Shown one piece after another: positions 1 through 64,000 of a DNA stretch of 64,000 bases. Made by a program: the position numbers and the translations under genes. The stretch comes from Gemmatimonas phototrophica (GTDB lineage: Bacteria > Gemmatimonadota > Gemmatimonadetes > Gemmatimonadales > Gemmatimonadaceae): assembly GCF_000695095.2 (NCBI RefSeq), contig NZ_CP011454.1, forward strand, positions 3,348,001-3,412,000, written 5' to 3'. The notes beneath the pieces were generated by a model that saw only the letters and a program-made list of their open reading frames with translations, did no database searches and was not told the origin of the DNA. Positions within the stretch are counted from its first letter, which is position 1; each line of letters begins with the position of its first letter.

Positions 1-521
1 AGGAGGACGATCATCACGTCGAACGCCGTAATGGCGATGCCCACGGGAAGAGACAGCCCGAAGAGCAGATTGAGGGCAATGGCGGTGCCAATGACCTCGG
101 CCAGATCACAGGCGGCAATCGCCAGCTCACAGAGCACCCAGAGGGCCAGCCCCGTTCGACGCGAGTAGTGATCGCGGCAGGCCTGCGCAAGATCGCGGCC
201 GGTGACAATCCCCAGTTTGGACGCGAGCCCTTGCAGCAGCACGGCCATGAGATTGGACAGCAGAATGACGGACAGCAGCGTGTAGCCAAAGCGCGAGCCG
301 CCGGCGAGATCGGTGGCCCAGTTCCCCGGGTCCATGTATCCCACGGCCACCAGATATCCCGGACCGGCAAAGGCCAGCAGCTTGCGAAACCACCCGGTCC
401 CGTTGACTTCGACCGAGCGATAGACCTCCGCCAGCGACGGCGCCAACCGGGCGCGACGCCAGCCCGGTTCCCCTTCGGGCGTCTCCGGCGATGGTGTAGA
501 AGCAGAATTGGGCAATATCAT
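1..521 (-). CDS. mntH: Nramp-family Mn2+/metal transporter, N-terminal part (cut by window edge)
   Basis: Proton-coupled divalent metal (Mn2+/Fe2+) importer of the inner membrane. About 173 codons are visible; the reading frame stays open to the window edge, so only the N-terminal third is present. After a polar leader rich in Ser and Pro, the frame shows the Nramp TM1 motif [19 protein letters not shown], whose DPGN tetrad binds the metal, and then helices with the family pattern [16 protein letters not shown]. The ATG is chosen because it follows the polar leader normal for the family. There is no good ribosome-binding site: a perfect MntR-type inverted repeat ends seven bases upstream, so operator and translation-initiation region nearly coincide. 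Divergent from the outer-membrane barrel gene. Family assignment is secure; Mn rather than Fe as main substrate is inferred from the operator. Confidence 0.93.
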
Positions 522-527
522 GCCTAC

Positions 528-547
528 AGTTTAGGCTCACCTAAACT
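528..547. promoter_or_regulatory. MntR/DtxR-type operator
   Basis: Perfect inverted repeat AGTTTAGG-CTCA-CCTAAACT with 8-bp arms and a 4-bp centre, seven bases upstream of the metal-transporter start. TTTAGG...CCTAAA is the core of known MntR and related DtxR-family operators, so Mn2+-dependent repression of the transporter is the natural reading. It also lies in the promoter region of the divergent barrel gene and could affect both. Confidence 0.8.
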
Positions 548-588
548 TTGTGGCAAGTGAGTGCACGGGAACCCCCGACTGCGGCGCC

Positions 589-604
589 TACGTCAGGTGA
601 CGTA
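589..604. promoter_or_regulatory. 16-bp palindrome upstream of barrel gene
   Basis: TACGTCA-GG-TGACGTA: perfect 7-bp arms around a 2-bp centre, about 65 bp before the outer-membrane protein start. Symmetry and location suggest a binding site for a dimeric regulator; I cannot name the regulator from the sequence. Confidence 0.4.
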
Positions 605-667
605 TCGATAGGACATCCCCTGAGTCGCAGTTTGCCGGAGCTCGACGCACCCCTTCCGGTTACCGCC

Positions 668-1786
668 ATGATGAACCTCACTTCACGGCACGCGGCCACC
701 ATGGCGCTGCCTCTCCTGTTCGCCCTCGCCACTGCTGTGCCGGCCCAGCAGGCACCAGCCGATTCGACCGTCGGTCGTCGTCGCATCCAACCCTTTCCGG
801 CCTTCGGCTCGGCGCCGGAAACCGGTCTGCAGTTTGGCCTGACGGTGCTCTCCGTCTTTGAACCTCCCGCCATGCGCCATGCCCGACCGGCCTCGGTGGT
901 GGCAACGGCCCTGCGCAGCACCAAGGGGCAGACCCGCGTGAGCATTGAAGGGGAACGCTGGTCTGCCAACAATGACCGACGCCTGCAGGGGCTGCTGGCC
1001 TGGCAGAAATTCCCGCTTCCCTACTATGGCCTTGGCGCCACTTCTCCGGAACAGGCCAAAGAGCTGTATACGCCCACCGGAGTGGAGGCGACGGCATCGG
1101 TGCAGCAACGGCTGCGCGGCGCCTGGTATGCGCTGGCCACGGCCCGTTTCCTTTCGCAGGACATCACACCGGACAGCGCCACCGGTGCGTTGGCACTCAA
1201 TACCCGCATTGTGGGGCGCACGGGCGGACGCGTCGGTGAACTGGGCCTTGGCGTACTTCGAGACTCGCGGGACTTCGTCTTCAACCCGACACGCGGCACC
1301 TTCGCGCAACTGACATACGCCGTCAGCGCGGAGGCGACCGGCTCCGAGTTCGCCTACGAGCGGCTCCGGTTCGATGCCCGCAAATACGCTTCCCTCGGCG
1401 GTGAACATGTCCTGGCGTGGCAGGCACAACTCATTGGGACCACGGGAGCACCGCCATTCGATCAATTGGCGCTCGTGGGTGGTGGTGACATCATGCGCGG
1501 GTACGCGCGCGGCCGTTACCGTGAAGCGTGGTTCACCGCCGCGCAGGTTGAATATCGTTCGCCCATCCGTCGCCGATTGGGGATGGTGGCTTTTGCCGGA
1601 GCGGGCACCGTGGCCAGCACGGCTGGAGGGCTCGCGGATTTCGTGGAGGGCACCCTGCTTCCCACCTACGGCGCGGGGGCTCGCATCCAGATTGATGCGC
1701 GTCAGCGCACAGCCGTGCGGGTGGACTACGGCCGTGGCACTAAAGGCGCGAGTGGGCTGTACATCGGGTTCAATCAGGCGTTCTAA
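668..1786 (+). CDS. BamA/TamA-like outer-membrane barrel protein (surface antigen D15 family)
   Basis: A 372-residue protein with a signal peptide (ALATAVPAQQA cleavage region) followed directly by a region of alternating beta strands. The C-terminal half carries the Omp85 barrel hallmark, GGGDIMRGYARGRYRE, matching the conserved RGY/F loop of BamA/TamA barrels, and the chain ends in Phe as outer-membrane barrels usually do. There are no obvious POTRA repeats, and the length is about half that of BamA, so it is a stand-alone barrel of the bacterial surface antigen family rather than BamA itself. Two adjacent ATGs could start it; an upstream open extension lacks signal-peptide character. Role in outer-membrane assembly or transport is not known. 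Seven bases of intergenic DNA and no terminator separate it from the next gene. Confidence 0.85.
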   Translation: MMNLTSRHAATMALPLLFALATAVPAQQAPADSTVGRRRIQPFPAFGSAPETGLQFGLTVLSVFEPPAMRHARPASVVATALRSTKGQTRVSIEGERWSANNDRRLQGLLAWQKFPLPYYGLGATSPEQAKELYTPTGVEATASVQQRLRGAWYALATARFLSQDITPDSATGALALNTRIVGRTGGRVGELGLGVLRDSRDFVFNPTRGTFAQLTYAVSAEATGSEFAYERLRFDARKYASLGGEHVLAWQAQLIGTTGAPPFDQLALVGGGDIMRGYARGRYREAWFTAAQVEYRSPIRRRLGMVAFAGAGTVASTAGGLADFVEGTLLPTYGAGARIQIDARQRTAVRVDYGRGTKGASGLYIGFNQAF

Positions 1787-1801
1787 TTAGGCGTGCCCAT
1801 C

Positions 1802-4800
1802 ATGTCCGCTTTCGCATTGCCATTCAGCGGTCGCCACCGCGAACTCGAACTCGTGTCACAGGTGCGCGGCGAGGCCGCGGCCGGGCATGGTCAACTCCTG
1901 CTGCTCTCGGGCGATGGCGGTGTTGGCAAAACACGACTGGTGCAGGAAGCCGCCACGGCTGCCCGCGCTGCCGGATGGCAGGTTGCCATTGGGAACGCGT
2001 ATCCGCTGGAAACCGCCATCCCGTACGCATCCTTTGCCGATGCCCTGGGACCACTGCTCGCCGCACTCGATTCCGGTGCGCTGATGCGACTCACTCGCGG
2101 CGATCGCGGTGTGATGGCGGCACTGGCTCCGCAACTCGCCGAGCGTACAGGATCGGGTGCGCTGTTCCCCGAAAGCGTGACCCCGGGCGAACAGCGGGTG
2201 CGGCTGCATGCCGCCATTCTGCAGCTACTCGCCAGACTGAGCGACAAGCACCCGCTGATGCTCTGTCTTGAAAATCTGCAGTGGGCAGACAGCTCGTCGG
2301 TGGAGCTCCTGCACTTTCTCGGTCGTCAATTGTCCGGTCACAGAGTGCTGCTCATCGGCAGTTGGAACGAGACCGACCAGCCACTCGCCGCCGACTTTCG
2401 ACTGGCGCTGCGCTCCCTCCGCGGACTGGGCGCCGCCAACGATGTTCGCCTGGCCCCCCTCGCGGCTGACGATGTGCAGCTGATGCTGGCGCAGCACTTT
2501 GGCGTGGACAGCGAAGTGATTCATGCGTTTGCCTCGCGCCTTCATCACGCCACTCAAGGGAATGCATTCTTCATTGAACAAACCCTGCGTGAGTTGATCA
2601 CCCGGGGAGATCTCCGCCAGCAGGGGGGAGCGTGGATTGGCTGGCACATTGAAAGCTTGGTGCTGCCCCCTTCGGTCCGCGATGTGCTGGATGCCCGATT
2701 GGCGCGGTTGAGCACGGCGGCGCGGCAGGTTGCCGAAATAGTCGCGGTGGCCGGAACGACCGCGACGCACGATGTGTTGCATGCGGTGACCACCTCCACC
2801 GTGCCACTCGACAGTGACACGCTCCGCAGCGCGCTCCACGAGCTCCGTGAGGCCGGGCTGATTACCGAGGGCGCGGCCGGTCAGGATATTTCGTACGCGT
2901 TCACCCACCCCATGTTGCAGCAGGCACTCGTGCAGGCGTTTGGCCTGGCGCGTGAGCGCGACATGCACGCGGTCCTGGCGCTCGCGCTCGAACAGGCCGC
3001 CGGCGGCCAGGCAAGCAATCAGGCGGAAGCCATTGCCGCGCACTGGTTGCGTGCCGACCCGCGTGCACACCCGGCCATTGCCGTCCGCTGGCTGATGATG
3101 GCGGGGCGTGTGGCGCTGCGGCGATTGGCCCGCCGTGAAGCGGCCGCATCCCTGCGGGCGGCGCTCGACCGCACTGATGCACATCCCGAGGTCGTTCCCG
3201 CTGCGACCGCCGCGGAGCTGGTGGACGAACTCGCGCGAGTGTATCGCCGACTGGCCGAATATCACGAGGCCATTCTCATGTCGGAACGCGCCCGCGATCT
3301 GGCGCACGCCGCAGGCACGCCGCAAGGTGTTGCCGTGGCCGAACGTCGCATAGGCCTGTCGCTGCAGGGATTGGGGCGACGCGAAGAGGCTTTGCAGCAC
3401 TTCGATGAAGCCATTGCCATTGCGCGCACGCTGCGTGACGACACGTTCCTGGTGCGTTCGCAGTTGGCCAAGGCCGATTGCCTGCAGGCACTGGGGCTCG
3501 TGGAGGATGCCAAGCGGGAGGTAAACGAAGCATTGGCTACCGCGGAACGGCTCGATCAATTGCCAATGCTGGCGCGCGCCCATCGTATGCTGTTGCTGCT
3601 GCACGTTTGGACCGGCCCGGCGCACCGCGCCTGGACGCATGCACGCAGCGCGGTGGTGCTGGCCGAACGCAGTGGAGAACGCAATCTGATTTGGTCAGCC
3701 CATTACGCGGCCGCGGTGCTGGCCGCGCTGACCTCCAATACCGCTGCCCTCACCGCGCATTTGTCCGAGACCATGCGGTTGGCGCAGGAACTCGCTTCTC
3801 CGTTGCTGGAACTGCGGACCATGGAGATTGCCCTCGAATACCGCGCCGCCATTGGCGAGTGGGATCGGGCCTTGGCCGATGGCGAGCGGGCACTGGGGCT
3901 GGGTCGTGCACTCGATCAGACCACCCTGCTGGCACGGATCGCCCATTGGGTGAGCGGGGTGTACATGCAGCGCGGTGATCTCTCTGCTGCCCAGCGGCTG
4001 GTTCAGGAAGCCTGGGATGTGGCCGGTGCCGCCGGGCTCGATTTGTCCCGTCCGTTTGAAGTGCATGGTGTGCTCCCCGCCTACGTGGCGAAAACGCGGT
4101 ACCTATACGCAGTGGGGGAACACGCGCAGGCACTCGTGCACGGGCAAACCGCGCTGGCCATTGCCGACCGAACTGGCTACATCGCCTGGGCGGTGTACCG
4201 TCTGCTGCCCACGATGGCGAGCGCCGCACTCATACTCGGTGATCGCGAGACGTTGCATCAGGTGCGCAACCGACTGGAAGAAGATGCCGAGCGGTTGGCC
4301 CATCCCATTGGACAGGCGTGGGTGCGCGTCATTGATGGTGAGAGCGCGTACGAAGCTGGCCGCCTCGACGAGGCGGTATCTCAGCTGCAGCGTGCCATTG
4401 CGGCCCTCGAAGCGATTCCCTATCCGTTTGATGCGGCCGAAACGCGCGTCCGGCTTGCCCGCGTACTGGCCGCACAGGGCGCGCGTCACGATGCGGTGCA
4501 CGAAGCGCGCGAGGCCCTCACCATGTTTGAACGACTGGGGGCACGTCCGGCCGCTGAACAGGCGCGCACTCTGTTGCGTGAACTCGGGGCCCGCCTCCCC
4601 AGCGCACCGTCCACGTCGCTGTTGGCCAACCTCACATCACGCGAGCTCGAGATTGTGAAGCTGGTGGCACAGCGATTGTCCAACAAGGAAATCGGTGCGC
4701 GACTGGGCATTACGGCGCGTACGGCAGGCACGCATCTCGCCAACGTGTTCGACAAACTGAACGTGCGAGATCGCACGGCCCTCGGCGATCTCGCACGCGA

Positions 4801-4819
4801 ACAGGGGCTCCATCGTTGA
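1802..4819 (+). CDS. LAL-type LuxR transcriptional regulator with AAA ATPase domain
   Basis: About 1005 residues. The N-terminal third is an AAA/STAND NTPase: Walker A GDGGVGKTRLV near residue 36 and a Walker-B-like segment LMLCLENLQWADSS. The middle is a long array of helical TPR-like repeats (many A..LGR..EAL patterns). The last ~65 residues are a LuxR/NarL helix-turn-helix beginning LTSRELEIVKLVAQRLSNKE. This is the MalT-like LAL architecture: ligand and ATP binding to the large N-terminal part drive DNA binding by the tail. An in-frame GTG nine bases upstream is an alternative start. No inducer or target can be read from the sequence; the upstream barrel gene is the closest same-strand neighbour. 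A hairpin overlaps the stop codon. Confidence 0.9.
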   Translation: MSAFALPFSGRHRELELVSQVRGEAAAGHGQLLLLSGDGGVGKTRLVQEAATAARAAGWQVAIGNAYPLETAIPYASFADALGPLLAALDSGALMRLTRGDRGVMAALAPQLAERTGSGALFPESVTPGEQRVRLHAAILQLLARLSDKHPLMLCLENLQWADSSSVELLHFLGRQLSGHRVLLIGSWNETDQPLAADFRLALRSLRGLGAANDVRLAPLAADDVQLMLAQHFGVDSEVIHAFASRLHHATQGNAFFIEQTLRELITRGDLRQQGGAWIGWHIESLVLPPSVRDVLDARLARLSTAARQVAEIVAVAGTTATHDVLHAVTTSTVPLDSDTLRSALHELREAGLITEGAAGQDISYAFTHPMLQQALVQAFGLARERDMHAVLALALEQAAGGQASNQAEAIAAHWLRADPRAHPAIAVRWLMMAGRVALRRLARREAAASLRAALDRTDAHPEVVPAATAAELVDELARVYRRLAEYHEAILMSERARDLAHAAGTPQGVAVAERRIGLSLQGLGRREEALQHFDEAIAIARTLRDDTFLVRSQLAKADCLQALGLVEDAKREVNEALATAERLDQLPMLARAHRMLLLLHVWTGPAHRAWTHARSAVVLAERSGERNLIWSAHYAAAVLAALTSNTAALTAHLSETMRLAQELASPLLELRTMEIALEYRAAIGEWDRALADGERALGLGRALDQTTLLARIAHWVSGVYMQRGDLSAAQRLVQEAWDVAGAAGLDLSRPFEVHGVLPAYVAKTRYLYAVGEHAQALVHGQTALAIADRTGYIAWAVYRLLPTMASAALILGDRETLHQVRNRLEEDAERLAHPIGQAWVRVIDGESAYEAGRLDEAVSQLQRAIAALEAIPYPFDAAETRVRLARVLAAQGARHDAVHEAREALTMFERLGARPAAEQARTLLRELGARLPSAPSTSLLANLTSRELEIVKLVAQRLSNKEIGARLGITARTAGTHLANVFDKLNVRDRTALGDLAREQGLHR

Positions 4820-4826
4820 GCCCCTG
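4802..4826. terminator. Hairpin at convergent gene ends
   Basis: Nine-bp stem CAGGGGCTC / GAGCCCCTG around a 7-nt loop, spanning the stop codon of the LuxR regulator and ending 17 bp before the stop of the convergent gamma-glutamyltranspeptidase gene. Only a weak T-rich tail follows, so it may act as a shared, not purely intrinsic, terminator. Confidence 0.45.
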
Positions 4827-4842
4827 AGTTGTTGGCGGCGCG

Positions 4843-6609
4843 CTACTGTCCGGCGGCCACTCCATCACGGCGCGGATCCGCCACCCCAATGCGTCGGCCA
4901 TCCTTGCGCACATACACCGCGTGGACGCCACCCATGGTGATGTCAGCGACACGGCTCACCGGGCGATAGCCCCTGGTGACCAATGCCGCGTACACCGCCG
5001 ACGTGAAGCCCGGCTCCACTTCCACGTCTTTCTGCGAGGCCGAAGCGTAGATACGCGGTGCCGCAATAGCCGTCCACGGATCTTCTCCAAAGGCCAGCGT
5101 GCGCACTGTGACTTGCGTGATGGCTGGCTGAATATACTGGGACCCGGCGGCACCAATGACGAGGCGTACGTCGTTGCCCTGCAAAATGAGCGTGGGCGAC
5201 ATCGTGCTGTTGGCGTAGCGATTGATGCCGCGTGTGCGCGCATCGAAGTTGGACCCCGACGAGTTGAGCCAGAAGCCATCGGTGTACACGCCCGACCCAA
5301 AGAGCACGCCAACCGTGGTGGTAGCCGATACGGCATTGCCGCGGGCATCAACGACGGACAAGTGCGAGGTCAGGCTGTGCCCCTCGGCGGGCTCGTCGCC
5401 CGCGGCGGGCGTTTCGGGTTCCGGCGAGGCGACCGCCGCCACCAATGCTGGGTACGGATCAAAGCGGCGGCAGGCGTCGGGGATAGCCGTGGTATCGAAC
5501 GCCAGGGCATCACCGGCCTGAACGGTATCCGGCAACGCGCCCCCCACCAAACCGGCGCGCTGCTGCGCAAAGCCCGGGGTGGCCACGCCACGCGCGGGGA
5601 CGCGCATGGTGAGCGGATCGCCGCGCCAACGTCCGGCGTCAGCGTTGGCGAGCCGCAGAATATCGGCCATCTTCACCACCGCGTCAGGTTCCGACGTAAA
5701 GCCGCCGGCCGTGGCCACACCAGACTGTTCGGCCATCTGCAACATCTCCAGCACCGACGAACCACCCATTGGTGGCGGGGCTCCCAGTACCGTGAACTCA
5801 CGCCACGTGGTGCACAGGGGACGCAAGGCAGTGACCGGGTACTGCCGCAGATCGCTCACGTTGATGAGCCCACCGAGGGACTTCACCTTGGCGCTCAGCC
5901 GTTCGGCAATTGCCCCGGTATAAAAGGCGTCACGGCCACCGTCGCGCACACGCTCCAACGTATTGGCCAGCTCTGGCTGCACCAGTCGTTCGCCAGGCCG
6001 CAGCGCCTCACCACGCGGCATGAAGCGCGCCATGGCCACGCTGTCCGCCTGCATCTTGGCGCGGCTGGACGCAATCGTGCGCGACAACAGCGGCGAGACA
6101 ATGAACCCGTCACGGGCCAGTCGAATGGCTGGCGCCATGACCACGGCGCGCGTGAGGGAGCCCCACTTGGCATGTGCTTCCAGCAGCCCCGCCACCATCC
6201 CGGGCGTTGCCGCCGCGCGCCCCATGGATCGCCCACGCGAGCTGTCGGCCTGGGCCCACAGCGGATCGTTGCCGGTGCGCGGATAGAACGACAGATGCTC
6301 CACGCGACGTGTCTTCGCATCGTAGAACGTCATGGCCCCCCCGCCGCCAAGTCCGGTCTGCGACACGTCGGTCACCGAGAGCGCAAACGCGGTGGCCACA
6401 AACGCGTCAACGGCGTTGCCTCCTTGTGCCAGGATTGCCGCACCGGCGGCGGCGGCATCGGGATGCGACGCCGCCACCATGCCACGGTCACTCTCCACCC
6501 GCTTGCCAGCCATGGGCGCCACAGCCGAGGGCGTGGACGACGAAACGCAGGCCCCCAACAGCACGGTGCTGCACGCCGCCATGGCGACGGATTTCACGGT
6601 TACGCCCAT
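4843..6609 (-). CDS. ggt: Gamma-glutamyltranspeptidase, lipoprotein type
   Basis: Cleaves gamma-glutamyl bonds of glutathione and related peptides in the periplasm. The 588-residue product begins with a lipoprotein signal (STVLLGAC, acylated Cys near residue 21). The large-subunit region shows the family pattern GGNAVDAFVATAFALSV and GLGGGGAMTFYD. The autocatalytic and nucleophilic Thr is in TSHLSVVDARGNAVS near residue 414, which would release a small subunit of about 175 residues; STMSPTLI is the usual oxyanion-region motif. A good ribosome-binding site (GGAGAGAG) precedes the ATG. It is the last gene of a minus-strand series and may be co-expressed with the Nudix and rhodanese genes 48 bp upstream. 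Membrane anchoring rather than free secretion is inferred from the lipobox. Confidence 0.95.
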   Translation of the reverse strand: MGVTVKSVAMAACSTVLLGACVSSSTPSAVAPMAGKRVESDRGMVAASHPDAAAAGAAILAQGGNAVDAFVATAFALSVTDVSQTGLGGGGAMTFYDAKTRRVEHLSFYPRTGNDPLWAQADSSRGRSMGRAAATPGMVAGLLEAHAKWGSLTRAVVMAPAIRLARDGFIVSPLLSRTIASSRAKMQADSVAMARFMPRGEALRPGERLVQPELANTLERVRDGGRDAFYTGAIAERLSAKVKSLGGLINVSDLRQYPVTALRPLCTTWREFTVLGAPPPMGGSSVLEMLQMAEQSGVATAGGFTSEPDAVVKMADILRLANADAGRWRGDPLTMRVPARGVATPGFAQQRAGLVGGALPDTVQAGDALAFDTTAIPDACRRFDPYPALVAAVASPEPETPAAGDEPAEGHSLTSHLSVVDARGNAVSATTTVGVLFGSGVYTDGFWLNSSGSNFDARTRGINRYANSTMSPTLILQGNDVRLVIGAAGSQYIQPAITQVTVRTLAFGEDPWTAIAAPRIYASASQKDVEVEPGFTSAVYAALVTRGYRPVSRVADITMGGVHAVYVRKDGRRIGVADPRRDGVAAGQ

Positions 6610-6657
6610 CTCACTCTCTCCAGGTTAAACGCCACCGCCTCCACGCACCTTGTGGAG

Positions 6658-7278
6658 TTACGGTTCCAGCAGCGCCAGCAACTGCTGGACAATTCGCTCC
6701 GTCAGTCCCCACACGATATGCTGCTCTACGCGGAACCCGGGGAAACGGGCCCGTACTCCGTTAATAGTCATCACGTGCTCGGCACGGGTGTCCTCGTGAC
6801 GCAATACGGCCAGCGGCACCCAGAACGTTGCCGCCACTTCCTCACTCGGCGAGAAGATGACATCCGGTGGGACCACTGCGACAAACGGCCGGATGAGAAT
6901 TGGAGGGAGCACAGGGTTTCGCGGCGCCAGATCGTCGAGCCGACCCAGGATGCGGCCGCAGGTGAGATCAAGCGCCAGTTCCTCCATCGTCTCCCGGCAC
7001 GCCGTCGCCTCGAGCGACGCATCGTGCGGCTCGTGACGCCCCCCGGGGAACGCCATGTGTCCGCTCCAGGGATCTCCTTCGTGCTCGGAGCGCTTGATGA
7101 ACAGCAACTCCACCGTCCCCTCAACCACGCGCAGCACCGCCGCCACGGCCGCGAGGCGCGTGTCCTCCCGCACCGTCGCGTCAACCGCCACCCGCGACAT
7201 GAGATGCGACGACAGCAGCGCCACGTCCGGATGCTGCAGGGCGTGGTGCAAAGGCACGTCGAGAGGAGACCACGTCAA
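6658..7278 (-). CDS. Nudix hydrolase, CoA pyrophosphatase (NudL) type
   Basis: About 206 residues. Contains LLFIKRSEHEGDPWSGHMAF followed by PGG and a Nudix box of the NudL form, in which an Asp replaces the first Glu (GGRHEPHDAS, then TACRETMEEL). The LLxxKRS...G.mAFPGG signature separates CoA pyrophosphatases from other Nudix enzymes, so hydrolysis of CoA or other nucleoside diphosphate derivatives is likely. The start used is TTG; an ATG at 7200 would remove 26 residues without touching the catalytic domain and is a fair alternative. It starts 14 bp after the stop of the rhodanese gene, implying co-transcription. Confidence 0.85.
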   Translation of the reverse strand: MTWSPLDVPLHHALQHPDVALLSSHLMSRVAVDATVREDTRLAAVAAVLRVVEGTVELLFIKRSEHEGDPWSGHMAFPGGRHEPHDASLEATACRETMEELALDLTCGRILGRLDDLAPRNPVLPPILIRPFVAVVPPDVIFSPSEEVAATFWVPLAVLRHEDTRAEHVMTINGVRARFPGFRVEQHIVWGLTERIVQQLLALLEP

Positions 7279-7292
7279 CGGAGTTGACCCGC

Positions 7293-7649
7293 TCAGTCGG
7301 CGACGGCGCCGCCGGACGCCACCCAGTCACGGAAGCCACCCGCGAGCGATGCCACATTGTTGTAGCCCATTTCCGTAAGCGTCACCGCTGCCAGGGCCGA
7401 GCGGTTGCCGCTGGCGCAGATGAGCACCACGCGTGCGTCACGCGGCACCTTGGCCTCGATCTGACTCTCCAGCACGCCACGGCCGATATACTGCGCCGGC
7501 GCCGCATGCCCCATGGCCCACTCGTTCTGCTCGCGAATGTCGATGAGCGTGAGCGACTCGCCTTGCGCCAGCGCGCGTTGTACTTCCTGCGCGGTGACTT
7601 CGGTAATGGCGGCCTTGGCTTCAGCGATCAGCTGTTGGGCGGTCTTCAT
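7293..7649 (-). CDS. Single-domain rhodanese-like sulfurtransferase
   Basis: A 118-residue rhodanese domain. LTLIDIREQNEWAMGHAAPA is the conserved CH2A-type region, and the active-site loop CASGNRSA retains the catalytic Cys that carries the persulfide. The N-terminal MKTAQQLIAEAK helix is typical for stand-alone bacterial rhodaneses. An upstream in-frame start would add 16 low-complexity residues and is less likely. Sits between the LD-carboxypeptidase and Nudix genes on the same strand with short gaps. Sulfur donor and acceptor are unknown; a general thiol/sulfur-transfer or cyanide-detoxification role is family knowledge only. Confidence 0.88.
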   Translation of the reverse strand: MKTAQQLIAEAKAAITEVTAQEVQRALAQGESLTLIDIREQNEWAMGHAAPAQYIGRGVLESQIEAKVPRDARVVLICASGNRSALAAVTLTEMGYNNVASLAGGFRDWVASGGAVAD

Positions 7650-7700
7650 GAGAGTGTTGGGTTTGGAGTGGTGGGTATTGAGTGGTGTGAGCCGCAATGT

Positions 7701-8654
7701 TCACGTACTGAGCCGGTGCAACTGCAGGGTACGGGCGTCGGCGTTGAGCGTGGCGCGAGCGCCCAGTGGGAGCGTCCATTGCTCATCAATGTGCCCAACG
7801 GGAATTCCCATCAGCGTGGGGACCTGCAAGGCAGCGGCCAATTCTTCGATGATGGCCACGATGCTACGTGAGCCGTCGTCGGTGCTATCGGGACAATCCG
7901 TGAAGTGCCCCACGGCCAACGCGCGGCAACCGCGAAACGCATCGGCCAATCGCAGTTGCGTCAACATGCGGTCAATGCGGTAGCTGGCTTCGTTGATGTC
8001 TTCCAGCACCACAATGGCGTCGTCAAAGTGACAGGCCCATGGCGTGCCGCACAGTGAAGCAATCAGCGCCAGATTGCCGCCTGCCAGCCGTCCGGTTGCT
8101 TCGCCGCCGTGCACCACCAGCGCCTCCGACGCCTGCCACACGGGCGCAGCGCCGCGCTGCACCACGTCCACCAAAGTCGCACGAGAAAAATCGGACAACG
8201 GCGAGCGCGCCGTGGGCCCGTGAAAGCTCACGAGCCCGGCCCGTTGCCAGGCCGCATGCAACGCCGTGATATCGCTATAGCCAATAAGCGTCTTGGGGCG
8301 CATGACAGGCAACGCCTCCTGCACCCGCGGCAGCAGACGGGCCGCACCGTATCCTCCCCGAAGGCACCAGATGCCATCCACGCGATCATCGTGCATGGCG
8401 GCAATAAGATCATCGCCCCGCTGCGCATCATCACCGGCGAAGTAGCCGGTGCGGGCCAGCGCATGGGGACCCACCTGCACCGTCCACCCCAACGACTCCG
8501 CCGTCGCGACGGCCCGCTCCAGTTCATGCGGTCCGTTGAGCGGCCCCGACGGCGACACCATAGCCACGTGGGCGCCCGGCGGCAGCGGCGGCGGTTCACG
8601 CCACGCGCGCGGCGTGGGTGCCGAAGTGGACGGGTGCGACGCTGACAGACTCAC
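7701..8654 (-). CDS. LD-carboxypeptidase, S66 family
   Basis: Serine peptidase that trims the terminal D-Ala from tetrapeptides during peptidoglycan recycling; the same family includes microcin C immunity protein MccF. The 317-residue product has the family order: VAMVSPSGPL near the start, CLRGGYGAARLL, the nucleophile Ser in IGYSDIT, a Glu-containing segment VVLEDINEASYRIDRM, and the His in GIPVGHIDEQWTLPLG, completing the Ser-Glu-His triad. A GTG start lies two bases after the stop of the D-amino-acid transaminase gene, so the two are almost certainly co-translated. A transaminase that makes or consumes D-Ala next to an enzyme that releases it supports a cell-wall recycling role. Confidence 0.93.
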   Translation of the reverse strand: MSLSASHPSTSAPTPRAWREPPPLPPGAHVAMVSPSGPLNGPHELERAVATAESLGWTVQVGPHALARTGYFAGDDAQRGDDLIAAMHDDRVDGIWCLRGGYGAARLLPRVQEALPVMRPKTLIGYSDITALHAAWQRAGLVSFHGPTARSPLSDFSRATLVDVVQRGAAPVWQASEALVVHGGEATGRLAGGNLALIASLCGTPWACHFDDAIVVLEDINEASYRIDRMLTQLRLADAFRGCRALAVGHFTDCPDSTDDGSRSIVAIIEELAAALQVPTLMGIPVGHIDEQWTLPLGARATLNADARTLQLHRLST

Positions 8655-8656
8655 GA

Positions 8657-9508
8657 CTACGCCGTAAGCCGCGCGGCACGGGCCAGATAGCCCTCACGCA
8701 GCCGCTGCGTCAGCGGACCAGGCGCTCCGCTTCCCACCACGTGATCGTCAATGCGCGTGATGGGCAGAACAAAGCTCGTCGCGCTCGTCATGAGACATTC
8801 GTCGGCGGCCAGCGCCTGCTCCAGCGTAAAGGCCCGCTGCACGACCGTGACGCCCGCGTCATCAGCCACATCAAAAATCACGTCACGCGTGATGCCGGCG
8901 AGAATATCGTGCGAGGTGGGGCGCGTGTAGGCAATCCCGTCGCGCACAATCCAGATGTTGCTGGACCCCCCTTCGGTCACGAGCCCGTCTTCGTGCATCA
9001 GCGCTTCAAACGCCCCCGCTTCGCGTGCGGCCTGCTTGGCCAGCACCTGCGCCAGCATGGACGTGCTCTTGATATCGCACCGCTGCCAGCGCAGATCGGG
9101 CACCGCATGCACCCGTACCCCCGCCGCATTGGGGTCGTCGCTCAGCTTTTTGGGGCGCGCATACGCAAACACGGTGGGGTGCACCTGAGCGGGAAACGGG
9201 AAATCACGTTCCGCCGCGCCACGCGTGACCTGCAGATACACCAACCCTTCCTGAATGCCGTTGCGGGTGGCGAGTTCCTGCATCACCCCCATGAGCGTGG
9301 CCGCGTCGTAGGCCGCCGGCAGGCCAATTTCGCGCTGCGAACGCGCGAGCCGCACCAGATGACGATCGGCGTCGAGCAACTGGCCGTTGAACACCGCGGC
9401 CACTTCGTAGACCCCATCGCCGAACAGCAGCCCACGATCGAAGATGGAAACGTGCGCCTGCTCCTCGGCGATGTACGTCCCGTTGAGCCAGCAGGTTCGG
9501 AGAGACAC
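8657..9508 (-). CDS. dat: D-amino-acid (D-alanine) transaminase, class IV PLP enzyme
   Basis: Interconverts D-Ala and 2-oxoglutarate with pyruvate and D-Glu, supplying D-amino acids for peptidoglycan. The 283-residue fold-type IV protein opens with WLNGTYIAEEQAHVSIFDRG and continues GDGVYEV, as in Bacillus D-AAT. The PLP-binding Lys is in RWQRCDIKSTSML, nearly the same as the Bacillus enzyme, and EGGSSNIWIV and GITRDVI complete the cofactor site. Branched-chain aminotransferases share the fold, but the RCDIKS context favours D-AAT. GTG start. Follows chrA by 18 bp and precedes the LD-carboxypeptidase by two bases. Confidence 0.9.
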   Translation of the reverse strand: MSLRTCWLNGTYIAEEQAHVSIFDRGLLFGDGVYEVAAVFNGQLLDADRHLVRLARSQREIGLPAAYDAATLMGVMQELATRNGIQEGLVYLQVTRGAAERDFPFPAQVHPTVFAYARPKKLSDDPNAAGVRVHAVPDLRWQRCDIKSTSMLAQVLAKQAAREAGAFEALMHEDGLVTEGGSSNIWIVRDGIAYTRPTSHDILAGITRDVIFDVADDAGVTVVQRAFTLEQALAADECLMTSATSFVLPITRIDDHVVGSGAPGPLTQRLREGYLARAARLTA

Positions 9509-9526
9509 AGGAGTGATGGCAAAAGG

Positions 9527-10675
9527 TCAGGAAGCGGCCAGCAGCAGCCGCAGGAGGCCGGTGACGGCCCCCCCCAGCAACACCCATGCAGCTCCCACGC
9601 GGGTGTACAGCAGGAGGACGCTCGCCCCGATCAAGATAGCCAATGCGGCGGGAGAGGGGGCGATTCCGCGGCCAATGAGCAGCACCGCCGATGCCATCAG
9701 GGCCAACGACACGGCGTTCACGGCATCCAGCGCGCGTGACAGCACCGGGGAGGTGCGCAGCCGGTGTACCAGGGGCGCCGTGAGGGCCACGCCCGCAAAG
9801 GCCGGGAGAAAGATCCCCAGCGTGGCGACGAGTGCCCCGGCATGTCCGCCCAGCTGGTATCCCACAAAGGTGGCGGCCGAGAACACCGGCCCCGGGGTGA
9901 CTTGTCCTACGGCAATGGCATCCAGCAGTTGTCCTTCAGTCAATACTCCCAACCGAGTGACAAACTCACCACGCAGGAAGCTGAGCAGCACATAGCCACT
10001 GCCAAAGAGCACGCTGCCAATTTTGGCGAAGCTGAGAAATATCCCGCCCGCACTCAGCGTAGACGCGGCAGCGGCCGCGCCGGAGGGGAGCAGCGCGCCC
10101 ATGGGAAACAGCATGCCGGCCTCGGGCGAACCGTTCGCTTGGCCGCTGGCACTGATCGTCAGGGCAATGGCGATGGCCCCCAGCAGCAGGTACAGCTCGG
10201 AGACCCCAAGCAGCGCCCCGATAAATGCCGCAATGGCCAGCCACCCGCCAAGCCGAGTGCGCGCCAGGCTGCCCTTGAGCCGCCAGATGGCTTGGACCAC
10301 CACCGCCAGCACCGCCGGCTGCAGCCCCTGCAGCATGGCCTGCACTTCCACCCGGCCCCCGTAGCGGCCGTAGGCCCAGGCCAGCCCCCACACCATGAGC
10401 ACGGCAGGCACAATGAAGCAGATGCCCGCCACCAGCAATCCCCTCCACCCGGCGCGGCGATAACCGAGGTGAATGGCCAACTCGGTGGAGTTGGGACCGG
10501 GAATGAGGTTGGCGGCGCCTACGAGGTCGGCAAACTCGTCACGCGTGACCCACTGCCGTCGGGAAACCAGCTCGTCTTCCATGGCCGCGACATGCGCCGC
10601 CGGGCCACCAAAGGCGGTGACACCGAGGCGGGTGAATACCTGGGCGACTTCGGCGAGCGGAGCGGACGGGGACAT
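9527..10675 (-). CDS. chrA: Chromate transporter, full-length (two-domain) ChrA
   Basis: Inner-membrane CHR-family protein, about 382 residues, with two homologous halves. The first has the signature GVTAFGGPAAHVAAMEDELV and PGPNSTELAIHLGYRRAG; the second has LSFAKIGSVLFGSGYVLL and VGQVTPGPVFSAATFVG. About ten to twelve hydrophobic helices are visible. Family members export chromate by proton or sulfate exchange. The chosen ATG gives the normal N-terminus (LAEVAQVFTRLG); an 80-residue upstream extension is Arg-rich and out of character. Divergent from the DNA methylase gene across ~150 bp. No chrB or other chromate gene is adjacent, so chromate as the physiological substrate is not certain. 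Confidence 0.93.
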   Translation of the reverse strand: MSPSAPLAEVAQVFTRLGVTAFGGPAAHVAAMEDELVSRRQWVTRDEFADLVGAANLIPGPNSTELAIHLGYRRAGWRGLLVAGICFIVPAVLMVWGLAWAYGRYGGRVEVQAMLQGLQPAVLAVVVQAIWRLKGSLARTRLGGWLAIAAFIGALLGVSELYLLLGAIAIALTISASGQANGSPEAGMLFPMGALLPSGAAAAASTLSAGGIFLSFAKIGSVLFGSGYVLLSFLRGEFVTRLGVLTEGQLLDAIAVGQVTPGPVFSAATFVGYQLGGHAGALVATLGIFLPAFAGVALTAPLVHRLRTSPVLSRALDAVNAVSLALMASAVLLIGRGIAPSPAALAILIGASVLLLYTRVGAAWVLLGGAVTGLLRLLLAAS

Positions 10676-10826
10676 GTCACACAAGATGTCGCGGGCGCCT
10701 CCCATTCGTGCAGTGCGGGCGGAACAGGCGGAAGGACCGATCGATCCAACGGCGAGTGCGTTGGAAAGATGGCATCGCCGCAATTGTGGTGACACACGTT
10801 GCCGGCAGACGTGACATCGTGGCGTC

Positions 10827-13800
10827 GTGCTTACTCTCCGAACTGCCGCCCAGACCCTTGCCCGCGCGGACTCGCTGCCAGCGCTGCGGGCCATCGCCCA
10901 ACTCATCGGCTTCACCAGCCCCCCTCACGTGGCCGATACCGCGCTCTGCCGGCGGCTTGGGGTGGCACCACTGGTCAGTGCCGCGGAACTGCTCGAAAGC
11001 CGCGGCGCACTGCGGCTGTTTTGTGCACTGCTCAGTGAGCCACGAGAACCACAGGAGGTGTCGGAACTGCGTGAACGCACCCGACGCCTTGCGGCCGCGC
11101 TCTGCCGCCACGCTCCCGACCGGCAGTGGTGTGTGCTCACGCTCGACATCGACAGTCAATCACTCTGCCTCGCTACCGTGACCCCCGCAGCGAGCGGCGT
11201 GCAAATGGCCGCGCTGCGGGTGGATGTGCACCGCGTTCTTGATTCCGATGCGGAAACGCTGCGAGCGCTCGCCGCGGTCACCGAAGACGATGATCTGCTG
11301 CGACACGCCCGATTCACCGACATTCTGCGGCGGGATGCATTGGGGCATCGGTTCTACCGGGCCCTGGAGCAGGTGGTCTCGGCCCTGGCAGCATCGCTCG
11401 CACCGGTACGTGGCAGCAACCGCGCACCCTCGACGGCTGAGCGTCGCGAGCTGGCGCTGCTCTGTGCTTCGCGCTGTCTGTTCCTGGCCTTTCTCGAAGC
11501 CAAAGGCTGGCTAAATGGTCGGCGTGATTTCCTGTTGCACCACTGTGTGCGGGTACTGGAACAGGGTGGCCATCTGCATGAGCGCCTGCTGCGACCGCTC
11601 TTCTTCGGCACGCTGAATACGCCCCGTGCCCAGCGTGCGTCGGCGGCCATGCAGTTTGGTGCCGTCCCGTTCCTCAACGGCGGCCTGTTTGCCCCTACGG
11701 CCCTGGAAAAGCGTCTCCGCCATTGGCACTTCGGAGACGACAGCATTACCACACTCGTGGCGTCGCTGTTGGACAAATACCGATTCACGGCGCACGAAGA
11801 GTCGGACCAATGGTCGGAGGCGGCCGTTGACCCCGAGATGCTGGGACGCGCGTTCGAAGGGCTCATGGCCGGCGAGGAACGTCGTCGCTCCGGCTCGTAC
11901 TATACGCCGCCCGGGCTGGTGGCCCACACCGTGCGCGCTGCGCTACGCTCCACGTTTGCCGAGTCACCTGCCCTGCTTGGCCTGCTCGCCGATGAGAATG
12001 GAGCGCAGCGAACCACGACGGTACCTGCCACGTGGCCGGAGTCGGAACGGGCCGCGCTGCGAAGACAGGTGGAAACGCTGCGCGTGCTCGATCCAGCCTG
12101 TGGCTCCGGCGCGTTTCTGGTGCATGTGCTGGAGGCGCTCGATTCGTTGCTGGCAGCGTTGCACGATAGCCGCGATGCGCATACCCGTCGGCGAGAGATT
12201 CTGGCGCGCTGTGTTTTCGGGGTGGATCGACAGCCCATGGCGGTATGGTTGTGTGAATTGCGTCTCTGGCTGTCAGTGGTCATTGAGTGCCCCGAAACAG
12301 AGGCCTCGCGCATTCCGCCGCTCCCCAACCTCGACCACCATATCCGGGTTGGCGACTCGCTCGCGGGCGGCAGCTTTGCCTTTGCCCCTCCGGGGGGCCG
12401 AGCACTCACCGTGCTGCGCGAGCGATACGCTCGCGCTTCGGGCGCGCGCAAACAGCGCATGGCGTGCACACTCGACCGCGAAGAGCGTGGTCGTGCCGTC
12501 GCCGAACTGGCACGCCGGCGTGCCGCCATGCAGGAGGAACGACGGTCTCTGCTGACTGCCCTGCGGGGGCGTGATCTGTTCGGGCACCGCCGGCGCGTGC
12601 AACGCGCGGAGCGCCGGCGACTCGACACGTTGAGGAGCCACACCCGTGCCCTGGGTGCGGAGTCGCACCGGGTGCAACTGGGCGCTGCCCTTCCCTTTCG
12701 CTTTGCGGCCATGTTTGCCGACGTTGCCGCCGCCGGCGGGTTCACGCTGGTGGTGGGGAACCCACCGTGGGTACGCCCACACGCGATGCCCGCCCCGGAG
12801 CGCGAATGGCTGCGAAAGGAGTTCCGGGTCATGCGGCATGCCGCGTGGCAGCACGGTGCTTCGCGGGCTGGCGCCGGCACGGGCTTTGCCGCGCAGGCCG
12901 ACCTGGCCACGGCGTTCATAGAGCGCAGCGTGCAGCTGCTGGCACCCGGCGGCGTGATGGCGCTGCTGGTGCCGGCCAAACTATGGCGCACACTGTCCGG
13001 GGGCGGCGTGCGTCGCCTGCTCCTCGACGAAACGCATCTGCGCGTGTTGCAAGACTGGAGCGATGCACCCGCGCAGTTTGATGCGGCCACCTATCCATCG
13101 CTGGTGGTGGCGCAGCGACCGTATGCAGGGACACGCGTGCCCTCCAACACTGAGAGCACCACGCCGGTGCGCTGCGCCGTCACGCGAAAGCAGACCGTCT
13201 CCTTCGAACGACCGTTGGCAAGCCTGTCGCTGCAGAGTGATCCGGGCGCCCCCTTTCTCCTCCTCCCGTCCGCCGCGTTTCAGGCCTTTGAGGCACTGCG
13301 CCACGCCGGCACTCCGTTGGCGACCACTGCGTTTGGCCGCCCATTGTTGGGTGTGAAGTGCGGCTGCAATGCCGCCTTCCTGGTACACGCGGAAGAACAC
13401 CACGACGATGGTGCCACGGTGTCCGCTCTCATGGGCCCCCCACGACAGGCGGTCATTGAACGCACCCTGTTGCGGCCGGCGCTGCGGGGCGAATCCATCG
13501 GCGGTGGTTCCAAGCGGTTGCTCAGCACGACCGCACCAGATGCCCGCATTGTATGGACGCACGGAGCTGACGGGCGCCCGCTGCGAACGTTGCCCCCGGC
13601 CACCACTCGCTGGCTGGCTCAATGGCGTCCCCGACTCCAGACCCGTGGTGACGCGCGACATAGCCAGCCGTGGTGGACGCTCTTCCGCACCGAGGCCGCG
13701 CGCAGCGACACATCGCGCGTGGTGTGGGCCGATATTGGCCGCACGTTGCGTTCCACAGTACTCACCGCCGGAGACCCTACGGTTCCGCTGAACAGCTGTT

Positions 13801-14120
13801 ACGTCGTGCGTGCACCAACGCAGGCCGATGCGCTCGCCCTGCACGCGCTGTTGTCGTCCACCATTACCAATGCGTGGCTGGATGCACTCGCGGAACCGGC
13901 ACGCGGCGGCTTTCGCCGTTTCATGGGATGGACCGTTGCTGCGCTGCCCCTCCCCGCCAATTGGGCGCGCGCCGTACGACTGCTGCACCCGCTGGGAGCC
14001 GCACTGTCCGACCGTGGTCCCCACCTCTCACCCGCGGCGCTCGATGCCGCGGTGCTGGAAGCATACCAGCTCACACCACTGCTCATGGCCCCGCTACTGG
14101 AATGGTATCACCATGATTGA
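10827..14120 (+). CDS. Large Eco57I-type N6-adenine DNA methyltransferase (candidate defence protein)
   Basis: About 1097 residues. An N-terminal helical region (residues ~1-340, with FLAFLEAKGWL resembling type IIG/PglX-like proteins) precedes SGSYYTPPGLV near 355, the AdoMet motif I DPACGSGAFLVHVLEAL near 421 and the catalytic NPPW in LVVGNPPWVRP near 644. The C-terminal ~400 residues should hold the target-recognition part. I see no PD-(D/E)xK nuclease motif, so it is probably not a self-sufficient type IIG enzyme. Its stop overlaps the start of an SNF2-like helicase by eight bases, so the two are co-translated. Class 1 DISARM contains a comparable methylase (DrmMI) and helicase (DrmD), but drmABC are not present here. 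GTG start with no clear ribosome-binding site. Confidence 0.88.
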   Translation: MLTLRTAAQTLARADSLPALRAIAQLIGFTSPPHVADTALCRRLGVAPLVSAAELLESRGALRLFCALLSEPREPQEVSELRERTRRLAAALCRHAPDRQWCVLTLDIDSQSLCLATVTPAASGVQMAALRVDVHRVLDSDAETLRALAAVTEDDDLLRHARFTDILRRDALGHRFYRALEQVVSALAASLAPVRGSNRAPSTAERRELALLCASRCLFLAFLEAKGWLNGRRDFLLHHCVRVLEQGGHLHERLLRPLFFGTLNTPRAQRASAAMQFGAVPFLNGGLFAPTALEKRLRHWHFGDDSITTLVASLLDKYRFTAHEESDQWSEAAVDPEMLGRAFEGLMAGEERRRSGSYYTPPGLVAHTVRAALRSTFAESPALLGLLADENGAQRTTTVPATWPESERAALRRQVETLRVLDPACGSGAFLVHVLEALDSLLAALHDSRDAHTRRREILARCVFGVDRQPMAVWLCELRLWLSVVIECPETEASRIPPLPNLDHHIRVGDSLAGGSFAFAPPGGRALTVLRERYARASGARKQRMACTLDREERGRAVAELARRRAAMQEERRSLLTALRGRDLFGHRRRVQRAERRRLDTLRSHTRALGAESHRVQLGAALPFRFAAMFADVAAAGGFTLVVGNPPWVRPHAMPAPEREWLRKEFRVMRHAAWQHGASRAGAGTGFAAQADLATAFIERSVQLLAPGGVMALLVPAKLWRTLSGGGVRRLLLDETHLRVLQDWSDAPAQFDAATYPSLVVAQRPYAGTRVPSNTESTTPVRCAVTRKQTVSFERPLASLSLQSDPGAPFLLLPSAAFQAFEALRHAGTPLATTAFGRPLLGVKCGCNAAFLVHAEEHHDDGATVSALMGPPRQAVIERTLLRPALRGESIGGGSKRLLSTTAPDARIVWTHGADGRPLRTLPPATTRWLAQWRPRLQTRGDARHSQPWWTLFRTEAARSDTSRVVWADIGRTLRSTVLTAGDPTVPLNSCYVVRAPTQADALALHALLSSTITNAWLDALAEPARGGFRRFMGWTVAALPLPANWARAVRLLHPLGAALSDRGPHLSPAALDAAVLEAYQLTPLLMAPLLEWYHHD

Positions 14121-16569
14121 TCGTTCACTCCTCACGGAAACCCATCTGCCTGACCGGCCTGGCGAGTCGGCAGTACCAGATCGTGTGCGCGCCATCAGAC
14201 GACGCATGGCACTCGCCATTCTCCCGCCCCTTCCCTCACCGCGGCTTGGCACCATCACGCTGCTCACGCATCAGCAACAGGCCGCGGCTCGGCTCCTTCG
14301 TATGCTGGCCTGGCACCGCGGGGCACTGCTGGCCGACGATGTGGGCTTGGGAAAAACGTTCACCGCGCTCGCCGTGGCGCAGCGCTACCAGCAGGTCCAC
14401 GTGCTCGCCCCGGCCGCGCTTGTGCCCATGTGGCAAGGTGCCCTGCTGCGCAGCCAGCAAGCACACATCACCGTCCATTCGCTGCACAGATTCTCCCGTC
14501 GCACACCACCACCGGTCAAACTCGTAGCGTCACCCACTACGGGCGCAGGCCCCCATCCCCTGATCATCGTGGACGAAGCCCACGCGCTGCGCAACCCGTC
14601 CACTCTGCGGTACCGCCACTTGGCTGCAGCCGTGGCTGGCTGCCATGTATTGCTTATCAGCGCCACCCCCCTGCACAACAGCCCACGGGACCTGCATGCG
14701 CTCTTTGCGCTATTCCGCGGCCAGCAGGCCGACACGCTTCGCCCGGATGTGCTGTCGTCACTGATCGTCCGTCGCGACCAGGCGCTGACACACCCACGCA
14801 CGCCCCGCGCGCCGGCGGGTCGTCGGGAGCAGACCACCGTGTCGGGAGCCATTCGCCCGGACGTGCACACCCACCGTGCGCTGGTCGTTCCGCAGGACCG
14901 ACGCACACTCGATCTGCTGCTCGCGCTCCCGGCGCCGCTCCCGGCCCACGATGGTGCCGTGGCCGGTGCGCTCATCCGACTGGGGCTGTTGCGCGCCTGG
15001 TGCTCTAGTGATGCGGCCCTCGCGCAGGTCGTGACCCGCCGCATACAGCGCGGCAGTGCCATGCGCGATGCTCTGCACGCCGGGCGACATCCCACCAATG
15101 CGGAGCTACGCGCGTGGGTGCTGGGCGACGACGGTGGCACGGAGATGCAGCTGGGGTTTCCCGAATTGCTGGTGCAGCAGACGGCCCCCGACATGACGGC
15201 CAACGGTAAGCCGCCGCTCGTATTGCTCGACCGTCACCTCGAAGCGCTCCGCCTGCTCCGCGATCATCATGCAGCAACGGCGCAGGCCGATGCGGTGCGT
15301 GCCGCCATGTTGCGCACGGTCCGCGAACGGCATGCGGGGGTGTCGGTGGTCGCGTTCTCGCAGTACAGCCGTACCGTGCAGGCGCTATACCGCGCCCTCA
15401 GCGATATCGCCGGCGTGGGGCTGCTGACGGGAAGCTCCGCCCGTATTGCCAGCGGCGCGGTATCCCGGACGGAGTTGCTGGAGCACTTCGCGCCGCGCGC
15501 GCACGGCCGTCCTCCACCGCCGACGCACCAGGCGGTCACGCTGCTGCTCACTACCGATCTCATTGCCGAAGGCGTGAATCTCCAGGACGCCGGCGTCATC
15601 GTCCATCTCGATTTGCCGTGGACATACGCGCTGCGCACACAGCGCACCGGCCGCGTGGCCCGCCTTGGTTCGCGCTTTCGCGTGGTGCATGAGTATCGCG
15701 TACAAGCCGCGGCCGCGGCCCGTCGCGCTTTACGGGCAGAGACGCGTGTGGCGCGCAAAGCGGCACTCACGGCGCGCTATGTGGGCGGCATACAATCCGG
15801 ATGGTCGGGGAGCAGTCGCGTTGCCGTCAGTGCTGCAGACGTCACCAGTCAGTGGCTCAACTGTCTCGACTCATGGATGCAAGACGCGCCTGTCGCGCCG
15901 CAAGAAGACGCGCCATGGTTGGCGGTGCAGACGCGCGAGGGCACCGCATGCACCGCACTGGTACTGACCACGGTGGCTGATGGGCATACACTGCTGGCAC
16001 TTATGCAGCACCACGGACGGTGGCGCGTATCATCGCGCCCCGCCGCGCTGTTGCGGGTGGCCGAGATGCAGCGACAGGCCACTCCGCTATCGGCGCCCTC
16101 GGGCGTGGACGCACATGCCTGGGGTCACCGGATTTGTCGAGTGGTACATCAATGGCATGTCCGGCAGAACGCGCGACGCGTATCGGGGCTAAGCGCCCAT
16201 GCGCCGAACCCCGATGGCCCACCGCTGGCCCCTGCACAACGGCGCGCGATGGCGTGGCTGCTGCGCATCGTGTCGGCCCTCTCAACGGTGCACCGGCAAC
16301 AATACGCCCATGCCATCGCCGCCGCCCGGGCGTGCATTGAGCACGCCTATGGCACAGCGGCAGAACGGGCACTGACCACGTGGATGCAGACCGGCCCCTC
16401 GGACCCTACCCGGCAATTGCTGGCGTGGCGTGAGTTCGACGTATTGGTGCGTGGGGTCCCGACTGTGAGTACGCGCAGCCGGGAGACCGTCGCGGCCTCG
16501 TCACACTCCGGCGGGGATGTGCTGGCCTGTCTGCTGTATATAGGAGTCACGGGCGAATCGCCGCCGTGA
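14113..16569 (+). CDS. SNF2/DEAD-type helicase partner of the DNA methylase
   Basis: About 818 residues with a full superfamily-2 motor: LLTHQQQAAARLL then Walker A DVGLGKTFTAL near residue 75, DEAH box IIVDEAHALRNP near 153, motif III LISATPLHNSPRDL near 182, and in the second RecA lobe LTTDLIAEGVNLQDAG and motif VI QRTGRVARLG near 509. The ~300-residue C-terminal region has no motif I can name. RapA/DrmD-like enzymes of this kind translocate on duplex DNA. ATGATTGA overlap with the methylase gene implies coupled translation and a shared complex. A longer upstream frame inside the methylase gene is not the start because the ATG used follows directly at the overlap and begins the conserved region. 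A defence function is inference. Confidence 0.88.
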   Translation: MIDRSLLTETHLPDRPGESAVPDRVRAIRRRMALAILPPLPSPRLGTITLLTHQQQAAARLLRMLAWHRGALLADDVGLGKTFTALAVAQRYQQVHVLAPAALVPMWQGALLRSQQAHITVHSLHRFSRRTPPPVKLVASPTTGAGPHPLIIVDEAHALRNPSTLRYRHLAAAVAGCHVLLISATPLHNSPRDLHALFALFRGQQADTLRPDVLSSLIVRRDQALTHPRTPRAPAGRREQTTVSGAIRPDVHTHRALVVPQDRRTLDLLLALPAPLPAHDGAVAGALIRLGLLRAWCSSDAALAQVVTRRIQRGSAMRDALHAGRHPTNAELRAWVLGDDGGTEMQLGFPELLVQQTAPDMTANGKPPLVLLDRHLEALRLLRDHHAATAQADAVRAAMLRTVRERHAGVSVVAFSQYSRTVQALYRALSDIAGVGLLTGSSARIASGAVSRTELLEHFAPRAHGRPPPPTHQAVTLLLTTDLIAEGVNLQDAGVIVHLDLPWTYALRTQRTGRVARLGSRFRVVHEYRVQAAAAARRALRAETRVARKAALTARYVGGIQSGWSGSSRVAVSAADVTSQWLNCLDSWMQDAPVAPQEDAPWLAVQTREGTACTALVLTTVADGHTLLALMQHHGRWRVSSRPAALLRVAEMQRQATPLSAPSGVDAHAWGHRICRVVHQWHVRQNARRVSGLSAHAPNPDGPPLAPAQRRAMAWLLRIVSALSTVHRQQYAHAIAAARACIEHAYGTAAERALTTWMQTGPSDPTRQLLAWREFDVLVRGVPTVSTRSRETVAASSHSGGDVLACLLYIGVTGESPP

Positions 16570-16599
16570 TGCGCGGCGCGTCACCCATTACACTTGGGC

Positions 16600-17244
16600 A
16601 TGACACGTCCTGCCCTGCTTTTTGATCTCGACGGTACGCTCATCGACTCCATTGGTCTGTTGTTGGAGTGCATGCAGTACGCCTTCGCCGACCGTGCGCG
16701 TAAACCGACCACCGCCGAGTGGGTCGCGGGTATTGGCACCCCGCTGCGCACCCAATTGGCGGAGTGGTGCGCTGGGCCAGACGACGTGGAGGCCATGGTC
16801 GGGCGCTACCGCGACTATCAGGATCTGCATCTGGAGCGGCTCACCAGCCCCTTCCCTCACGTGCTGGACACCATGCAGTGGGCGCGCGCCGAGGGGTTTC
16901 CCACGGCGCTCGTGACCAGCAAGGGCAAGGGTATGACCAAGCGCTCCCTCGACCACGTGGGGCTGGGGCAATCGTTCGACGCGGTGGTCACCTTCGAGGA
17001 AACCACGCGCCACAAGCCGCTCCCCGACCCCGTCTTTCTGGCCCTGGAGCGGCTGGGAGCCCATCCGGAACAGGCGCTGTTTGTGGGCGATTCGCCCCAC
17101 GACATGCACGCCGGCCGCGCCGCCGGTGTAAAAACCGCCGCCGCCCTCTGGGGGCCGTTCAGCCGGACGGAGCTGGCCGTGGCCACCCCGGACTTCTGGA
17201 TGACCGGATTTGGGGAACTGCCGGGCATTGTCGCAGGGCTCTAG
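16600..17244 (+). CDS. HAD-superfamily phosphatase (Gph/PpaX-like)
   Basis: A 214-residue haloacid-dehalogenase hydrolase with all four motifs: LLFDLDGTLIDS (nucleophile Asp and acid Asp), ALVTSKG (Ser/Thr motif II), the Lys in RHKPLPDP, and FVGDSPHDMHAGRAAG (motif IV Asp pair). A helical cap lies between motifs I and II, as in phosphoglycolate phosphatase and pyrophosphatase PpaX. Substrate cannot be fixed from sequence. Begins 30 bp after the helicase stop on the same strand; it may be read from the same transcript, but nothing ties it to the methylase-helicase pair. A TTG two codons upstream is an alternative start. Confidence 0.88.
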   Translation: MTRPALLFDLDGTLIDSIGLLLECMQYAFADRARKPTTAEWVAGIGTPLRTQLAEWCAGPDDVEAMVGRYRDYQDLHLERLTSPFPHVLDTMQWARAEGFPTALVTSKGKGMTKRSLDHVGLGQSFDAVVTFEETTRHKPLPDPVFLALERLGAHPEQALFVGDSPHDMHAGRAAGVKTAAALWGPFSRTELAVATPDFWMTGFGELPGIVAGL

Positions 17245-17370
17245 CCCTTCCCCCGCCCCCCAGCGCTCCGAACCCGGTGGACCAGTTGGCAACCCGGTTC
17301 AAACCCTTGAGCCCCCCACGCCGTCCAATCGGGTGCCAAGTTACCGGAGCCCACACTGCTTGCCCTGCGC

Positions 17371-17934
17371 GTGACTGAACCCACCCTCGATACCCGGCCG
17401 TCCCAGCCTTCGGCGTTCTTGCCGGATGCCGCCGACGTGGCCGCCGCCGCCGGCGGCGACCGCCGGGCGTTCGAACGGGTGTACCGGACACACGTGCCCA
17501 AGGTGTACAGCCTCTGTCTCCGCATGCTGGGCGATCGCACGCTGGCCGACGAAGTCACGCAGGATGTGTTCGTGCGGGTCTGGGAGAAGCTCCCGGGCTT
17601 CCGCGGGGACTCGGCCTTTGGTACCTGGCTGCACCGGGTGGCGGTGAACGTGGTGCTTACCCGCCGCAAAACCAGCGGCATCCAGCACGGGCGCGCCGCC
17701 GACGACGACGCCCTGGAGCTGGCCCCCACGCGACACGAACCCGTGGGTGACCGGCTCGACCTCGAAGGCGCCATTGCGCAGCTGCCGAAGGGCGCTCGTA
17801 CGGTGTTTGTGCTGCACGACGTACAAGGCTTCACGCACGAAGAGATTGGCGAGCAACTCGGCATTACGCCGGGGGGTAGCAAAGCTCAGTTGCACCGCGC
17901 GCGCCTGCTGTTGCGCGCCGCGCTGACCCGATAG
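17371..17934 (+). CDS. ECF-family RNA polymerase sigma factor
   Basis: A 187-residue sigma factor with region 2 (ERVYRTHVPKVYSLCLRMLG, then LADEVTQDVFVRVWEKL, the -10 recognition helix) and region 4 (LPKGARTVFVLHDVQGFTHE, then EIGEQLGITPGGSKAQLHRA, the -35 helix-turn-helix). No region 1.1 or 3, as expected for an ECF sigma. GTG start. The next gene, ten bases downstream, encodes a zinc-type anti-sigma factor, so activity is probably controlled by sequestration, and the two following beta-repeat protein genes are likely regulon members or effectors. The 126-bp upstream gap presumably holds an autoregulated promoter; I could not pick its elements. Confidence 0.94.
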   Translation: MTEPTLDTRPSQPSAFLPDAADVAAAAGGDRRAFERVYRTHVPKVYSLCLRMLGDRTLADEVTQDVFVRVWEKLPGFRGDSAFGTWLHRVAVNVVLTRRKTSGIQHGRAADDDALELAPTRHEPVGDRLDLEGAIAQLPKGARTVFVLHDVQGFTHEEIGEQLGITPGGSKAQLHRARLLLRAALTR

Positions 17935-17944
17935 GACATCTGCC

Positions 17945-18772
17945 ATGACCACGGAACTCCGCCTCACCACATCCGCTGCCGACTGTGCCCGTTTCGAGGC
18001 ACAGCTGGGCGCGTGGCTGGAACAGGATTTGGGCACCGCCGACCAGGCCTTCATGACACGGCATCGGTCCAGCTGCGCCACCTGCGACCGCATGGTGCGC
18101 GACCTGGAACAGCTCGTAGCCGACGCGGGGGCGTTGTCGGATCTCACCCCGCCCCGTGATCTGTGGCAGGGCATTGAAGCCCGACTGGAAGCGCCGGTTA
18201 TTCCCATTTCGTCGGTCGCGGCGGCAACGCCGGTCCGTAAAGCCCGCACCGTCTCCGTCCGCTGGTTTGCCGTGGCTGCCACGCTGCTCGTGTCGGTCAG
18301 CTCGGCCGTGACGTGGAAATTTGCGCAGTCGCGGAGCGCTGTCGGTGCGGGTGGCTCCACAGTGGCCACACAGTCGCCACAAGACACCGACAGCACCACC
18401 GTGGAAACTGATGTGTTGCCCAGCGCGACCGTCGAACTGGCCGTGGGCATGCCGTCGGCCACCACGTCGCGGGGCAGCAGTACGCCCACCCGTTTGGCGT
18501 CGCGGTTCAACGACGAGGGTGAAGTGCCTGATGCGCACTCCACCTACGAGCGTGAAATCTCGGCGTTGCGGCAAATCGTGGACGAGCGCTTCGCCGAGCT
18601 CGATCCCGGCACAGTCACGGAGTTGCGCCGCAATCTCGATATCATTGACCGCGCCATTGCCGACAGCAAAGCGGCGTTGGCCGGCGATCCACGCAGTGCG
18701 CTGGGCTCCACGCAGCTGGACCGCGCGTTGCAAGCCAAGCTCGATCTGCTCCGTCGGGTGGCGCTGCTGTGA
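17945..18772 (+). CDS. Anti-sigma factor with putative zinc finger and one membrane segment
   Basis: A 275-residue protein. Residues ~14-40 have the zinc anti-sigma pattern: a Cys followed by HRSSCATC, i.e. H-x3-C-x2-C. A single membrane helix (VRWFAVAATLLVSVSSAV) lies near residue 105, followed by a Thr/Ser-rich periplasmic linker and a helical C-terminal domain (YEREISALRQIVDERFAELD). This is the layout of RsgI/ChrR-like membrane anti-sigma factors: the cytoplasmic finger holds the ECF sigma until an envelope signal arrives. Encoded directly after the sigma gene; its stop overlaps the GTG of the next gene (GTGA). Confidence 0.88.
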   Translation: MTTELRLTTSAADCARFEAQLGAWLEQDLGTADQAFMTRHRSSCATCDRMVRDLEQLVADAGALSDLTPPRDLWQGIEARLEAPVIPISSVAAATPVRKARTVSVRWFAVAATLLVSVSSAVTWKFAQSRSAVGAGGSTVATQSPQDTDSTTVETDVLPSATVELAVGMPSATTSRGSSTPTRLASRFNDEGEVPDAHSTYEREISALRQIVDERFAELDPGTVTELRRNLDIIDRAIADSKAALAGDPRSALGSTQLDRALQAKLDLLRRVALL

Positions 18773-19701
18773 ACTCGCACATGTCCTTTTCCCGAGTGTC
18801 GGCCGTGATGACCATCGCTGCAGGTGCCATGCTCATGGCACCTGCGCCGGCCCTGCAGGCGCAGTCGCGCGATACGACGGTGCGCGTCACCGGCAGCGCC
18901 GTGGTGGATGTTACCGTGCGCACTGGCAAGCTCGTGGTACGTGGGGTTGATGGCTCCACCGGCAGTGTGCGCGGCGGCAGCAGCAATTACGAACTGCGCA
19001 GCACCGGTGTGTCGCTCACGCTGGTCTCGCGTGACGATACGCGCCGCAATGCACGCGCCGACCGCGACGAGAGCACCATTGAACTCGATGTTCCTCGTGG
19101 GGTGCGGCTGGTGGTGTCCACGCTTTCCGCCGACGTAGACGTGCGGGACATCGGCGGCAGTGCGGAAATTCGCACCACCAGTGGTGACATCCAGCTGACC
19201 GATGTGTCCGGGCGAGCCATCGTGGAAACCATCTCCGGCGATGTGCGCACCACCGGCAGCGGTGCGCTATTGCGTGTCACTACCGTGAGCGGAGACCTGC
19301 GGGTGCGGGAAGCGCGCGGCGAGCTGGATCTGCACACCACCAGTGGCGACGTGAGTGTAAGCGGCGAGCGTATCGGCCGTTTTGCGGTCGAGAGCATGAG
19401 TGGAGACATCCAGTTTGACGGGCTGTTCACAACCGATGCCCGTGTACAAGTCAGCACCCACAGTGGCGACGTCACGTTGCGCGTGCCCGATGGGGCGCGT
19501 GGAGAACTGTCGCTGTCCACGTACAACGGCGAACTCACGGCCGGTGGCCCGCTCACCCTGCTGCCGGGCGAGTCGTCATCGGCACGGCGTGGGCGCAATA
19601 CGCGGCGCTATGCCTTCGGGACCGGCCAGGCGCCGGGGGTGTTGCTCGACATTACCACGTTCACCGGCGACGTCCGCCTTGTTCGAGGAGTACGTCCATG
19701 A
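18769..19701 (+). CDS. DUF4097-type beta-repeat envelope protein (first copy)
   Basis: A 310-residue exported protein: signal peptide ending in APALQAQ, then regular short beta repeats of the form IRTTSGDIQLTDVSG, VETISGDVRTTGSG, VTTVSGDLRVREA and LHTTSGDVSVSGE, the TxSGDV ladder of the DUF4097 right-handed beta-helix family. Such proteins are called putative adhesins, but their function is not established. GTG start overlaps the anti-sigma stop; an ATG at 18781 is an alternative that begins the signal peptide more directly. Its stop overlaps the ATG of the second copy. Co-transcription with the sigma/anti-sigma pair suggests a role in envelope stress. Confidence 0.85.
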   Translation: MNSHMSFSRVSAVMTIAAGAMLMAPAPALQAQSRDTTVRVTGSAVVDVTVRTGKLVVRGVDGSTGSVRGGSSNYELRSTGVSLTLVSRDDTRRNARADRDESTIELDVPRGVRLVVSTLSADVDVRDIGGSAEIRTTSGDIQLTDVSGRAIVETISGDVRTTGSGALLRVTTVSGDLRVREARGELDLHTTSGDVSVSGERIGRFAVESMSGDIQFDGLFTTDARVQVSTHSGDVTLRVPDGARGELSLSTYNGELTAGGPLTLLPGESSSARRGRNTRRYAFGTGQAPGVLLDITTFTGDVRLVRGVRP

Positions 19702-20537
19702 CCATTCTGCTTTCGGAGTTCCGTATGCGTTCACGTGTCCGTCCGTTGACCGCCATTGCTACCATCACGGCGGCCTCGCTGCTGTGCGCCACCGCGCTTG
19801 CGGCTCAGGATACGCGTCGCGAAAACGCGTTCACCTGGTCGGGCAGTGTCCCGTCGCGCGGCACGCTGTTCATCAAGAACATCAACGGCGGCGTGGAAGT
19901 GGAGCGCAGCACCAGCGGCCGCGTGGAAGTCACCGGTGAAAAGCGGTGGCGCCGTGGCAATCCCGATGATGTGCGCATTGAAGAAAAGAAGTCGGGTGAC
20001 AACGTGGTCATTTGCGCGCTGTACAACGAAGGGGCCACCTGTGACGAGCGGGGGATTCGCTCCGAGCGGCGTATGCGCTGGAACGACCGCAACGACGTGT
20101 CCGTGCGTTTCGTGGTGCGGGTGCCGGAAGGCACGCGGGTTGATCTTTCCACCGTGAACGGCGGCATTGAAGTGCGTGACGTGAGCACCGAAGTGCACGC
20201 GACCACGGTGAACGGCAGCATCACGGCACGCAGCGCTGGTGGCCCGGTGTACGCCAAGACCGTGAACGGCAGCATCAACGTCTCCATGGGGTCTCTGGGC
20301 CGCGCCGACGACCTGGAGTACGAGACCGTGAACGGCGCGATCACCCTCGAGTTTCCCGCCAACTTTGGGGCGGAGCTCGAACTGAGCACGGTGAACGGGC
20401 GTGTCTCCACCGACTTCCCCATTACCGTGTCGGGCACGCTCTCCCCGCGTCGGTTGCGCGGCACCGTGGGTGATGGCCGCACCCGCGTGCGCGCCAGCAC
20501 GGTGAACGGTTCGGTCACGCTGCGAAAAGGGAGCTGA
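19698..20537 (+). CDS. DUF4097-type beta-repeat envelope protein (second copy)
   Basis: A 279-residue exported paralogue of the preceding protein, with a signal peptide (ASLLCATALAAQ) and a beta-repeat ladder in which the repeated turn is TVNG rather than TSGD: LSTVNGGIEVRDV, ATTVNGSITARSAG, AKTVNGSINVSMG, YETVNGAITLEF, LSTVNGRVSTDF and ASTVNGSVTLRKG. A charged N-terminal segment with two Cys (VVICALYNEGATCDERG) is not shared with the first copy and could form a disulfide. Overlaps the first copy by ATGA, so both are translated together. Last gene of the sigma-factor operon; a hairpin follows 44 bp downstream. Confidence 0.85.
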   Translation: MTILLSEFRMRSRVRPLTAIATITAASLLCATALAAQDTRRENAFTWSGSVPSRGTLFIKNINGGVEVERSTSGRVEVTGEKRWRRGNPDDVRIEEKKSGDNVVICALYNEGATCDERGIRSERRMRWNDRNDVSVRFVVRVPEGTRVDLSTVNGGIEVRDVSTEVHATTVNGSITARSAGGPVYAKTVNGSINVSMGSLGRADDLEYETVNGAITLEFPANFGAELELSTVNGRVSTDFPITVSGTLSPRRLRGTVGDGRTRVRASTVNGSVTLRKGS

Positions 20538-20580
20538 CGGCAGCGCACACGCGCCGACCGTGTACGGTGGTGTACAACAG

Positions 20581-20615
20581 CGGCCGAGTAATGCCTGAAG
20601 GGCGTTACTCGGCCG
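20581..20615 (+). terminator. Strong hairpin after the sigma-factor operon
   Basis: Stem CGGCCGAGTAATGCC / GGCGTTACTCGGCCG, 15 pairs with one G-U, around a short TGAA-G loop. The flank is not T-rich (GTATGACTTTGG), so it may work as a Rho-assisted terminator or 3' stabiliser rather than a classical intrinsic one. Confidence 0.55.
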
Positions 20616-20718
20616 TATGACTTTGGGGGTCATCCAGGAGTTCCGGGAAATACCCTGCGGCTGTTGAGGAGGCGGAGAATGACCTCGTGCGGCCTTTCTA
20701 ACGAGGCGTGCCACTGCC

Positions 20719-20980
20719 ACCGGTGCGTAGGCCGGCAACGCTGAACTGCATAACGAGGACTGGCCCGTGCAATCGGACAGAGCGTCCAGCGAGGACTGCA
20801 ACGGTGGAAACGACCGGGACTCTCCACCTCCTCGAGATCCAAAAATCAAAAAATGAACGCCTTGCCGCAGCAGTACGCCGCCCGCCCGTGCCGGAGCCAG
20901 TCCTCGTTTGGAGGCCGTGTCCGCCCAATCGGAGCAGTCCTCGTAATGCAATTCCAACGGGACTAGCCACTCGTACTGGT
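20719..20980. ncRNA. Candidate structured RNA or palindromic element in a 554-bp gene-free stretch
   Basis: The two halves of this non-coding stretch are imperfect reverse complements. GAACTGCATAACGAGGACTG (20743-20762) pairs with CAGTCCTCGTAATGCAATTC (20935-20954), 18 of 20 matched, and complementarity extends outward to ACCGGTGCG / CGTACTGGT. CGAGGACTG occurs twice at 36-bp spacing in the left arm (20754, 20790) and its complement twice at 37-bp spacing in the right arm (20898, 20935). Several outer differences are transitions that keep G-U pairs. No convincing reading frame covers it. It could be a rod-like RNA or a decayed palindromic mobile element; I see no match to tmRNA, RNase P or SRP RNA. 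The rest of the gap (20616-20718, 20981-21091) shows only a nested hairpin near 21064-21096. Confidence 0.4.
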
Positions 20981-21091
20981 GTATAGGTTTGCACCGGTGA
21001 TACGGGCCTTTCCCGAACGTTCCGGAAGACCCGATGTTTGAGCGCCGGCCCGCGTGGCCTTCGTAACGGAAGGAGTTCTTCCGTGCAACCG

Positions 21092-21385
21092 TTACTCGGC
21101 CGCGAGTGTTTCGATGGCCGTGGCGAGCGTGAAATCTTTCACCGTAATGCCACCGCTATCGTGGGTGCTGAGCGCGAAGGTGACCTTCGTGTAGCGGATG
21201 TCCACGTCGGGGTGATGCTGCTGTTCTTCCGCCACGGTGGCCACGCGCGCGATGAACGCAATGCCGTCGGGGAAGGTGGCAAAGTGATAGCTCTTGGTGA
21301 TGGTATCACCTTTACGCGACCACCCCGGGAGGGGGCCCAGGCTGCGCTGGATCTCGATGTCGGAAAGCGCGGGAGTAGGGTTCAT
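21092..21385 (-). CDS. phhB: Pterin-4a-carbinolamine dehydratase
   Basis: A 97-residue member of the PCD/DCoH family, which dehydrates 4a-hydroxytetrahydrobiopterin. The signature EEQQHHPDVDIRYTKVTFAL, with the paired His and following Pro-Asp, and the downstream THDSGGITVKDFTLA are intact, and length matches the family. The ATG chosen starts the normal N-terminal helix (LSDIEIQRSLGPLPGW); a longer upstream frame would add 34 residues lacking homology. No phenylalanine hydroxylase lies nearby, so the pterin-dependent partner is elsewhere, or the protein serves another role such as molybdopterin or general pterin recycling. Shares its upstream region with the divergent imuA gene. Confidence 0.92.
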   Translation of the reverse strand: MNPTPALSDIEIQRSLGPLPGWSRKGDTITKSYHFATFPDGIAFIARVATVAEEQQHHPDVDIRYTKVTFALSTHDSGGITVKDFTLATAIETLAAE

Positions 21386-21432
21386 GAATTGACAGTACGG
21401 GGAACGCCAGTCGGTCACAATGGGTCTTGCAA

Positions 21433-21450
21433 CTTCGGTTTTTATTCGGT
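21433..21450. promoter_or_regulatory. Direct-repeat motif TTCGG-N6-TTCGG (copy 1)
   Basis: CTTCGGTTTTTATTCGGT: two TTCGG half-sites 11 bp apart with an A/T-rich centre, in the gap between phhB and imuA. Same motif as the copies directly upstream of imuA and dnaE2. Proposed SOS operator. Confidence 0.5.
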
Positions 21451-21655
21451 AGGGTCCAATGCAGGTCGTGACCACCCGCCCGACCATGGCACAATGACAG
21501 CTTCCCCTCGCCCCGGCGTTTCGGCGATCCGGCGACAGGAAAGAACAGCAGATACCAAGGAAGAATTACAGACACCCTTCGGTATTGTCAGACCGCTCCC
21601 TCTCTTTTGGCGCACCCGACCGTCGATCCCCCCGGCGGATTTTTCGGCCCTGATA

Positions 21656-21673
21656 TTTCGGCATTTATTCGGT
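21656..21673 (+). promoter_or_regulatory. Direct-repeat motif TTCGG-N6-TTCGG upstream of imuA (copy 2)
   Basis: TTTCGGCATTTATTCGGT, half-sites 11 bp apart, ending nine bases before the imuA ATG. The T/A-rich centre (TTTATT) could double as a -10 element. Because imuA-imuB-dnaE2 mutasomes are classical LexA targets, this is the best candidate for the LexA site; 11-bp direct-repeat LexA sites (GTTC-N7-GTTC) are known in Alphaproteobacteria. Confidence 0.55.
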
Positions 21674-21682
21674 TTCTTCCCC

Positions 21683-22939
21683 ATGCCCGTTCTGTCTTCC
21701 CTGGCGACAGCTCCCGATTTTTCCTCCATCCCCACCCCTCCCCCCACGCTCAGCCTTGAGGGGCTGCAGGCACAACTGCAGGCGGTGGTCGTGGGTGGCC
21801 GTACCGCCGGGGAGCCGTTCAGTACAGGGCTGCCGGCGCTCGACGCGGCGCTGGGGGGCGGTATTCCCCGTGGGCGCATTACCGAACTCACCGGGGCGCT
21901 GGCGGTGGGCAAAACCGCGCTGCTGCGACGTGTGGTGGCGAGCGTGCTGCACACGGGGGTGTGGGTGGCCTGGATTGACGCCACCCGCACGCTCACCCCG
22001 GCGCCGTGGGCCGATCTGGGGAAGCGCTTCGTGGTCATCCGTCTGCCCGAGGGGAAACGCGCCGCCTGGACCGCCGACCTCCTGCTGCGCAGCGGGGTGT
22101 TCGGGCTGGTGGTCATCGACGGGGCCCCGTCGCTGTCGCGGGTGCACGGCGTGCGGCTCGCCCAGCTGGCACGGGAGCGGGACGCCGCCTGCGTGGTGCT
22201 GGAGCATATCGCGCCGGGAGCCACCCGTCGCCCCAGTCGGCTGGCCGGCACGGTGCGGGTGCAGGTCGCGCTCGCGACGCCGCCGTCGCTGCAGGAGCCC
22301 TCGCGCTGGACCCCATTGGCCACACGACGACGATCACGCACGCTGGTGGCCGAGTCACCGCCGGAACCCATCGGACCACGGCCGTCGGCGTCCCCGGCGG
22401 CGCCCCCGTCGGCATTCCTCGCGGCATCCCCAGCCCCCGCCCCCGCCCCCGCCCGCCTGCAGGTCACGGTGGAGAAAGGGGCCTCGCTTCCCAACTGCAA
22501 GACCATCGAGGTGGATCGTGTCGTCGTCGTGGCGCGTCGCGTGTGTACGGATTCCGAGATTCCCGATCGGCGCGGGGTGGCGCGAAGCGCGCGTCGTGTC
22601 TGGACCGCCCGCGGCAACAGTACCGACGCCAACACCGAGCCCGACCGCCAGCAGCAGGAGCACCCCGTTACCTGGGGGGGACTCGGCGTTGGCGCGCACG
22701 ACCTGTACGGAATTGACGTTCCGGGGCATCCAGCTCGACTTGCTGCTGGACTCGACCTCCCCGGTGACCGGCTCCCCAGCGACCGGCTCCCCGGTGGCGG
22801 CGACCGGCACGAACAGGAACTCGACCGCCGCACCCGCGACTGGACGACGTACAAAGGGCGGCGACGCGCTGCGGAGTCCAGCTTCGGGCGCCGTGGACGG
22901 CGCGAAGCCACGCGAAGCAGCCCCGCGCCATTGGGATGA
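21683..22939 (+). CDS. imuA: ImuA-like RecA-family mutasome protein
   Basis: Accessory protein of DNA-damage-induced mutagenesis acting with ImuB and DnaE2. The N-terminal ~210 residues are RecA-like: STGLPALDAALGGGIPRGRI, a Walker-A-like TGALAVGKTALLRR near residue 72 and a Walker-B-like FGLVVIDGAPSLSR. The remainder is a Pro/Ala-rich linker (PAPAPAPA) then an Arg-rich tail with no recognisable fold, so the product (~418 residues) is longer than the usual ~250. The last ~250 bp overlap the start of imuB in another frame if imuB begins at its TTG; the stop TGA is one base before an in-frame imuB ATG. A shorter ImuA ending by frameshift cannot be excluded. No clear ribosome-binding site precedes the ATG; the proposed operator sits there instead. 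Confidence 0.78.
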   Translation: MPVLSSLATAPDFSSIPTPPPTLSLEGLQAQLQAVVVGGRTAGEPFSTGLPALDAALGGGIPRGRITELTGALAVGKTALLRRVVASVLHTGVWVAWIDATRTLTPAPWADLGKRFVVIRLPEGKRAAWTADLLLRSGVFGLVVIDGAPSLSRVHGVRLAQLARERDAACVVLEHIAPGATRRPSRLAGTVRVQVALATPPSLQEPSRWTPLATRRRSRTLVAESPPEPIGPRPSASPAAPPSAFLAASPAPAPAPARLQVTVEKGASLPNCKTIEVDRVVVVARRVCTDSEIPDRRGVARSARRVWTARGNSTDANTEPDRQQQEHPVTWGGLGVGAHDLYGIDVPGHPARLAAGLDLPGDRLPSDRLPGGGDRHEQELDRRTRDWTTYKGRRRAAESSFGRRGRREATRSSPAPLG

Positions 22940-24611
22940 CATGCCGCGCGCGCTGGCGGTGGACACCCGCCTGCGCGCCGTCTCGCTGGCCGCCGGGCGC
23001 GCCGGTGTACGGGCCGGCATGACCATTCCCGAAGCGCGGGCGCGCTGTGCCGACCTCGATGTGCGCTTGTGGGATGATCACGCGCTGGCCGATGCCATGC
23101 TGGCCGCCAGCACGGCGCTGCTCGGGGCCAGCCCCCAGGTCACCCCCGCCGCCGGTACCCCCGGCATGTGGTGGGTGGGAGCGCAGGGCTTCGACGCCCT
23201 CGGCGGCGAAGAGCAGCTGGCGCGCACGCTGCTCGTGCTGGCGCAGCAGTGGCACCCCGGCGCGCGCGTGGCCATTGCCGACAGCTGTGTGGCGGCGCGG
23301 GCGGCGACGTGGGCGCCGATAGCGGCGGAGAGGAAGCAGGCAACAGGAGGGAGGCCTCCTCATATAACCATCATCCCGCGCGGCGGCTGCGCGCATTATC
23401 TCGCGCCGGCCCCGCTGGGGCTCGTGCCCATGGAGCACGAGCTGCGCGAAGGGCTGCAGATGCTGGGGCTGCGCACCGTGGGCGCGCTGGCCGCACTTGA
23501 AGCCGGCGATGTGGAGCAGCGCTGGGGGCACACCGGTCTCATGGCGTGGCGACTCGCGCGCGGCGATGACCCACGGCGTCCGGGGCTCGTGCGCGTGGAA
23601 GCGGCGCGCAGTGCGAGTGTGGAGTTGCCCAGTGCGGTGGAAAGCGCCGAGCCGGTGCTGTTCGTGTTGCGCGCACAGCTGCAGCGGTTGTTGCACGAGT
23701 GTGTGCGCGATGGACGCGCGGCCGCGGCCGTGGCCATTACGCTCGTGCTCGATGCCGGTCGGCAGTATCCCATTGATGACATTGGCAGCGAACTGCGGGG
23801 GCATGTGCATGTGCCGGAGACGAGTGATGATACAGCGCAGGGAGCAGGAGGCAGGGGGCAGGAGGCAGGAGGCAGGGGGAGCGTGCTGCCAGGAAGCAGG
23901 GAGCAGGGGGAAGGGGTCAGGGGGAAGGACCTTGGGGCGTCGCTGTTGGGCATTCCGCAGCGCACGATTACCCGGGAAGTGCGACCGGCGCGTCCGCTGG
24001 CGCGTCTCGAGCCACTTTTCGATCAGTGTCGCTCGCTGTTGGAGCGCTGGAATATTCCGGCCCCCATCATTGGCGTAACCGTCAGCATTCCTGCCACCGC
24101 GCCACTCGCGGCCGATCAGGGTGATCTGCTCGTGCCCTCGTGGCGTGATGCCGCCATGAACGCCGAAGCGGTGCTGGCGCGCTTGCGCACGGCCCTCGAC
24201 CCGGACAATCGCGGGGATGTGGTGGTGCACCCCGAAGCGCGCGATACGCATCGCCCCGAACAGACCGGGGTGTGGAGCAGCGCCGATGCCATTACGCTCG
24301 CGGCGGCGCCGTTGCCGGCGGCGGCGGGAACCACCGCATCAGCGCAGGCCACCTCTACCGCCGTGCTGCGCTTGCTCCCCACCCCAGAATGCGTGGAGGT
24401 GGAAGCACCCCACGGTGCACCGGCCGCACTCTGGTGGCGCGGGCAACGCCTGTCCTTTACCGCGGTGCATGGCCCCGAGCGACTCAGCGGCGACTGGTGG
24501 CGCGGCGATGCGTACGCGCGCGACTACTGGCGCTGCACCGCCCACCCCGAGGGCGAGTATCTGCTCTTCACCAGCGACCACGGCTGGTATGTGCAGGGGT
24601 GGTATGATTGA
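22689..24611 (+). CDS. imuB: ImuB-like Y-family polymerase homologue
   Basis: Catalytically relaxed Y-family polymerase relative that links DnaE2 to the sliding clamp during translesion synthesis. Recognised by AVSLAAGRAGVRAGMTIPEA then RARCADLDVR, WWVGAQGFDALGGEEQLA, IADSCVAARAATW, the helix-hairpin-helix zone LQMLGLRTVGALAALEAGDV, LGIPQRTITREVRPARPLAR, and a C-terminal WWRGDAYARDYWRC region. The TTG start recovers the family's first strand (RTTCTELTFRGIQLDLLL); a ~60-residue Ser/Thr/Pro-rich insertion then precedes the conserved AGVRAGM segment. The alternative ATG at 22941 would lose that strand. Further low-complexity insertions occur around 23330-23365 and 23837-23928. It is encoded with imuA and lies far from dnaE2. 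Confidence 0.82.
   Translation: MARTTCTELTFRGIQLDLLLDSTSPVTGSPATGSPVAATGTNRNSTAAPATGRRTKGGDALRSPASGAVDGAKPREAAPRHWDDMPRALAVDTRLRAVSLAAGRAGVRAGMTIPEARARCADLDVRLWDDHALADAMLAASTALLGASPQVTPAAGTPGMWWVGAQGFDALGGEEQLARTLLVLAQQWHPGARVAIADSCVAARAATWAPIAAERKQATGGRPPHITIIPRGGCAHYLAPAPLGLVPMEHELREGLQMLGLRTVGALAALEAGDVEQRWGHTGLMAWRLARGDDPRRPGLVRVEAARSASVELPSAVESAEPVLFVLRAQLQRLLHECVRDGRAAAAVAITLVLDAGRQYPIDDIGSELRGHVHVPETSDDTAQGAGGRGQEAGGRGSVLPGSREQGEGVRGKDLGASLLGIPQRTITREVRPARPLARLEPLFDQCRSLLERWNIPAPIIGVTVSIPATAPLAADQGDLLVPSWRDAAMNAEAVLARLRTALDPDNRGDVVVHPEARDTHRPEQTGVWSSADAITLAAAPLPAAAGTTASAQATSTAVLRLLPTPECVEVEAPHGAPAALWWRGQRLSFTAVHGPERLSGDWWRGDAYARDYWRCTAHPEGEYLLFTSDHGWYVQGWYD
23837..23928 (+). repeat. 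Purine-rich low-complexity repeat inside imuB
   Basis: Variants of GGGAGCAGGAGGCAGG are repeated about six times, giving a G/A-rich strand of ~90 bp that stays in frame and encodes Gly/Glu/Arg-rich filler. It interrupts a conserved segment of ImuB, so it looks like a tolerated insertion. Runs of G suggest G-quadruplex potential and replication slippage. Confidence 0.7.
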
Positions 24612-24634
24612 GTTTCCCCGCATGGGAGAGCGGG

Positions 24635-24651
24635 TTGCCGGTAGGCGGCAA
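24635..24651. terminator. Small hairpin between convergent imuB and S15 hydrolase genes
   Basis: TTGCCG-GTAGG-CGGCAA, a 6-bp stem in the 40-bp gap between convergent stops; a second weak stem CCCGC/GCGGG precedes it. No T-tract, so termination strength is uncertain. Confidence 0.3.
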
Positions 24652-26337
24652 TCACCGCACCACCGGCACCGTCAACCGGCACCCCTCACCAGCGAACTGC
24701 ATGCGCTGCGCACCCGCCGCCGGCACCCGCTCAAAGCTCGGCGCATCCGCCCCGGCGACCGACAGGCGCAGCGACCACCCCGCCGGCAACTCGAACGCCA
24801 CCGGCCGGATGCGCACCGTCGCCTGGCCGGCGCCAATACGCTGCACGCCTTCCGTGAGCAGCCGCACACGCCCTGAGCGATCGACCGACTCCACGTAGAC
24901 ATGCAGCGCCGCCTCCGGTGCGTCGAGCGCCACCCGACAGACGAACTCCGGCGCGCCGAAAACCGACAGCGGTGCCTCCAACGCGGCGGACTGCCACGAG
25001 ATCACCCCCCGCGCGTCGGATCGATCAGGGGCATCGACGGGTCGCGCGAGCCCAGTCGTCCAACGCGTGTTCTTTCCGGTGGATGCCGAAAAGTCCACCG
25101 TCAGTGAACGCGGGGCACTCGCCGCGGCCGTACTCACCAATTGCTCGCCAACCAGATAGAGCGTGCGTGGTGCGGTAACCGGCCAGCGTTCGGCCGACGT
25201 CCACGCCTCGGTGCCCGCGACATACCACGACATGCGCGGAACCGCTGGGGCATTACGCTCCACCAGGTGACGCCGAAAGAACGCGACCACGGCGTCGAGA
25301 TCGACCGTCGCGCGTTCGCTGTCGTCGCGACGCAACGGGCTGGCGTTGCTGGTGCCTTCGTGCGCCCACGGCCCAATCACCGCTTCGCGTATCGGCATCT
25401 GCTCAACGGCTCGGAGCACCGCGTCGGCCGTGGCACCATCCCACCAGCTGCCCCAGATGCCAACAACCGCCGAGGTCGCGGCCAACGCGGCAGCGTGGCC
25501 AGCGGGACCGAGTGAATCCGCCGGTGGACCACTCCGGCCGAATCGATCACTCCCGCGGCGCACGGCCACGACACTCCCCGCCACATCCGTCGGCGGACGG
25601 CGCTGCTGCAGCGACGTGAGCAGCACACCGGTGCTGTCGTCGTCGATCGGCTGCACCCCGCGAATACCGAGCCGGGCGAGACGCGGGAAAAGTTCGGGAA
25701 ACCTGCCGTGATCAAGCGCATCAACCGAGCGGCTCCATGAACTGACGAAACCCACGTTGCGCACATTGCCGGGCGCGATGATCTCGTCAACCAGATTCCA
25801 CTCCAGCTCACGCGCAAGGACGGCGCGGAGGGCGGGCCGACCAGCCCCCGCCGCCAGCAGTGCGGTGGTCCCCTCATACGACACACCGGTCGCCCCAACG
25901 GCGCCATTGGACCAGCGTTGCGCGACGATCCAGTCAATGACCGGCCCCATGTCGCGCACCTCGCCCTCCGACCATGGCCACGGCCACTCGCCCCCCGACG
26001 CGCCCGTGCCGCGGACGTCGGTCACCACCACAGCGAAGCCTGCCGTTACCAGTTTCTCGACGATTGCCTCACGAGGGCCCATCGGGACCGTGTTGTTCCG
26101 CGTCCCACCGCGCAGGTGGAAGCTCCTCCAATAGCGGGTCTGGATGAACACCACGGGCACCCCGCCGTCCGGAACAACGGGCGGCAGAATCACATCGGCG
26201 GCGATCCGGACGCTGTCCGCCGCCATGATGCCCTGGTGCGTCACGACCGCCGGCACGGCATGGCAGGCAGAAAGGAGTGCCGCCGCAGCGAGCCATGAGA
26301 ACGCCGCGCGTGTTCGAGACTGCAAGAATGCGTTCAC
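24652..26337 (-). CDS. CocE/NonD-family hydrolase (X-Pro dipeptidyl-peptidase S15 type), lipoprotein
   Basis: A 561-residue alpha/beta hydrolase. The lipobox LLSAC places an acylated Cys near residue 25. The catalytic domain shows VVVTDVRGTGASGGEW (oxyanion/strand region), nucleophile Ser153 in GATGVSYEGTTAL, the Asp in IWGSWWDGATAD and the His in VIGPWAHEGTS. The C-terminal ~200 residues form the jelly-roll domain typical of S15/CocE proteins. Family members hydrolyse X-Pro peptides, acyl esters or beta-lactam side chains; the substrate is not predictable here. GTG start. Divergent from a PadR regulator with an A/T-rich palindrome between them, so it is likely PadR-controlled. Confidence 0.88.
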   Translation of the reverse strand: MNAFLQSRTRAAFSWLAAAALLSACHAVPAVVTHQGIMAADSVRIAADVILPPVVPDGGVPVVFIQTRYWRSFHLRGGTRNNTVPMGPREAIVEKLVTAGFAVVVTDVRGTGASGGEWPWPWSEGEVRDMGPVIDWIVAQRWSNGAVGATGVSYEGTTALLAAGAGRPALRAVLARELEWNLVDEIIAPGNVRNVGFVSSWSRSVDALDHGRFPELFPRLARLGIRGVQPIDDDSTGVLLTSLQQRRPPTDVAGSVVAVRRGSDRFGRSGPPADSLGPAGHAAALAATSAVVGIWGSWWDGATADAVLRAVEQMPIREAVIGPWAHEGTSNASPLRRDDSERATVDLDAVVAFFRRHLVERNAPAVPRMSWYVAGTEAWTSAERWPVTAPRTLYLVGEQLVSTAAASAPRSLTVDFSASTGKNTRWTTGLARPVDAPDRSDARGVISWQSAALEAPLSVFGAPEFVCRVALDAPEAALHVYVESVDRSGRVRLLTEGVQRIGAGQATVRIRPVAFELPAGWSLRLSVAGADAPSFERVPAAGAQRMQFAGEGCRLTVPVVR

Positions 26338-26365
26338 GTGCTTGATATGCTATGGGATTTATCTT

Positions 26366-26385
26366 ATATATGATTCTACATATAT
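26366..26385. promoter_or_regulatory. Inverted repeat between S15 hydrolase and padR (candidate PadR operator)
   Basis: ATATATG-ATTCTA-CATATAT, perfect 7-bp arms, in an unusually A/T-rich intergenic stretch between divergent genes. PadR-family sites are A/T-rich dyads containing ATGT/ACAT, and ACAT occurs here, so autoregulation plus control of the hydrolase is likely. Confidence 0.6.
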
Positions 26386-26427
26386 CAACACATTGAACAG
26401 CAGGCGCAACCCCTACCCTGGCCGCCC

Positions 26428-27132
26428 TTGTCGCTCCGCTACGCCGTTCTTGGGTTTCTGACCATCCAGCCGTTCAGCGGCTACGACATCAAGCGCTACT
26501 TCGACAACTCCGTCAAACACTTCTGGAGCGCGGATCAGGCCGCCATCTATCGCACACTGAACGACCTGGAACGCGACCAGCTGGTGAGCTACGACCGTGT
26601 CGAACAGCAGCATCGGCCGGACCGGAAGGTTTATCACATCACCCCCGCTGGCGTCGCAGAACTCGACGCATGGCTGGCCACCCCGGCCGCCCCGGTCGTG
26701 CGTCGCGAGCCGTTGCTGCTCAAGCTGTTCTTTACCGGACGGCTCGACCCCGCCGGACTCGGCACAGTCCTGCAGTCCGAGCTCACCGCCGTCGACGACG
26801 AATTGGCGGCGTTCAAAGCGATCCTCACGTCAATCGAGCGCGACCGCGCGGATGTGCTCGGCCAGCTGGGCGAAGGTGAAGCCGCTGACGCGTACCGTCG
26901 GGTGCTCGTCGGCCCGCTCATCACACTTACCAATGGTCTCCGACTCGGCCTCGCCTATCGCGACTGGCTACGGGGGCTCGGTGAGGCAAAGGATCAGGGC
27001 ACGCTGACTGACACCGCGATGCTGGCCGAGCTTCATCGACTCGTAGACCAGGTCGATGACCATCCGGGACGACCGCCTACGACTGTGGCAAACGCCAACC
27101 ACCGTGCAACGCCAACGGAGACGTCGTACTGA
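26428..27132 (+). CDS. PadR-family transcriptional regulator
   Basis: A 234-residue regulator. The N-terminal winged helix has the PadR pattern LRYAVLGFLTIQPFSGYDIK, AIYRTLNDLERDQLVSY and a wing with RKVYHITPAGVAELDAWL; the C-terminal half is the PadR helical dimerisation domain (LLLKLFFTGRLDP onward), followed by a short disordered tail. Starts with TTG, one codon before LRYAVLGF, which matches family N-termini. Divergently transcribed from the S15 lipoprotein hydrolase across 90 bp of A/T-rich DNA with a perfect dyad; local repression is the simplest model. The effector is unknown. Confidence 0.92.
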   Translation: MSLRYAVLGFLTIQPFSGYDIKRYFDNSVKHFWSADQAAIYRTLNDLERDQLVSYDRVEQQHRPDRKVYHITPAGVAELDAWLATPAAPVVRREPLLLKLFFTGRLDPAGLGTVLQSELTAVDDELAAFKAILTSIERDRADVLGQLGEGEAADAYRRVLVGPLITLTNGLRLGLAYRDWLRGLGEAKDQGTLTDTAMLAELHRLVDQVDDHPGRPPTTVANANHRATPTETSY

Positions 27133-27145
27133 CGTCTCCGTTTTT
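27116..27145 (+). terminator. Intrinsic terminator of padR
   Basis: CGGAGACGTC-GTACT-GACGTCTCCG then TTTTT: a perfect 10-bp stem with a 5-nt loop and U-tract. It overlaps the padR stop codon and terminates only in the plus direction. Confidence 0.92.
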
Positions 27146-27184
27146 CATTATGAAGCGATTTCAGGCCTTACTGAACCTGGTGAA

Positions 27185-28033
27185 TCACCCGAACCGCCCC
27201 GCCACATAATCGGCCGTGCGCGTATCCCGCGCTGCCTCAAACAGCTGCGGTGTGAGCCCGAACTCCACCAGCTCGCCCATGAGCATGAAGCCGGAGTACG
27301 TGGACACGCGCTGCGCCTGCTGCATGTTGTGCGTCACCACAATGATCGCCCGCTCGCTGGCCAACCGCAGCATGAGCGCCTCAATGTGCTCCGTGGCCAC
27401 CGGGTCCAGCGCAGAGCACGGCTCGTCCATGAGCAACACCGCCGGCCGCGTGGCCAAGGCCCGCGCAATGCACAACCGCTGTTGCTGCTCCGGCGACAGT
27501 CGCAGCGCCGACGTGTGCAACCGGTCCTTGAGCGCCTCCCACAACCCCACCGCCTGCAGCACTTCTTCCACCAGCACCGTGGCATCACTGCGCGACAACG
27601 TGCCATGCAACCGCGGGCCGTACGTGAGGTTCTCCGCCACACTGAGCGGAAACGGATTGGGACGCTGAAACACCATCCCCACCAGGCGCCGCAGCTCCTG
27701 CACCGGCAACTGCGCACCAAGCACATCCTGCCCCGCCACCTGCACCTGCCCTTGCACGCGCACGCCGGGCACCAGGTCATTCAATCGGTTGATGCACCGC
27801 AACAACGTGCTCTTTCCGCATCCAGACGGACCAATCAGCGCCGTGATGGTGCGATCGGGGATCTCCACCGACACCTTGGTCAACGCCTGAAAGGCGCCAT
27901 AATGCAGATCCAGATCGCGTACCGCCACCACCGTCGGCGGCGCCGGCACATCCGCCGCCGGCAACACGTACCGATTGATTCGCCGCGCACTGCCCTGCTG
28001 CGCTACCACTGGCATCGCTGTCGTCATCGTCAT
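27185..28033 (-). CDS. pstB: Phosphate ABC transporter ATPase PstB, copy with degenerate signature
   Basis: ATPase of the high-affinity phosphate importer. 282 residues: Walker A GPSGCGKSTLLRCINRLNDL, Q-loop FQRPNPFPLSVAEN, Walker B AVLLMDEPCSALDP and an intact H-loop VVTHNMQQAQR. The ABC signature, normally LSGGQQQRLCIARA in PstB, reads LSPEQQQRLCIARA: two glycines that contact ATP are replaced. Its neighbour has an intact LSGGQ but a mutated H-loop, so together they could form one normal and one degenerate ATP site. The ATG lies one base after the upstream pstB stop. Last gene of the operon. Confidence 0.95.
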   Translation of the reverse strand: MTMTTAMPVVAQQGSARRINRYVLPAADVPAPPTVVAVRDLDLHYGAFQALTKVSVEIPDRTITALIGPSGCGKSTLLRCINRLNDLVPGVRVQGQVQVAGQDVLGAQLPVQELRRLVGMVFQRPNPFPLSVAENLTYGPRLHGTLSRSDATVLVEEVLQAVGLWEALKDRLHTSALRLSPEQQQRLCIARALATRPAVLLMDEPCSALDPVATEHIEALMLRLASERAIIVVTHNMQQAQRVSTYSGFMLMGELVEFGLTPQLFEAARDTRTADYVAGRFG

Positions 28034-28034
28034 C

Positions 28035-28832
28035 TCAGCCGAATTGACCCGCAAGATAGGCGCGCGTTTTGGGGTGCGACGCCGCGTTGAACAGATCCGG
28101 GGTGGGCGCCGTCTCGATATGTTCGCCCATCAAGAAGAAGCTCGTGGTATCACACACCCGCTCGGCCTGCCGCATGGTGTTGGTCACCAGCACGAACGTG
28201 ATGCGTTCCTTGAGCGTACGCATGGTCTCTTCAATACGCGCCGTGGAGATGGGATCCAGCGCCGAGCACGGCTCGTCCAGCAACACCACCCCCGGGTCGA
28301 GCGCCAGCGTGCGCGCCAGACAGAGCCGCTGCTGCTGCCCGCCGGAGAGTTGCATCCCCGACAGCGACAGACGCGACGAGACTTCATCCCACAGGTGCAC
28401 CGCTCGCAACGATCGCTCCACGATGGCATCGAGCGCCGCCTGCTCCCGCACGCCGGCAATACGCGGCCCATAGGCCACGTTCTCGTAAATGCTGCGCGGC
28501 AGCGGCTGCGGCGTGGCGAACACAATCCCCATCCTTCGTCGCAGACGAGCCAGACCGTGGGCATCCACCACCACGCCGTCACCCAAAATTGCCTCCCCAT
28601 CCAACGCAATACGCCCGTCGGCCGTGGCGCCATCAAGCTCCACACTCATGCGATTGAGCGTGCGCAGGAATGACGTCTTCCCGCTCCCCGCCGGGCCGAT
28701 GATGCCGTGAATACTGCCCGGCGCAATGCGTAGCGACATGGGCTGCAACGCCACATGCGCGCCGTAGCGGATCGTGAGATCCGTGACGTCGAGCGCGCAG
28801 GCGCTCGCCGGTGCCTCAGTCGCCCAGGTCAC
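28035..28832 (-). CDS. pstB: Phosphate ABC transporter ATPase PstB, copy with altered H-loop
   Basis: 265 residues: Walker A GPAGSGKTSFLRTLNRM, canonical signature LSGGQQQRLCLARTL and Walker B GVVLLDEPCSALDP. The H-loop, VTHNM in PstB, is VTNTM here: the His that contacts the ATP gamma-phosphate is Asn. The Q-loop region is FATPQPLPRSIYEN instead of FQxPxPFP, so the Q-loop Gln is also displaced. GTG start overlaps the pstA stop by GTGA; a longer in-frame extension upstream lies inside pstA and is spurious. Divergence from the adjacent copy argues against a recent duplication. Confidence 0.93.
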   Translation of the reverse strand: MTWATEAPASACALDVTDLTIRYGAHVALQPMSLRIAPGSIHGIIGPAGSGKTSFLRTLNRMSVELDGATADGRIALDGEAILGDGVVVDAHGLARLRRRMGIVFATPQPLPRSIYENVAYGPRIAGVREQAALDAIVERSLRAVHLWDEVSSRLSLSGMQLSGGQQQRLCLARTLALDPGVVLLDEPCSALDPISTARIEETMRTLKERITFVLVTNTMRQAERVCDTTSFFLMGEHIETAPTPDLFNAASHPKTRAYLAGQFG

Positions 28833-29746
28833 CGATACCGCCGCGTCATGCGGTGCATCAGGCTGTACGCCATGATATTGAGCAGCAGGATCGTCACCAC
28901 CAGCACGGCCGCCGTGCCGTACGCCTTCTCGTCGGAAATCCCTTCCATGGTGAGCGTGTAGAAGTGCACACTCATGGTACGGGTGGACGAGAACAGCGAC
29001 GTGGGCATCTCCAGCGCCACGCCGGCCGTAAAAATCACCGCCGCCGTTTCGCTGATCGCGCGCCCCACGCCCAGTACCACGCCCGTGGCCACACCCGGCG
29101 CCGCCACGGGCAACACCACCGTGCGTATGGCGTCCCACTTGCTGGCCCCCAGCGACTGCGCCACATGCCGGAATTCCCGCGGCACCGCCCGCAGCGCCTC
29201 TTCGGCGGTGCGAATGATCGTGGGCAGAATCATTGCACCGAGCGTGAGGCCGCCGGAAAGAATGGACCATCCCAACCCCAACGTGGTGACAAAGAATGCG
29301 AAACCAAACAGACCGAAGATGATGGACGGCACTCCGGCCAGGCTTTCCGTACCACTCCGGATAATCCGCGACACGCGCCCCTCCGCCGTGTACTCGGCCA
29401 GGTAAATCGCCGCCCCCAGCCCTATCGGTGTTGCCAGCAGCACGCCGGCTGCGGTGACATACAGCGTGCCCACAATCATGGGCCAAATGCCGCCTTCAGC
29501 ACCCGACCGACTGGGCGCCTGGCTCAGGAAGTCCCACGTGACCTGCGAGAGGCCGCGCTGCATGACGAAGACGATAATGAGCACCAGCAACGCCAGCGTA
29601 AGCAACGTGGCCGACCACAAAGCCACGGTCGCCACGCGCTGTACCAGCAACGCGCGACCGGTTGATGGCGCCGTGGGACCGCCGGGATTGCGAACCGCCT
29701 CCGAAAACGCCGGCGACGTTGGTCGCGACATCGTTGGCACCGTCAT
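28829..29746 (-). CDS. pstA: Phosphate ABC transporter permease PstA
   Basis: 305-residue inner-membrane permease with about six hydrophobic helices. Family features: GGIWPMIVGTLYVTAAGVLL, ATPIGLGAAIYLAEY, SLAGVPSIIFGLFGFAFFV and the EAA coupling loop around AEEALRAVPREFRHVAQSLG then ASKWDAIRTVVLP. An N-terminal cytoplasmic extension of ~35 residues is somewhat longer than usual. Overlaps pstC by ATGA upstream and the second pstB by GTGA downstream. Confidence 0.96.
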   Translation of the reverse strand: MTVPTMSRPTSPAFSEAVRNPGGPTAPSTGRALLVQRVATVALWSATLLTLALLVLIIVFVMQRGLSQVTWDFLSQAPSRSGAEGGIWPMIVGTLYVTAAGVLLATPIGLGAAIYLAEYTAEGRVSRIIRSGTESLAGVPSIIFGLFGFAFFVTTLGLGWSILSGGLTLGAMILPTIIRTAEEALRAVPREFRHVAQSLGASKWDAIRTVVLPVAAPGVATGVVLGVGRAISETAAVIFTAGVALEMPTSLFSSTRTMSVHFYTLTMEGISDEKAYGTAAVLVVTILLLNIMAYSLMHRMTRRYR

Positions 29747-30591
29747 GTGTGCCCCGTACGTCGCGCCCGCCCGGCGAGTGCATTCAAGCCGAGCGTAACG
29801 ACGAACAGCACAATGCCCGTGGCAAAAAGCGCCTGCTCATGCTCTCCCGAGGCATATCCCATTTCAAGCGCGATGTTGGCGGTGAGGGTACGCACCGGGT
29901 CGAGCAGGGACCCCGGAATGAGCACACTGTTGCCCGCCACCATGATGACCGCCATGGTTTCGCCCACGGCACGCCCCATGCCGAGGATGACGCCGGCCAC
30001 AATGCCCGTGCGTGCCGCCGGCAGCACCACGCCAACGATGGTTTGCCATTGCGTGGCGCCCAGCGCATACGATCCATCGCGATAGGCACGCGGCACCGCC
30101 TCGATGGCATCTATGCTGATGCCAATGATCGTGGGGAGCACCATGATGGCCAGCAGAATGGAGGCCGCCAGCGCGGAATACCCGCTGCCGCCCAGCCATG
30201 CCTGCTCGCGGATGAACGGCACCAGCAGTTCCATCCCAATGAAGCCGTACACGACCGACGGGATGCCCGCGAGCAACTCGATCATGGGTTTGAGCAGACG
30301 GCGCCACTTTTTGGACGCCAGTTCCGCCAGCGTCACCGCGCACGCCAACCCCAGCGGCACGCCCATGAGCAACGCCCCCACGGTCACCATGGCAGACCCG
30401 GCAATCATGGGGAGCAATCCGAACTGCCCCTTAGTGGGCGCCCACGTCGCGCCGGCGATCATGTTGAGTACGCCGTGGTTCACGAACACGGGCAAGCCTT
30501 CGCGCGCAATGAACAGCGCAATCAGCGCCAGCGTCCCCACGGCACTCATGGCGCAGAGCAGGAGGATGCGTTCAATCAGCTTGTCTCGCAT
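29743..30591 (-). CDS. pstC: Phosphate ABC transporter permease PstC
   Basis: 282-residue permease partner of PstA. Six hydrophobic segments; diagnostic stretches are LLPMIAGSAMVTVGALLMGV, IELLAGIPSVVYGFIGM and the coupling loop AIEAVPRAYRDGSYALGATQ followed by WQTIVGVVLPAARTGIVAG. Seven bases separate it from the pstS stop upstream, and it overlaps pstA by ATGA, so the whole set is one transcript. Confidence 0.96.
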   Translation of the reverse strand: MRDKLIERILLLCAMSAVGTLALIALFIAREGLPVFVNHGVLNMIAGATWAPTKGQFGLLPMIAGSAMVTVGALLMGVPLGLACAVTLAELASKKWRRLLKPMIELLAGIPSVVYGFIGMELLVPFIREQAWLGGSGYSALAASILLAIMVLPTIIGISIDAIEAVPRAYRDGSYALGATQWQTIVGVVLPAARTGIVAGVILGMGRAVGETMAVIMVAGNSVLIPGSLLDPVRTLTANIALEMGYASGEHEQALFATGIVLFVVTLGLNALAGRARRTGHT

Positions 30592-30598
30592 CTGATGC

Positions 30599-31411
30599 TC
30601 AGGGCGTCAGCGAGACAGGAGCCAACCCTTCATCGCGGGCAATCTGCTGCCCACGCGGCGACAAGACAAAATCGAGAAACTGTCGCGCCGCGCCCGTGAC
30701 TTCACCGCGCGACACAAAGAGGAACGGTCGCTGCAGCCGGTATTGGCCACTGGCAATCGTGAATTCCGAAGGCACCACACCCTCAATCGCCAACGCCCGC
30801 ACGCGGGCATCCACCTGACTGAACGTCACATAGCCGATGGCCTGGGGATCTTCTGCCACCATTTTCCGCAGGCCGCCCGAGTACGCCGTCACCAGCGCCC
30901 GTACATCAATGGAGTGACCGTCCGTCAGCACCAGATGTTCAAAGGCATCACGGGTGCCTGAGCCTTCTTCCCGCGTGATCACCGTAATGGGGAGGTCCGC
31001 ACCACCCAGGGCGCGCCACGAGCGGATTTGTCCGGTGTAAATCGCGCGCAACTGCGCGAGCGACAGTGCCGTGAGCGGATTCGTGGCATGAACAATGACA
31101 GCAATGCCGTCACGGGCCACCGTAATGGCCTGCAGCCCCGCTGCTTCCTCCGCATCCAATGCCCGAGAACTCATACCTAGCTGTGCGGTTCCCTGACGGG
31201 CGGCCCGGATGCCGGCCGTGGAGCCACCCGCCTGTACCGTCACGTGGCTGCTGCCACTGGCACCGGCATAGACCTCCGCCCACCGTTCTGCAAACGGTTG
31301 TACCGACGTGGAACCAGCCAAAACGACGTTCGTTGCCGGGAGCGGACGAGCGCCGCTGCCCGAACACGCCGACAACAAGACCAGCAAAAGAGCAGGCGGG
31401 GAAATCCGCAT
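30599..31411 (-). CDS. pstS: Phosphate-binding lipoprotein PstS
   Basis: Periplasmic phosphate receptor, about 270 residues, with lipobox LLSACSG. Ligand-loop features of the family: VVLAGSTSVQPFAERWAE, AGGSTAGIRAARQGTAQLGM then SSR, REEGSGTRDAFEHLVL (the SGTRDAF phosphate-contacting loop) and IGYVTFSQVD. First gene of pstS-C-A-B-B. No phoU, phoR or phoB is visible in the window. A GTCACG direct repeat with 11-bp period lies about 55 bp upstream, a possible Pho box. An ATG four codons upstream is an alternative start. Confidence 0.95.
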   Translation of the reverse strand: MRISPPALLLVLLSACSGSGARPLPATNVVLAGSTSVQPFAERWAEVYAGASGSSHVTVQAGGSTAGIRAARQGTAQLGMSSRALDAEEAAGLQAITVARDGIAVIVHATNPLTALSLAQLRAIYTGQIRSWRALGGADLPITVITREEGSGTRDAFEHLVLTDGHSIDVRALVTAYSGGLRKMVAEDPQAIGYVTFSQVDARVRALAIEGVVPSEFTIASGQYRLQRPFLFVSRGEVTGAARQFLDFVLSPRGQQIARDEGLAPVSLTP

Positions 31412-31465
31412 ACAGAAGCCCATCCTCTAGCATACCGGTGAGCGGCCCCCCCGCAGCGCACCGAA

Positions 31466-31483
31466 CGTCACGAATGGGTCACG
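31466..31483 (-). promoter_or_regulatory. Pho-box-like direct repeat upstream of pstS
   Basis: Read on the minus strand: CGTGACC-CATT-CGTGACG, two 7-bp repeats with a 4-bp spacer and 11-bp period, the geometry of PhoB boxes (CTGTCAT-N4-CTGTCAT) though the sequence differs. Position 55 bp before pstS fits a PhoB activation site. Confidence 0.35.
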
Positions 31484-31576
31484 GAGCACCCCGCGCGCCA
31501 GCGTACACCATTGCCCCACTGACTTGTCGGAAAATTCCTGCTCGACCGTTGACCCTTTGTCCTCCATGCTAATCTG

Positions 31577-34282
31577 ATGTCTTCGTCCAACGCCGGAATA
31601 ACGCCTGCGCCTGCCGGCACGCCGCCATCGACCGCCTGGCACACGCTGACGGCGACCGCTACGGTGGAGTCGCTGCACACGAATGTGCACACCGGTCTTG
31701 GCATGCCCGATGTGCAGCGACTACGCGCTGAACACGGCGACAACGTGCTGGAGACGGCCGTAAAGCGCGGACCGCTTCGCATGCTGCTCGCGCAGTTCAC
31801 CGATGTCATGGTGCTGGTGCTGCTCGCGGCGGCGGCTATCGCCGCCTTTGTGGGCGACCCGGAAGACATCATCGCGATCATCGCGATCGTGCTGCTCAAC
31901 GCCACCCTCGGCTTCGTTCAGGAATACCGCGCCGAAAAGGCCATGGCAGCGCTTGGCGCAATGGCCGCCGCAACCGCCCGCGTGCGACGCGAAGGGGCGG
32001 AACATACCATTGCCCCGCAGGAACTGGTGCCCGGCGATATCGTGCTACTGGAGGCCGGCACCGTCGTACCCGCCGATCTGCGGCTGCTGGAACTTGCGCA
32101 ACTGAGCGTGGAAGAAGCGGCACTTACTGGCGAGTCGCTGCCAGTACAAAAGACCACCGCGCCGACGCTCGACGCAGATGCTCCGTTGGGCGACCGCACC
32201 GCGATGGTGTACAAGGGTACGAACATCGCCAGCGGCCGTGGGGTTGGTGTAGTAGTAGCCACCGGCATGCGTACCGAACTGGGGCGCATTGCCGCACTGC
32301 TGCGCGCTGATACCCATCTCCAGACGCCGCTGCAGCAGCGCCTGACGTCGTTGGGCCGATGGCTCGCCGTCACAGTGCTGGTCGTGTGCGTTGCCATTTT
32401 CGTGACAGGACTGATCCGCGGCGAACCCGTCGTGCTGATGTTCATGACGGCCGTCAGTCTGGCGGTGGCGGCCATTCCCGAGGCACTGCCCGCCGTCATT
32501 ACGGTATCACTCGCGCTGGGTGCGCGGCGCATGGTCAAGCACCATGCCCTCATTCGCCGGTTGCCCGCCGTGGAGACGCTTGGGTCGGTCACGTATGTCT
32601 GTACCGACAAGACCGGCACTCTTACCGAAAACCGCATGCATGTGGATGCGGTGCGCACGGTGGACAATCAGCCCGGTGAGTCTTTGGCAGCGGCCGTACC
32701 GCTGAGTGAGGCACCGCTTGCCTTTGCCCAGGCCCTCACACTGTGCACCGACGTGCAGTTGACGAAAGACGGGGCCCTTTTGGGTGACCCCACCGAAACG
32801 GCTTTGGTACGTTGGGCAGCCGAGCAGGGCGTTGAAATGTCATCCCTGCGCACTGCGTGGCCGCGTACCGGGGAACTACCGTTCACCTCCGAACGGGCCC
32901 GCATGACCACCGTACATGCCACGGCCAATGGCGCGCATCGTGTGGCGTGTACCAAGGGGGCCCCCGAACGGGTCATTCCGGCGTGCACTCGCATGTGGCA
33001 ACAGGGGGCGCTCGTTCCGGTTGATGCCGCGGCGGTGATGGCATACGCCGAGGCGATGGCGGCAAGCGGCTTGCGGGTGTTGGCGATGGCAATCAACAGC
33101 GACCAGCAACCGACTGGCGCGGCCATCGAATCGCTGGAAGATCAGCAGGTACTGCTGGCGCTGGTGGGGTTGCTTGATCCCCCGCGCGCAGAAGCCCGTG
33201 AAGCGGTACGCACCTGCCATACGGCCGGCATTCGGGTGGTCATGATCACCGGCGATCATCCGGCCACCGCGCGTGCCATTGCGTCCCGTCTGGACATCAT
33301 CAAAGACGGCGTGGGCGACCAGGAGGTGCTGACCGGTGCAGTGCTGCGGACGCTTGATGACGAAGCGTTGCTGGCGCGGGTGGAACATGCGCGTGTCTAC
33401 GCCCGGGTGACTCCGGAAGACAAGCTGCGTATCGTGACCGCACTGCAGTCGCGCGGTGAATATGCCGCCATGACCGGCGATGGCGTGAATGACGCCCCGG
33501 CGCTGAAGCGGGCGAACATTGGCATTGCCATGGGGCGTGGTGGGACCGATGTGGCCCGCGAGGCCGCCGATATGGTGCTGCTCGACGATAACTTCGCCAC
33601 CATTGTGGTGGCCGTGCGCGAAGGGCGCCGCATTTACGACAATATCCGACGCTTTGTGCGCTTTGTCCTGTCCACCAACGCCGGTGAGATCTGGACGCTC
33701 TTTCTGGCGCCGCTCATTGGTTTGCCACTCCCCCTTCTCCCCATCCACATTTTGTGGATGAATCTCGTCACGGATGGACTCCCCGGGCTGACGCTGGCTG
33801 CGGAGCCCGCCGAAGCGGACATCATGGAGCGCCCCCCGCGTCCACCGCAGGAAAGCATCCTGGCGCACGGTCTCTGGCAGCACGCCGTTTGGGTGGGGTT
33901 GCTCATGGCGGCGCTGGCACTCGGCACCCAAGCCTGGGCCATTCGCACAGGGCATGGCCACTGGCAGACCATGACGTTCACCGTTCTCACCGTCTCGCAG
34001 CTCACACATGTTTTGGCTATTCGCTCGGAGCGTACATCACTGTTCCGACTTGGCTTGCTCAGTAACCCGTTGCTGCTGCTGGCGGTGGGGGCGTCGCTGG
34101 GGCTGCAGCTAGCCATCATCTACGTACCCGTTTTGAATTCACTATTCCGTACTGAGCCGCTCAGTGCGGGTGAACTCGTGCTCTGTTTAGCCGTCTCCAC
34201 GGTAGTCCTTCTTGCGGTAGAATTGGAGAAGTACCTGATCCGTCGCCGAGGATTGTATGCCGACCCTGCTCGTTCCCCTTGA
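31577..34282 (+). CDS. P-type cation-transporting ATPase (P2A, Ca2+-type)
   Basis: A 901-residue ion pump. Actuator motif TGES near residue 184, membrane ion-site motif PEALPAVIT in helix M4 (PEGLPAVVT in SERCA/LMCA1-type pumps), phosphorylation site DKTGTLTENR near 343, nucleotide-binding KGAPERV and hinge TGDGVNDAPAL near 634; about ten membrane helices with a C-terminal cation-ATPase domain. The N-terminal cation-ATPase domain matches Ca2+ or Mn2+ exporters rather than heavy-metal P1B pumps (no CPC, no metal-binding N-terminal domains). The final 26 bases overlap the universal stress protein gene, and a Ca2+/cation antiporter follows, supporting a Ca2+ homeostasis operon. Specificity beyond that is inference. 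Confidence 0.93.
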   Translation: MSSSNAGITPAPAGTPPSTAWHTLTATATVESLHTNVHTGLGMPDVQRLRAEHGDNVLETAVKRGPLRMLLAQFTDVMVLVLLAAAAIAAFVGDPEDIIAIIAIVLLNATLGFVQEYRAEKAMAALGAMAAATARVRREGAEHTIAPQELVPGDIVLLEAGTVVPADLRLLELAQLSVEEAALTGESLPVQKTTAPTLDADAPLGDRTAMVYKGTNIASGRGVGVVVATGMRTELGRIAALLRADTHLQTPLQQRLTSLGRWLAVTVLVVCVAIFVTGLIRGEPVVLMFMTAVSLAVAAIPEALPAVITVSLALGARRMVKHHALIRRLPAVETLGSVTYVCTDKTGTLTENRMHVDAVRTVDNQPGESLAAAVPLSEAPLAFAQALTLCTDVQLTKDGALLGDPTETALVRWAAEQGVEMSSLRTAWPRTGELPFTSERARMTTVHATANGAHRVACTKGAPERVIPACTRMWQQGALVPVDAAAVMAYAEAMAASGLRVLAMAINSDQQPTGAAIESLEDQQVLLALVGLLDPPRAEAREAVRTCHTAGIRVVMITGDHPATARAIASRLDIIKDGVGDQEVLTGAVLRTLDDEALLARVEHARVYARVTPEDKLRIVTALQSRGEYAAMTGDGVNDAPALKRANIGIAMGRGGTDVAREAADMVLLDDNFATIVVAVREGRRIYDNIRRFVRFVLSTNAGEIWTLFLAPLIGLPLPLLPIHILWMNLVTDGLPGLTLAAEPAEADIMERPPRPPQESILAHGLWQHAVWVGLLMAALALGTQAWAIRTGHGHWQTMTFTVLTVSQLTHVLAIRSERTSLFRLGLLSNPLLLLAVGASLGLQLAIIYVPVLNSLFRTEPLSAGELVLCLAVSTVVLLAVELEKYLIRRRGLYADPARSP

Positions 34283-35198
34283 TGGATCGCCGCTGGCCGA
34301 GGCGGCACTGCCCGTAGCCATTGGCCTTGCCCGACACATGCGCGCAACGCTGCATCTGGTCAGCGTGCTCGAAGTCTCGCCGTGGCGGTACGCCACCGGA
34401 GGGGCGCCAGTGGCTGATACTCAGCTGACGCGTGAGCATCAGGCCGAGTGGCGAACCGCGATGGCCGGGAAACTCGAGGCCTGCCGTGTCCGGATCGCGG
34501 CGCTACCAGACGCCCCGCCGACCGTGGTCAGCATTGTCGCCGGACCGGTTGTTGAGTGCCTGTTGGAGCAGGCGCGCAACGTTGACGCCACCATGTTCGT
34601 GCTGACCACGCACGCCCGTGGCGGCGTCTCCGCAGTGTGGATGGGTTCCATTACCGAGGCGCTCGTGCGGCAATCGCCAGTCCCGGTGCTCGCCGTCCGG
34701 CCGGATGTTCAGGCCGCTGCGGATAACGAGGGACACAACGAGTGGACCCCTCGCCGCGTGCTTGTCCCGCTAGATGGGACAGCACCTGGGGAACAGGTGT
34801 TGGAGCCGTTACAGGCCTGCCTGGGCAAAAATCCGGAATACGTGCTGATGCGAGCCGTTTCGCCACTCCCTCCAATGCTGCGGGCGATTGCCACGGGCGA
34901 GGAGTACGATCGGGATCTCGTACGGCAGCGTGACCTTGTCGCCGAGTATCTGCGGGGTACCGAAGCGCGACTCCGTGCACAGGGGACGACGGTGTCGCAC
35001 TGTGCCCATGTGGAGTTGGATCCCCCGCGCGGCATTAACGACTGTGCCGAGGGGTATAACGTTGATCTGATTGCGTTGGCCACGCATGGACGTGGTCCCG
35101 TGGGTCGCTTTTTGCTGGGCAGCGTCGCGGACAAGGTGTGGCGAACCGCGACACGACCAGTGCTGCTCTTCCGGGTGGCAATCCCTGAGGCGTTGTAG
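34257..35198 (+). CDS. Universal stress protein with two tandem Usp domains
   Basis: A 313-residue tandem UspA protein. Domain 1 starts LLVPLDGSPLAEAALPVAIG; domain 2 starts RRVLVPLDGTAPGEQVLEPL and ends with the ATP-binding motif THGRGPVGRFLLGSVADKVW (G-x2-G-x9-G-S). The equivalent motif in domain 1 (THARGGVSAVWMGSITEALV) is partly altered, so only the second half may bind ATP. Its start lies inside the ATPase gene and its stop shares a base with the antiporter GTG: three genes translationally coupled. Likely a regulatory or nucleotide-sensing partner of the two transporters. Confidence 0.92.
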   Translation: MPTLLVPLDGSPLAEAALPVAIGLARHMRATLHLVSVLEVSPWRYATGGAPVADTQLTREHQAEWRTAMAGKLEACRVRIAALPDAPPTVVSIVAGPVVECLLEQARNVDATMFVLTTHARGGVSAVWMGSITEALVRQSPVPVLAVRPDVQAAADNEGHNEWTPRRVLVPLDGTAPGEQVLEPLQACLGKNPEYVLMRAVSPLPPMLRAIATGEEYDRDLVRQRDLVAEYLRGTEARLRAQGTTVSHCAHVELDPPRGINDCAEGYNVDLIALATHGRGPVGRFLLGSVADKVWRTATRPVLLFRVAIPEAL

Positions 35199-36220
35199 TG
35201 CTGGGAGAGCTGCTACTTCGCTTTGTTCTCGCCGCCGTGATTGTCATCGCGGCCGGCACGGTACTGGCGCGCAGTGGTGATGTCATTGCCGCGCGCACCA
35301 AGCTGGGGGGCGCATGGGTGGGGTCCATTTTTCTGGCCCTCGCCACGTCGCTCCCGGAAATCACCACCGATATTGCGGCCGTACGCATGGGCGCGGTTGA
35401 TCTGGCGGTGGGCGATCTGTTCGGCAGCAGTATGGCCAACATGCTCATTCTGGCGCTGATCAGCCTCGCACCGGCAGGGGTCGATCTCTTTCGGCGAGCG
35501 GCACTCGACCACGCGTTGTACGCCAGCCTGGCCATTGTGATGACACTGCTGGCAGCCATGGCGCTGCAAACGCGCGCCACGGCGACCGTCGCCGGTATCG
35601 GCGTCAGCTCCGTGATTCTCGTCGCGACCTACATCGTGACGTCGAGCTTTGCCTTCCGCCATAGCACCGTCACCCGAGAAGCTGGCGAGGTGATGGAGAT
35701 GGCGCGATCCGGCGACCCCGCCACTTTGGATCATGTGTCCTCCACCTCTTTACGACTCGCGATTCTGCAGTTTCTTGCGGGCGCTGCGGTGGTCGTGCTG
35801 GTCGCGCCGCAGTTTGCCCATGCGGCCGAAGGACTGGCCGAAGTAAGCGGTGCAGGACGCACATTTGTCGGGACGTGGCTCGTGGGGCTCTCTACCTCGC
35901 TGCCGGAACTGGTGACCTCCATGGCCGCCATCCGATTGCGCGCCTTCGATCTGGCGGTTGGAAACCTGTTCGGCAGTAACGCCATGAACATGACCCTCTT
36001 CGCGCTGCTGGACGTGGTGAATGGTGGCGTGCCCGTGCTGTCGATTGCTGCTCCCGCACATCTCCTGACGGCCTTGACGGCGACGCTGCTCACAACCATT
36101 GCCCTGGGCACCTTGGTCCTTCGATTCAAGCGCGTCGCGAGCGTCCGTGAACCCGGCAGTCTGCTGATTGTCGGAGGATATGTGGCAGGGCTCGCGCTCT
36201 TGTTCTGGCATACCCAGTGA
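35198..36220 (+). CDS. Ca2+/cation antiporter (CaCA family, YrbG-like)
   Basis: A 340-residue membrane protein with the two inverted alpha repeats of sodium/calcium exchangers: ALATSLPEITTDIAAVRMGA with DLAVGDLFGSSMANM, and GLSTSLPELVTSMAAIRLRA with DLAVGNLFGSNAMNM. The SLPE acidic residues in each repeat bind the cations. About ten helices with a cytoplasmic loop (STVTREAGEVMEMARSGDPA) between halves. GTG start overlapping the Usp stop; its TGA overlaps a possible upstream GTG of the next gene. Works as an exchanger beside the P-type pump. Confidence 0.93.
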   Translation: MLGELLLRFVLAAVIVIAAGTVLARSGDVIAARTKLGGAWVGSIFLALATSLPEITTDIAAVRMGAVDLAVGDLFGSSMANMLILALISLAPAGVDLFRRAALDHALYASLAIVMTLLAAMALQTRATATVAGIGVSSVILVATYIVTSSFAFRHSTVTREAGEVMEMARSGDPATLDHVSSTSLRLAILQFLAGAAVVVLVAPQFAHAAEGLAEVSGAGRTFVGTWLVGLSTSLPELVTSMAAIRLRAFDLAVGNLFGSNAMNMTLFALLDVVNGGVPVLSIAAPAHLLTALTATLLTTIALGTLVLRFKRVASVREPGSLLIVGGYVAGLALLFWHTQ

Positions 36221-36249
36221 TTCCCCATGTGCGCGTTGCGCTGAGCACC

Positions 36250-37506
36250 ATGCGTCTATCCCGGTGGTCTTTCGTTCTGTGGTTGAGTGCAGCCACCATG
36301 CTGACGGCGGGGTGTCGTCGCACATCACCTGCGGATCGTGCCAGCAGGCAGCCACCAGCATTGGTCAACGCCACCGTCCTCATCTCGCTTGATGGCTTTC
36401 GGGCCGACTACCTCAACCGTCCAGCCGCTGTCCGCCTGCGCCTACTGGCCGCGCGCGGTGTGCGCGCCGAACGGCTGATTCCCGCCTTCCCCAGCAAGAC
36501 CTTTCCCAACCATTACACCATTGTCACCGGGCTGTATCCGGAGCACCATGGGATCGTGGCCAACACCATGCGCGACGAGCGCATTGGCACCACGTTCACC
36601 ATCGGCGACACCACCATTGCCCGCGACCCGCGCTGGTGGGGCGGTGAACCCATCTGGAATACCGCCGAGCGGCAAGGCGTCCGCACGGCCGCCTTCTTCT
36701 GGCCTGGCAGTGACTACGCCGTGAACGGGCGGTATCCCACCTACTACACGCCGTACGACGGGAGTATTCCCAATCGCACGCGTGTGCAGCGCGTGCTCGA
36801 CTGGCTCACGCTGCCGGTGGCAGAGGCGCCACGCTTCGTGACGCTGTACTTCAGTACGACCGACGACGTGGGGCACAAACACGGACCGCGCACGCCACAG
36901 GTGGACGCGGCCATTGCCCACGTGGATTCATTGGTCGGTGCGCTGGTGGACGGGTTGGCGGCACGACGGCTCACGGAGCGTGTGAACCTCGTGGTGGTGT
37001 CCGATCATGGCATGACGGAAGTGGACAGCACACGGGTCATCCGACTCGACGAGTATGTGGACTTGGCCGACATGGAGGTGGTGGACTGGATGCCCGTCAC
37101 TGCCGTTACCCCCAAGCCAGGGAAGCTGGCGTCGGTGTACAACGCGCTCCGCCGGGTACCGCACCTTCAGGTGTACCACAAAGACAGTGTGCCGGAGCGC
37201 TTTCACTATCGCGCCAATAGCCGCATAACCCCGCTGGTGCTGCTGGCCGATGAAGGGTGGACCATTAGCAGCAGTGAACGCCTGCGACTATCCGGCCCAC
37301 CAGTGGGCGCGACCCACGGCTACGACAACATGCTGCCCAGCATGGGTGCCCTGTTTCTGGCGGCCGGGCCCGATATCCAGCAGGGACGCGTGATTGGCCC
37401 CGTGGCCAACGTGCATGTCTATCCCCTACTGGCCCGGCTCCTGGGCGTCCGGCCAGCACCACACGATGGCGCGGCCGACTCACTCCACATTACTCGCTGG
37501 GAGTGA
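36250..37506 (+). CDS. Nucleotide pyrophosphatase/phosphodiesterase-like lipoprotein (NPP family)
   Basis: A 418-residue alkaline-phosphatase-superfamily enzyme with lipobox LTAGC. Two-metal site and nucleophile are intact: VLISLDGFRADYL, catalytic Thr in PSKTFPNHYTIVTGLYPEHH, STTDDVGHKHGP, VVSDHGM and ATHGYDN. This residue set defines ecto-nucleotide pyrophosphatases such as the Xanthomonas NPP, which cleave nucleotide phosphodiester or pyrophosphate bonds. Periplasm-facing and membrane-anchored. A GTG overlapping the antiporter stop could add 11 residues. Adjacent to the pst operon region, so a phosphate-scavenging role is attractive but unproven. Its 3' end overlaps the convergent pyp gene by 17 bp. 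Confidence 0.92.
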   Translation: MRLSRWSFVLWLSAATMLTAGCRRTSPADRASRQPPALVNATVLISLDGFRADYLNRPAAVRLRLLAARGVRAERLIPAFPSKTFPNHYTIVTGLYPEHHGIVANTMRDERIGTTFTIGDTTIARDPRWWGGEPIWNTAERQGVRTAAFFWPGSDYAVNGRYPTYYTPYDGSIPNRTRVQRVLDWLTLPVAEAPRFVTLYFSTTDDVGHKHGPRTPQVDAAIAHVDSLVGALVDGLAARRLTERVNLVVVSDHGMTEVDSTRVIRLDEYVDLADMEVVDWMPVTAVTPKPGKLASVYNALRRVPHLQVYHKDSVPERFHYRANSRITPLVLLADEGWTISSSERLRLSGPPVGATHGYDNMLPSMGALFLAAGPDIQQGRVIGPVANVHVYPLLARLLGVRPAPHDGAADSLHITRWE

Positions 37507-37921
37507 AGGTTTCCGATTCGGTGGTGGCCAGCGGCTTTCCCTCGTGATCGGAAATCAGGACCCACACCGTGCGTGACCGCTTGGAGTACAGCAGGCGCAC
37601 GGTGACATCGCGCGGGTTCTGCTTGAAGGCGAAGTGAAAGTGGAAGCTCGTATCGAGTGCTTCACGTATCACGCCTTCCTTGAAGCGCCCGTAGAACTCC
37701 TGCACGCGCGTGCACGGCGCAATTTCCGTAAAGAATTGCTTGCCAATGGCGTCTTCCTGCTTCAGCGACGCCAGTCGCGACTCCACGGCGTTGTAGTGCA
37801 GAATGCGCCCGCTCGAATCGAGCTGGATCATGCCGTACGGCAAACGATCCAGCTCTTCGGCGTTCATGCGATCGGCGGCCTCAAGGACCTGATCGATCTG
37901 CTGCTTGTAGCGATTGGGCAT
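37490..37921 (-). CDS. pyp: Photoactive yellow protein homologue (PAS fold)
   Basis: 143 residues that align without gaps to Halorhodospira PYP (recalled from memory) from the ILQYN strand through residue 102, shifted by one. The chromophore Cys is present (APC70T, C69 in PYP), as are the chromophore hydrogen-bonding pair Tyr43 (ILHYN) and Glu47 (AVES), and EFYGRFKEGV is nearly identical. Differences in the pocket: Thr50 is Ala, Arg52 is Leu and Met100 is Gln, which should change colour and recovery rate. PYP binds 4-hydroxycinnamate and signals blue light. No tyrosine ammonia-lyase or coumarate-CoA ligase gene is nearby, so chromophore supply is unknown. A ~20-residue helical N-terminal cap precedes the PAS core. 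Divergent from dnaE2. Confidence 0.88.
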   Translation of the reverse strand: MPNRYKQQIDQVLEAADRMNAEELDRLPYGMIQLDSSGRILHYNAVESRLASLKQEDAIGKQFFTEIAPCTRVQEFYGRFKEGVIREALDTSFHFHFAFKQNPRDVTVRLLYSKRSRTVWVLISDHEGKPLATTESETFTPSE

Positions 37922-38021
37922 CGGTGCGGACGGGGGCGTACAGGGGAGGATCCCTGAAGAATAACGAGGCGTCGCAGGCCAGCGGGAATCCCCCCTGATC
38001 CGGGCGCCCACGCGCCTCTTT

Positions 38022-38039
38022 CTTCGGTGTATATTCGGT
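38022..38039 (+). promoter_or_regulatory. Direct-repeat motif TTCGG-N6-TTCGG upstream of dnaE2 (copy 3)
   Basis: CTTCGGTGTATATTCGGT, half-sites 11 bp apart, ending four bases before the dnaE2 ATG; the same motif lies before imuA. The embedded TATATT is eight bases from the ATG, the spacing expected of a -10 element for a leaderless mRNA. Proposed combined promoter and SOS operator. Confidence 0.55.
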
Positions 38040-38043
38040 CTCT

Positions 38044-41000
38044 ATGCAGTACGCCGAACTTCATGCCCATTCTGCCCTGTCGCTGCTCAACGGGGCCTCC
38101 CTCCCCGAGGACCTTGCCGAGCGCGCCGCCCAGCTCGGATATACCGCGCTGGCCCTCACCGACCATGACGAGATGGGGGGCGTGGTACGCTTTGGCACCG
38201 CCTGCGACACCCTCCACCTTGGCGGCATTCTTGGCGCACAGCTCACCGTGCGCATGCCGCAGCTGAACGGCCGCGGCGGCGAGCGCTCCACCCATCTGGT
38301 CCTGCTGGCGGAAACGCGACAGGGCTACCGCAACATTGCCTCCCTCGTCACCCGCGCCCGCATGGACAGTGAGCGGGGGTGCCCGAGTGTACCCTGGGCG
38401 CTCGTCACACGCCATGTGGACGGGGTGACGGCCCTCACCGGCTGCCCGCGCGGCTGGATTCCGCAGCTGCTCGCCGAAGGCCTCCCCGATCAGGCGTGGA
38501 CGGCCGCCACCGAGTTGCGTGATGTGTTTGGCGAACATCTCGCCGTGGAATGCTGGGATCACCGACTCCCCGAAGAGCGCGCACTCGTCAACCAGCTCCG
38601 CCCGCTCGCCCGCCACCTGGGCGTGCCGTGGGTGGTCACCAACCATGTGCACTACGCCACCCCCGACCAGCGCCTTGTACACGACGTGCTGCACACGCTC
38701 CGCCACCAGCGCACCCTCGACACCATGGGCACGCGCCTCAAGCCCAACGCCGAGTGGGCGCTCAAGCCCATCGCCCGCATCTATCAGCGCTGGCGTGGCG
38801 CCGAAGAAGGCATTCGAGCCTCCGTTGCCATTGCCGAACGGTGCGCCTTTCGGTTGCAGCAGCTCAAGCCGAGCATGCCGGCGTTTCCGTTGCCACCCGG
38901 CGTAAGCGCGCAGGAGTACCTCGCACGACTCGTTGAACAGGGCGCGTATGAACGCTGGGGCACTGCGCGGACGCCCAAACATGACCGCCAGCTTGCCCAC
39001 GAACTCGGCATGATCCGCAAGCTCGATCTGGCCGGATTCTTTCTCATTGTGTGGGACATTGTGCGCTTCGCGCGACGCGAGGGCATTCTCTGTCAGGGGC
39101 GTGGCTCGGCGGCCAACTCCGCCGTCTGTTATTGCCTCGGGATCACGGCCGTTGATCCCATTCGCATGGAACTGCTCTTCGAGCGGTTTCTGAGTGAAGA
39201 GCGCAAGGAACCGCCCGATATCGACATCGATTTCGCGCACCGCGATCGCGAACGCGTGTTGCAGTACGTGTACAACCGCTACGGACGCGAACACGCGGCC
39301 ATGGTGTGCGAACAGATCAGCTGGCGCGGACGCAGTGCCGTCCGCGATGCCGCCCGCGTGCTGGGGTTCAGTACGCAGCAGGCCGATGCGCTGGCAACGC
39401 TGAGCGATCGATTCAGCGCCAAAAGCACCGCCGCGGCGCTGCGTACCGATGCCCCACCACCGGAGTCACCCACAACGCCACTGACCAGCGACACGGCGCC
39501 GGCCGCCCACACACCCACACCCACACCTACACCTACACCTACACCTACACCTACACCTACACCTACACCAAACGCGCAACGCCTCCCCAAGGGCGTCACC
39601 GAACGTGATGCCACATGGGCACAGCGCATTGATCTGCAGGCCGAGCGCAAGCTGGCCAACGATGAACGCGCGCAGTTGGGCCCACTGGCCAAGGGCGCGG
39701 AAAAGCCCACGCACGCCGAGTATGTGGAGGGGCGCAATCGCGCCACCGGCACGCGCGATCAGAGCAGTGGGCGGGAACTGCTGCAGCGCGCCGGGCTCGA
39801 CCCCGACGACCCGCGCGTGCAACAGCTCGCGCGCGTGGTAGACGGACTGCATCTGCTGCCGCGACATCGCTCCATTCACGTGGGCGGGTTCATTCTTACC
39901 GAAGAACCGCTGGGGAGCCTTGTACCGCTTGAGCCGGCCTCCATGCCCGGGCGCACGGTGATTCAGTGGGAGAAGGACGATCTCGACCCCGTGGGGCTGG
40001 TGAAGATCGACCTGCTGGGGCTGGGCATGCTCACCGTGGTGCAGGATTGCCTGCTGTATATCCGGCACACGCGCAACGTGAACATCGATCTCGGTCAGCT
40101 CGACATGAGTGATCAGGCCGTGTACGACGTGATGTGCCGCGCCGATACCGTGGGGCTGTTCCAGATTGAAAGTCGGGCGCAGATGAACACGCTGCCGCGC
40201 CTCAAGCCCCGCTGTTTCTATGATCTGGTGGTAGAAGTGGCGCTCATTCGCCCAGGGCCCATTCAAGGAGAAATGGTGCACCCCTACCTGCGCCGGCGCG
40301 CGGGATTGGAGCCTATTACGTATCCGCATCCAAGTGTGGAGCATGTGCTGCGACGGACGCTGGGCGTGCCACTCTTTCAGGAGCAGGGGATGCAGGTGGC
40401 GATTGCCGCCGCCGGCTTTACGCCCGGCCAGGCCGATGTGCTGCGACGCGCCATGGGGCACAAGCGCTCACGCGAGCGCATGGCCGCCATTTGCGAAGAG
40501 CTCATTGCCGGCATGGCGCGCAACGGGATACCCGAAGAGACCGCGCGCCGCATCTACAATCAGATCAATGCCTTTGCCGACTACGGATTTCCCGAGAGTC
40601 ATGCCGCCAGCTTTGCGCTGATTGTGTACGCCACCGCCTGGCTGCGGCACTATTACGCCCCCGAGTATCTGTGCGCCATCCTCAACGCACAGCCCATGGG
40701 CTTCTATGCCCCTGGCACGCTCATTGAAGACGCCAAGCGTCACGGCGTGGAAGTGCGCCCCATCGATCTCACCAGGAGCGTGTGGGACCACAGCCTTGAG
40801 CTCTCAGACGGCCGCACCCTGATTCCCAACGACGGCACCGTGCGAATGGCCCAACCCACAACCCACAACTCAAACGCACACCCCCAAACTGATCAGTTTC
40901 GCCCCCACGCGCCTGCGCCGGCTGTGGCCGTCCGCCTCGGCGTCCGCCTCATCCGCGGCCTCGGCGCCAAAGCCCGACGCGCCCTCGAGGCCGCCCTGCA

Positions 41001-41652
41001 CCACGGCCCATTCACCAGTATTGACGACGCCGTGCGCCGCGTGTCGCTCGACAAGAGTGCCTGGCGACATCTGGCCGAAGCAGGGGCATTCGACAGCATG
41101 TTTGCGCACGAGCCGCCGGACCGACGGCGTCGGGTGGCATTGTGGGAAGTACTCGCCGCCACCCGCGGACCGGAGTTGCCGCTCGCGCCGCGTGCCGCGC
41201 CCGCCCCTGCCCCGCAGCTTCCCGCGTACGCCCCCGTCGAGCTCACCGAAGCGGATTACCGTATGACCGGCCTTTCGCTGGCCGGGCATCCCATGAAGCA
41301 TGTCCGTGAACATCTCGCGCTCAATGGCGTGCTCACGGCAGCCGCGGCACAGACGCAGGGCACGGACGGGCAGCCCGTTGCGGTGGCGGGCCTCGTGATC
41401 TGCCGTCAACGCCCCGGCACCGCCAAGGGGTTTGTGTTTCTCACCCTCGAGGACGAAACGGGCATGATCAACGTTGTCATCACGCCCGATCGCTTTGAGC
41501 AGCATGCGCTCCTCATTTCCACGTCACCGCTACTGCTCATTCGCGGCACGCTCCAGGTGGAGCAGCAGGTGGTGAATGTCCGGGCCAAACAGTTTCGCGC
41601 GCTTGCCCTGGGCGGTGGGGAGCAGTACGTGCAGGGGCATAACTACCGATGA
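38044..41652 (+). CDS. dnaE2: Error-prone DNA polymerase III alpha subunit DnaE2
   Basis: 1202-residue C-family polymerase. PHP domain opens [16 protein letters not shown] and includes [15 protein letters not shown]. Palm: [37 protein letters not shown] and the catalytic aspartates in PPDIDIDF near residue 390, with the third in [13 protein letters not shown] near 653. [20 protein letters not shown] and [10 protein letters not shown] are typical fingers segments; an OB fold ([20 protein letters not shown]) ends the protein. The C-terminus stops after the OB region without the tau-binding tail of replicative DnaE, as in DnaE2. A Thr-Pro repeat with flanking unstructured sequence (~residues 475-560) is inserted in the palm. 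Partner genes imuA-imuB lie 14 kb away. No ribosome-binding site. Confidence 0.94.
   Translation: [1202 protein letters not shown]
39510..39570 (+). repeat. Hexanucleotide microsatellite (ACACCT)n in dnaE2
   Basis: About ten tandem copies of ACACCC/ACACCT encode (Thr-Pro)n. The 6-bp unit means gain or loss of copies never shifts the reading frame, only the length of a flexible linker between two palm segments. Confidence 0.95.
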
Positions 41653-41679
41653 ACGCTCCAGGTCACCTCTGGCAAAAGG

Positions 41680-43221
41680 CTAGTGCACAGCAGCCGGACC
41701 GCCGGTCTCCCGCAGCAGTTCCTGCACCCGCGTCACCAGGGCGTACTCGGACCACAACGCGGGGAGCGTAAACCACGTCTCCTCAACGGACGCACTGAGG
41801 GCCGCTGGGACAGGTGCAGCATCCGCCCCCAACGCCAGGATACGCAACAACGGCCACTGCGCCTGTAACGACCGACGTAACCGTGGATACCGCGTAGGTA
41901 TCCTCTCCCCCACCACCACCAAGGCCGGGCATCCGATATGCGACAACACCTCCATGGTCTCCTCGGCGGATCCCACGGCGAGCACCCGGTAGCCCACCCG
42001 TTCAAGACCGCGAGTCATGCGGATTCGCGACGCGGCCTGCTCATCAACAACCACAATAGTGGTGGATAGCGACACCGCTGGCGAAATACGGCGAGCGGCT
42101 TCGCCAACATCTGCGCTGGAAGCCTCGGGAAACCACAGTATGAACTCCGATCCCTGACCCGGTACGCTGGAAAACGTGAGAAAGCCGCTGTTCTGTCGGA
42201 GCATGCCCTGCACCGCTGACAGGCCCAGCCCGGCAGCATGCCCCATCAGATCGGTGGTAAAGAACGGCTCAAGAATGTGGCGTTGCGTTTCGAGCCCAAT
42301 GCCATGCCCGGTATCGCGCACGGCTACGGTGACATACCGTGCCGCCGACATACGCCGTCCGTCACTCGCCAGTTGGGGCGCGCGCAGCGTAACGGCGCAT
42401 ACCCGCACATCAATTTCCCCGTCCCCTACCGTCGCGTGGCGGGCGTTCTCCAGCAGGTTCTCCAGCATCTGCCGCAACTGCCCCGGATCTATTCGAACGG
42501 CGGGGACCTCCTCAACATGGCACCGCAGGCGGGTCCGGGGCGTCACGCCGTCGCGTCCAAAGTCACGCACAACGGCGTGGGTAGTTACACCGAGGAGCAC
42601 CGGACGTTCGTTGTGCGGGGCATCGCTTGCAATCTGCAGCAATTGACGGGTAATGCGGGCACACTCGTTGGCGGCACGATTGATCTCCGCAATATCCGCC
42701 CGCTGATCGGCAGCCAACGCGGACTCCGCAAGCTCGCCGCTGAAGCCGAGGATGATTTGGAGTTTGTTGTTGAGCTGGTGGGCAATGCCGCCCGCGACAC
42801 GCCGGGCTTCCACAGCATGTTCGCTCAGCCGCGTCTGTTCAAACGCTTCTGCGGCCACCTGCTCCGCTTCCACAAGCTCCTGCGCATCATGCAACACCAG
42901 ATGCGCCGTGGGACGACCGTACTCCAGAAACAGTTGGGCCGACACCTCGACGATGCGGACACTACCGTCCAGCCCGTGCAACCGCTCACGCACAAACCGC
43001 GCCCGATCGGTTGCGGGGGATGTGCCACACAGCATCTGCGCCACGGACTTGAGATACGGCCGCTCAAACAGTACCGATACCAACTGCCCAACAAGTTGCG
43101 AGCGATGCGTGGCGCCTGCCAGCCGCAGCGTCGCTGCGTTTACCGCCACGATGCGATGGCCATCGTGAATGATCATGCCATCCGGCGCCTGCTCCACCAG
43201 TTGCGCGTAAAAGCCCCTCAT
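41680..43221 (-). CDS. PAS sensor histidine kinase with degenerate C-terminal receiver
   Basis: 513 residues in the order PAS (LVEQAPDGMIIHDGHRIVAV), dimerisation/phosphoacceptor helix with His in AGGIAHQLNNKLQIILGF, ATPase domain (N box LENLLENARHA, G1 VRDTGHGIG, G2 HAAGLGLSAVQGML), then a receiver-like domain TTIVVVDEQAASRIRMTRGL. In that domain the strand that should end in the phosphorylated Asp reads ALVVVGERIP, so Asp is Gly and it cannot be a normal phospho-receiver. No membrane helix: cytoplasmic. ATG overlaps the KaiC-like gene stop (ATGA). Probably phosphorylates the operon's LuxR-type response regulator. Confidence 0.92.
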   Translation of the reverse strand: MRGFYAQLVEQAPDGMIIHDGHRIVAVNAATLRLAGATHRSQLVGQLVSVLFERPYLKSVAQMLCGTSPATDRARFVRERLHGLDGSVRIVEVSAQLFLEYGRPTAHLVLHDAQELVEAEQVAAEAFEQTRLSEHAVEARRVAGGIAHQLNNKLQIILGFSGELAESALAADQRADIAEINRAANECARITRQLLQIASDAPHNERPVLLGVTTHAVVRDFGRDGVTPRTRLRCHVEEVPAVRIDPGQLRQMLENLLENARHATVGDGEIDVRVCAVTLRAPQLASDGRRMSAARYVTVAVRDTGHGIGLETQRHILEPFFTTDLMGHAAGLGLSAVQGMLRQNSGFLTFSSVPGQGSEFILWFPEASSADVGEAARRISPAVSLSTTIVVVDEQAASRIRMTRGLERVGYRVLAVGSAEETMEVLSHIGCPALVVVGERIPTRYPRLRRSLQAQWPLLRILALGADAAPVPAALSASVEETWFTLPALWSEYALVTRVQELLRETGGPAAVH

Positions 43222-44711
43222 GGGCCGGCGCGCAGTGACCTCTTGGGCACACCGGTCACGATGGCATCGTACTCACCAAAGGTCTCTCCCATGGTAATAC
43301 CGGCCTCCGTGGACTCGTACAACCGGAACGCGCGACTATGATCGCTGCCGCGCATCTTCACGATGAGCAACGCTTTGCGCAGCTCTCCCTCAATCTCCAC
43401 GTACCGCTGACTCAGGATGATGTCGGTGAGAAACGAGACCCGGTAACCAGTAAGCGTCGCCTGATCCTGCGCTTCAATTTCCACCGTGGAGTACATCGTG
43501 ACGCCCAGACTCGTCAGCGTACCAATCAACCGGTACAGTGACTCACGGAAATCTTCCCGGAAGGTGGGCGCCAGAGCCATTTCGAAGCCATTGATCGAAT
43601 CGATGACCACGCGACTGGCCCCAATGGCAGCGACAGCCTCGCGAATTTCCTGCAAGGTTTCATCCACCGAGAGATCCAGCGGGCGCAAGTAAATGATGCG
43701 CAGGCGATCACTCGCAACAGCATCCACAAACGCTGGGCCAAAGCGGGCAGCGCGCGCCAGATACACATCGGGACGCTCTTCGAAGACAGCCACCACGGCG
43801 GACTCTCCTGCCAGCAGGCCGGCCAGCACGAACTGCATGGCAAACGTGGTCTTGCCGGAGCCGGTGGGGCCGGCCAGCACGAGGGAATCCCCTGCCGGAA
43901 TGCCTCCCCCCATCAGTGCATCCAGCCCGTTGATCCCCGAGGACAACCGGGGGCCACCTAACGTGTGCGTCGTGGTCCGCTGAATCGGAACGCGAGGAAA
44001 AACCTGGACGCCGGCCGCGGTGATCTTGAGGGTGTGCAACCCCGGCATGTGCTGCACGCCGCGAGACTTGACCACCTGCAGCTTGCGCACGACGGAGTTC
44101 CGATCGACATCCTGCGTCAACCAGAAAATGCCATCGGCGACCGTAAAAACCGGGTTGCGCAACTCCTGGTGCTGATACTCGCCAATGAGGATCGACGTGA
44201 TGTTCCAGGTGGTGAGGTGCAGCGCCAGCCGCTGGACAAAACGCTCGATCTGTCCGTCCGGCATCTCGTGCTCGGCCGTCCGTACCAGAGAGCGAAACGA
44301 GTCCACCACGACCAACCCCGGGCGCAATGTCTCCACATCGTGAACGATACGTGCCAATACGGCGTCGAGATCCCCATCCAGCGCTTCCTCGCTGAGATTC
44401 AGGAAGTGCACCCGACTCCCCACGGCCGTCGGGTCGAAGAAGTCGAAGCACTGCTGGTAGCGCAGCATCTTGAGCGATGTTTCGCCAAGGAGCGTGATGA
44501 ACAACCCGGGTCGATCCACTGTTGCCGTGGCGAACAGCATTTGCATGGCCATGGTCGTCTTGCCTGACCCCGGGCCACCGGCAATCAGGTTGAACGAAAG
44601 GGCCGGAAGCCCACCGCCCAGCACCTCGTCGAGTCCGGGCACTCCGGTAGTCAGCAGCGGCACAGTGTGAACCGTGCGGTGAGACGTGGGCTCTGCGTTG
44701 TTCGTGTTCAC
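43218..44711 (-). CDS. KaiC-like tandem-domain RecA-family ATPase
   Basis: 497 residues with two KaiC/RadA-type domains. First: TTGVPGLDEVLGGGLPALSF, Walker A AGGPGSGKTTMAMQML and Walker B GLVVVDSFRSL. Second: LSSGINGLDALMGGGIPAGD, AGPTGSGKTTFAMQF, catalytic Glu pair in VFEERPD and SRVVIDSINGFEMA. The end resembles KaiC CII: YVEIEGELRKALLIVKMRGS. Where KaiC has the autophosphorylated Ser-Thr pair (ISTITD) this protein has VSFLTD, so Ser is kept and Thr is Phe. The C-terminal tail is short and no kaiA or kaiB is present, so it is a KaiC relative in a two-component operon rather than a proven clock protein. GTG start overlapping the upstream stop. Confidence 0.9.
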   Translation of the reverse strand: MNTNNAEPTSHRTVHTVPLLTTGVPGLDEVLGGGLPALSFNLIAGGPGSGKTTMAMQMLFATATVDRPGLFITLLGETSLKMLRYQQCFDFFDPTAVGSRVHFLNLSEEALDGDLDAVLARIVHDVETLRPGLVVVDSFRSLVRTAEHEMPDGQIERFVQRLALHLTTWNITSILIGEYQHQELRNPVFTVADGIFWLTQDVDRNSVVRKLQVVKSRGVQHMPGLHTLKITAAGVQVFPRVPIQRTTTHTLGGPRLSSGINGLDALMGGGIPAGDSLVLAGPTGSGKTTFAMQFVLAGLLAGESAVVAVFEERPDVYLARAARFGPAFVDAVASDRLRIIYLRPLDLSVDETLQEIREAVAAIGASRVVIDSINGFEMALAPTFREDFRESLYRLIGTLTSLGVTMYSTVEIEAQDQATLTGYRVSFLTDIILSQRYVEIEGELRKALLIVKMRGSDHSRAFRLYESTEAGITMGETFGEYDAIVTGVPKRSLRAGP

Positions 44712-45148
44712 GGGTCGTTGGCGTCAGGTCCCGCGATACCGCGCGGGGTCGGTGTTCCACTGAGTTCGATCAGACGAATGGCCATGGCATCGCCGATGAT
44801 GCCGCCAAGCTGCTGCATCATGGCCGCCATCAGGGCAATAATCGCGTCACGCTGCACCGCCGCGTCGGCGACAGTCGCCGGCACTTGAGGCGTTGCTGGC
44901 ATCCCTTCGTCCGCCCCGAGATCGGAGATGGTCGACAAGACGGGATGTCCCGGCAGCGTGTCCGCCACAGATCGCGACAACAGCGCCGCATATCCTTCGG
45001 CGCCAACCCAGCGCCGCAGACCGGCTTCCAACCGCGTGAACAACCGGTCGACAACCGACTGCACATCACCGGCAGGCTGCGCATCACGCTCGGCCAGAGC
45101 CCAGAGCGATTGCGCGACCTCAAGCATTCGGGGGTCGGCCGTGGTCAT
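44708..45148 (-). CDS. Hypothetical protein between KaiC-like ATPase and response regulator
   Basis: 146 residues that I do not recognise. Visible features: a helical N-terminal half (MLEVAQSLWALAERDAQPAG, LFTRLEAGLRRWVGAEGYAALL) and a hydrophobic helix near residues 103-128 (AIIALMAAMMQQLGGIIGDA), ending in a Pro-rich tail. Reading overlaps both neighbours by ATGA or GTGA, so it is made together with the regulator and the KaiC-like ATPase and is likely an adaptor between them. It lacks the thioredoxin-like pattern of KaiB. Confidence 0.75.
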   Translation of the reverse strand: MTTADPRMLEVAQSLWALAERDAQPAGDVQSVVDRLFTRLEAGLRRWVGAEGYAALLSRSVADTLPGHPVLSTISDLGADEGMPATPQVPATVADAAVQRDAIIALMAAMMQQLGGIIGDAMAIRLIELSGTPTPRGIAGPDANDP

Positions 45149-45855
45149 CGCCGGTTCCCGGGTGATCGTGAAAATGCCGCCACTTCGAGCCGACTGCTCA
45201 GCGACAGTTTTTCGAGAATGTTGTGGACATGGCTCTTGACCGTATGAATCGCGATGTACAGGCGCGCGGCAATTTCCTTGTTGCTGAGCCCCTCGCCTAG
45301 CAAGGCAATGATTTCCTTCTCGCGCGTGGTGAGTCGGACGCTTTCCTGGATTACATCAGGGCTGGCGTAGTCGCCGTCACGCATGATCTGTGTGAACAGC
45401 GAGGAAGTGAGGGCGCGCGGCAGGCTCTGCCCTCCCGCCGCGACGTGCCGAATGGTCGCCACGAACTCCTCGGAGGTGGCGTCCTTCATGATGAATCCAA
45501 CCGCACCGGCGTGCACGAAGTCGGCCACATCGTCCTGCAAGGCCGCCATCCCCATCACAATGATGCGCCCTCCAGGCGTGCTCGCGATCATCCGGCTGCA
45601 CACCGCGAGACTGTCATCGTCCACCAGCCCGACATCAAGCAGCACGATCACCGGTTCGCGGTGCGCACCGGTCTCCGGCACGTCACGCGAATCACCAACG
45701 GCCGCCAGCACCGCGACGTCCGGCTGCTGCCGCAACATGGCGGCAATCCCCTCGCGAAGCAGTCGATTGTCTTCGATGATGATCACGGAGACCGGCTGTG
45801 CCAGCGCCTCGGGCGCGCGGGGGACCGCGTCGGCCGATGGCGATGGGTCTGGCAT
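45145..45855 (-). CDS. NarL/LuxR-type response regulator
   Basis: 236 residues. Receiver domain: acidic pair in VSVIIIEDNRLLREGIAAML, phospho-acceptor Asp in VIVLLDVGLVDDDS, Lys in GFIMKDATSEEF. Output: LuxR helix-turn-helix LTTREKEIIALLGEGLSNKE then IAARLYIAIHTVKSHVHNIL. The ATG is chosen because AGGAG lies six bases before it; a longer open frame adds a Cys/His-rich extension with no domain. First gene of the four-gene operon, so it probably receives phosphate from the PAS kinase at the operon end. Confidence 0.93.
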   Translation of the reverse strand: MPDPSPSADAVPRAPEALAQPVSVIIIEDNRLLREGIAAMLRQQPDVAVLAAVGDSRDVPETGAHREPVIVLLDVGLVDDDSLAVCSRMIASTPGGRIIVMGMAALQDDVADFVHAGAVGFIMKDATSEEFVATIRHVAAGGQSLPRALTSSLFTQIMRDGDYASPDVIQESVRLTTREKEIIALLGEGLSNKEIAARLYIAIHTVKSHVHNILEKLSLSSRLEVAAFSRSPGNRR

Positions 45856-46198
45856 GGTGCTCCTGGGGTGTTGTGAATCGGGACGCGCGTCCTGCGCAGC
45901 GTCCTCGTGCGAACAGTGTGTGCAGCGACCTGCAGCCGGGCTGTCCGCACGCACCACGTCAACGCCGGCGGATTCCCAATGTACTGCATGCAGCATGGTC
46001 ACGTCATATCCCATCACCAAACAGGGTGCCTTGGGAGATTTCCGTTCCTTCGCAGGTGACGGCATCAGGGCGGCAACACCGACACCTTGCTGGCGCGTGC
46101 CGACGCTGAATCCTACGGTTTTCCACCCCGGGAGGCTATCGCTCGGAAGATGGAGTCCCCCCCACCAACGCCACGCCCCGCTTCGTCGTGGCAGGTCG
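45856..46198. other. Intergenic leader of the KaiC-like operon
   Basis: 343 bp without a supported gene. It presumably carries the promoter of the response-regulator operon. The only notable sequence is a 10-bp palindrome CTGCATGCAG near 45983; I see no RNA gene, no clear -35/-10 pair and no terminator with a T-tract. Confidence 0.4.
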
Positions 46199-46351
46199 TC
46201 AGTACGCGATCTGAAACGCGCGTCCCCGCACCATCTGCATCAGAAACCCCGCAATGGCGAGCACCAGGAATAGGTGAATGGCTCCACCAAGCGTCACGGA
46301 CAATGTCATTCCCAGCACCCACGCCGTTAGGCACATCACAATCGCCAACAT
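46199..46351 (-). CDS. Small lmo0937-family membrane protein
   Basis: A 50-residue protein too short for routine gene calling. A near-perfect Shine-Dalgarno AAAGGAGG lies six bases before the ATG. Two hydrophobic helices (MLAIVMCLTAWVLGMTLS and GGAIHLFLVLAIAGFLMQ) are separated by a Gly turn and followed by MVRGRAF, the layout of lmo0937-type proteins, in which a helix, a GG.IHLLLV segment and a terminal RGR occur. Family function is not known; members are often stress-induced. Followed by the KaiC-like operon on the same strand. Confidence 0.82.
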   Translation of the reverse strand: MLAIVMCLTAWVLGMTLSVTLGGAIHLFLVLAIAGFLMQMVRGRAFQIAY

Positions 46352-46513
46352 GGTACCTCCTTTCCTGATGATACGTCACAGCATAGGGATGTCTCCCAGT
46401 GCCTCCCATAAGATCATGAGCTCGGAGCGCTTCGGGTATCCATCATGCGATGCATTTGCGACGGAGAGCCTCTCGGGGGCACATTGCACAGGCACTTACT
46501 TGGAGAGAGCACC

Positions 46514-46702
46514 ATGAAGGGCGGCAAAGGCGGCACCGGGCGCAAGAACAGTTCAGTGCGCCCGGCGGAGAAGTCGAGGAATCCACACGATGGACCAAAA
46601 CGCGGGGCACCCAAGAAAGACTGGGGCGCGGTGGAGAAAGATCCATTCGCCACCCCCGGGAAGAAGGCCCCCCGCATTCCGTCGCGCTCCACGCCGCGCT
46701 GA
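46514..46702 (+). CDS. Small basic hypothetical protein
   Basis: 62 residues, very rich in Lys, Arg, Gly and Pro (MKGGKGGTGRKNSSVRPAEK at the start, ending in RIPSRSTPR), with no predicted secondary structure or hydrophobic segment. The ATG is favoured over an upstream in-frame one because GGAGAGAG precedes it by six bases. Composition suggests nucleic-acid binding or an intrinsically disordered stress protein; function unknown. Confidence 0.65.
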   Translation: MKGGKGGTGRKNSSVRPAEKSRNPHDGPKRGAPKKDWGAVEKDPFATPGKKAPRIPSRSTPR

Positions 46703-46733
46703 CTCGCTGACGCGCAGACGCTGATCCTGCGGC

Positions 46734-47189
46734 TTAACCGCGCAGCATGCCCAGCACGCTGTTGATCAGTGCACCGCTGTTGGCCGGCAGGGATCCGCCG
46801 GGGGTGAGTTGATTCACGATCTCCGGAAGCACCGAGGCCATCCCCTCCTGGATCTGTGCCGGTGCCACTCCAGCCTGTGATGCGACCGCGGCCAGTGCAT
46901 CGTGCCCGAGGACCTGTTCGAGCTGCGCACCACTCACCGGCGCATTGGCTCCCGTTCCCACCCACGACTGGACCACGTCGCCCAATCCGCCTGCCTGAAA
47001 TTTCTGCACGATCGCTTCGAGCCCCCCCTGCTGTTGCACCAGGGTCATGGCGGCTGCAAGCAGCCCGTTGCTGCTCCCTTGGCCATTGAACTGCTTGAGC
47101 AGGCCGCCCAGCATTTGCTGCGCATCGCCACCCTGGCCGCCCAGCAACGACCCAGCCACATCCCCCAACGCTCCGTCGAACAATCCCAT
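46734..47189 (-). CDS. YidB-family (DUF937) protein
   Basis: 151 residues matching YidB: MGLFDGALGDVAGSLLGG at the start, LVQQQGGLEAIVQKFQAGGL, the signature VVQSWVGTGANAPVSGAQLE and then QVLGHDALAAVASQAG, and the C-terminal LPEIVNQLTPGGSLP. Widespread but uncharacterised; cytoplasmic by sequence. Divergent from the TerB/DUF697-like gene. Near-terminal Gly- and Gln-rich spacer (GGQGGDAQQ) is common in the family. Confidence 0.9.
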   Translation of the reverse strand: MGLFDGALGDVAGSLLGGQGGDAQQMLGGLLKQFNGQGSSNGLLAAAMTLVQQQGGLEAIVQKFQAGGLGDVVQSWVGTGANAPVSGAQLEQVLGHDALAAVASQAGVAPAQIQEGMASVLPEIVNQLTPGGSLPANSGALINSVLGMLRG

Positions 47190-47313
47190 CGAACCCTCTC
47201 ATCGGTTGAGTACGTACGTCAGTGGGGCTCAGGCGCTGCGACCTGCCTCCCGCAACCTGTCCCCTGTGTCCTGAGCGAAACCTAGCCCCACAACCCTTCT
47301 TCCCGGACTCTTC

Positions 47314-48237
47314 ATGACGTCGCAGGATGCCCAGGCGACCATCGCCATTGCCACACTCGCCGCCTTGGCCGATGGGCAACAGGAACCCGCCGAACGGGCG
47401 CATATTGCCGAGGTCGCAACAGCCCTGGGGTTGGCCGGAGCCACGCAGGTTATGGCGCAGGCGGAATCAGGCGCGCTCACGCTTCCCATGATCGCCGCCC
47501 AGTTCTCGTCGCCGGAGGCCCGGCAGACGGCGTACGACACAGCGGCGGCGATCTGTCTGGCCAATGGCTGGACCAACCCCAGCGAGGCCGCGTTTCTGCG
47601 CGAGTTGGCCGCCGCCCTGCACGCCAATCCCGATGCGGCCGCCCAAACCGTCGCCAACGTCCAGCGCGCCACCACGGCCACGGCCGCCCCCGACACTACC
47701 GCAGACAGCGCCCTTGAGGAACACATCCTCGATCAGGCCATCATCACGGCGGCACTCGAGATCCTCCCGGACCGTCTGGCCAATCTCGGCATTTTGCCCC
47801 TGCAATTGCGTCTGGTGCATCACATTGGCCGGCAGCATGGCCACCAGCTCGATGCGTCGCAAGTGAAGGATCTCGCCGCCACACTGGGGCTCGGCGCGGC
47901 CGCACAGCTGCTCGAGACGATGGTCCGCCGCACCTTCGGGGGGCTGGCCGGTGGGCTGCTCGGCGGCGCGCTTGGCGGATTGATTGGCGGGGCGGCCGGC
48001 TCGGCAACCGGCCTTGCGTCGGGGGCCGCGGTGACGTTTGCCGCCACGTATGCCCTCGGCCATGTCGCCACCCAGTACTACGCGCAGGGGCGTCAGCTGT
48101 CCACGGCCGATCTCAAAGCACTATTCCAACGCTTTCGCGCCGACGCAGAGACCATCTTTCCCCGCGTCGAACACCGGATCCGGAGCAAAGCCCAGGGCAC
48201 GTCGCTGGATGGTGTACTGCGCTCCGTGACCCGCTAA
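47314..48237 (+). CDS. TerB-like plus DUF697-like protein
   Basis: 307 residues. The N-terminal ~110 residues have a TerB/DUF533-like all-helical pattern (TIAIATLAALADGQQEPAER, ARQTAYDTAAAICLANGWTN) found in stress and tellurite-related proteins. An Ala/Thr linker leads to a DUF697-like domain (PLQLRLVHHIGRQHGHQLDA) with a Gly-rich double membrane-spanning or membrane-associating helix (GGLAGGLLGGALGGLIGGAA), as in GTPase-associated proteins such as YcjF. I do not know its function. It converges on the metallophosphoesterase gene with 15 bp between stops. Confidence 0.75.
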   Translation: MTSQDAQATIAIATLAALADGQQEPAERAHIAEVATALGLAGATQVMAQAESGALTLPMIAAQFSSPEARQTAYDTAAAICLANGWTNPSEAAFLRELAAALHANPDAAAQTVANVQRATTATAAPDTTADSALEEHILDQAIITAALEILPDRLANLGILPLQLRLVHHIGRQHGHQLDASQVKDLAATLGLGAAAQLLETMVRRTFGGLAGGLLGGALGGLIGGAAGSATGLASGAAVTFAATYALGHVATQYYAQGRQLSTADLKALFQRFRADAETIFPRVEHRIRSKAQGTSLDGVLRSVTR

Positions 48238-48252
48238 CACCGCGCCACAGCG

Positions 48253-49092
48253 TCAGGCGGCACGCAGCGTAAACATGGTGACTTCGGGGCGCACGTTGAA
48301 ACGCACCGGCAAATAGGTCCCCACGCCACGACTGATATACATCTGCCGACCGGCGGGGAGGTCGAACGCCCCGCTGGTGTAGCGCCGGTTCTGCACCGGC
48401 AGAATCGGCGGTGGCAGGAAGGGGGCCTTGCACTGCCCCCCATGCGTGTGACCGGCCAGGATCCATCCATTGTACGAACCCCACCCCGGCAGGTCCGCGG
48501 TATCCGGGTTATGGCTCAGCACGAGTTGCGCCAATGCGGGATCCACCTGCGCGAACGCGCGTTCCGGGCGAAACGCGCCCCCCCACAAGTCCCCCAAGCC
48601 TACGATCTGCAGCCCGGCAACCACGGCAACCTCGTTCACCAGCACCGTGGCGCCGAGGTTTTCCATGATGCTGCGGAGCGAGGCCGCCACGTCGGGCTGC
48701 TGCCAATTGATTCCGTAGTCGTGATTGCCAAAGCTCACGAATGTCCCCAAGGCCCCCAGCGGCATCTCGGCGTACATCGCCTCCGCATGCGGGAACTGCC
48801 CGACGTGGTGCGAAATGAGATCACCTGTGACCACCACGATGTCGGGGCGCAGCGCCCGCACCCGCGCAAAGGTGTCCCGCACATAGGCATCACGAACACG
48901 GGGCCCCACGTGAATATCGGAGAGCTGTACCAGGCGTTTCCCGTGCAACGCCGGTGGCAGAGCACGCACTGGTAACTCGCGCGTGGTGACGTCCAGCCAT
49001 TCCGGCTCGACAAAACGCGCGTAGCCACCAACGGCGGCGCCAGCGCCCAGCAGGCTGGCCGATGTGGTCAGAAACGCGCGGCGGGAGAGCAT
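48253..49092 (-). CDS. Tat-exported metallophosphoesterase (YaeI/calcineurin-like)
   Basis: 279 residues. N-terminal Tat signal SRRAFLTTSASLLGAGAAVG. The five metallophosphoesterase motifs follow in order: QLSDIHVGPR, VVTGDLISHH, SFGNHDYG, LSHNPDTADL and AGHTHGGQ, so the binuclear metal site is complete. YaeI-type members hydrolyse phosphodiester or lipid headgroup phosphates. An ATG eight codons upstream is possible, but the twin-Arg start is more compact. Positioned alone between convergent and divergent neighbours. Confidence 0.92.
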   Translation of the reverse strand: MLSRRAFLTTSASLLGAGAAVGGYARFVEPEWLDVTTRELPVRALPPALHGKRLVQLSDIHVGPRVRDAYVRDTFARVRALRPDIVVVTGDLISHHVGQFPHAEAMYAEMPLGALGTFVSFGNHDYGINWQQPDVAASLRSIMENLGATVLVNEVAVVAGLQIVGLGDLWGGAFRPERAFAQVDPALAQLVLSHNPDTADLPGWGSYNGWILAGHTHGGQCKAPFLPPPILPVQNRRYTSGAFDLPAGRQMYISRGVGTYLPVRFNVRPEVTMFTLRAA

Positions 49093-49243
49093 CAGTAAGG
49101 GTATACGGGGCGGCAAGGGACGGAACTGTTACCGAACACCGACCAGATGATGACGGTCTTGGGACGGGGCCGTCACGAGAGGTGCACACACTGTCACGGT
49201 CAGTGTTTCGACCTGTTGTGGTTGTCCCTCATCGATTCCCCCC

Positions 49244-51682
49244 ATGCGACCAGACTTTCAGCCGCACCGCGCCATTCTGATTGGCGCTACCTCCTCGCTG
49301 TTGCTCATGGCCACGACGTTGCAGGCGCAGAACGCCAAGCGCGACAGCGCCCAAAGCATGACCAAGGTGGTCGTGACAGGTGTAACGGGCCGCGGCAGCA
49401 GCCGCTCGGCCTCTGCCGTGGATTCGGGCACCCTGCGGCAAAGCGCCCCAGGCGTTAGCGCCCTTAAGGTGATCGAGCGCGTTCCGGGCGTAAACATGCA
49501 GTCGGCCGACGGATTGGGCATGTACGAATGGTCCAACCGCATCACCATGCGCGGCTTTCAATCGGCGCAGATTGGGCAGACCATGGACGGCGTGCCACTG
49601 GGCGACATGTCCTATGGCAATTGGAACGGATTGGGCGTTGGACGTGCCGTTGATGCCGCCAATCTCGAGTCGGCGGCCGTGACACAGGGCACGGGTGCGC
49701 TCGGCACGGCCTCGGCCAACAACCTTGGTGGTGTTGTGCAGTACGCGACCGGTGAACCCACGGGCAAGCCGCGGTTTCTCCTGCAGCAGATGGGCGGCCA
49801 GTATTCGGCGCGGCGCACCATGATGCGCTATGACATGGGGCTCAAGACCTTCGGTGGCAGCAACGGAGTGTCGGCGTTCGTGTCCCTCTCCCGCTTTGAC
49901 ACGGACAAATGGAAGGGGGGCGGCGATCGCTTCTCCAATTTCCCGGGCGAGAACAATCTGCTCTTCGGTCAGAATGGCTTCTTTGGCAATGCCGGCGAAA
50001 CCTGGCACGAGCAGCTCAATGTCAAAGCGAACGCCTTCATCGGCTCGAGCCGCTTCACGGCGTTCTACAACTACGCCAACCGGAAGGAAAGCGACTTCAT
50101 GGACCTGTCGCTCTCCGTCTTCAACAAGACGGCACCGGGTTCGTCGAACTTCGGTTTCGGCCCCATGTTCGACTACCTCACCAACTGGAGCCAGGCGAAA
50201 CAGTTTGCCGAAGCGAGCATTCCCACGTACACCCCGCTGACAGATGCCGCCTATTTCAGCTCGGCGCAGGGGGCCCGCATGGATCACCTGGCGTACCTCA
50301 AGGGTGAGTTCAAGCCGTGGACCAACGGACGCCTCGAGATCCAGCCGTATCTGCACTTGAACCGCGGCGGTGGTGATTGGCACGCGCCCAGCTACGGTGC
50401 GGCGTACAGTCCTGACCCGATCATGTTCCGGCAGACCCAGTACAATGCCAATCGTTCGGGCGTCATGGCCAAAGCGACAACGACCTTCAACGCCGGAAGC
50501 AGCGCCAATCAACTGGAAGTCGGCGGCTGGTACGAGATGAACGAATCCAGCAACCGCCGTCCACGCTGGCGCCTCAAGAACTACCAGCAGGGACCGGAAG
50601 TGGATTTCTCCAATGTCCTGCGTCTTGACTACGATCGCACGGCCGATGTCACCACGAGCATGGCCTACGTGCAGAACACCACGCGGCTGATGTCCGATCG
50701 TCTGTCCCTGACGTACGGCGCGAAGTACCTCCAGGTGGGCGCCGACTTCAAGAACAACGGCAATACGCCGGTGAACGGCAAGACGGCCCCCATTTTTGCC
50801 GATGCCGGGCGCCCATCGCTGACGATCGACATGGACGGCGCCCTGCTGCCGCAGATTGGTGCCATCTACAAGCTCGGTGAGCGCGATGAAGTGTTTGCCA
50901 ACTGGTCGGAGAACGTCAATCAGTTTCCGCTGAACCCGGCCGGGGGCGTATACAACACCGCCGTCACCACCTTCGAATTCTTCAAGTCGACGGCCAAGGC
51001 CGAGCGCGCGTCCACGCTGGAATTCGGCGCCCGGACCCGCCGCGGCAAGATGGAGGCGGGACTTACCGCCTATACGGTGGACTATCGCAACCGGTTGCTC
51101 GGCGTGGCGCTGTGCCCGCAGACGGTGACCTGTGCCTCCGGCTTCGGCAACGTGGGTTCGGTGAACACCATGGGGCTGGAAGCGGTCACCAACATCGAAC
51201 TTGGCCGTGGGTGGCGGGCGTTCGGTTCGGCAACGTACAACAGCTCCAAGTTTGCCGACGACTATCAGACCAACCCCACCGATCCGGCTAGCCGCGTGAA
51301 CACGAAGGACAAGTTCGTGCAGGACGCGCCGCAGCAGATGCTGAACGCGTCGCTCGCCTATGCCCGCAAGCAGTTTGGCATGTCGCTGGGGGGCCGCTTC
51401 GTCAGCGAGCGCTACTTCACCTATACCAACGATCTGGCGACGGCGGGTGACGGCAACGGAAAGGTCCCCAGCTATTTCGTGTCGGACCTCTCGGCGCGCT
51501 ACCGTTTCGGTCAGATCGGCGCGCTCAAGGCACTGGAAATGCAGCTGAACGTGAGCAACCTGCTGGACGAGCGGTACATTGCCACGATGGGCAGCGGCGG
51601 CTTCGTGGCGCGTGGCGACCTGCCCACGTTCCTCACCGGCGCGCCCCGTCAGCTCTTCCTCACCATCAGCACGACGTTCTAA
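49244..51682 (+). CDS. TonB-dependent outer-membrane receptor
   Basis: 812 residues: signal peptide (SSLLLMATTLQAQ), a plug domain (VVVTGVTGRGSSRSASAVDS, LKVIERVPGVNMQSADGLGM, MRGFQSAQIGQTMDGVPLGD, GTGALGTASANNLGGVVQYA) and a ~22-strand barrel ending in LFLTISTTF, a normal barrel terminus with final Phe. The barrel middle has LGERDEVFANWSENVNQFPL and the conserved late segment LNVSNLLDERYIATM. No N-terminal secretin-like signalling domain, so it is a transporter rather than a FecA-type signaller. Substrate unknown. The following metallohydrolase and S9 peptidase suggest uptake linked to degradation of phosphorus- or peptide-containing compounds. Confidence 0.95.
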   Translation: MRPDFQPHRAILIGATSSLLLMATTLQAQNAKRDSAQSMTKVVVTGVTGRGSSRSASAVDSGTLRQSAPGVSALKVIERVPGVNMQSADGLGMYEWSNRITMRGFQSAQIGQTMDGVPLGDMSYGNWNGLGVGRAVDAANLESAAVTQGTGALGTASANNLGGVVQYATGEPTGKPRFLLQQMGGQYSARRTMMRYDMGLKTFGGSNGVSAFVSLSRFDTDKWKGGGDRFSNFPGENNLLFGQNGFFGNAGETWHEQLNVKANAFIGSSRFTAFYNYANRKESDFMDLSLSVFNKTAPGSSNFGFGPMFDYLTNWSQAKQFAEASIPTYTPLTDAAYFSSAQGARMDHLAYLKGEFKPWTNGRLEIQPYLHLNRGGGDWHAPSYGAAYSPDPIMFRQTQYNANRSGVMAKATTTFNAGSSANQLEVGGWYEMNESSNRRPRWRLKNYQQGPEVDFSNVLRLDYDRTADVTTSMAYVQNTTRLMSDRLSLTYGAKYLQVGADFKNNGNTPVNGKTAPIFADAGRPSLTIDMDGALLPQIGAIYKLGERDEVFANWSENVNQFPLNPAGGVYNTAVTTFEFFKSTAKAERASTLEFGARTRRGKMEAGLTAYTVDYRNRLLGVALCPQTVTCASGFGNVGSVNTMGLEAVTNIELGRGWRAFGSATYNSSKFADDYQTNPTDPASRVNTKDKFVQDAPQQMLNASLAYARKQFGMSLGGRFVSERYFTYTNDLATAGDGNGKVPSYFVSDLSARYRFGQIGALKALEMQLNVSNLLDERYIATMGSGGFVARGDLPTFLTGAPRQLFLTISTTF

Positions 51683-51733
51683 GTTCTCCGGTCTCCCTGC
51701 CTGTTGTCGCCACGTCCACTTGCTCCGCAGCCC

Positions 51734-52783
51734 ATGTCCATGCGTCACACAGCTACTGCCCTCCTGAGTAGCGCGATTGCGCTGGTGAGCATCTCCGGAG
51801 ACGTGGCGGCACAAGGCAGCGCCCCGGCGCGCTTCGCGGTTCCTGCGGTGCCCACGAACGCGCAGTGGTTCAAGGGCAACACGCACACCCATACCACCAA
51901 TTCCGACGGCGACACGCCGCCGGAGGCCGTGGCTCGCTGGTACAAGAGCCACGGCTACCGGTTTCTGGTCCTCTCCGACCACAACGTCTTTACCAATCCG
52001 GCCACGTTGGCCTCGTTGATGGACTCGACGTTTCTCCTGGTCCCCGGTGAGGAGGTCACCACCTCATTCCAGAGCGCGTCGGTGCATGTGAATGCCCTTG
52101 AGATCTCGCGGCTCATTCCGGCGCCCAAGGGCGGGTCGCTGGTGGAGACGGTGCAGAACACCATCGACGCCATCCGGGCCGAGGGGGCGGTGCCGCACAT
52201 CAACCACCCGAACTTCCGGTGGAGCCTCGACACGGCGGTCCTCTGGCGCGTCAAGAACGACCGCCTGCTGGAGATCCACAATGGGCACCCCACGGTGCAC
52301 AACGAGGGTGGGGGCGAAACACCGGGCATGGAAGATGCCTGGGACGCCCTGCTCACGCGGGGGAAACGTCTGTATGGCATCGCAGTTGATGATGCGCATC
52401 ATTTTCAGGGCGAGTTTGCCCCGGAGCGTGCCAACCCGGGACGCGGGTGGGTGGTCGTCCAGGCCACGACCCTCAATGGGCGGGCGCTGGTGGAGGCGCT
52501 CGACGCCGGCCGCTTCTACGCCAGCAGTGGTCCGGTCCTCGAGGCCATCACCATCACGGAGTCTCAACTCAGCATTCGGATTACCCGTCAGGGGGACTTC
52601 AAGTACACGACGGAGTTTGTGGGGGCGAATGGGCGCGTGCTGGCGGTGAACAAATCGCTCACCCCGCAGTACACCCTGCAGGGCGACGAAATGTATGTCC
52701 GCGCCCGGGTTATTGACTCGGCCGGGCGGGTGGCGTGGGTCCAGCCGGTGTTCACCACCCGCTACGTGGAGCGCCAGCCGTAG
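51734..52783 (+). CDS. CehA/McbA-family metallohydrolase (PHP-like)
   Basis: 349 residues with a signal peptide (SISGDVAAQ). The PHP-type metal motifs are WFKGNTHTHTTNSDGDTPPE, FLVLSDHN, VPGEEVTT, IRAEGAVPHINHPNF and GIAVDDAHHF. CehA/McbA enzymes are predicted metal-dependent hydrolases linked to carbaryl and related ester breakdown. The C-terminal ~110 residues are a beta domain. Begins 51 bp after the TonB receptor stop on the same strand, so co-transcription is likely. Confidence 0.88.
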   Translation: MSMRHTATALLSSAIALVSISGDVAAQGSAPARFAVPAVPTNAQWFKGNTHTHTTNSDGDTPPEAVARWYKSHGYRFLVLSDHNVFTNPATLASLMDSTFLLVPGEEVTTSFQSASVHVNALEISRLIPAPKGGSLVETVQNTIDAIRAEGAVPHINHPNFRWSLDTAVLWRVKNDRLLEIHNGHPTVHNEGGGETPGMEDAWDALLTRGKRLYGIAVDDAHHFQGEFAPERANPGRGWVVVQATTLNGRALVEALDAGRFYASSGPVLEAITITESQLSIRITRQGDFKYTTEFVGANGRVLAVNKSLTPQYTLQGDEMYVRARVIDSAGRVAWVQPVFTTRYVERQP

Positions 52784-52831
52784 GGGCCCGGCGGGGCCCG
52801 TCTCAACGAGCCTCCCCGAGAAGTAGTATTT

Positions 52832-52856
52832 AGGGTGAATTCTCACCCTCCGGAGG
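52832..52856 (+). promoter_or_regulatory. Nested palindromes at the S9 peptidase translation start
   Basis: AGGGTGA-ATTC-TCACCCT is directly followed by CCTCCGGAGG, a perfect palindrome that contains the GGAGG ribosome-binding site eight bases before the ATG. The second dyad could hide the ribosome-binding site in the mRNA; the first may be an operator or a 5' hairpin. Confidence 0.4.
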
Positions 52857-52864
52857 CTCGCTGC

Positions 52865-55483
52865 ATGTCGTCCCACGTCCGTCGCCTCGCCAGCACGCTG
52901 TTCCTGCTTGGCGCGACAACGTCCCCCCTCGCTGCTCAAGCCGGCCCGCAGGGCGCCCAGCCTGATGAACAGCGTCCGGCGAAGGCCAACTGGTCTCTCG
53001 CCAACCGCTTCTCGGCTGCGTCACTGCGAAGCATCACGTACACGTTTGGTGTGCAGCCGCGGTTTCTCGGCAAATCAGACACCATGTACTACAACTGGCG
53101 TGACCGGAACGGGTCGCGCTTCGTAATGTACGTCCCGTCACCCAGCGGCGGCAGCAAGCGGCTGCTGTTCGACCCCAGCAAGCTGGCCGAACAGCTCACG
53201 CTCCTGAGCAAAAAGCCGTACGACGCGACCAATCTGCCGTTCCAGACCATCACCTTCCTCAAGAGCCACAAGGCGTTCCGCTTCACGGTGGACACCGTCC
53301 GCTACGAGTGGGCACTGGCCAACGAGACGCTCAAGTCGCTCGGTCGCGTGGTGCGCGGCGCCCTGCCCCCCGACGACGAAGAGCGTGACACCCAAGGTGG
53401 CGGTGGCGGTGGTGGCGGCGGGCAGTTTGGCGGCGGTGGCGGTCGCGAGTTCCGCAACTTCGCCCCCGACAGCACGGTGTTTGTCTTCGCCCGGGATCAC
53501 AACCTGTTTCTCGTGGACGTCAAGAAGGGCGACACCACGAAGATCAGCACCGATGGCGTAGAGGACTATTCCTTTGGCGCGCGCGACACGACGGAGAATC
53601 GTCGTCAGCTGAACGCCCTCAGCGGTGGCGGTGGACAGAACCAGGGCGACGAAGACGAACAAAACGACGCCAGCAGCCGCGACATGCGCGTGCGTCCCAA
53701 TGTGGTATGGTCACCGGACTCGCGCAGTTTCTCGTTCGTGCGCCGCGACCAGCGCAAGGTGAAGGACCTGTTCCTGGTGAACGTGCTGGCCAATCCACGC
53801 CCGGTACTGCTGCACTACAAGTACACCATGCCCGGCGAAGAAAATGTGACCCAGAGCGAGCTGTGGGTCTATCGGCGCGGTGAACCGGCCGTCAAGCAGA
53901 TCAACGTGCGCAAGTGGAAGGACCAGTCACTGCAGGATGTGCACTGGCCGATCAGCGGCGACAAGGTGCGCCTGGTCCGCCGCGATCGCCCGCAGCGCAC
54001 GGTGGATTTCATCGAAGTGGACCTCGCCAGTGGCGGCATCAAGTCGCTGCTGACCGACGCCATTGAGGGCGCGGCGCTCGAACCCAAGCCCATCCGCTAC
54101 CTCAAGAAGGGCGGTGATTTCCTCTGGTGGTCACAAAAGACCGGCTGGGGCATGTTCTACGTGTACGGCTTTGACGGTGGCGAGAAGCTGCCGCTCACGA
54201 CCGGCCAGTGGAATGTGAATTCCATTGTGAAGATCGACTCCACCACGCAGCAGGTGTGGATTTCCGGTCAGGGCCGCGAACCGGGTGAGCAGCTGTACCA
54301 GACGCACCTGTACCGCGTGAACGGCAACGGCTCAGGGATTACGCTCCTCGATGCCGGAAACGCCCATCACGCCCTCACGCTGGGCGAAAACGGTACGCCC
54401 AGCGTGGTGTCGCCGTCGGGCCGGTACGTGTACGACACTTACTCGCGTATGGATCAGCCGCCGGTATCGGTGGTGCGCGACGGACTGACGGGACGGGTAC
54501 TCACCAAGCTTGAGGAGATGGATCTCTCGAAGCTCAAGGAGATCGGGTTCCAAGTGGCCACACCGTTCTCGGTGAAGGCGGCCGATGGCATCACCGAGCT
54601 GTTCGGCAACATGTGGAAGCCATTCGACTTTGACAGCACCAAGAAGTATCCGGTCATCACCTACGTGTACCCCGGACCGCAAACCGAAGCGGTCACCACC
54701 GGGTTCAGTGTGCGCACGCCGCTCATGCAGCTGGCGCAGCTGGGGTTCATCGTGGTGGAAGTTGGCCATCGGGGCGGCTCGCCGCTGCGTTCGCTGGCGT
54801 ACCATCGCTATGGCTACGGCAACCTGCGGGACTACGCCTTGGCCGACAAGAAGTCGGCGCTGGAGCAGCTCGCGTCGCGGCATGCGTTCATGGATCTCGA
54901 CAAGGTGGGCATCTTCGGCCACTCCGGAGGCGGGTTCCTCACCGCGGCGGCCATGCTGCTCCCGCCGTACAACGAGTTCTTCAAGGTGGGGTGGTCGGAA
55001 TCGGGGAACCACGACAATAACATCTACAACCAGAACTGGAGCGAGTGGAACCACGGCGTGAAGGTGGTCGCCAAGAACGATACCGCACGCGGTGGGGCGA
55101 CACGCGGCGCGGCGACGACGCAGCGTCGTGGCGGTCCAGGTGCCGGCAACGGAGCCTCGCGCGAGGTCGTCCAGGATTCCACCAACTACGACAACGTGAA
55201 GTTCGAAATCCGGGTCCCCACCAACGATGAACTGGCCGGCAACCTCAAGGGCAATCTGGCGCTCATCACCGGTGACCTCGACAACAATGTGCACCCGGGT
55301 GGCACCGTGAAACTGGCCAGTGCGCTCATCAAGGCCAACAAGCGGTTCGATTTCTACGTGTATCCGGGCGAACCGCACGGCTATCGTGGTGCCGTGGGCA
55401 CGTACAACCAGCGCATGCTCATGGAGTACTTCGCCGAGCACCTGATGGGCGACTACTACCGCGGCAACGGCGAGATCAAGTAA
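52865..55483 (+). CDS. S9-family serine peptidase (DPP IV-type), exported
   Basis: 872 residues with a signal peptide (LGATTSPLAAQA). The N-terminal beta-propeller has many WSPDSRSF-type blades and a Gly-rich insertion (nine Gly near residue 180, a second around 258). The C-terminal hydrolase carries Ser in IFGHSGGGFLTAAAML near residue 686, Asp in ITGDLDNNVHPGGT and His in VYPGEPHGYRGAV, the Ser-Asp-His order of prolyl oligopeptidases. Start supported by GGAGG. Cleaves short peptides, often after Pro. A Gly/Arg/Ala-rich insertion (RGGATRGAATTQRRG) lies between the Ser and Asp segments, where the family normally has none. Confidence 0.94.
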   Translation: MSSHVRRLASTLFLLGATTSPLAAQAGPQGAQPDEQRPAKANWSLANRFSAASLRSITYTFGVQPRFLGKSDTMYYNWRDRNGSRFVMYVPSPSGGSKRLLFDPSKLAEQLTLLSKKPYDATNLPFQTITFLKSHKAFRFTVDTVRYEWALANETLKSLGRVVRGALPPDDEERDTQGGGGGGGGGQFGGGGGREFRNFAPDSTVFVFARDHNLFLVDVKKGDTTKISTDGVEDYSFGARDTTENRRQLNALSGGGGQNQGDEDEQNDASSRDMRVRPNVVWSPDSRSFSFVRRDQRKVKDLFLVNVLANPRPVLLHYKYTMPGEENVTQSELWVYRRGEPAVKQINVRKWKDQSLQDVHWPISGDKVRLVRRDRPQRTVDFIEVDLASGGIKSLLTDAIEGAALEPKPIRYLKKGGDFLWWSQKTGWGMFYVYGFDGGEKLPLTTGQWNVNSIVKIDSTTQQVWISGQGREPGEQLYQTHLYRVNGNGSGITLLDAGNAHHALTLGENGTPSVVSPSGRYVYDTYSRMDQPPVSVVRDGLTGRVLTKLEEMDLSKLKEIGFQVATPFSVKAADGITELFGNMWKPFDFDSTKKYPVITYVYPGPQTEAVTTGFSVRTPLMQLAQLGFIVVEVGHRGGSPLRSLAYHRYGYGNLRDYALADKKSALEQLASRHAFMDLDKVGIFGHSGGGFLTAAAMLLPPYNEFFKVGWSESGNHDNNIYNQNWSEWNHGVKVVAKNDTARGGATRGAATTQRRGGPGAGNGASREVVQDSTNYDNVKFEIRVPTNDELAGNLKGNLALITGDLDNNVHPGGTVKLASALIKANKRFDFYVYPGEPHGYRGAVGTYNQRMLMEYFAEHLMGDYYRGNGEIK

Positions 55484-55489
55484 GGGCAG

Positions 55490-55726
55490 CTGTCAGTGAA
55501 GACTGCCAGTTGCAATTGAGGACTGAGAGCTCAGACTGAAGACTGCCAGTTGAAACTGAAGACTGAGAACTCAGACTGACGACTGACAACTTGAACTGAC
55601 CACTGAGAACTCGTTGAGGCACACGAGTTGTCAGTGGTCAGTTTGAGTTTTCAGTGGTCAGTTGGAGTTGTCAGTCTTCAGTCTTGACTCTCAGTCTTCG
55701 GTCTGATTTCTCAGCCGTCAGTTTTT
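55490..55726. repeat. Large palindromic low-complexity repeat between convergent genes
   Basis: Degenerate units of ACTGAAGACTGAGAACTCAG fill the left half, and their reverse complement fills the right half. The centre is AACTCG (55608) / CGAGTT (55624); near it CTTGAACTGACCACTGAG matches the complement of the right arm almost base for base. The whole 237 bp can form one cruciform or RNA stem. Fills the gap between the S9 peptidase stop and the convergent next gene, so bidirectional transcription termination is plausible. Confidence 0.85.
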
Positions 55727-55733
55727 GAACGGG

Positions 55734-56408
55734 CTACTCCAGCACCGGCAAGGCCCGCAGTTCGCCGCCATTGACCTGCCGTCCCTCCCGGTGCGCAACG
55801 AATACCCCGACCGTGTCGGGCGACGTGCCATCCACAGCCATCTGCAACCCCGTGCACAGATAGCTGTTGCAAATCGCACTGCGCATCTCGCGCGGCAGCG
55901 TGCATCCGCGTTCGCCCTGATACACACATCCCGGATGCAGCGCATGCGTTGGCAGGTGCGCCAGATACGCCTGCACGATGGCCTCGTCGGTGTGCTCCGG
56001 ATGCGCAGCGGCGTAGTCGCGCAGAGTGCGTACGCGCAGAAAGGCGTGCTCCCGACCGTTGGTGCAACAATGCCCGCGACAGGCGCTGCACACGGCCACG
56101 ACAACCCGTGTCTGGTCGTGCGACAGCGGCGCCGGTTGCTCAATCAGCCCATCGTCCTGATCCGCGGTGGTCTGTCGCATGGTGGCGAGCAGTTCGCGAA
56201 TGCGCTGTGCCAGCATGGCATGGCGGTGAGCGGACGTTTCGTGGAGTGGCGCACGGCTCAACGGCACCAGCGCAATCGGCACCGTGGCGGTGGTGTGCGA
56301 TGGCATCGCGAGCGCCGCAACCGCCGTATCACGCGCATGGGCGACGTCGCGATACATGCTGTCGAGCAGGTCACGTGCAGCGCGATGGCCACTGGTTGGC
56401 TGGGACAT
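55734..56408 (-). CDS. Cysteine-cluster protein, YkgJ-like
   Basis: 224 residues. A helical N-terminal half without recognisable motif leads to a Cys cluster: VCSACRGHCCTNGREHAFLR, then HPGCVYQGERGCTLPREMRS and AICNSYLCTGLQMA. The CxxCxGxCC and GC.LP...R...C..YLC pattern is the one seen in YkgJ/UPF0153 zinc- or iron-chelating proteins. Metal or Fe-S ligation is inferred from spacing. The gene is minus-strand and its stop lies next to the palindromic repeat. Upstream is the cspA terminator, so it needs its own promoter. Confidence 0.78.
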   Translation of the reverse strand: MSQPTSGHRAARDLLDSMYRDVAHARDTAVAALAMPSHTTATVPIALVPLSRAPLHETSAHRHAMLAQRIRELLATMRQTTADQDDGLIEQPAPLSHDQTRVVVAVCSACRGHCCTNGREHAFLRVRTLRDYAAAHPEHTDEAIVQAYLAHLPTHALHPGCVYQGERGCTLPREMRSAICNSYLCTGLQMAVDGTSPDTVGVFVAHREGRQVNGGELRALPVLE

Positions 56409-56449
56409 GGCAACAATCTGCTACAAATCCGGTACGCCGCGTATCGCGC

Positions 56450-56494
56450 AATACAAAACAAGCGGGCCACCAGTCACAAGACTGGTGGCCCGCT
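56450..56494 (-). terminator. Intrinsic terminator of cspA
   Basis: Perfect 15-bp stem AGCGGGCCACCAGTC / GACTGGTGGCCCGCT with a 4-nt loop, followed on the minus strand by TGTTTTGTATT. Begins 22 bp after the cspA stop. Confidence 0.93.
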
Positions 56495-56515
56495 GTCAGT
56501 CAGCGAAGTCGCAGC

Positions 56516-56728
56516 TTAGCCGCGGATCTTCACGACCTGCTCGGCCGCGGGGCCCTTCTGGCCCTGCACGATGTCGAATTCGACACGCTCGCCCTCAGCC
56601 AACGTGCGGAAACCGCCGCCCTGAATGGCCGAGTGGTGAACGAAGCAATCCTTCGAGCCGTCGTCGGGCGTGATGAAACCAAAGCCCTTGGCGTCGTTGA
56701 ACCACTTCACCTTGCCGGTCGTACGCAT
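56516..56728 (-). CDS. cspA: Cold-shock protein (CspA family)
   Basis: A 70-residue single OB-fold RNA chaperone. RNP1 [11 protein letters not shown] and RNP2 DCFVHHSAI are both present; [11 protein letters not shown] starts the fold and [11 protein letters not shown] ends it. AGGAG lies eight bases before the ATG. Size and motifs match Csp proteins; whether it is cold-induced or constitutive cannot be told from the protein. The 362-bp upstream gap allows a long 5' leader of the kind that gives cspA mRNAs cold control. A strong terminator follows, so it is monocistronic. Confidence 0.97.
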
Positions 56729-56970
56729 GGCACTACTCCTGTGTGTTACTGGGTGTTCGGAGTCCGGCCCTGCCGTACGCACCGAGCACTCGTGTTGATT
56801 CGCGGACCGTTCCCCCGCGCGGGTTAGCAATCGTCGTGCAACGGCTGCCAAGCAATCGTCTCGTCGTGTACCGCCACGCAAAAGGGACCCGCGTGCAGCC
56901 AGGTCCCCGAAGTCGCCTGCTCCTGCGTTCCCGCGCCGTGGCGCGCCCACTGTGATCTGAGTGCTGCAAG

Positions 56971-56999
56971 ACGGTAACGCTGTCGGAACTACCCGTCAA
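56971..56999 (-). promoter_or_regulatory. Possible cspA promoter
   Basis: On the minus strand TTGACG, a 17-bp spacer and TACCGT resemble a housekeeping -35/-10 pair about 240 bp upstream of cspA, which would give a long untranslated leader. The -10 is poor. The rest of the 56729-57090 gap shows no gene; it also contains the region upstream of the plus-strand esterase. Confidence 0.3.
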
Positions 57000-57090
57000 T
57001 ACTGAATTCCTGAGACAGTAGTCACGCACTGGTCACACTCACGACACTGACGGCTGGACGCCGTGGAATGTCACCCACAGGTTCAAGTTC

Positions 57091-58104
57091 ATGACGCTTC
57101 CTTGCCTCTTTCGTCGCTTGCCTGCTTCCGCGAAGGGCTGCATTCCCCGAGTCCTCGTCGGCCTGCTGGTCGCGAGTGGCGGCGCAGCAGGGATCGCGGC
57201 GCCTCTCCCCGCACAGACGCCCGCCTCGGCGCCGCGCTTGCTGCGGGCTGGCGATGTCGACACCCTCCCGCTGCGCGACCTCGGACGGCGTATCGCCTAT
57301 GGCCCCGATTCGCTGCAGTTCGGTGAGCTGCGACTCCCCACCGCGCCAGACGAACCACGGGTGCCCATCGCCATCGTCCTGCATGGCGGCTGTTGGATTT
57401 CCTCGTTCGCCACCGTGCGCAACACGGCGCCGCTGGCCGACGCTCTGACCCGCCAAGGGATCGCGACCTGGAACGTCGAGTACCGCCGCAGCGACAGTCC
57501 GGGCGGCGGATGGCCCGGCACATTCCAGGATGCGGCAGCCGCTGCGGACTACGTGCGGGTCCTTGCCCGGCAGTTCCCCATCGACACGACACGTATCGTG
57601 CTGCTGGGCCATTCCGCCGGCGGACAGCTGGCGCTCTGGCTGGCTGGGAGGCACCGCCTCGCCGCAACTAGCCCGCTCGCTGGAGGCATGCCCCTGCCAG
57701 TACGGGGGGTCCTGTCGCTAGGCGGCGTGACGGACCTTGAAGAGTTCGCAAAAAGGCAGCCCAATGGCTGTGGCCGCGGTGTCTCGGCGCTCCTGGGTGC
57801 CCCACCGGATTCGGTACCCAGCCGGGTACGTGAGGCCTCCCCCATTCTGCGGGTACCGCTCGGCGTTCGCACGGCACATATCGCCGGAGAAGATGACCGC
57901 ATTGCCCCCGCCCCGGTGCAACAGGCCTATCGGCGTGCGGCTGAGACTGCCGGAGATTCCACCGCCGTCATCGTCTCTGTCCCCGGGGGGCATTTCGAAG
58001 TCATCGCCCCACACACCAACGCCGGACAGACGGTGGTCGGGCTCGCCTTGGCCGCGGTGGGACGAAGTCCGCGGCGGTCACCACCGGGTTCTTCCCCCCG
58101 GTAG
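57091..58104 (+). CDS. Exported alpha/beta hydrolase (carboxylesterase-like)
   Basis: 337 residues with a signal peptide (ASGGAAGIAAPLPAQ). Oxyanion motif VLHGGCWISSF, nucleophile Ser in LLGHSAGGQLALWLAGRH, Asp in AHIAGEDDRIAP and His in VSVPGGHFEVIAP complete the triad. The HGG motif and GHSAGG elbow match BD-FAE/hormone-sensitive-lipase-like esterases acting on small acyl esters. Secreted to the periplasm. Start ATG chosen for the signal peptide. No operon partner; divergent from cspA. Confidence 0.9.
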   Translation: MTLPCLFRRLPASAKGCIPRVLVGLLVASGGAAGIAAPLPAQTPASAPRLLRAGDVDTLPLRDLGRRIAYGPDSLQFGELRLPTAPDEPRVPIAIVLHGGCWISSFATVRNTAPLADALTRQGIATWNVEYRRSDSPGGGWPGTFQDAAAAADYVRVLARQFPIDTTRIVLLGHSAGGQLALWLAGRHRLAATSPLAGGMPLPVRGVLSLGGVTDLEEFAKRQPNGCGRGVSALLGAPPDSVPSRVREASPILRVPLGVRTAHIAGEDDRIAPAPVQQAYRRAAETAGDSTAVIVSVPGGHFEVIAPHTNAGQTVVGLALAAVGRSPRRSPPGSSPR

Positions 58105-58170
58105 CCTTTACAGCGCCCCGTTCCGGCGGCAACGTCCATGGTAGGTTTCCCAAACCAACCCGGAGTCACT

Positions 58171-58347
58171 ATGAAGGACAATCAGCTCAAGTCGCTGCTC
58201 AAGAAGACCCAGGCCAAGGCCGCGCAGGTCAAGAAGCCCACCAAGCAGGCGTATGACCCCACGCTGCAGGCCACGCGCAGTGCCGTCGAAGCCGATGACA
58301 GTGACGCGAAAGAAATCTTCAAAGAGATGAAGCGTCGCGAGTTTTGA
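58171..58347 (+). CDS. Small charged hypothetical protein coupled to a Ser/Thr kinase
   Basis: 58 residues, Lys-rich N-terminal half (LKSLLKKTQAKAAQVKKPTK) and acidic C-terminal half (VEADDSDAKEIFKEMKRREF), probably helical. GGAG precedes the ATG by six bases; an upstream in-frame start is less well supported. Its TGA overlaps the kinase TTG start (TTGA), so translation of the two is coupled. Function unknown; a substrate or regulator of the kinase is a reasonable guess only from position. Confidence 0.7.
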   Translation: MKDNQLKSLLKKTQAKAAQVKKPTKQAYDPTLQATRSAVEADDSDAKEIFKEMKRREF

Positions 58348-60200
58348 CCGATCCGTCTTTCCTTGCCCTGCAGTCCGCCGTCGCCGGTCGCTTCTCGCTG
58401 GAGAGTGAACTGGGGCGCGGCGGCATGGGCATTGTGTTTCTGGCCCGCGACGTCATTCTCGAACGTCCGATCGCCATCAAGTTGCTCGCCCCCTCGCTCG
58501 CGGCACGAGCTGACATGCGGCGGCGCTTCCTGCGTGAAGCGCGGCTCGCGGCACAATGTTTTCACCCCAACATTGTCCCCATCCACGAAGTCGCTGAAGC
58601 GGGCGATCTGGCGTGGTTCGTCATGGGCTATGTGCCCGGAGAAACGCTGGCCGAGCGGTTGCGCCGCACGGGTCCTCTGCCAGCCAACAGTATCCGACGC
58701 ATTGGTCGCGAGATTGGCTGGGCCCTCGCCTATGCGCACGAACGCGGCGTGGTCCACCGTGATGTGAAACCCGAGAACATTCTCCTCGAACAGGGCACGG
58801 ATCGCGCACTGATTGCCGACTTCGGCATTGCCGTGGCGGACAGCGGTCCGCATGCGAGCGGTGAAGTGGCTGGTACCGCGCGATTCATGGCACCGGAACA
58901 GGCGCTTGGCGAGGCTGTTGATGGCCGCGCCGACCTGTATGCCCTGGGCGTTACGCTGTACCTCGCCGCCACCGGCACCTATCCGTTCGAAACCGGTAGC
59001 GCGCTGGCGTTGGTGGTGCAGCAGTCCTTGCAACGGGCGCCCTCGCTTCGCGAGAAGGCACCTGCGTTGCCCTCGTCATTGGCCGACGCCATCGATCAAT
59101 GCCTCGCCGCGCGCGCCGACGAGCGGTACGACCATGCCGCGGCCTTTGTTGCCGCGCTGGAACGAACACCGGACGGCGGCGAACTGCCGGTCGAAGTGCG
59201 CGCGGTGCGTACCGGGATGGCCAGCACCCTCTCACTGACTGATTGGGCGCTTGCCATCGCGTATGCGTCGTTCTTTCTCGTCCTCGGCGAAGAGGCGCAT
59301 TCATTTGGGCGCGCCATCATGAATGGCCTGGTACAGGGCATCCTCACCTTCACCGCAGGCGCAACACTGCTGCGGGCCGGAGAAACCCTGCTGGCGGCCC
59401 GACGGGCGCTCAAGCAGGGCGTTCGCCCCGACGACGTGATCGAGGCCCTGGCACCGCCGCCCGTGCCGCCGGTAACGCCGCTCTCTACGGGCAAGGGTCT
59501 TGCCCTGCTACTTGCTGGCGCGGGCGTGGCGCTTGGACAGGCCCAGATTGACGTCCTCGGCCTGCCCTCCACACTTGAGATGATCGGCAACGTCTTTACC
59601 TGGATTGCCCCGCCACTGCTCGTGCACCGGGCCATGGTGGGAGCCCAGTATGCGTCGGGATTGAGTAGCTGGGTCTACGCCTTTGTGCGGAAACCGTTGG
59701 CGGCCCGCGTGGTGGGGTGGCTGAACGGGCGGCACGCCTCGCCACCGGTCAAGGCCGTTCCGGCGAGCGCACCAACAGAGGTGCTGCTGGACCGCGCGGC
59801 ACACGAGGTCTTTGCGCGCCTGCCGCAGCATATGCAGCAGGAGTTGCGCGCTTTGCCGGAGGCAACCGCCGCGCTGGCACAGGAAGCCGTCGCGCTGCGC
59901 GCCAGAGCACAGGAGCTCTCTGGCGCCCTGCGGGCGCACCGGCAGTCGCCCGCTGCCGGCGAGAATGCACTGGCCGCGCTGCAGCAGGAGCAGGTCGTGG
60001 TGAACGCCCGCCTCGCGACGGCCATCACCGCACTCGAGGCCATCCGCCTCGACCTGCTGCGGCTCGACGCCAACCGCTCATTGCCCGGAAACCTCACGGA
60101 CCACCTCAACGTGGTTCGTGATCTGCAAAACCGCGTTGACGCCGATGACGACGTGCGCCGCCTGTTGCAGCCCCTGCGCCCCGAGCCGACTCCCGTCTGA
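58344..60200 (+). CDS. Hanks-type Ser/Thr protein kinase with membrane segments
   Basis: 618 residues. Kinase domain: Gly loop ELGRGGMGIVFLARD near residue 24, Lys in PIAIKLLAP, catalytic HRDVKPENIL near 138, DFGIAVADSG near 159 and APEQALGEAVDGRADLYALG. Behind it are three to four hydrophobic segments (DWALAIAYASFFLVLG, TFTAGATLLRAGE, LALLLAGAGVALGQA, NVFTWIAPPLLVH) and a C-terminal alpha-helical region rich in Ala, Leu and Arg (ALAQEAVALRARAQELSGAL), probably coiled coil, with no PASTA or other sensor domain. TTG start in a TTGA overlap with the small upstream gene. Signal and substrates unknown. Confidence 0.93.
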   Translation: MTDPSFLALQSAVAGRFSLESELGRGGMGIVFLARDVILERPIAIKLLAPSLAARADMRRRFLREARLAAQCFHPNIVPIHEVAEAGDLAWFVMGYVPGETLAERLRRTGPLPANSIRRIGREIGWALAYAHERGVVHRDVKPENILLEQGTDRALIADFGIAVADSGPHASGEVAGTARFMAPEQALGEAVDGRADLYALGVTLYLAATGTYPFETGSALALVVQQSLQRAPSLREKAPALPSSLADAIDQCLAARADERYDHAAAFVAALERTPDGGELPVEVRAVRTGMASTLSLTDWALAIAYASFFLVLGEEAHSFGRAIMNGLVQGILTFTAGATLLRAGETLLAARRALKQGVRPDDVIEALAPPPVPPVTPLSTGKGLALLLAGAGVALGQAQIDVLGLPSTLEMIGNVFTWIAPPLLVHRAMVGAQYASGLSSWVYAFVRKPLAARVVGWLNGRHASPPVKAVPASAPTEVLLDRAAHEVFARLPQHMQQELRALPEATAALAQEAVALRARAQELSGALRAHRQSPAAGENALAALQQEQVVVNARLATAITALEAIRLDLLRLDANRSLPGNLTDHLNVVRDLQNRVDADDDVRRLLQPLRPEPTPV

Positions 60201-60257
60201 CGGAGTATCTTGGGCAGGTTCGGTTGTCCCTCGACAATCCCTGCTCCAAGGTGCCCC

Positions 60258-60773
60258 ATGTTCCGGCTTCGCCACACCCTCGTGCTCGCCCTCTCCGCGG
60301 GCGCGCTCTTCGCCTGCGGTGGTACCGACCGCGCCACGTCCGACAGCACCACGGCATCATCCGCTGCCGCGGCAACTGCCACGATGGCCACCGCCGACTC
60401 GGGCGCCATGCAGGACGGCGATGAAAACATCGCCTGGACCAGCAACATCACCGATGGCGCCATCACCGAGATCACGGAACAGGTCACCTTTGGTACCGAT
60501 GGCACCGCCAAGCGCGTGCTCCGCTTCAGCAAAGACGGGGCGCTGCTGGAATACACGGAAACGCGCACGCAGATCGCACAGCAGAGCGACACGAGTCCGG
60601 CTCCCATGACGGTGGCCATGCAACTGACCTTCGCCGGTGATTCGGTGAGCTCGTCCAGCAAAACGGTGGATGGCGCCAACACGCCGGTACGCCCGTACGA
60701 AGTGGAAAACATTCGACGTCATGCCACCAGCATTCTCGAACGCCTCCGTACACCGTCTGCTCCACGGAACTGA
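60258..60773 (+). CDS. Hypothetical lipoprotein
   Basis: 171 residues. Lipobox SAGALFACGG with acylated Cys near residue 20, then a Ser/Thr/Ala-rich linker and a compact C-terminal domain with alternating beta strands (TEITEQVTFGTDGTAKRVLR, LLEYTETRTQIAQQ, VAMQLTFAGDSVSSSSK). I do not recognise the fold. AAGGTG precedes the ATG. Encoded three bases before the HerA-like ATPase GTG, so it shares a transcript with it. Confidence 0.75.
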   Translation: MFRLRHTLVLALSAGALFACGGTDRATSDSTTASSAAAATATMATADSGAMQDGDENIAWTSNITDGAITEITEQVTFGTDGTAKRVLRFSKDGALLEYTETRTQIAQQSDTSPAPMTVAMQLTFAGDSVSSSSKTVDGANTPVRPYEVENIRRHATSILERLRTPSAPRN

Positions 60774-60776
60774 CAC

Positions 60777-63227
60777 GTGACTGATTTCGAAACCCTCGGC
60801 GCCCTCTACCTCGGCAAGCGCTACGACATCCCCACGCGCACGCGCAGCCAGGACTTCGTGCTGTACGACGCGAAAGATCTGACGACGCACGCTGTGATCA
60901 TCGGCATGACCGGCAGTGGCAAAACCGGTTTGGGCATCGGCCTCATTGAAGAAGCCCTGATCGACAAGGTGCCGGTCATCGCCGTTGACCCCAAAGGCGA
61001 TCTTGGGAATCTGGCGCTGCGCTTTCCGAGCCTCGCGGCCAATGACTTCAGACCGTGGGTAGACCCGCAACAGGCCACGAACGCCGGGCTGTCGGCCGAT
61101 CAGTTTGCCGAACAGCAGGCGTCGTTATGGAAGAACGGATTGGAAGGTTGGGGGCAGGATGGTGCGCGCATCCAGCGTTTTCGCGATGCCGCCGACATCA
61201 CCATCTACACGCCGGGCAGCACCGCCGGCCGTCCGCTTTCGCTACTCAAGGCATTTGATGCGCCCCCGGCGGTCGTGCGCGAGGATGCCGAGGCGCTGCA
61301 GGAGCGGGTCAGTGCCACGGCCACCTCGCTGCTGGCGCTGTTGAACATTGAAGCCGACCCGATCTCCAGCCGCGAGCATATTCTGCTCGCCAACCTGCTG
61401 CATCATGCGTGGCAGGAAGGCCGGAGTCTCGATCTGGCGGCGCTCATTGGCGGCATTCAGAATCCGCCGTTCAGCACCGTGGGCGTCATGCCGCTCGACA
61501 CGGTGTTCCCGCCCAAGGATCGCATGGCGCTGGCTATGCAGCTCAACAATTTGCTGGCGTCGCCGGGATTCAAGACGTGGATGCAGGGCGAAGCCCTCGA
61601 CACGGCGAGTCTGTTGTACGACCCCAGCGGGAAGCCGCGCGGCAGCGTGATTTCCATTGCGCACCTCAATGATGCCGAGCGCATGTTCTTCATGACGCTC
61701 CTGTTGTCGGATATCCTGGCGTGGGTACGCACCCAGCCGGGCACCGGTTCGCTGCGCGCCATTTTGTACATCGATGAATTGTTCGGCTACATGCCACCGG
61801 TGGCCAACCCGCCCAGCAAAGTCTTGCTGCTCACACTGCTCAAGCAGGCGCGCGCCTTTGGGCTGGGCGTGGTGCTCTCCACACAGAACCCGGTGGATCT
61901 CGATTATCGCGGATTGTCGAACACCGGAACGTGGTTCATTGGTCGTCTGCAAACCGAGCGCGACAAGATGCGCGTGATGGAAGGCCTCGAAGGCGTGTCC
62001 GGTGGCCAGCCATTCGACAAGGCGGCCATGGAGCAGACCATCGCCGGGTTGGGCAAGCGGGTCTTCCTGTTGCACAGCGTGCACGAACCGGCGCCCATCA
62101 CCTTCGAAACCCGCTGGACCATGTCGTATCTCGCGGGGCCCATGACCCGTGAACAGATCAAGAGTGTGTCGGCGCAACAGGCATCGGCACCCGTCACGGC
62201 GGCGGGTACGGCATCGGCTCCGGCGCTGAGTACCAGCGGCACGGGCGGCGGACTGGCGGCGCTCGACGCGCGCGCGGCCACGCAGGCTCCGGTGTTGCCG
62301 CACGATGTTGCCCAGTACTACCTACCGCCCACCAAGGGCCATGCCGGTCCATTGGTCTATAATCCAGTAGTCCTCGGGCTGGCCGACGTCAGCTTTGCCA
62401 ACGCCAAGTTGGGGGTCACGGAGCAGCGGCGCGTCGCATTGCTGGCGCCGGTGGATGACGGCCCCATTGCTCTCGAGTGGGACAGCGCCGAGTCGGTCGA
62501 ACTGGAGCCGTCATTGCTCGAACAGTCGGCGCGCGATGGCGCCACCTTTGGGGCACTCCCTGCCGCCGCCAGCAAAGCCAAAAACTATGCGGTGTGGGCG
62601 AAGACGCTGCAGAAGTGGGTGGTGACCAACCAACAGGTCTCGCTCTTCAAGAGCGTCGCGTTCAAGACCACCTCCAACCCCGGAGAGTCGGAAGCGCAGT
62701 TCCGTATCCGCTTGCAGCTGTTGGCCCACGAAGCACGGGACGCAAAAATTGAGCAACTGCGTGGCAAGTACGCCACCAAACTCACCGCCATGCAGGACAA
62801 GTTGCGGCGTGCCGAACAGGCCATGCAGCGTGAGCAGGCGCAGGCGTCACAAGCAAAAATGGACACGGCCATTTCGGTGGGCGGCGCCATTCTTGGCGCG
62901 ATCTTCGGCCGCGGCAAGGTGGGCGTGGGGACCCTTGGCAAGGTGGCCACGGCCACGCGTGGCGCTGGACGCGCCGCACAGCAAGCCGGCGACGTCACGC
63001 GCGCGCAGGAAAGCCTGGAGGCCGTGCAACAGCAGTACGCTGACCTCGAAGCCAAACTGCAGGCCGAGGTGGACGCATTGGGCGCCGCCTACGACGCCCA
63101 GCAGGAAGCGTTGGAGGAGGTCGTCGTGAAAGCAAGGTCCGGCGACGTACAGATCCAGCTCTGTGCGCTGCTCTGGGTTCCCTTCACGAAAGATCCGCAC
63201 GGTATGGTGACGGCGGCCTGGCGCTGA
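60777..63227 (+). CDS. HerA/VirB4-like ATP-binding protein (DUF853-type)
   Basis: 816 residues. Walker A IIGMTGSGKTGLGIGLIEEA near residue 43, VIAVDPKGDLGNLALRFP, Walker B AILYIDELFGYMPP near 331 and a sensor segment VVLSTQNPVDLDYRGLSN then TGTWFIGRLQTERDKMRVME. These define the HerA-FtsK superfamily subset that pumps DNA or acts on other polymers. The C-terminal ~250 residues have an Ala/Gln/Glu-rich coiled coil (AQASQAKMDTAISVGGAILG inserted between helices) with a Gly-rich hydrophobic segment. GTG start. No nuclease (NurA) or secretion genes adjoin it, so its job is open. Confidence 0.88.
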   Translation: MTDFETLGALYLGKRYDIPTRTRSQDFVLYDAKDLTTHAVIIGMTGSGKTGLGIGLIEEALIDKVPVIAVDPKGDLGNLALRFPSLAANDFRPWVDPQQATNAGLSADQFAEQQASLWKNGLEGWGQDGARIQRFRDAADITIYTPGSTAGRPLSLLKAFDAPPAVVREDAEALQERVSATATSLLALLNIEADPISSREHILLANLLHHAWQEGRSLDLAALIGGIQNPPFSTVGVMPLDTVFPPKDRMALAMQLNNLLASPGFKTWMQGEALDTASLLYDPSGKPRGSVISIAHLNDAERMFFMTLLLSDILAWVRTQPGTGSLRAILYIDELFGYMPPVANPPSKVLLLTLLKQARAFGLGVVLSTQNPVDLDYRGLSNTGTWFIGRLQTERDKMRVMEGLEGVSGGQPFDKAAMEQTIAGLGKRVFLLHSVHEPAPITFETRWTMSYLAGPMTREQIKSVSAQQASAPVTAAGTASAPALSTSGTGGGLAALDARAATQAPVLPHDVAQYYLPPTKGHAGPLVYNPVVLGLADVSFANAKLGVTEQRRVALLAPVDDGPIALEWDSAESVELEPSLLEQSARDGATFGALPAAASKAKNYAVWAKTLQKWVVTNQQVSLFKSVAFKTTSNPGESEAQFRIRLQLLAHEARDAKIEQLRGKYATKLTAMQDKLRRAEQAMQREQAQASQAKMDTAISVGGAILGAIFGRGKVGVGTLGKVATATRGAGRAAQQAGDVTRAQESLEAVQQQYADLEAKLQAEVDALGAAYDAQQEALEEVVVKARSGDVQIQLCALLWVPFTKDPHGMVTAAWR

Positions 63228-63235
63228 CGCGCCAG
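63218..63235 (+). terminator. Hairpin overlapping the stop of the HerA-like gene
   Basis: CTGGCGC-TGAC-GCGCCAG, a 7-bp GC-rich stem whose loop contains the stop codon. No T-tract; weak evidence for termination between this gene and the convergent DUF547 gene. Confidence 0.35.
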
Positions 63236-63282
63236 CCGACCGACGTCACCTGACGCGTGCCCCAAGCACGATCAGATGGCGT

Positions 63283-64000
63283 TCACCGTGGCCGAGGTAA
63301 CGCGGCGGGTGGGGTGACGGAAGCGCCGGCCGGCCGCGCGGGCGCCTGGACGTTCAGCGACCAATCATACGATCGCCCCTGAACAAACACGGGCGGATTC
63401 CCCTCCGTGAGCCGTTTCTTCTGTTCTTCCTGGGCACGCAGGGTCACGTACGGCGCGACAAACTGTACCAACTCCTGTCGCGAGGAGGCAAAGTCGCGTT
63501 CGTACGCCACCATGACCTGGTTCACCCCCAGCACCCCACGGCGGTACCACGTCCACATGGTGTCCGACAATAGTCGCCGCGTCTGATCTTCCAGCTGCTC
63601 TTCCAGCCGGGCGCCCGTGTACGCCTCACTGCGCAACGGTGGCGCCCCCTTGGACGCCGGCACCACGGCGAAATGCATGCGAGGTTCGCGAAACTGCTTG
63701 CGCAACACCCGATGAAACACCTCGTCAAGGGTGTACACCTTCCCGCCCGCTCTCACCAGGCGCTCATTCCACGGCCCCTTGAGCTGCAACAGCCCCAGCG
63801 ACCGATTGATGTTCCGAATGGACTGGCGCTCGTGGTGCGTGAGAATGAGCTGGACGGTGTAGGCGTTGTAGGCGTTGATCCAGAAAGCCAGTCGCCCGTT
63901 TTCATCCAGCGCCTCCACCGTCACGGTGTCGAGTGAGGCCAGATAGCGCGTAAACGCTGGCGCCCGTTCCAATGCGTCGTAGTCCACCAGCCCCTGGCGG
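63283..64000 (-). CDS. DUF547-domain protein, N-terminus cut by window edge
   Basis: About 239 residues visible; the frame runs open to the window end, with RQGLVDYDALERAPAFTRYL at the edge, so an N-terminal portion and probably a signal peptide lie outside. DUF547 hallmarks: LAFWINAYNAYTVQLILTHH, INRSLGLLQLKGPWNERLV, TLDEVFHRVLRKQFREPRMH and FAVVPASKGAPPLRSEAYTG. The family's function is unknown; members are often secreted. A downstream ATG at 63987 would give an artificially short form lacking the GLVDYD segment. Confidence 0.9.
   Translation of the reverse strand, partial: RQGLVDYDALERAPAFTRYLASLDTVTVEALDENGRLAFWINAYNAYTVQLILTHHERQSIRNINRSLGLLQLKGPWNERLVRAGGKVYTLDEVFHRVLRKQFREPRMHFAVVPASKGAPPLRSEAYTGARLEEQLEDQTRRLLSDTMWTWYRRGVLGVNQVMVAYERDFASSRQELVQFVAPYVTLRAQEEQKKRLTEGNPPVFVQGRSYDWSLNVQAPARPAGASVTPPAALPRPR

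What the first reader, a model, noticed from the sequence alone, without database searches (positions are those of the whole stretch)
10827..16569. Two-gene DNA methylase plus SNF2-like helicase module, candidate phage defence
A ~1100-residue Eco57I-type methylase and an ~820-residue SNF2-like helicase overlap by 8 bp. Both active sites look intact and no nuclease motif is visible. The pair resembles DrmMI and DrmD of class 1 DISARM, but drmA, drmB and drmC are absent and flanking genes are housekeeping-like. It could be a minimal system using methylation and translocation only, or a remnant.
Basis: partly seen in the sequence, partly recalled or inferred. Interest (0 to 1): 0.65.

Follow-up and report, generated by a model that had tools for sequence, protein, structure and literature searches.

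The report
Core nuclease-less methylase–translocase gene pair
Almost every member of this bacterial family carries, at the same chromosomal place, a DNA-marking enzyme next to a DNA-pulling motor that is related to phage-cutting systems but lacks their cutting domain, so it is either a non-cutting form of phage defence or a defence system retired to another job.

Summary
In detail: an intact 1,097-aa Eco57I/CamA-class N6-adenine methylase (10827-14120, +) and an intact 818-aa SNF2 ATPase (14113-16569, +) overlap by 8 bp. It is not DISARM (DrmD score 71 of 610 bits; no MZB/DUF1998 protein in the genome; genomes with a true DrmD hold it elsewhere) and not a decaying remnant (dN/dS about 0.1-0.4; catalytic motifs kept). 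Nor is it an island gene: the pair is a syntenic, vertically inherited near-core operon of Gemmatimonadaceae (methylase in 123/140, helicase in 123/148 sampled genomes; type I HsdR over cut-off in 14/148), missing from streamlined genomes, present in other families of the class. Distant relatives in many phyla, plasmids and viral contigs pair the same methylase with a helicase carrying an N-terminal phospholipase-D (HKD) nuclease. In Gemmatimonadota that nuclease is gone; one lineage keeps it as a separate gene with the catalytic residues destroyed. So this looks like a domesticated, nuclease-less derivative of a PLD-helicase/methylase restriction-like system. Best guess: methylation-directed, non-cleaving exclusion of foreign DNA; an epigenetic role is the main rival. 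Neither was tested. Methylome data of a relative that lost the helicase suggest, not prove, the site ATGCAC.

The parts
10827..14120 (+). N6-adenine DNA methyltransferase gene, 1097 aa, GTG start, gamma-class (Eco57I/CamA/BseCI/MmeI-like)
   Evidence: full-length or near full-length relatives in 123/140 sampled Gemmatimonadaceae genomes (my count at E<1e-50)
10827..11231 (+). N-terminal alpha+beta domain (aa 1-135), in the place where MmeI/BsaXI/DrdV/BpuSI carry their nuclease; no D-ExK motif, no invariant residue
   Evidence: AF2 model; VIA alignments begin at model residues 127-139 against type IIG/IIL/ISP enzymes; conservation
12090..12113 (+). motif I DPACGSGA (aa 422-429), AdoMet binding
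12759..12770 (+). motif IV NPPW (aa 645-648), catalytic
   Evidence: NPPW/Y/F in 76/76 relatives
13104..13946 (+). C-terminal target-recognition region (aa 760-1040)
   Evidence: AF2 model aligned to CamA and M.BseCI; region conserved in proportion to the core
14113..16569 (+). SNF2-family ATPase/translocase gene, 818 aa, ATG start, overlaps methylase stop by 8 bp
14332..14358 (+). Walker A ADDVGLGKT (aa 74-82)
   Evidence: invariant G78, G80, K81
14572..14583 (+). Walker B DEAH (aa 154-157)
15640..15663 (+). motif VI QRTGRVAR (aa 510-517)
15790..16566 (+). fast-evolving C-terminal alpha+beta and helical region of the helicase (aa 560-818), no conserved catalytic residue
   Evidence: AF2 secondary structure; alignments
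16600..17244 (+). HAD-superfamily phosphatase (phosphoglycolate-phosphatase-like) gene, 30 bp downstream; neighbour kept in most family members; possible operon member, functional link unknown

Best explanation
The pair is a chromosomally fixed, nuclease-less descendant of a two-part restriction-like system (PLD-nuclease/SNF2 helicase plus type IIG-like N6-adenine methylase). Shown by sequence: both enzymes intact, translationally coupled, under purifying selection, vertically inherited and syntenic across Gemmatimonadaceae and present in other families of the class; the PLD nuclease of the related helicases is missing in the window and is seen in a catalytically dead, split-off state in one Gemmatimonadota genome. 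Inferred: the methylase marks the host chromosome at a non-palindromic site (ATGCAC is the best candidate), and the SNF2 motor engages DNA that lacks the mark (or a methylase bound to an unmarked site) and blocks it by translocation, displacing proteins or stalling replication or transcription rather than cutting it. In effect it would be an innate, always-on exclusion system like BREX or DISARM in outcome, but with two genes.
For: Intact catalytic motifs and confident folds. Stop/start overlap kept in most loci. Prevalence: methylase 123/140, helicase 123/148 (87/101 of good genomes) against hsdR 14/148. Same neighbours (cysE, rhodanese, LD-carboxypeptidase upstream; HAD, sigma/anti-sigma downstream) in most Gemmatimonadaceae loci of 20 examined. 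Distances of methylase and helicase correlate at r=0.91, with flanking genes at r=0.42-0.90. dN/dS of methylase about 0.10-0.26, helicase about 0.2-0.4. Methylase tree: helicases with intact PLD all fall on one side (31 rows), the nuclease-less ones on the other (71 rows, SH-aLRT 99). 21 relatives have intact HxK...GSSN; in viral contigs 21 of 23 helicases have at least one PLD motif. L076: a 185-aa gene between methylase and helicase matches the PLD profile (6.9e-11) with HAK and GSSN replaced. For a conflict role: the helicase evolves about 1.4x faster than its methylase and about 1.8x faster than several flanking genes; near-complete genomes of 2.4 Mb or less lack it (0/5 against 87/96, Fisher p about 3e-5, not corrected for kinship); plasmid and viral distribution of the PLD relatives.
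Against: No phage or plasmid assay exists. Fixation, synteny and vertical descent over a whole family are unusual for a defence system and fit a housekeeping role as well. No avoidance of ATGCAC in 464 kb of the own genome, so no sign of past restriction at that site, if that is the site. I know of no case in which a lone SNF2 motor plus a methylase blocks phage without a nuclease; a trans-acting nuclease cannot be excluded. The helicase's fast evolution can also be relaxed constraint. One relative (G079) keeps the methylase without the helicase. The tree is not rooted, so nuclease loss (rather than gain in the other clade) rests on the dead PLD copy.
Confidence: 0.45

Rival explanations
1. 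Epigenetic or chromosome-maintenance module: the ancestral defence pair was domesticated. The methylase is a core regulatory methylase in the manner of CamA or CcrM, and the SNF2 motor is a DNA or RNA-polymerase remodeller (RapA-like) that acts at or near methylated sites.
For: Near-core, syntenic, vertical. Closest solved structures of the methylase are CamA and M.BseCI (Z 29.4 for CamA, 524 residues, 3.2 A); the closest by profile for the helicase is RapA (2e-31). Methylase kept alone in G079. Recognition region nearly as conserved as the core.
Against: Lost in streamlined genomes and a few large ones, so not essential. Helicase evolves faster than most neighbours. CamA and RapA similarity is at fold or superfamily level (12-17% identity for CamA). 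The recognition region is only slightly more conserved than in the mobile PLD clade at matched core identity.
Confidence: 0.33
2. Ordinary restriction with the nuclease supplied in trans: the methylase/helicase complex recognises unmodified DNA and recruits a host nuclease (for example an exonuclease acting at stalled forks).
For: Related systems are nuclease-bearing; helicase motor intact.
Against: No nuclease gene is conserved next to the pair. No site avoidance. The PLD domain was lost rather than replaced.
Confidence: 0.12
3. Decaying remnant of a restriction-modification system kept by drift.
For: Nuclease domain absent; helicase lost outright in G079.
Against: dN/dS well below 1 for both genes, open frames in nearly all of more than 100 species, conserved catalytic motifs.
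Confidence: 0.04
4. Class 1 DISARM that has lost drmABC.
For: First-reader resemblance; weak DrmMI and DrmD profile hits.
Against: DrmD 71.2 of 610 bits, and a slightly better score to DpdE; genomes G249, G168 and G029 carry a true DrmD (over cut-off) elsewhere besides this pair; no MZB/DUF1998 protein in the own genome.
Confidence: 0.02

Closest known systems
PLD(HKD)-SNF2 helicase + Eco57I-class methylase pairs (PADLOC candidate model C3a139 'HKD+Snf2' matches their helicase)
   Same: Homologous methylase over most of its length (about 23-33% identity) and homologous helicase, neighbouring genes, same strand
   Different: Relatives carry an N-terminal PLD nuclease with intact HxK and GSSN, often helicase first or 1-4 cargo genes between; patchy and on plasmids/viral contigs. 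The window pair has no nuclease and is a lineage core locus.
Class 1 DISARM (DrmMI, DrmD, DrmA, DrmB, DrmC)
   Same: A methylase and an SNF2 helicase; a PLD protein (DrmC) in the system
   Different: Scores far below the DrmD cut-off, drmA/B/C absent
BREX PglX/BrxX methylase
   Same: Same fold and domain order of the methylase (VIA Z 26.4, 657 residues, 3.7 A to BrxX 9ewz); a non-cleaving outcome is what I propose here
   Different: No BrxC, PglZ, BrxL etc. nearby; 49 of 900 bits to the best BREX PglX model
CamA (Clostridioides difficile) and CcrM-type core methylases
   Same: Core methylase conserved over a lineage; best structural match is CamA (Z 29.4)
   Different: CamA is solitary and about 577 aa; here a 300-aa N-terminal part and an SNF2 partner are present; regulation untested
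Type IIG/IIL enzymes (MmeI) and type ISP (LlaBIII, LlaGI)
   Same: Methylase core, helical spacer and TRD order; ISP enzymes also couple a methylase and an ATP motor
   Different: No nuclease motif; the motor is a separate SNF2 protein
DUF499-centred BREX-related (BR) systems (PMC12839542)
   Same: Methylase plus Swi2/Snf2 helicase, HKD nuclease fused to the helicase in type 2
   Different: No DUF499 ATPase or DUF3780 next to the pair; another methylase family

Membership tests
Class 1 DISARM | DrmD over curated cut-off (NF038317, 610 bits) | tested here: not met
   71.2 bits; genomes G249, G168, G029 carry true DrmD elsewhere
Class 1 DISARM | DrmB (MZB/DUF1998 protein) | tested here: not met
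   PF09369: no match in the own genome, 8 control genomes positive
Class 1 DISARM | drmA and drmC adjacent | tested here: not met
   flanking genes are housekeeping-like on both sides in the window and in the syntenic loci
PLD-helicase/methylase restriction-like pair | homologous Eco57I-class methylase next to a homologous SNF2 helicase | tested here: met
   HMM matches on the same strand in most of 80 loci; tree
PLD-helicase/methylase restriction-like pair | N-terminal PLD (HKD) nuclease in the helicase | tested here: not met
   window helicase has only about 70 aa before Walker A, no HxK/GSSN, no PLD Pfam match; dead remnant in L076
BREX | PglX over cut-off and PglZ/BrxC neighbours | tested here: not met
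   49 bits of 900; no such neighbours
Type IIG/IIL restriction enzyme | N-terminal PD-(D/E)XK nuclease in the methylase chain | tested here: not met
   no invariant residue in aa 1-175, no D-ExK; the fold of aa 1-135 was not searched alone
Core orphan epigenetic methylase (CamA/CcrM type) | conserved in nearly all members of a lineage | tested here: met
   123/140 Gemmatimonadaceae genomes
Core orphan epigenetic methylase (CamA/CcrM type) | no cognate restriction partner | tested here: inconclusive
   nuclease absent but SNF2 partner present
Core orphan epigenetic methylase (CamA/CcrM type) | methylation regulates genes or cell cycle | not testable with these tools
   needs deletion and transcriptome
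N6-adenine DNA methyltransferase, gamma class | motif I then motif IV NPPY/W, TRD after the catalytic domain, TaqI/CamA fold | tested here: met
SNF2 family ATPase | two RecA lobes with SF2 motifs, SNF2 fold | tested here: met
   (Z 20.4 to the INO80 ATPase, 381 residues, 3.1 A)

The most novel reading that the evidence does not exclude
A two-gene, nuclease-free innate immunity system fixed as a core chromosomal operon of a bacterial class: methylation-directed DNA translocation alone excludes foreign DNA, evolved by stripping the PLD nuclease off a mobile restriction-like system.
Probability: 0.3. Interest if true: 0.85.

Novelty: new variant of a known kind. Interest (0 to 1): 0.62.

Why it matters
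Most known methylase-based defences are patchy and mobile and end in a nuclease or an unknown effector. Here a methylase and a motor are fixed in a lineage after a traceable loss of the nuclease. That offers a minimal system in which to ask whether translocation alone can exclude phage (a question open for BREX and DISARM), or how a defence system becomes an epigenetic regulator. Cultured members of the family (Gemmatimonas, Gemmatirosa) make it directly testable, and one of them already has a methylome.

Tried and rejected
DISARM membership: rejected. Hidden nuclease in either protein: no motif, no conserved catalytic residue. Helicase absence in L038 was an artefact of my first comparison: an intact helicase is there. 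Site avoidance: ATGCAC looked depleted in the window against a dinucleotide null (29 vs 54.7), but not against a maximal-order Markov null on 464 kb (o/e 1.15) nor in two relatives: rejected. TRD conservation as proof of a fixed site: at matched core identity the excess over the PLD clade is small (0.47 vs 0.43): inconclusive. Assigning ATGCAC to this methylase by elimination: G079 has one Eco57I-class and one HsdM methylase and no PF01555/PF02086 match, but the enzyme behind RGATCY was not found, so it stays a candidate. Literature: no paper found in the held library describes this pair. PDB sequence search with the N-terminal 141 aa: no match. Homology of the N-terminal extension of the f9 helicases to the PLD domain is only supported for the linker behind it (hhalign).

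Full report
Observation. Pfam gives Eco57I and N6_Mtase for the first and SNF2-rel_dom and Helicase_C for the second, all above the gathering scores. PADLOC and NCBIfam give only distant hits, spread over REase_MTase_IIG, DrmMI and PglX for the methylase and DpdE, DrmD, ZorD and BrxH for the helicase; for DrmD 71.2 bits against a cut-off of 610.

The proteins. AlphaFold2 models built with relatives are confident (methylase pLDDT 90.6, helicase 82.4). The methylase matches CamA (Z 29.4, 3.2 A over 524 residues), M.BseCI, BrxX (Z 26.4) and MmeI (Z 23.9). Residues 1-135 occupy the place where MmeI, BsaXI and BpuSI have their nuclease (the latter from my knowledge of those enzymes and the alignment ranges), but no residue before 176 is invariant in 41 relatives and no D-ExK is present. 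The helicase core matches SNF2 remodellers and ZorD (Z 17-20) and by sequence profile RapA best (2e-31). SF2 motifs are invariant; its C-terminal third has no invariant residue.

Distribution. In a search of 395 genomes of the phylum the methylase has strong relatives in nearly all Gemmatimonadaceae: by my count of the table 123 of 140 with E below 1e-50. The helicase is found in 123 of 148 (87 of 101 near-complete genomes). As a yardstick, type I HsdR passes its cut-off in 14 of the same 148 and DrmD in 10 of 298 genomes of the phylum. Near-complete genomes of 2.4 Mb or less lack the pair (0 of 5 listed against 87 of 96, Fisher p 2.5e-5, kinship not corrected). They belong to three genera (g2, g8, g10) whose larger members have it.

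Synteny and descent. In 20 loci of about 20 kb the pair sits between LD-carboxypeptidase/rhodanese/cysE genes and a HAD phosphatase/sigma/anti-sigma/DUF4097-like cluster in most of the family, and next to or within a few kb of the HAD gene in some members of other families of the class. Nineteen of 20 have both genes, mostly coupled by overlaps of 4-16 bp. Only G079, whose chromosome of 5,311,527 bp and four replicons match Gemmatirosa kalamazoonensis KBS708 (PMC3974934), lost the helicase and the HAD gene at this place and kept an intact methylase. Pairwise distances of the two proteins correlate at 0.91, and of the methylase with flanking genes at 0.42-0.90. dN/dS in the closest pairs is 0.10-0.26 for the methylase and 0.2-0.4 for the helicase (ORFs were taken stop to stop, so values for short genes are rough). 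The helicase diverges about 1.4 times as fast as the methylase and about 1.8 times as fast as several flanking enzymes.

Origin. A scan of one genome per species gave 80 loci. In most, a helicase relative is next to the methylase. Outside Gemmatimonadota, and on plasmids (Calothrix, Deinococcus radiophilus, Thermus oshimai, Planktothrix), the helicase is typically 1,020-1,170 aa with an N-terminal PLD domain (Pfam PLDc_2); 21 of these have intact HxK and GSSN. Of 23 viral contigs with both genes 21 have at least one of these motifs. A methylase tree puts all PLD-bearing systems in one set of 31 rows and the nuclease-less ones in another of 71 rows (SH-aLRT 99, quick method, midpoint root), the latter being Gemmatimonadota plus a few MAGs labelled Myxococcales, Acidobacteriota and Proteobacteria (and two Chloroflexi rows on a long branch without a helicase in view). 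In Gemmatimonadetes MnB_13 (L076) a 185-aa gene between methylase and helicase matches the PLD profile (6.9e-11) but has FAV for HAK and GALY for GSSN: a dead nuclease. In family f9 the helicase keeps a 170-200-aa N-terminal extension without the motif (homology shown only for the linker). In the window's family nothing of it is left. The root is not inferred, so strictly the data say that the two architectures separate; the dead PLD copy is what argues for loss rather than gain.

Site. The G. kalamazoonensis methylome reports RGATCY, ATGCAC and CCAGN7TCA, each over 99% methylated (PMC3974934). That genome has one Eco57I-class methylase (this one), one HsdM with a weak HsdR-like match a few kb away, and no PF01555 or PF02086 match. 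The bipartite site fits HsdM; the non-palindromic ATGCAC fits an Eco57I/MmeI-like enzyme; the enzyme for RGATCY was not found. So ATGCAC is the best candidate, unproven. It is not avoided in 464 kb of the window's genome or in two relatives.

Mechanism. Shown: two intact, coupled, selected enzymes, no nuclease, kinship to nuclease-bearing systems. Inferred: methylase marks self; motor acts on unmarked DNA; exclusion without cleavage. Alternatives are an epigenetic role (0.33), a nuclease in trans (0.12), a remnant (0.04) and DISARM (0.02). The retention of the methylase without helicase in G079, and no clear case of the reverse in a near-complete genome, fits a motor that needs the mark, but rests on one genome.

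Verdict. Observation confirmed; interpretation partly supported. It is a new variant of a known kind: a domesticated, nuclease-less PLD-helicase/methylase system, not described in the papers I could search. Interest 0.62.

Noticed in passing
window 16600-17244: A HAD (phosphoglycolate-phosphatase-like) gene lies 30 bp downstream of the helicase and keeps this place in most family members and near it in some other families. In E. coli gph also lies in the dam operon (own knowledge); the parallel may be chance.
   Followed up: partly
L060-L063 (plasmids of Calothrix, Deinococcus radiophilus, Thermus oshimai, Planktothrix): In plasmid relatives one to four unrelated genes (DUF262 protein, a protein annotated as sigma-70 factor, hypotheticals) lie between the methylase and the PLD-helicase, like exchangeable cargo.
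   Followed up: no
L109 7762-8268, L110 7541-8074: Two rumen Proteobacteria MAGs have a nuclease-less methylase/helicase pair followed by a small gene that resembles the YraN/UPF0102 endonuclease-like family (own recognition of the sequence, not searched).
   Followed up: no
window 18769-20537 and relatives: A sigma factor, anti-sigma and tandem DUF4097-like proteins follow the module; the DUF4097-like genes vary in copy number between relatives and evolve fast.
   Followed up: no
window 9527-10669: A ChrA-like transporter gene between the methylase and the aminotransferase is present or absent among close relatives, the most patchy neighbour.
   Followed up: no
L200-L219 (G019), L180-L199 (G079), L160-L179 (G000): Strong avoidance of palindromes such as CAGCTG (o/e 0.15) in G019, AGCGCT (0.38) in G079 and GTCGAC (0.45) in the window's genome, hinting at other restriction specificities.
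   Followed up: no
L240 (IMG/VR 3300003315_000001): A contig filed as viral carries the nuclease-less version (35% identity); it may be host DNA.
   Followed up: no
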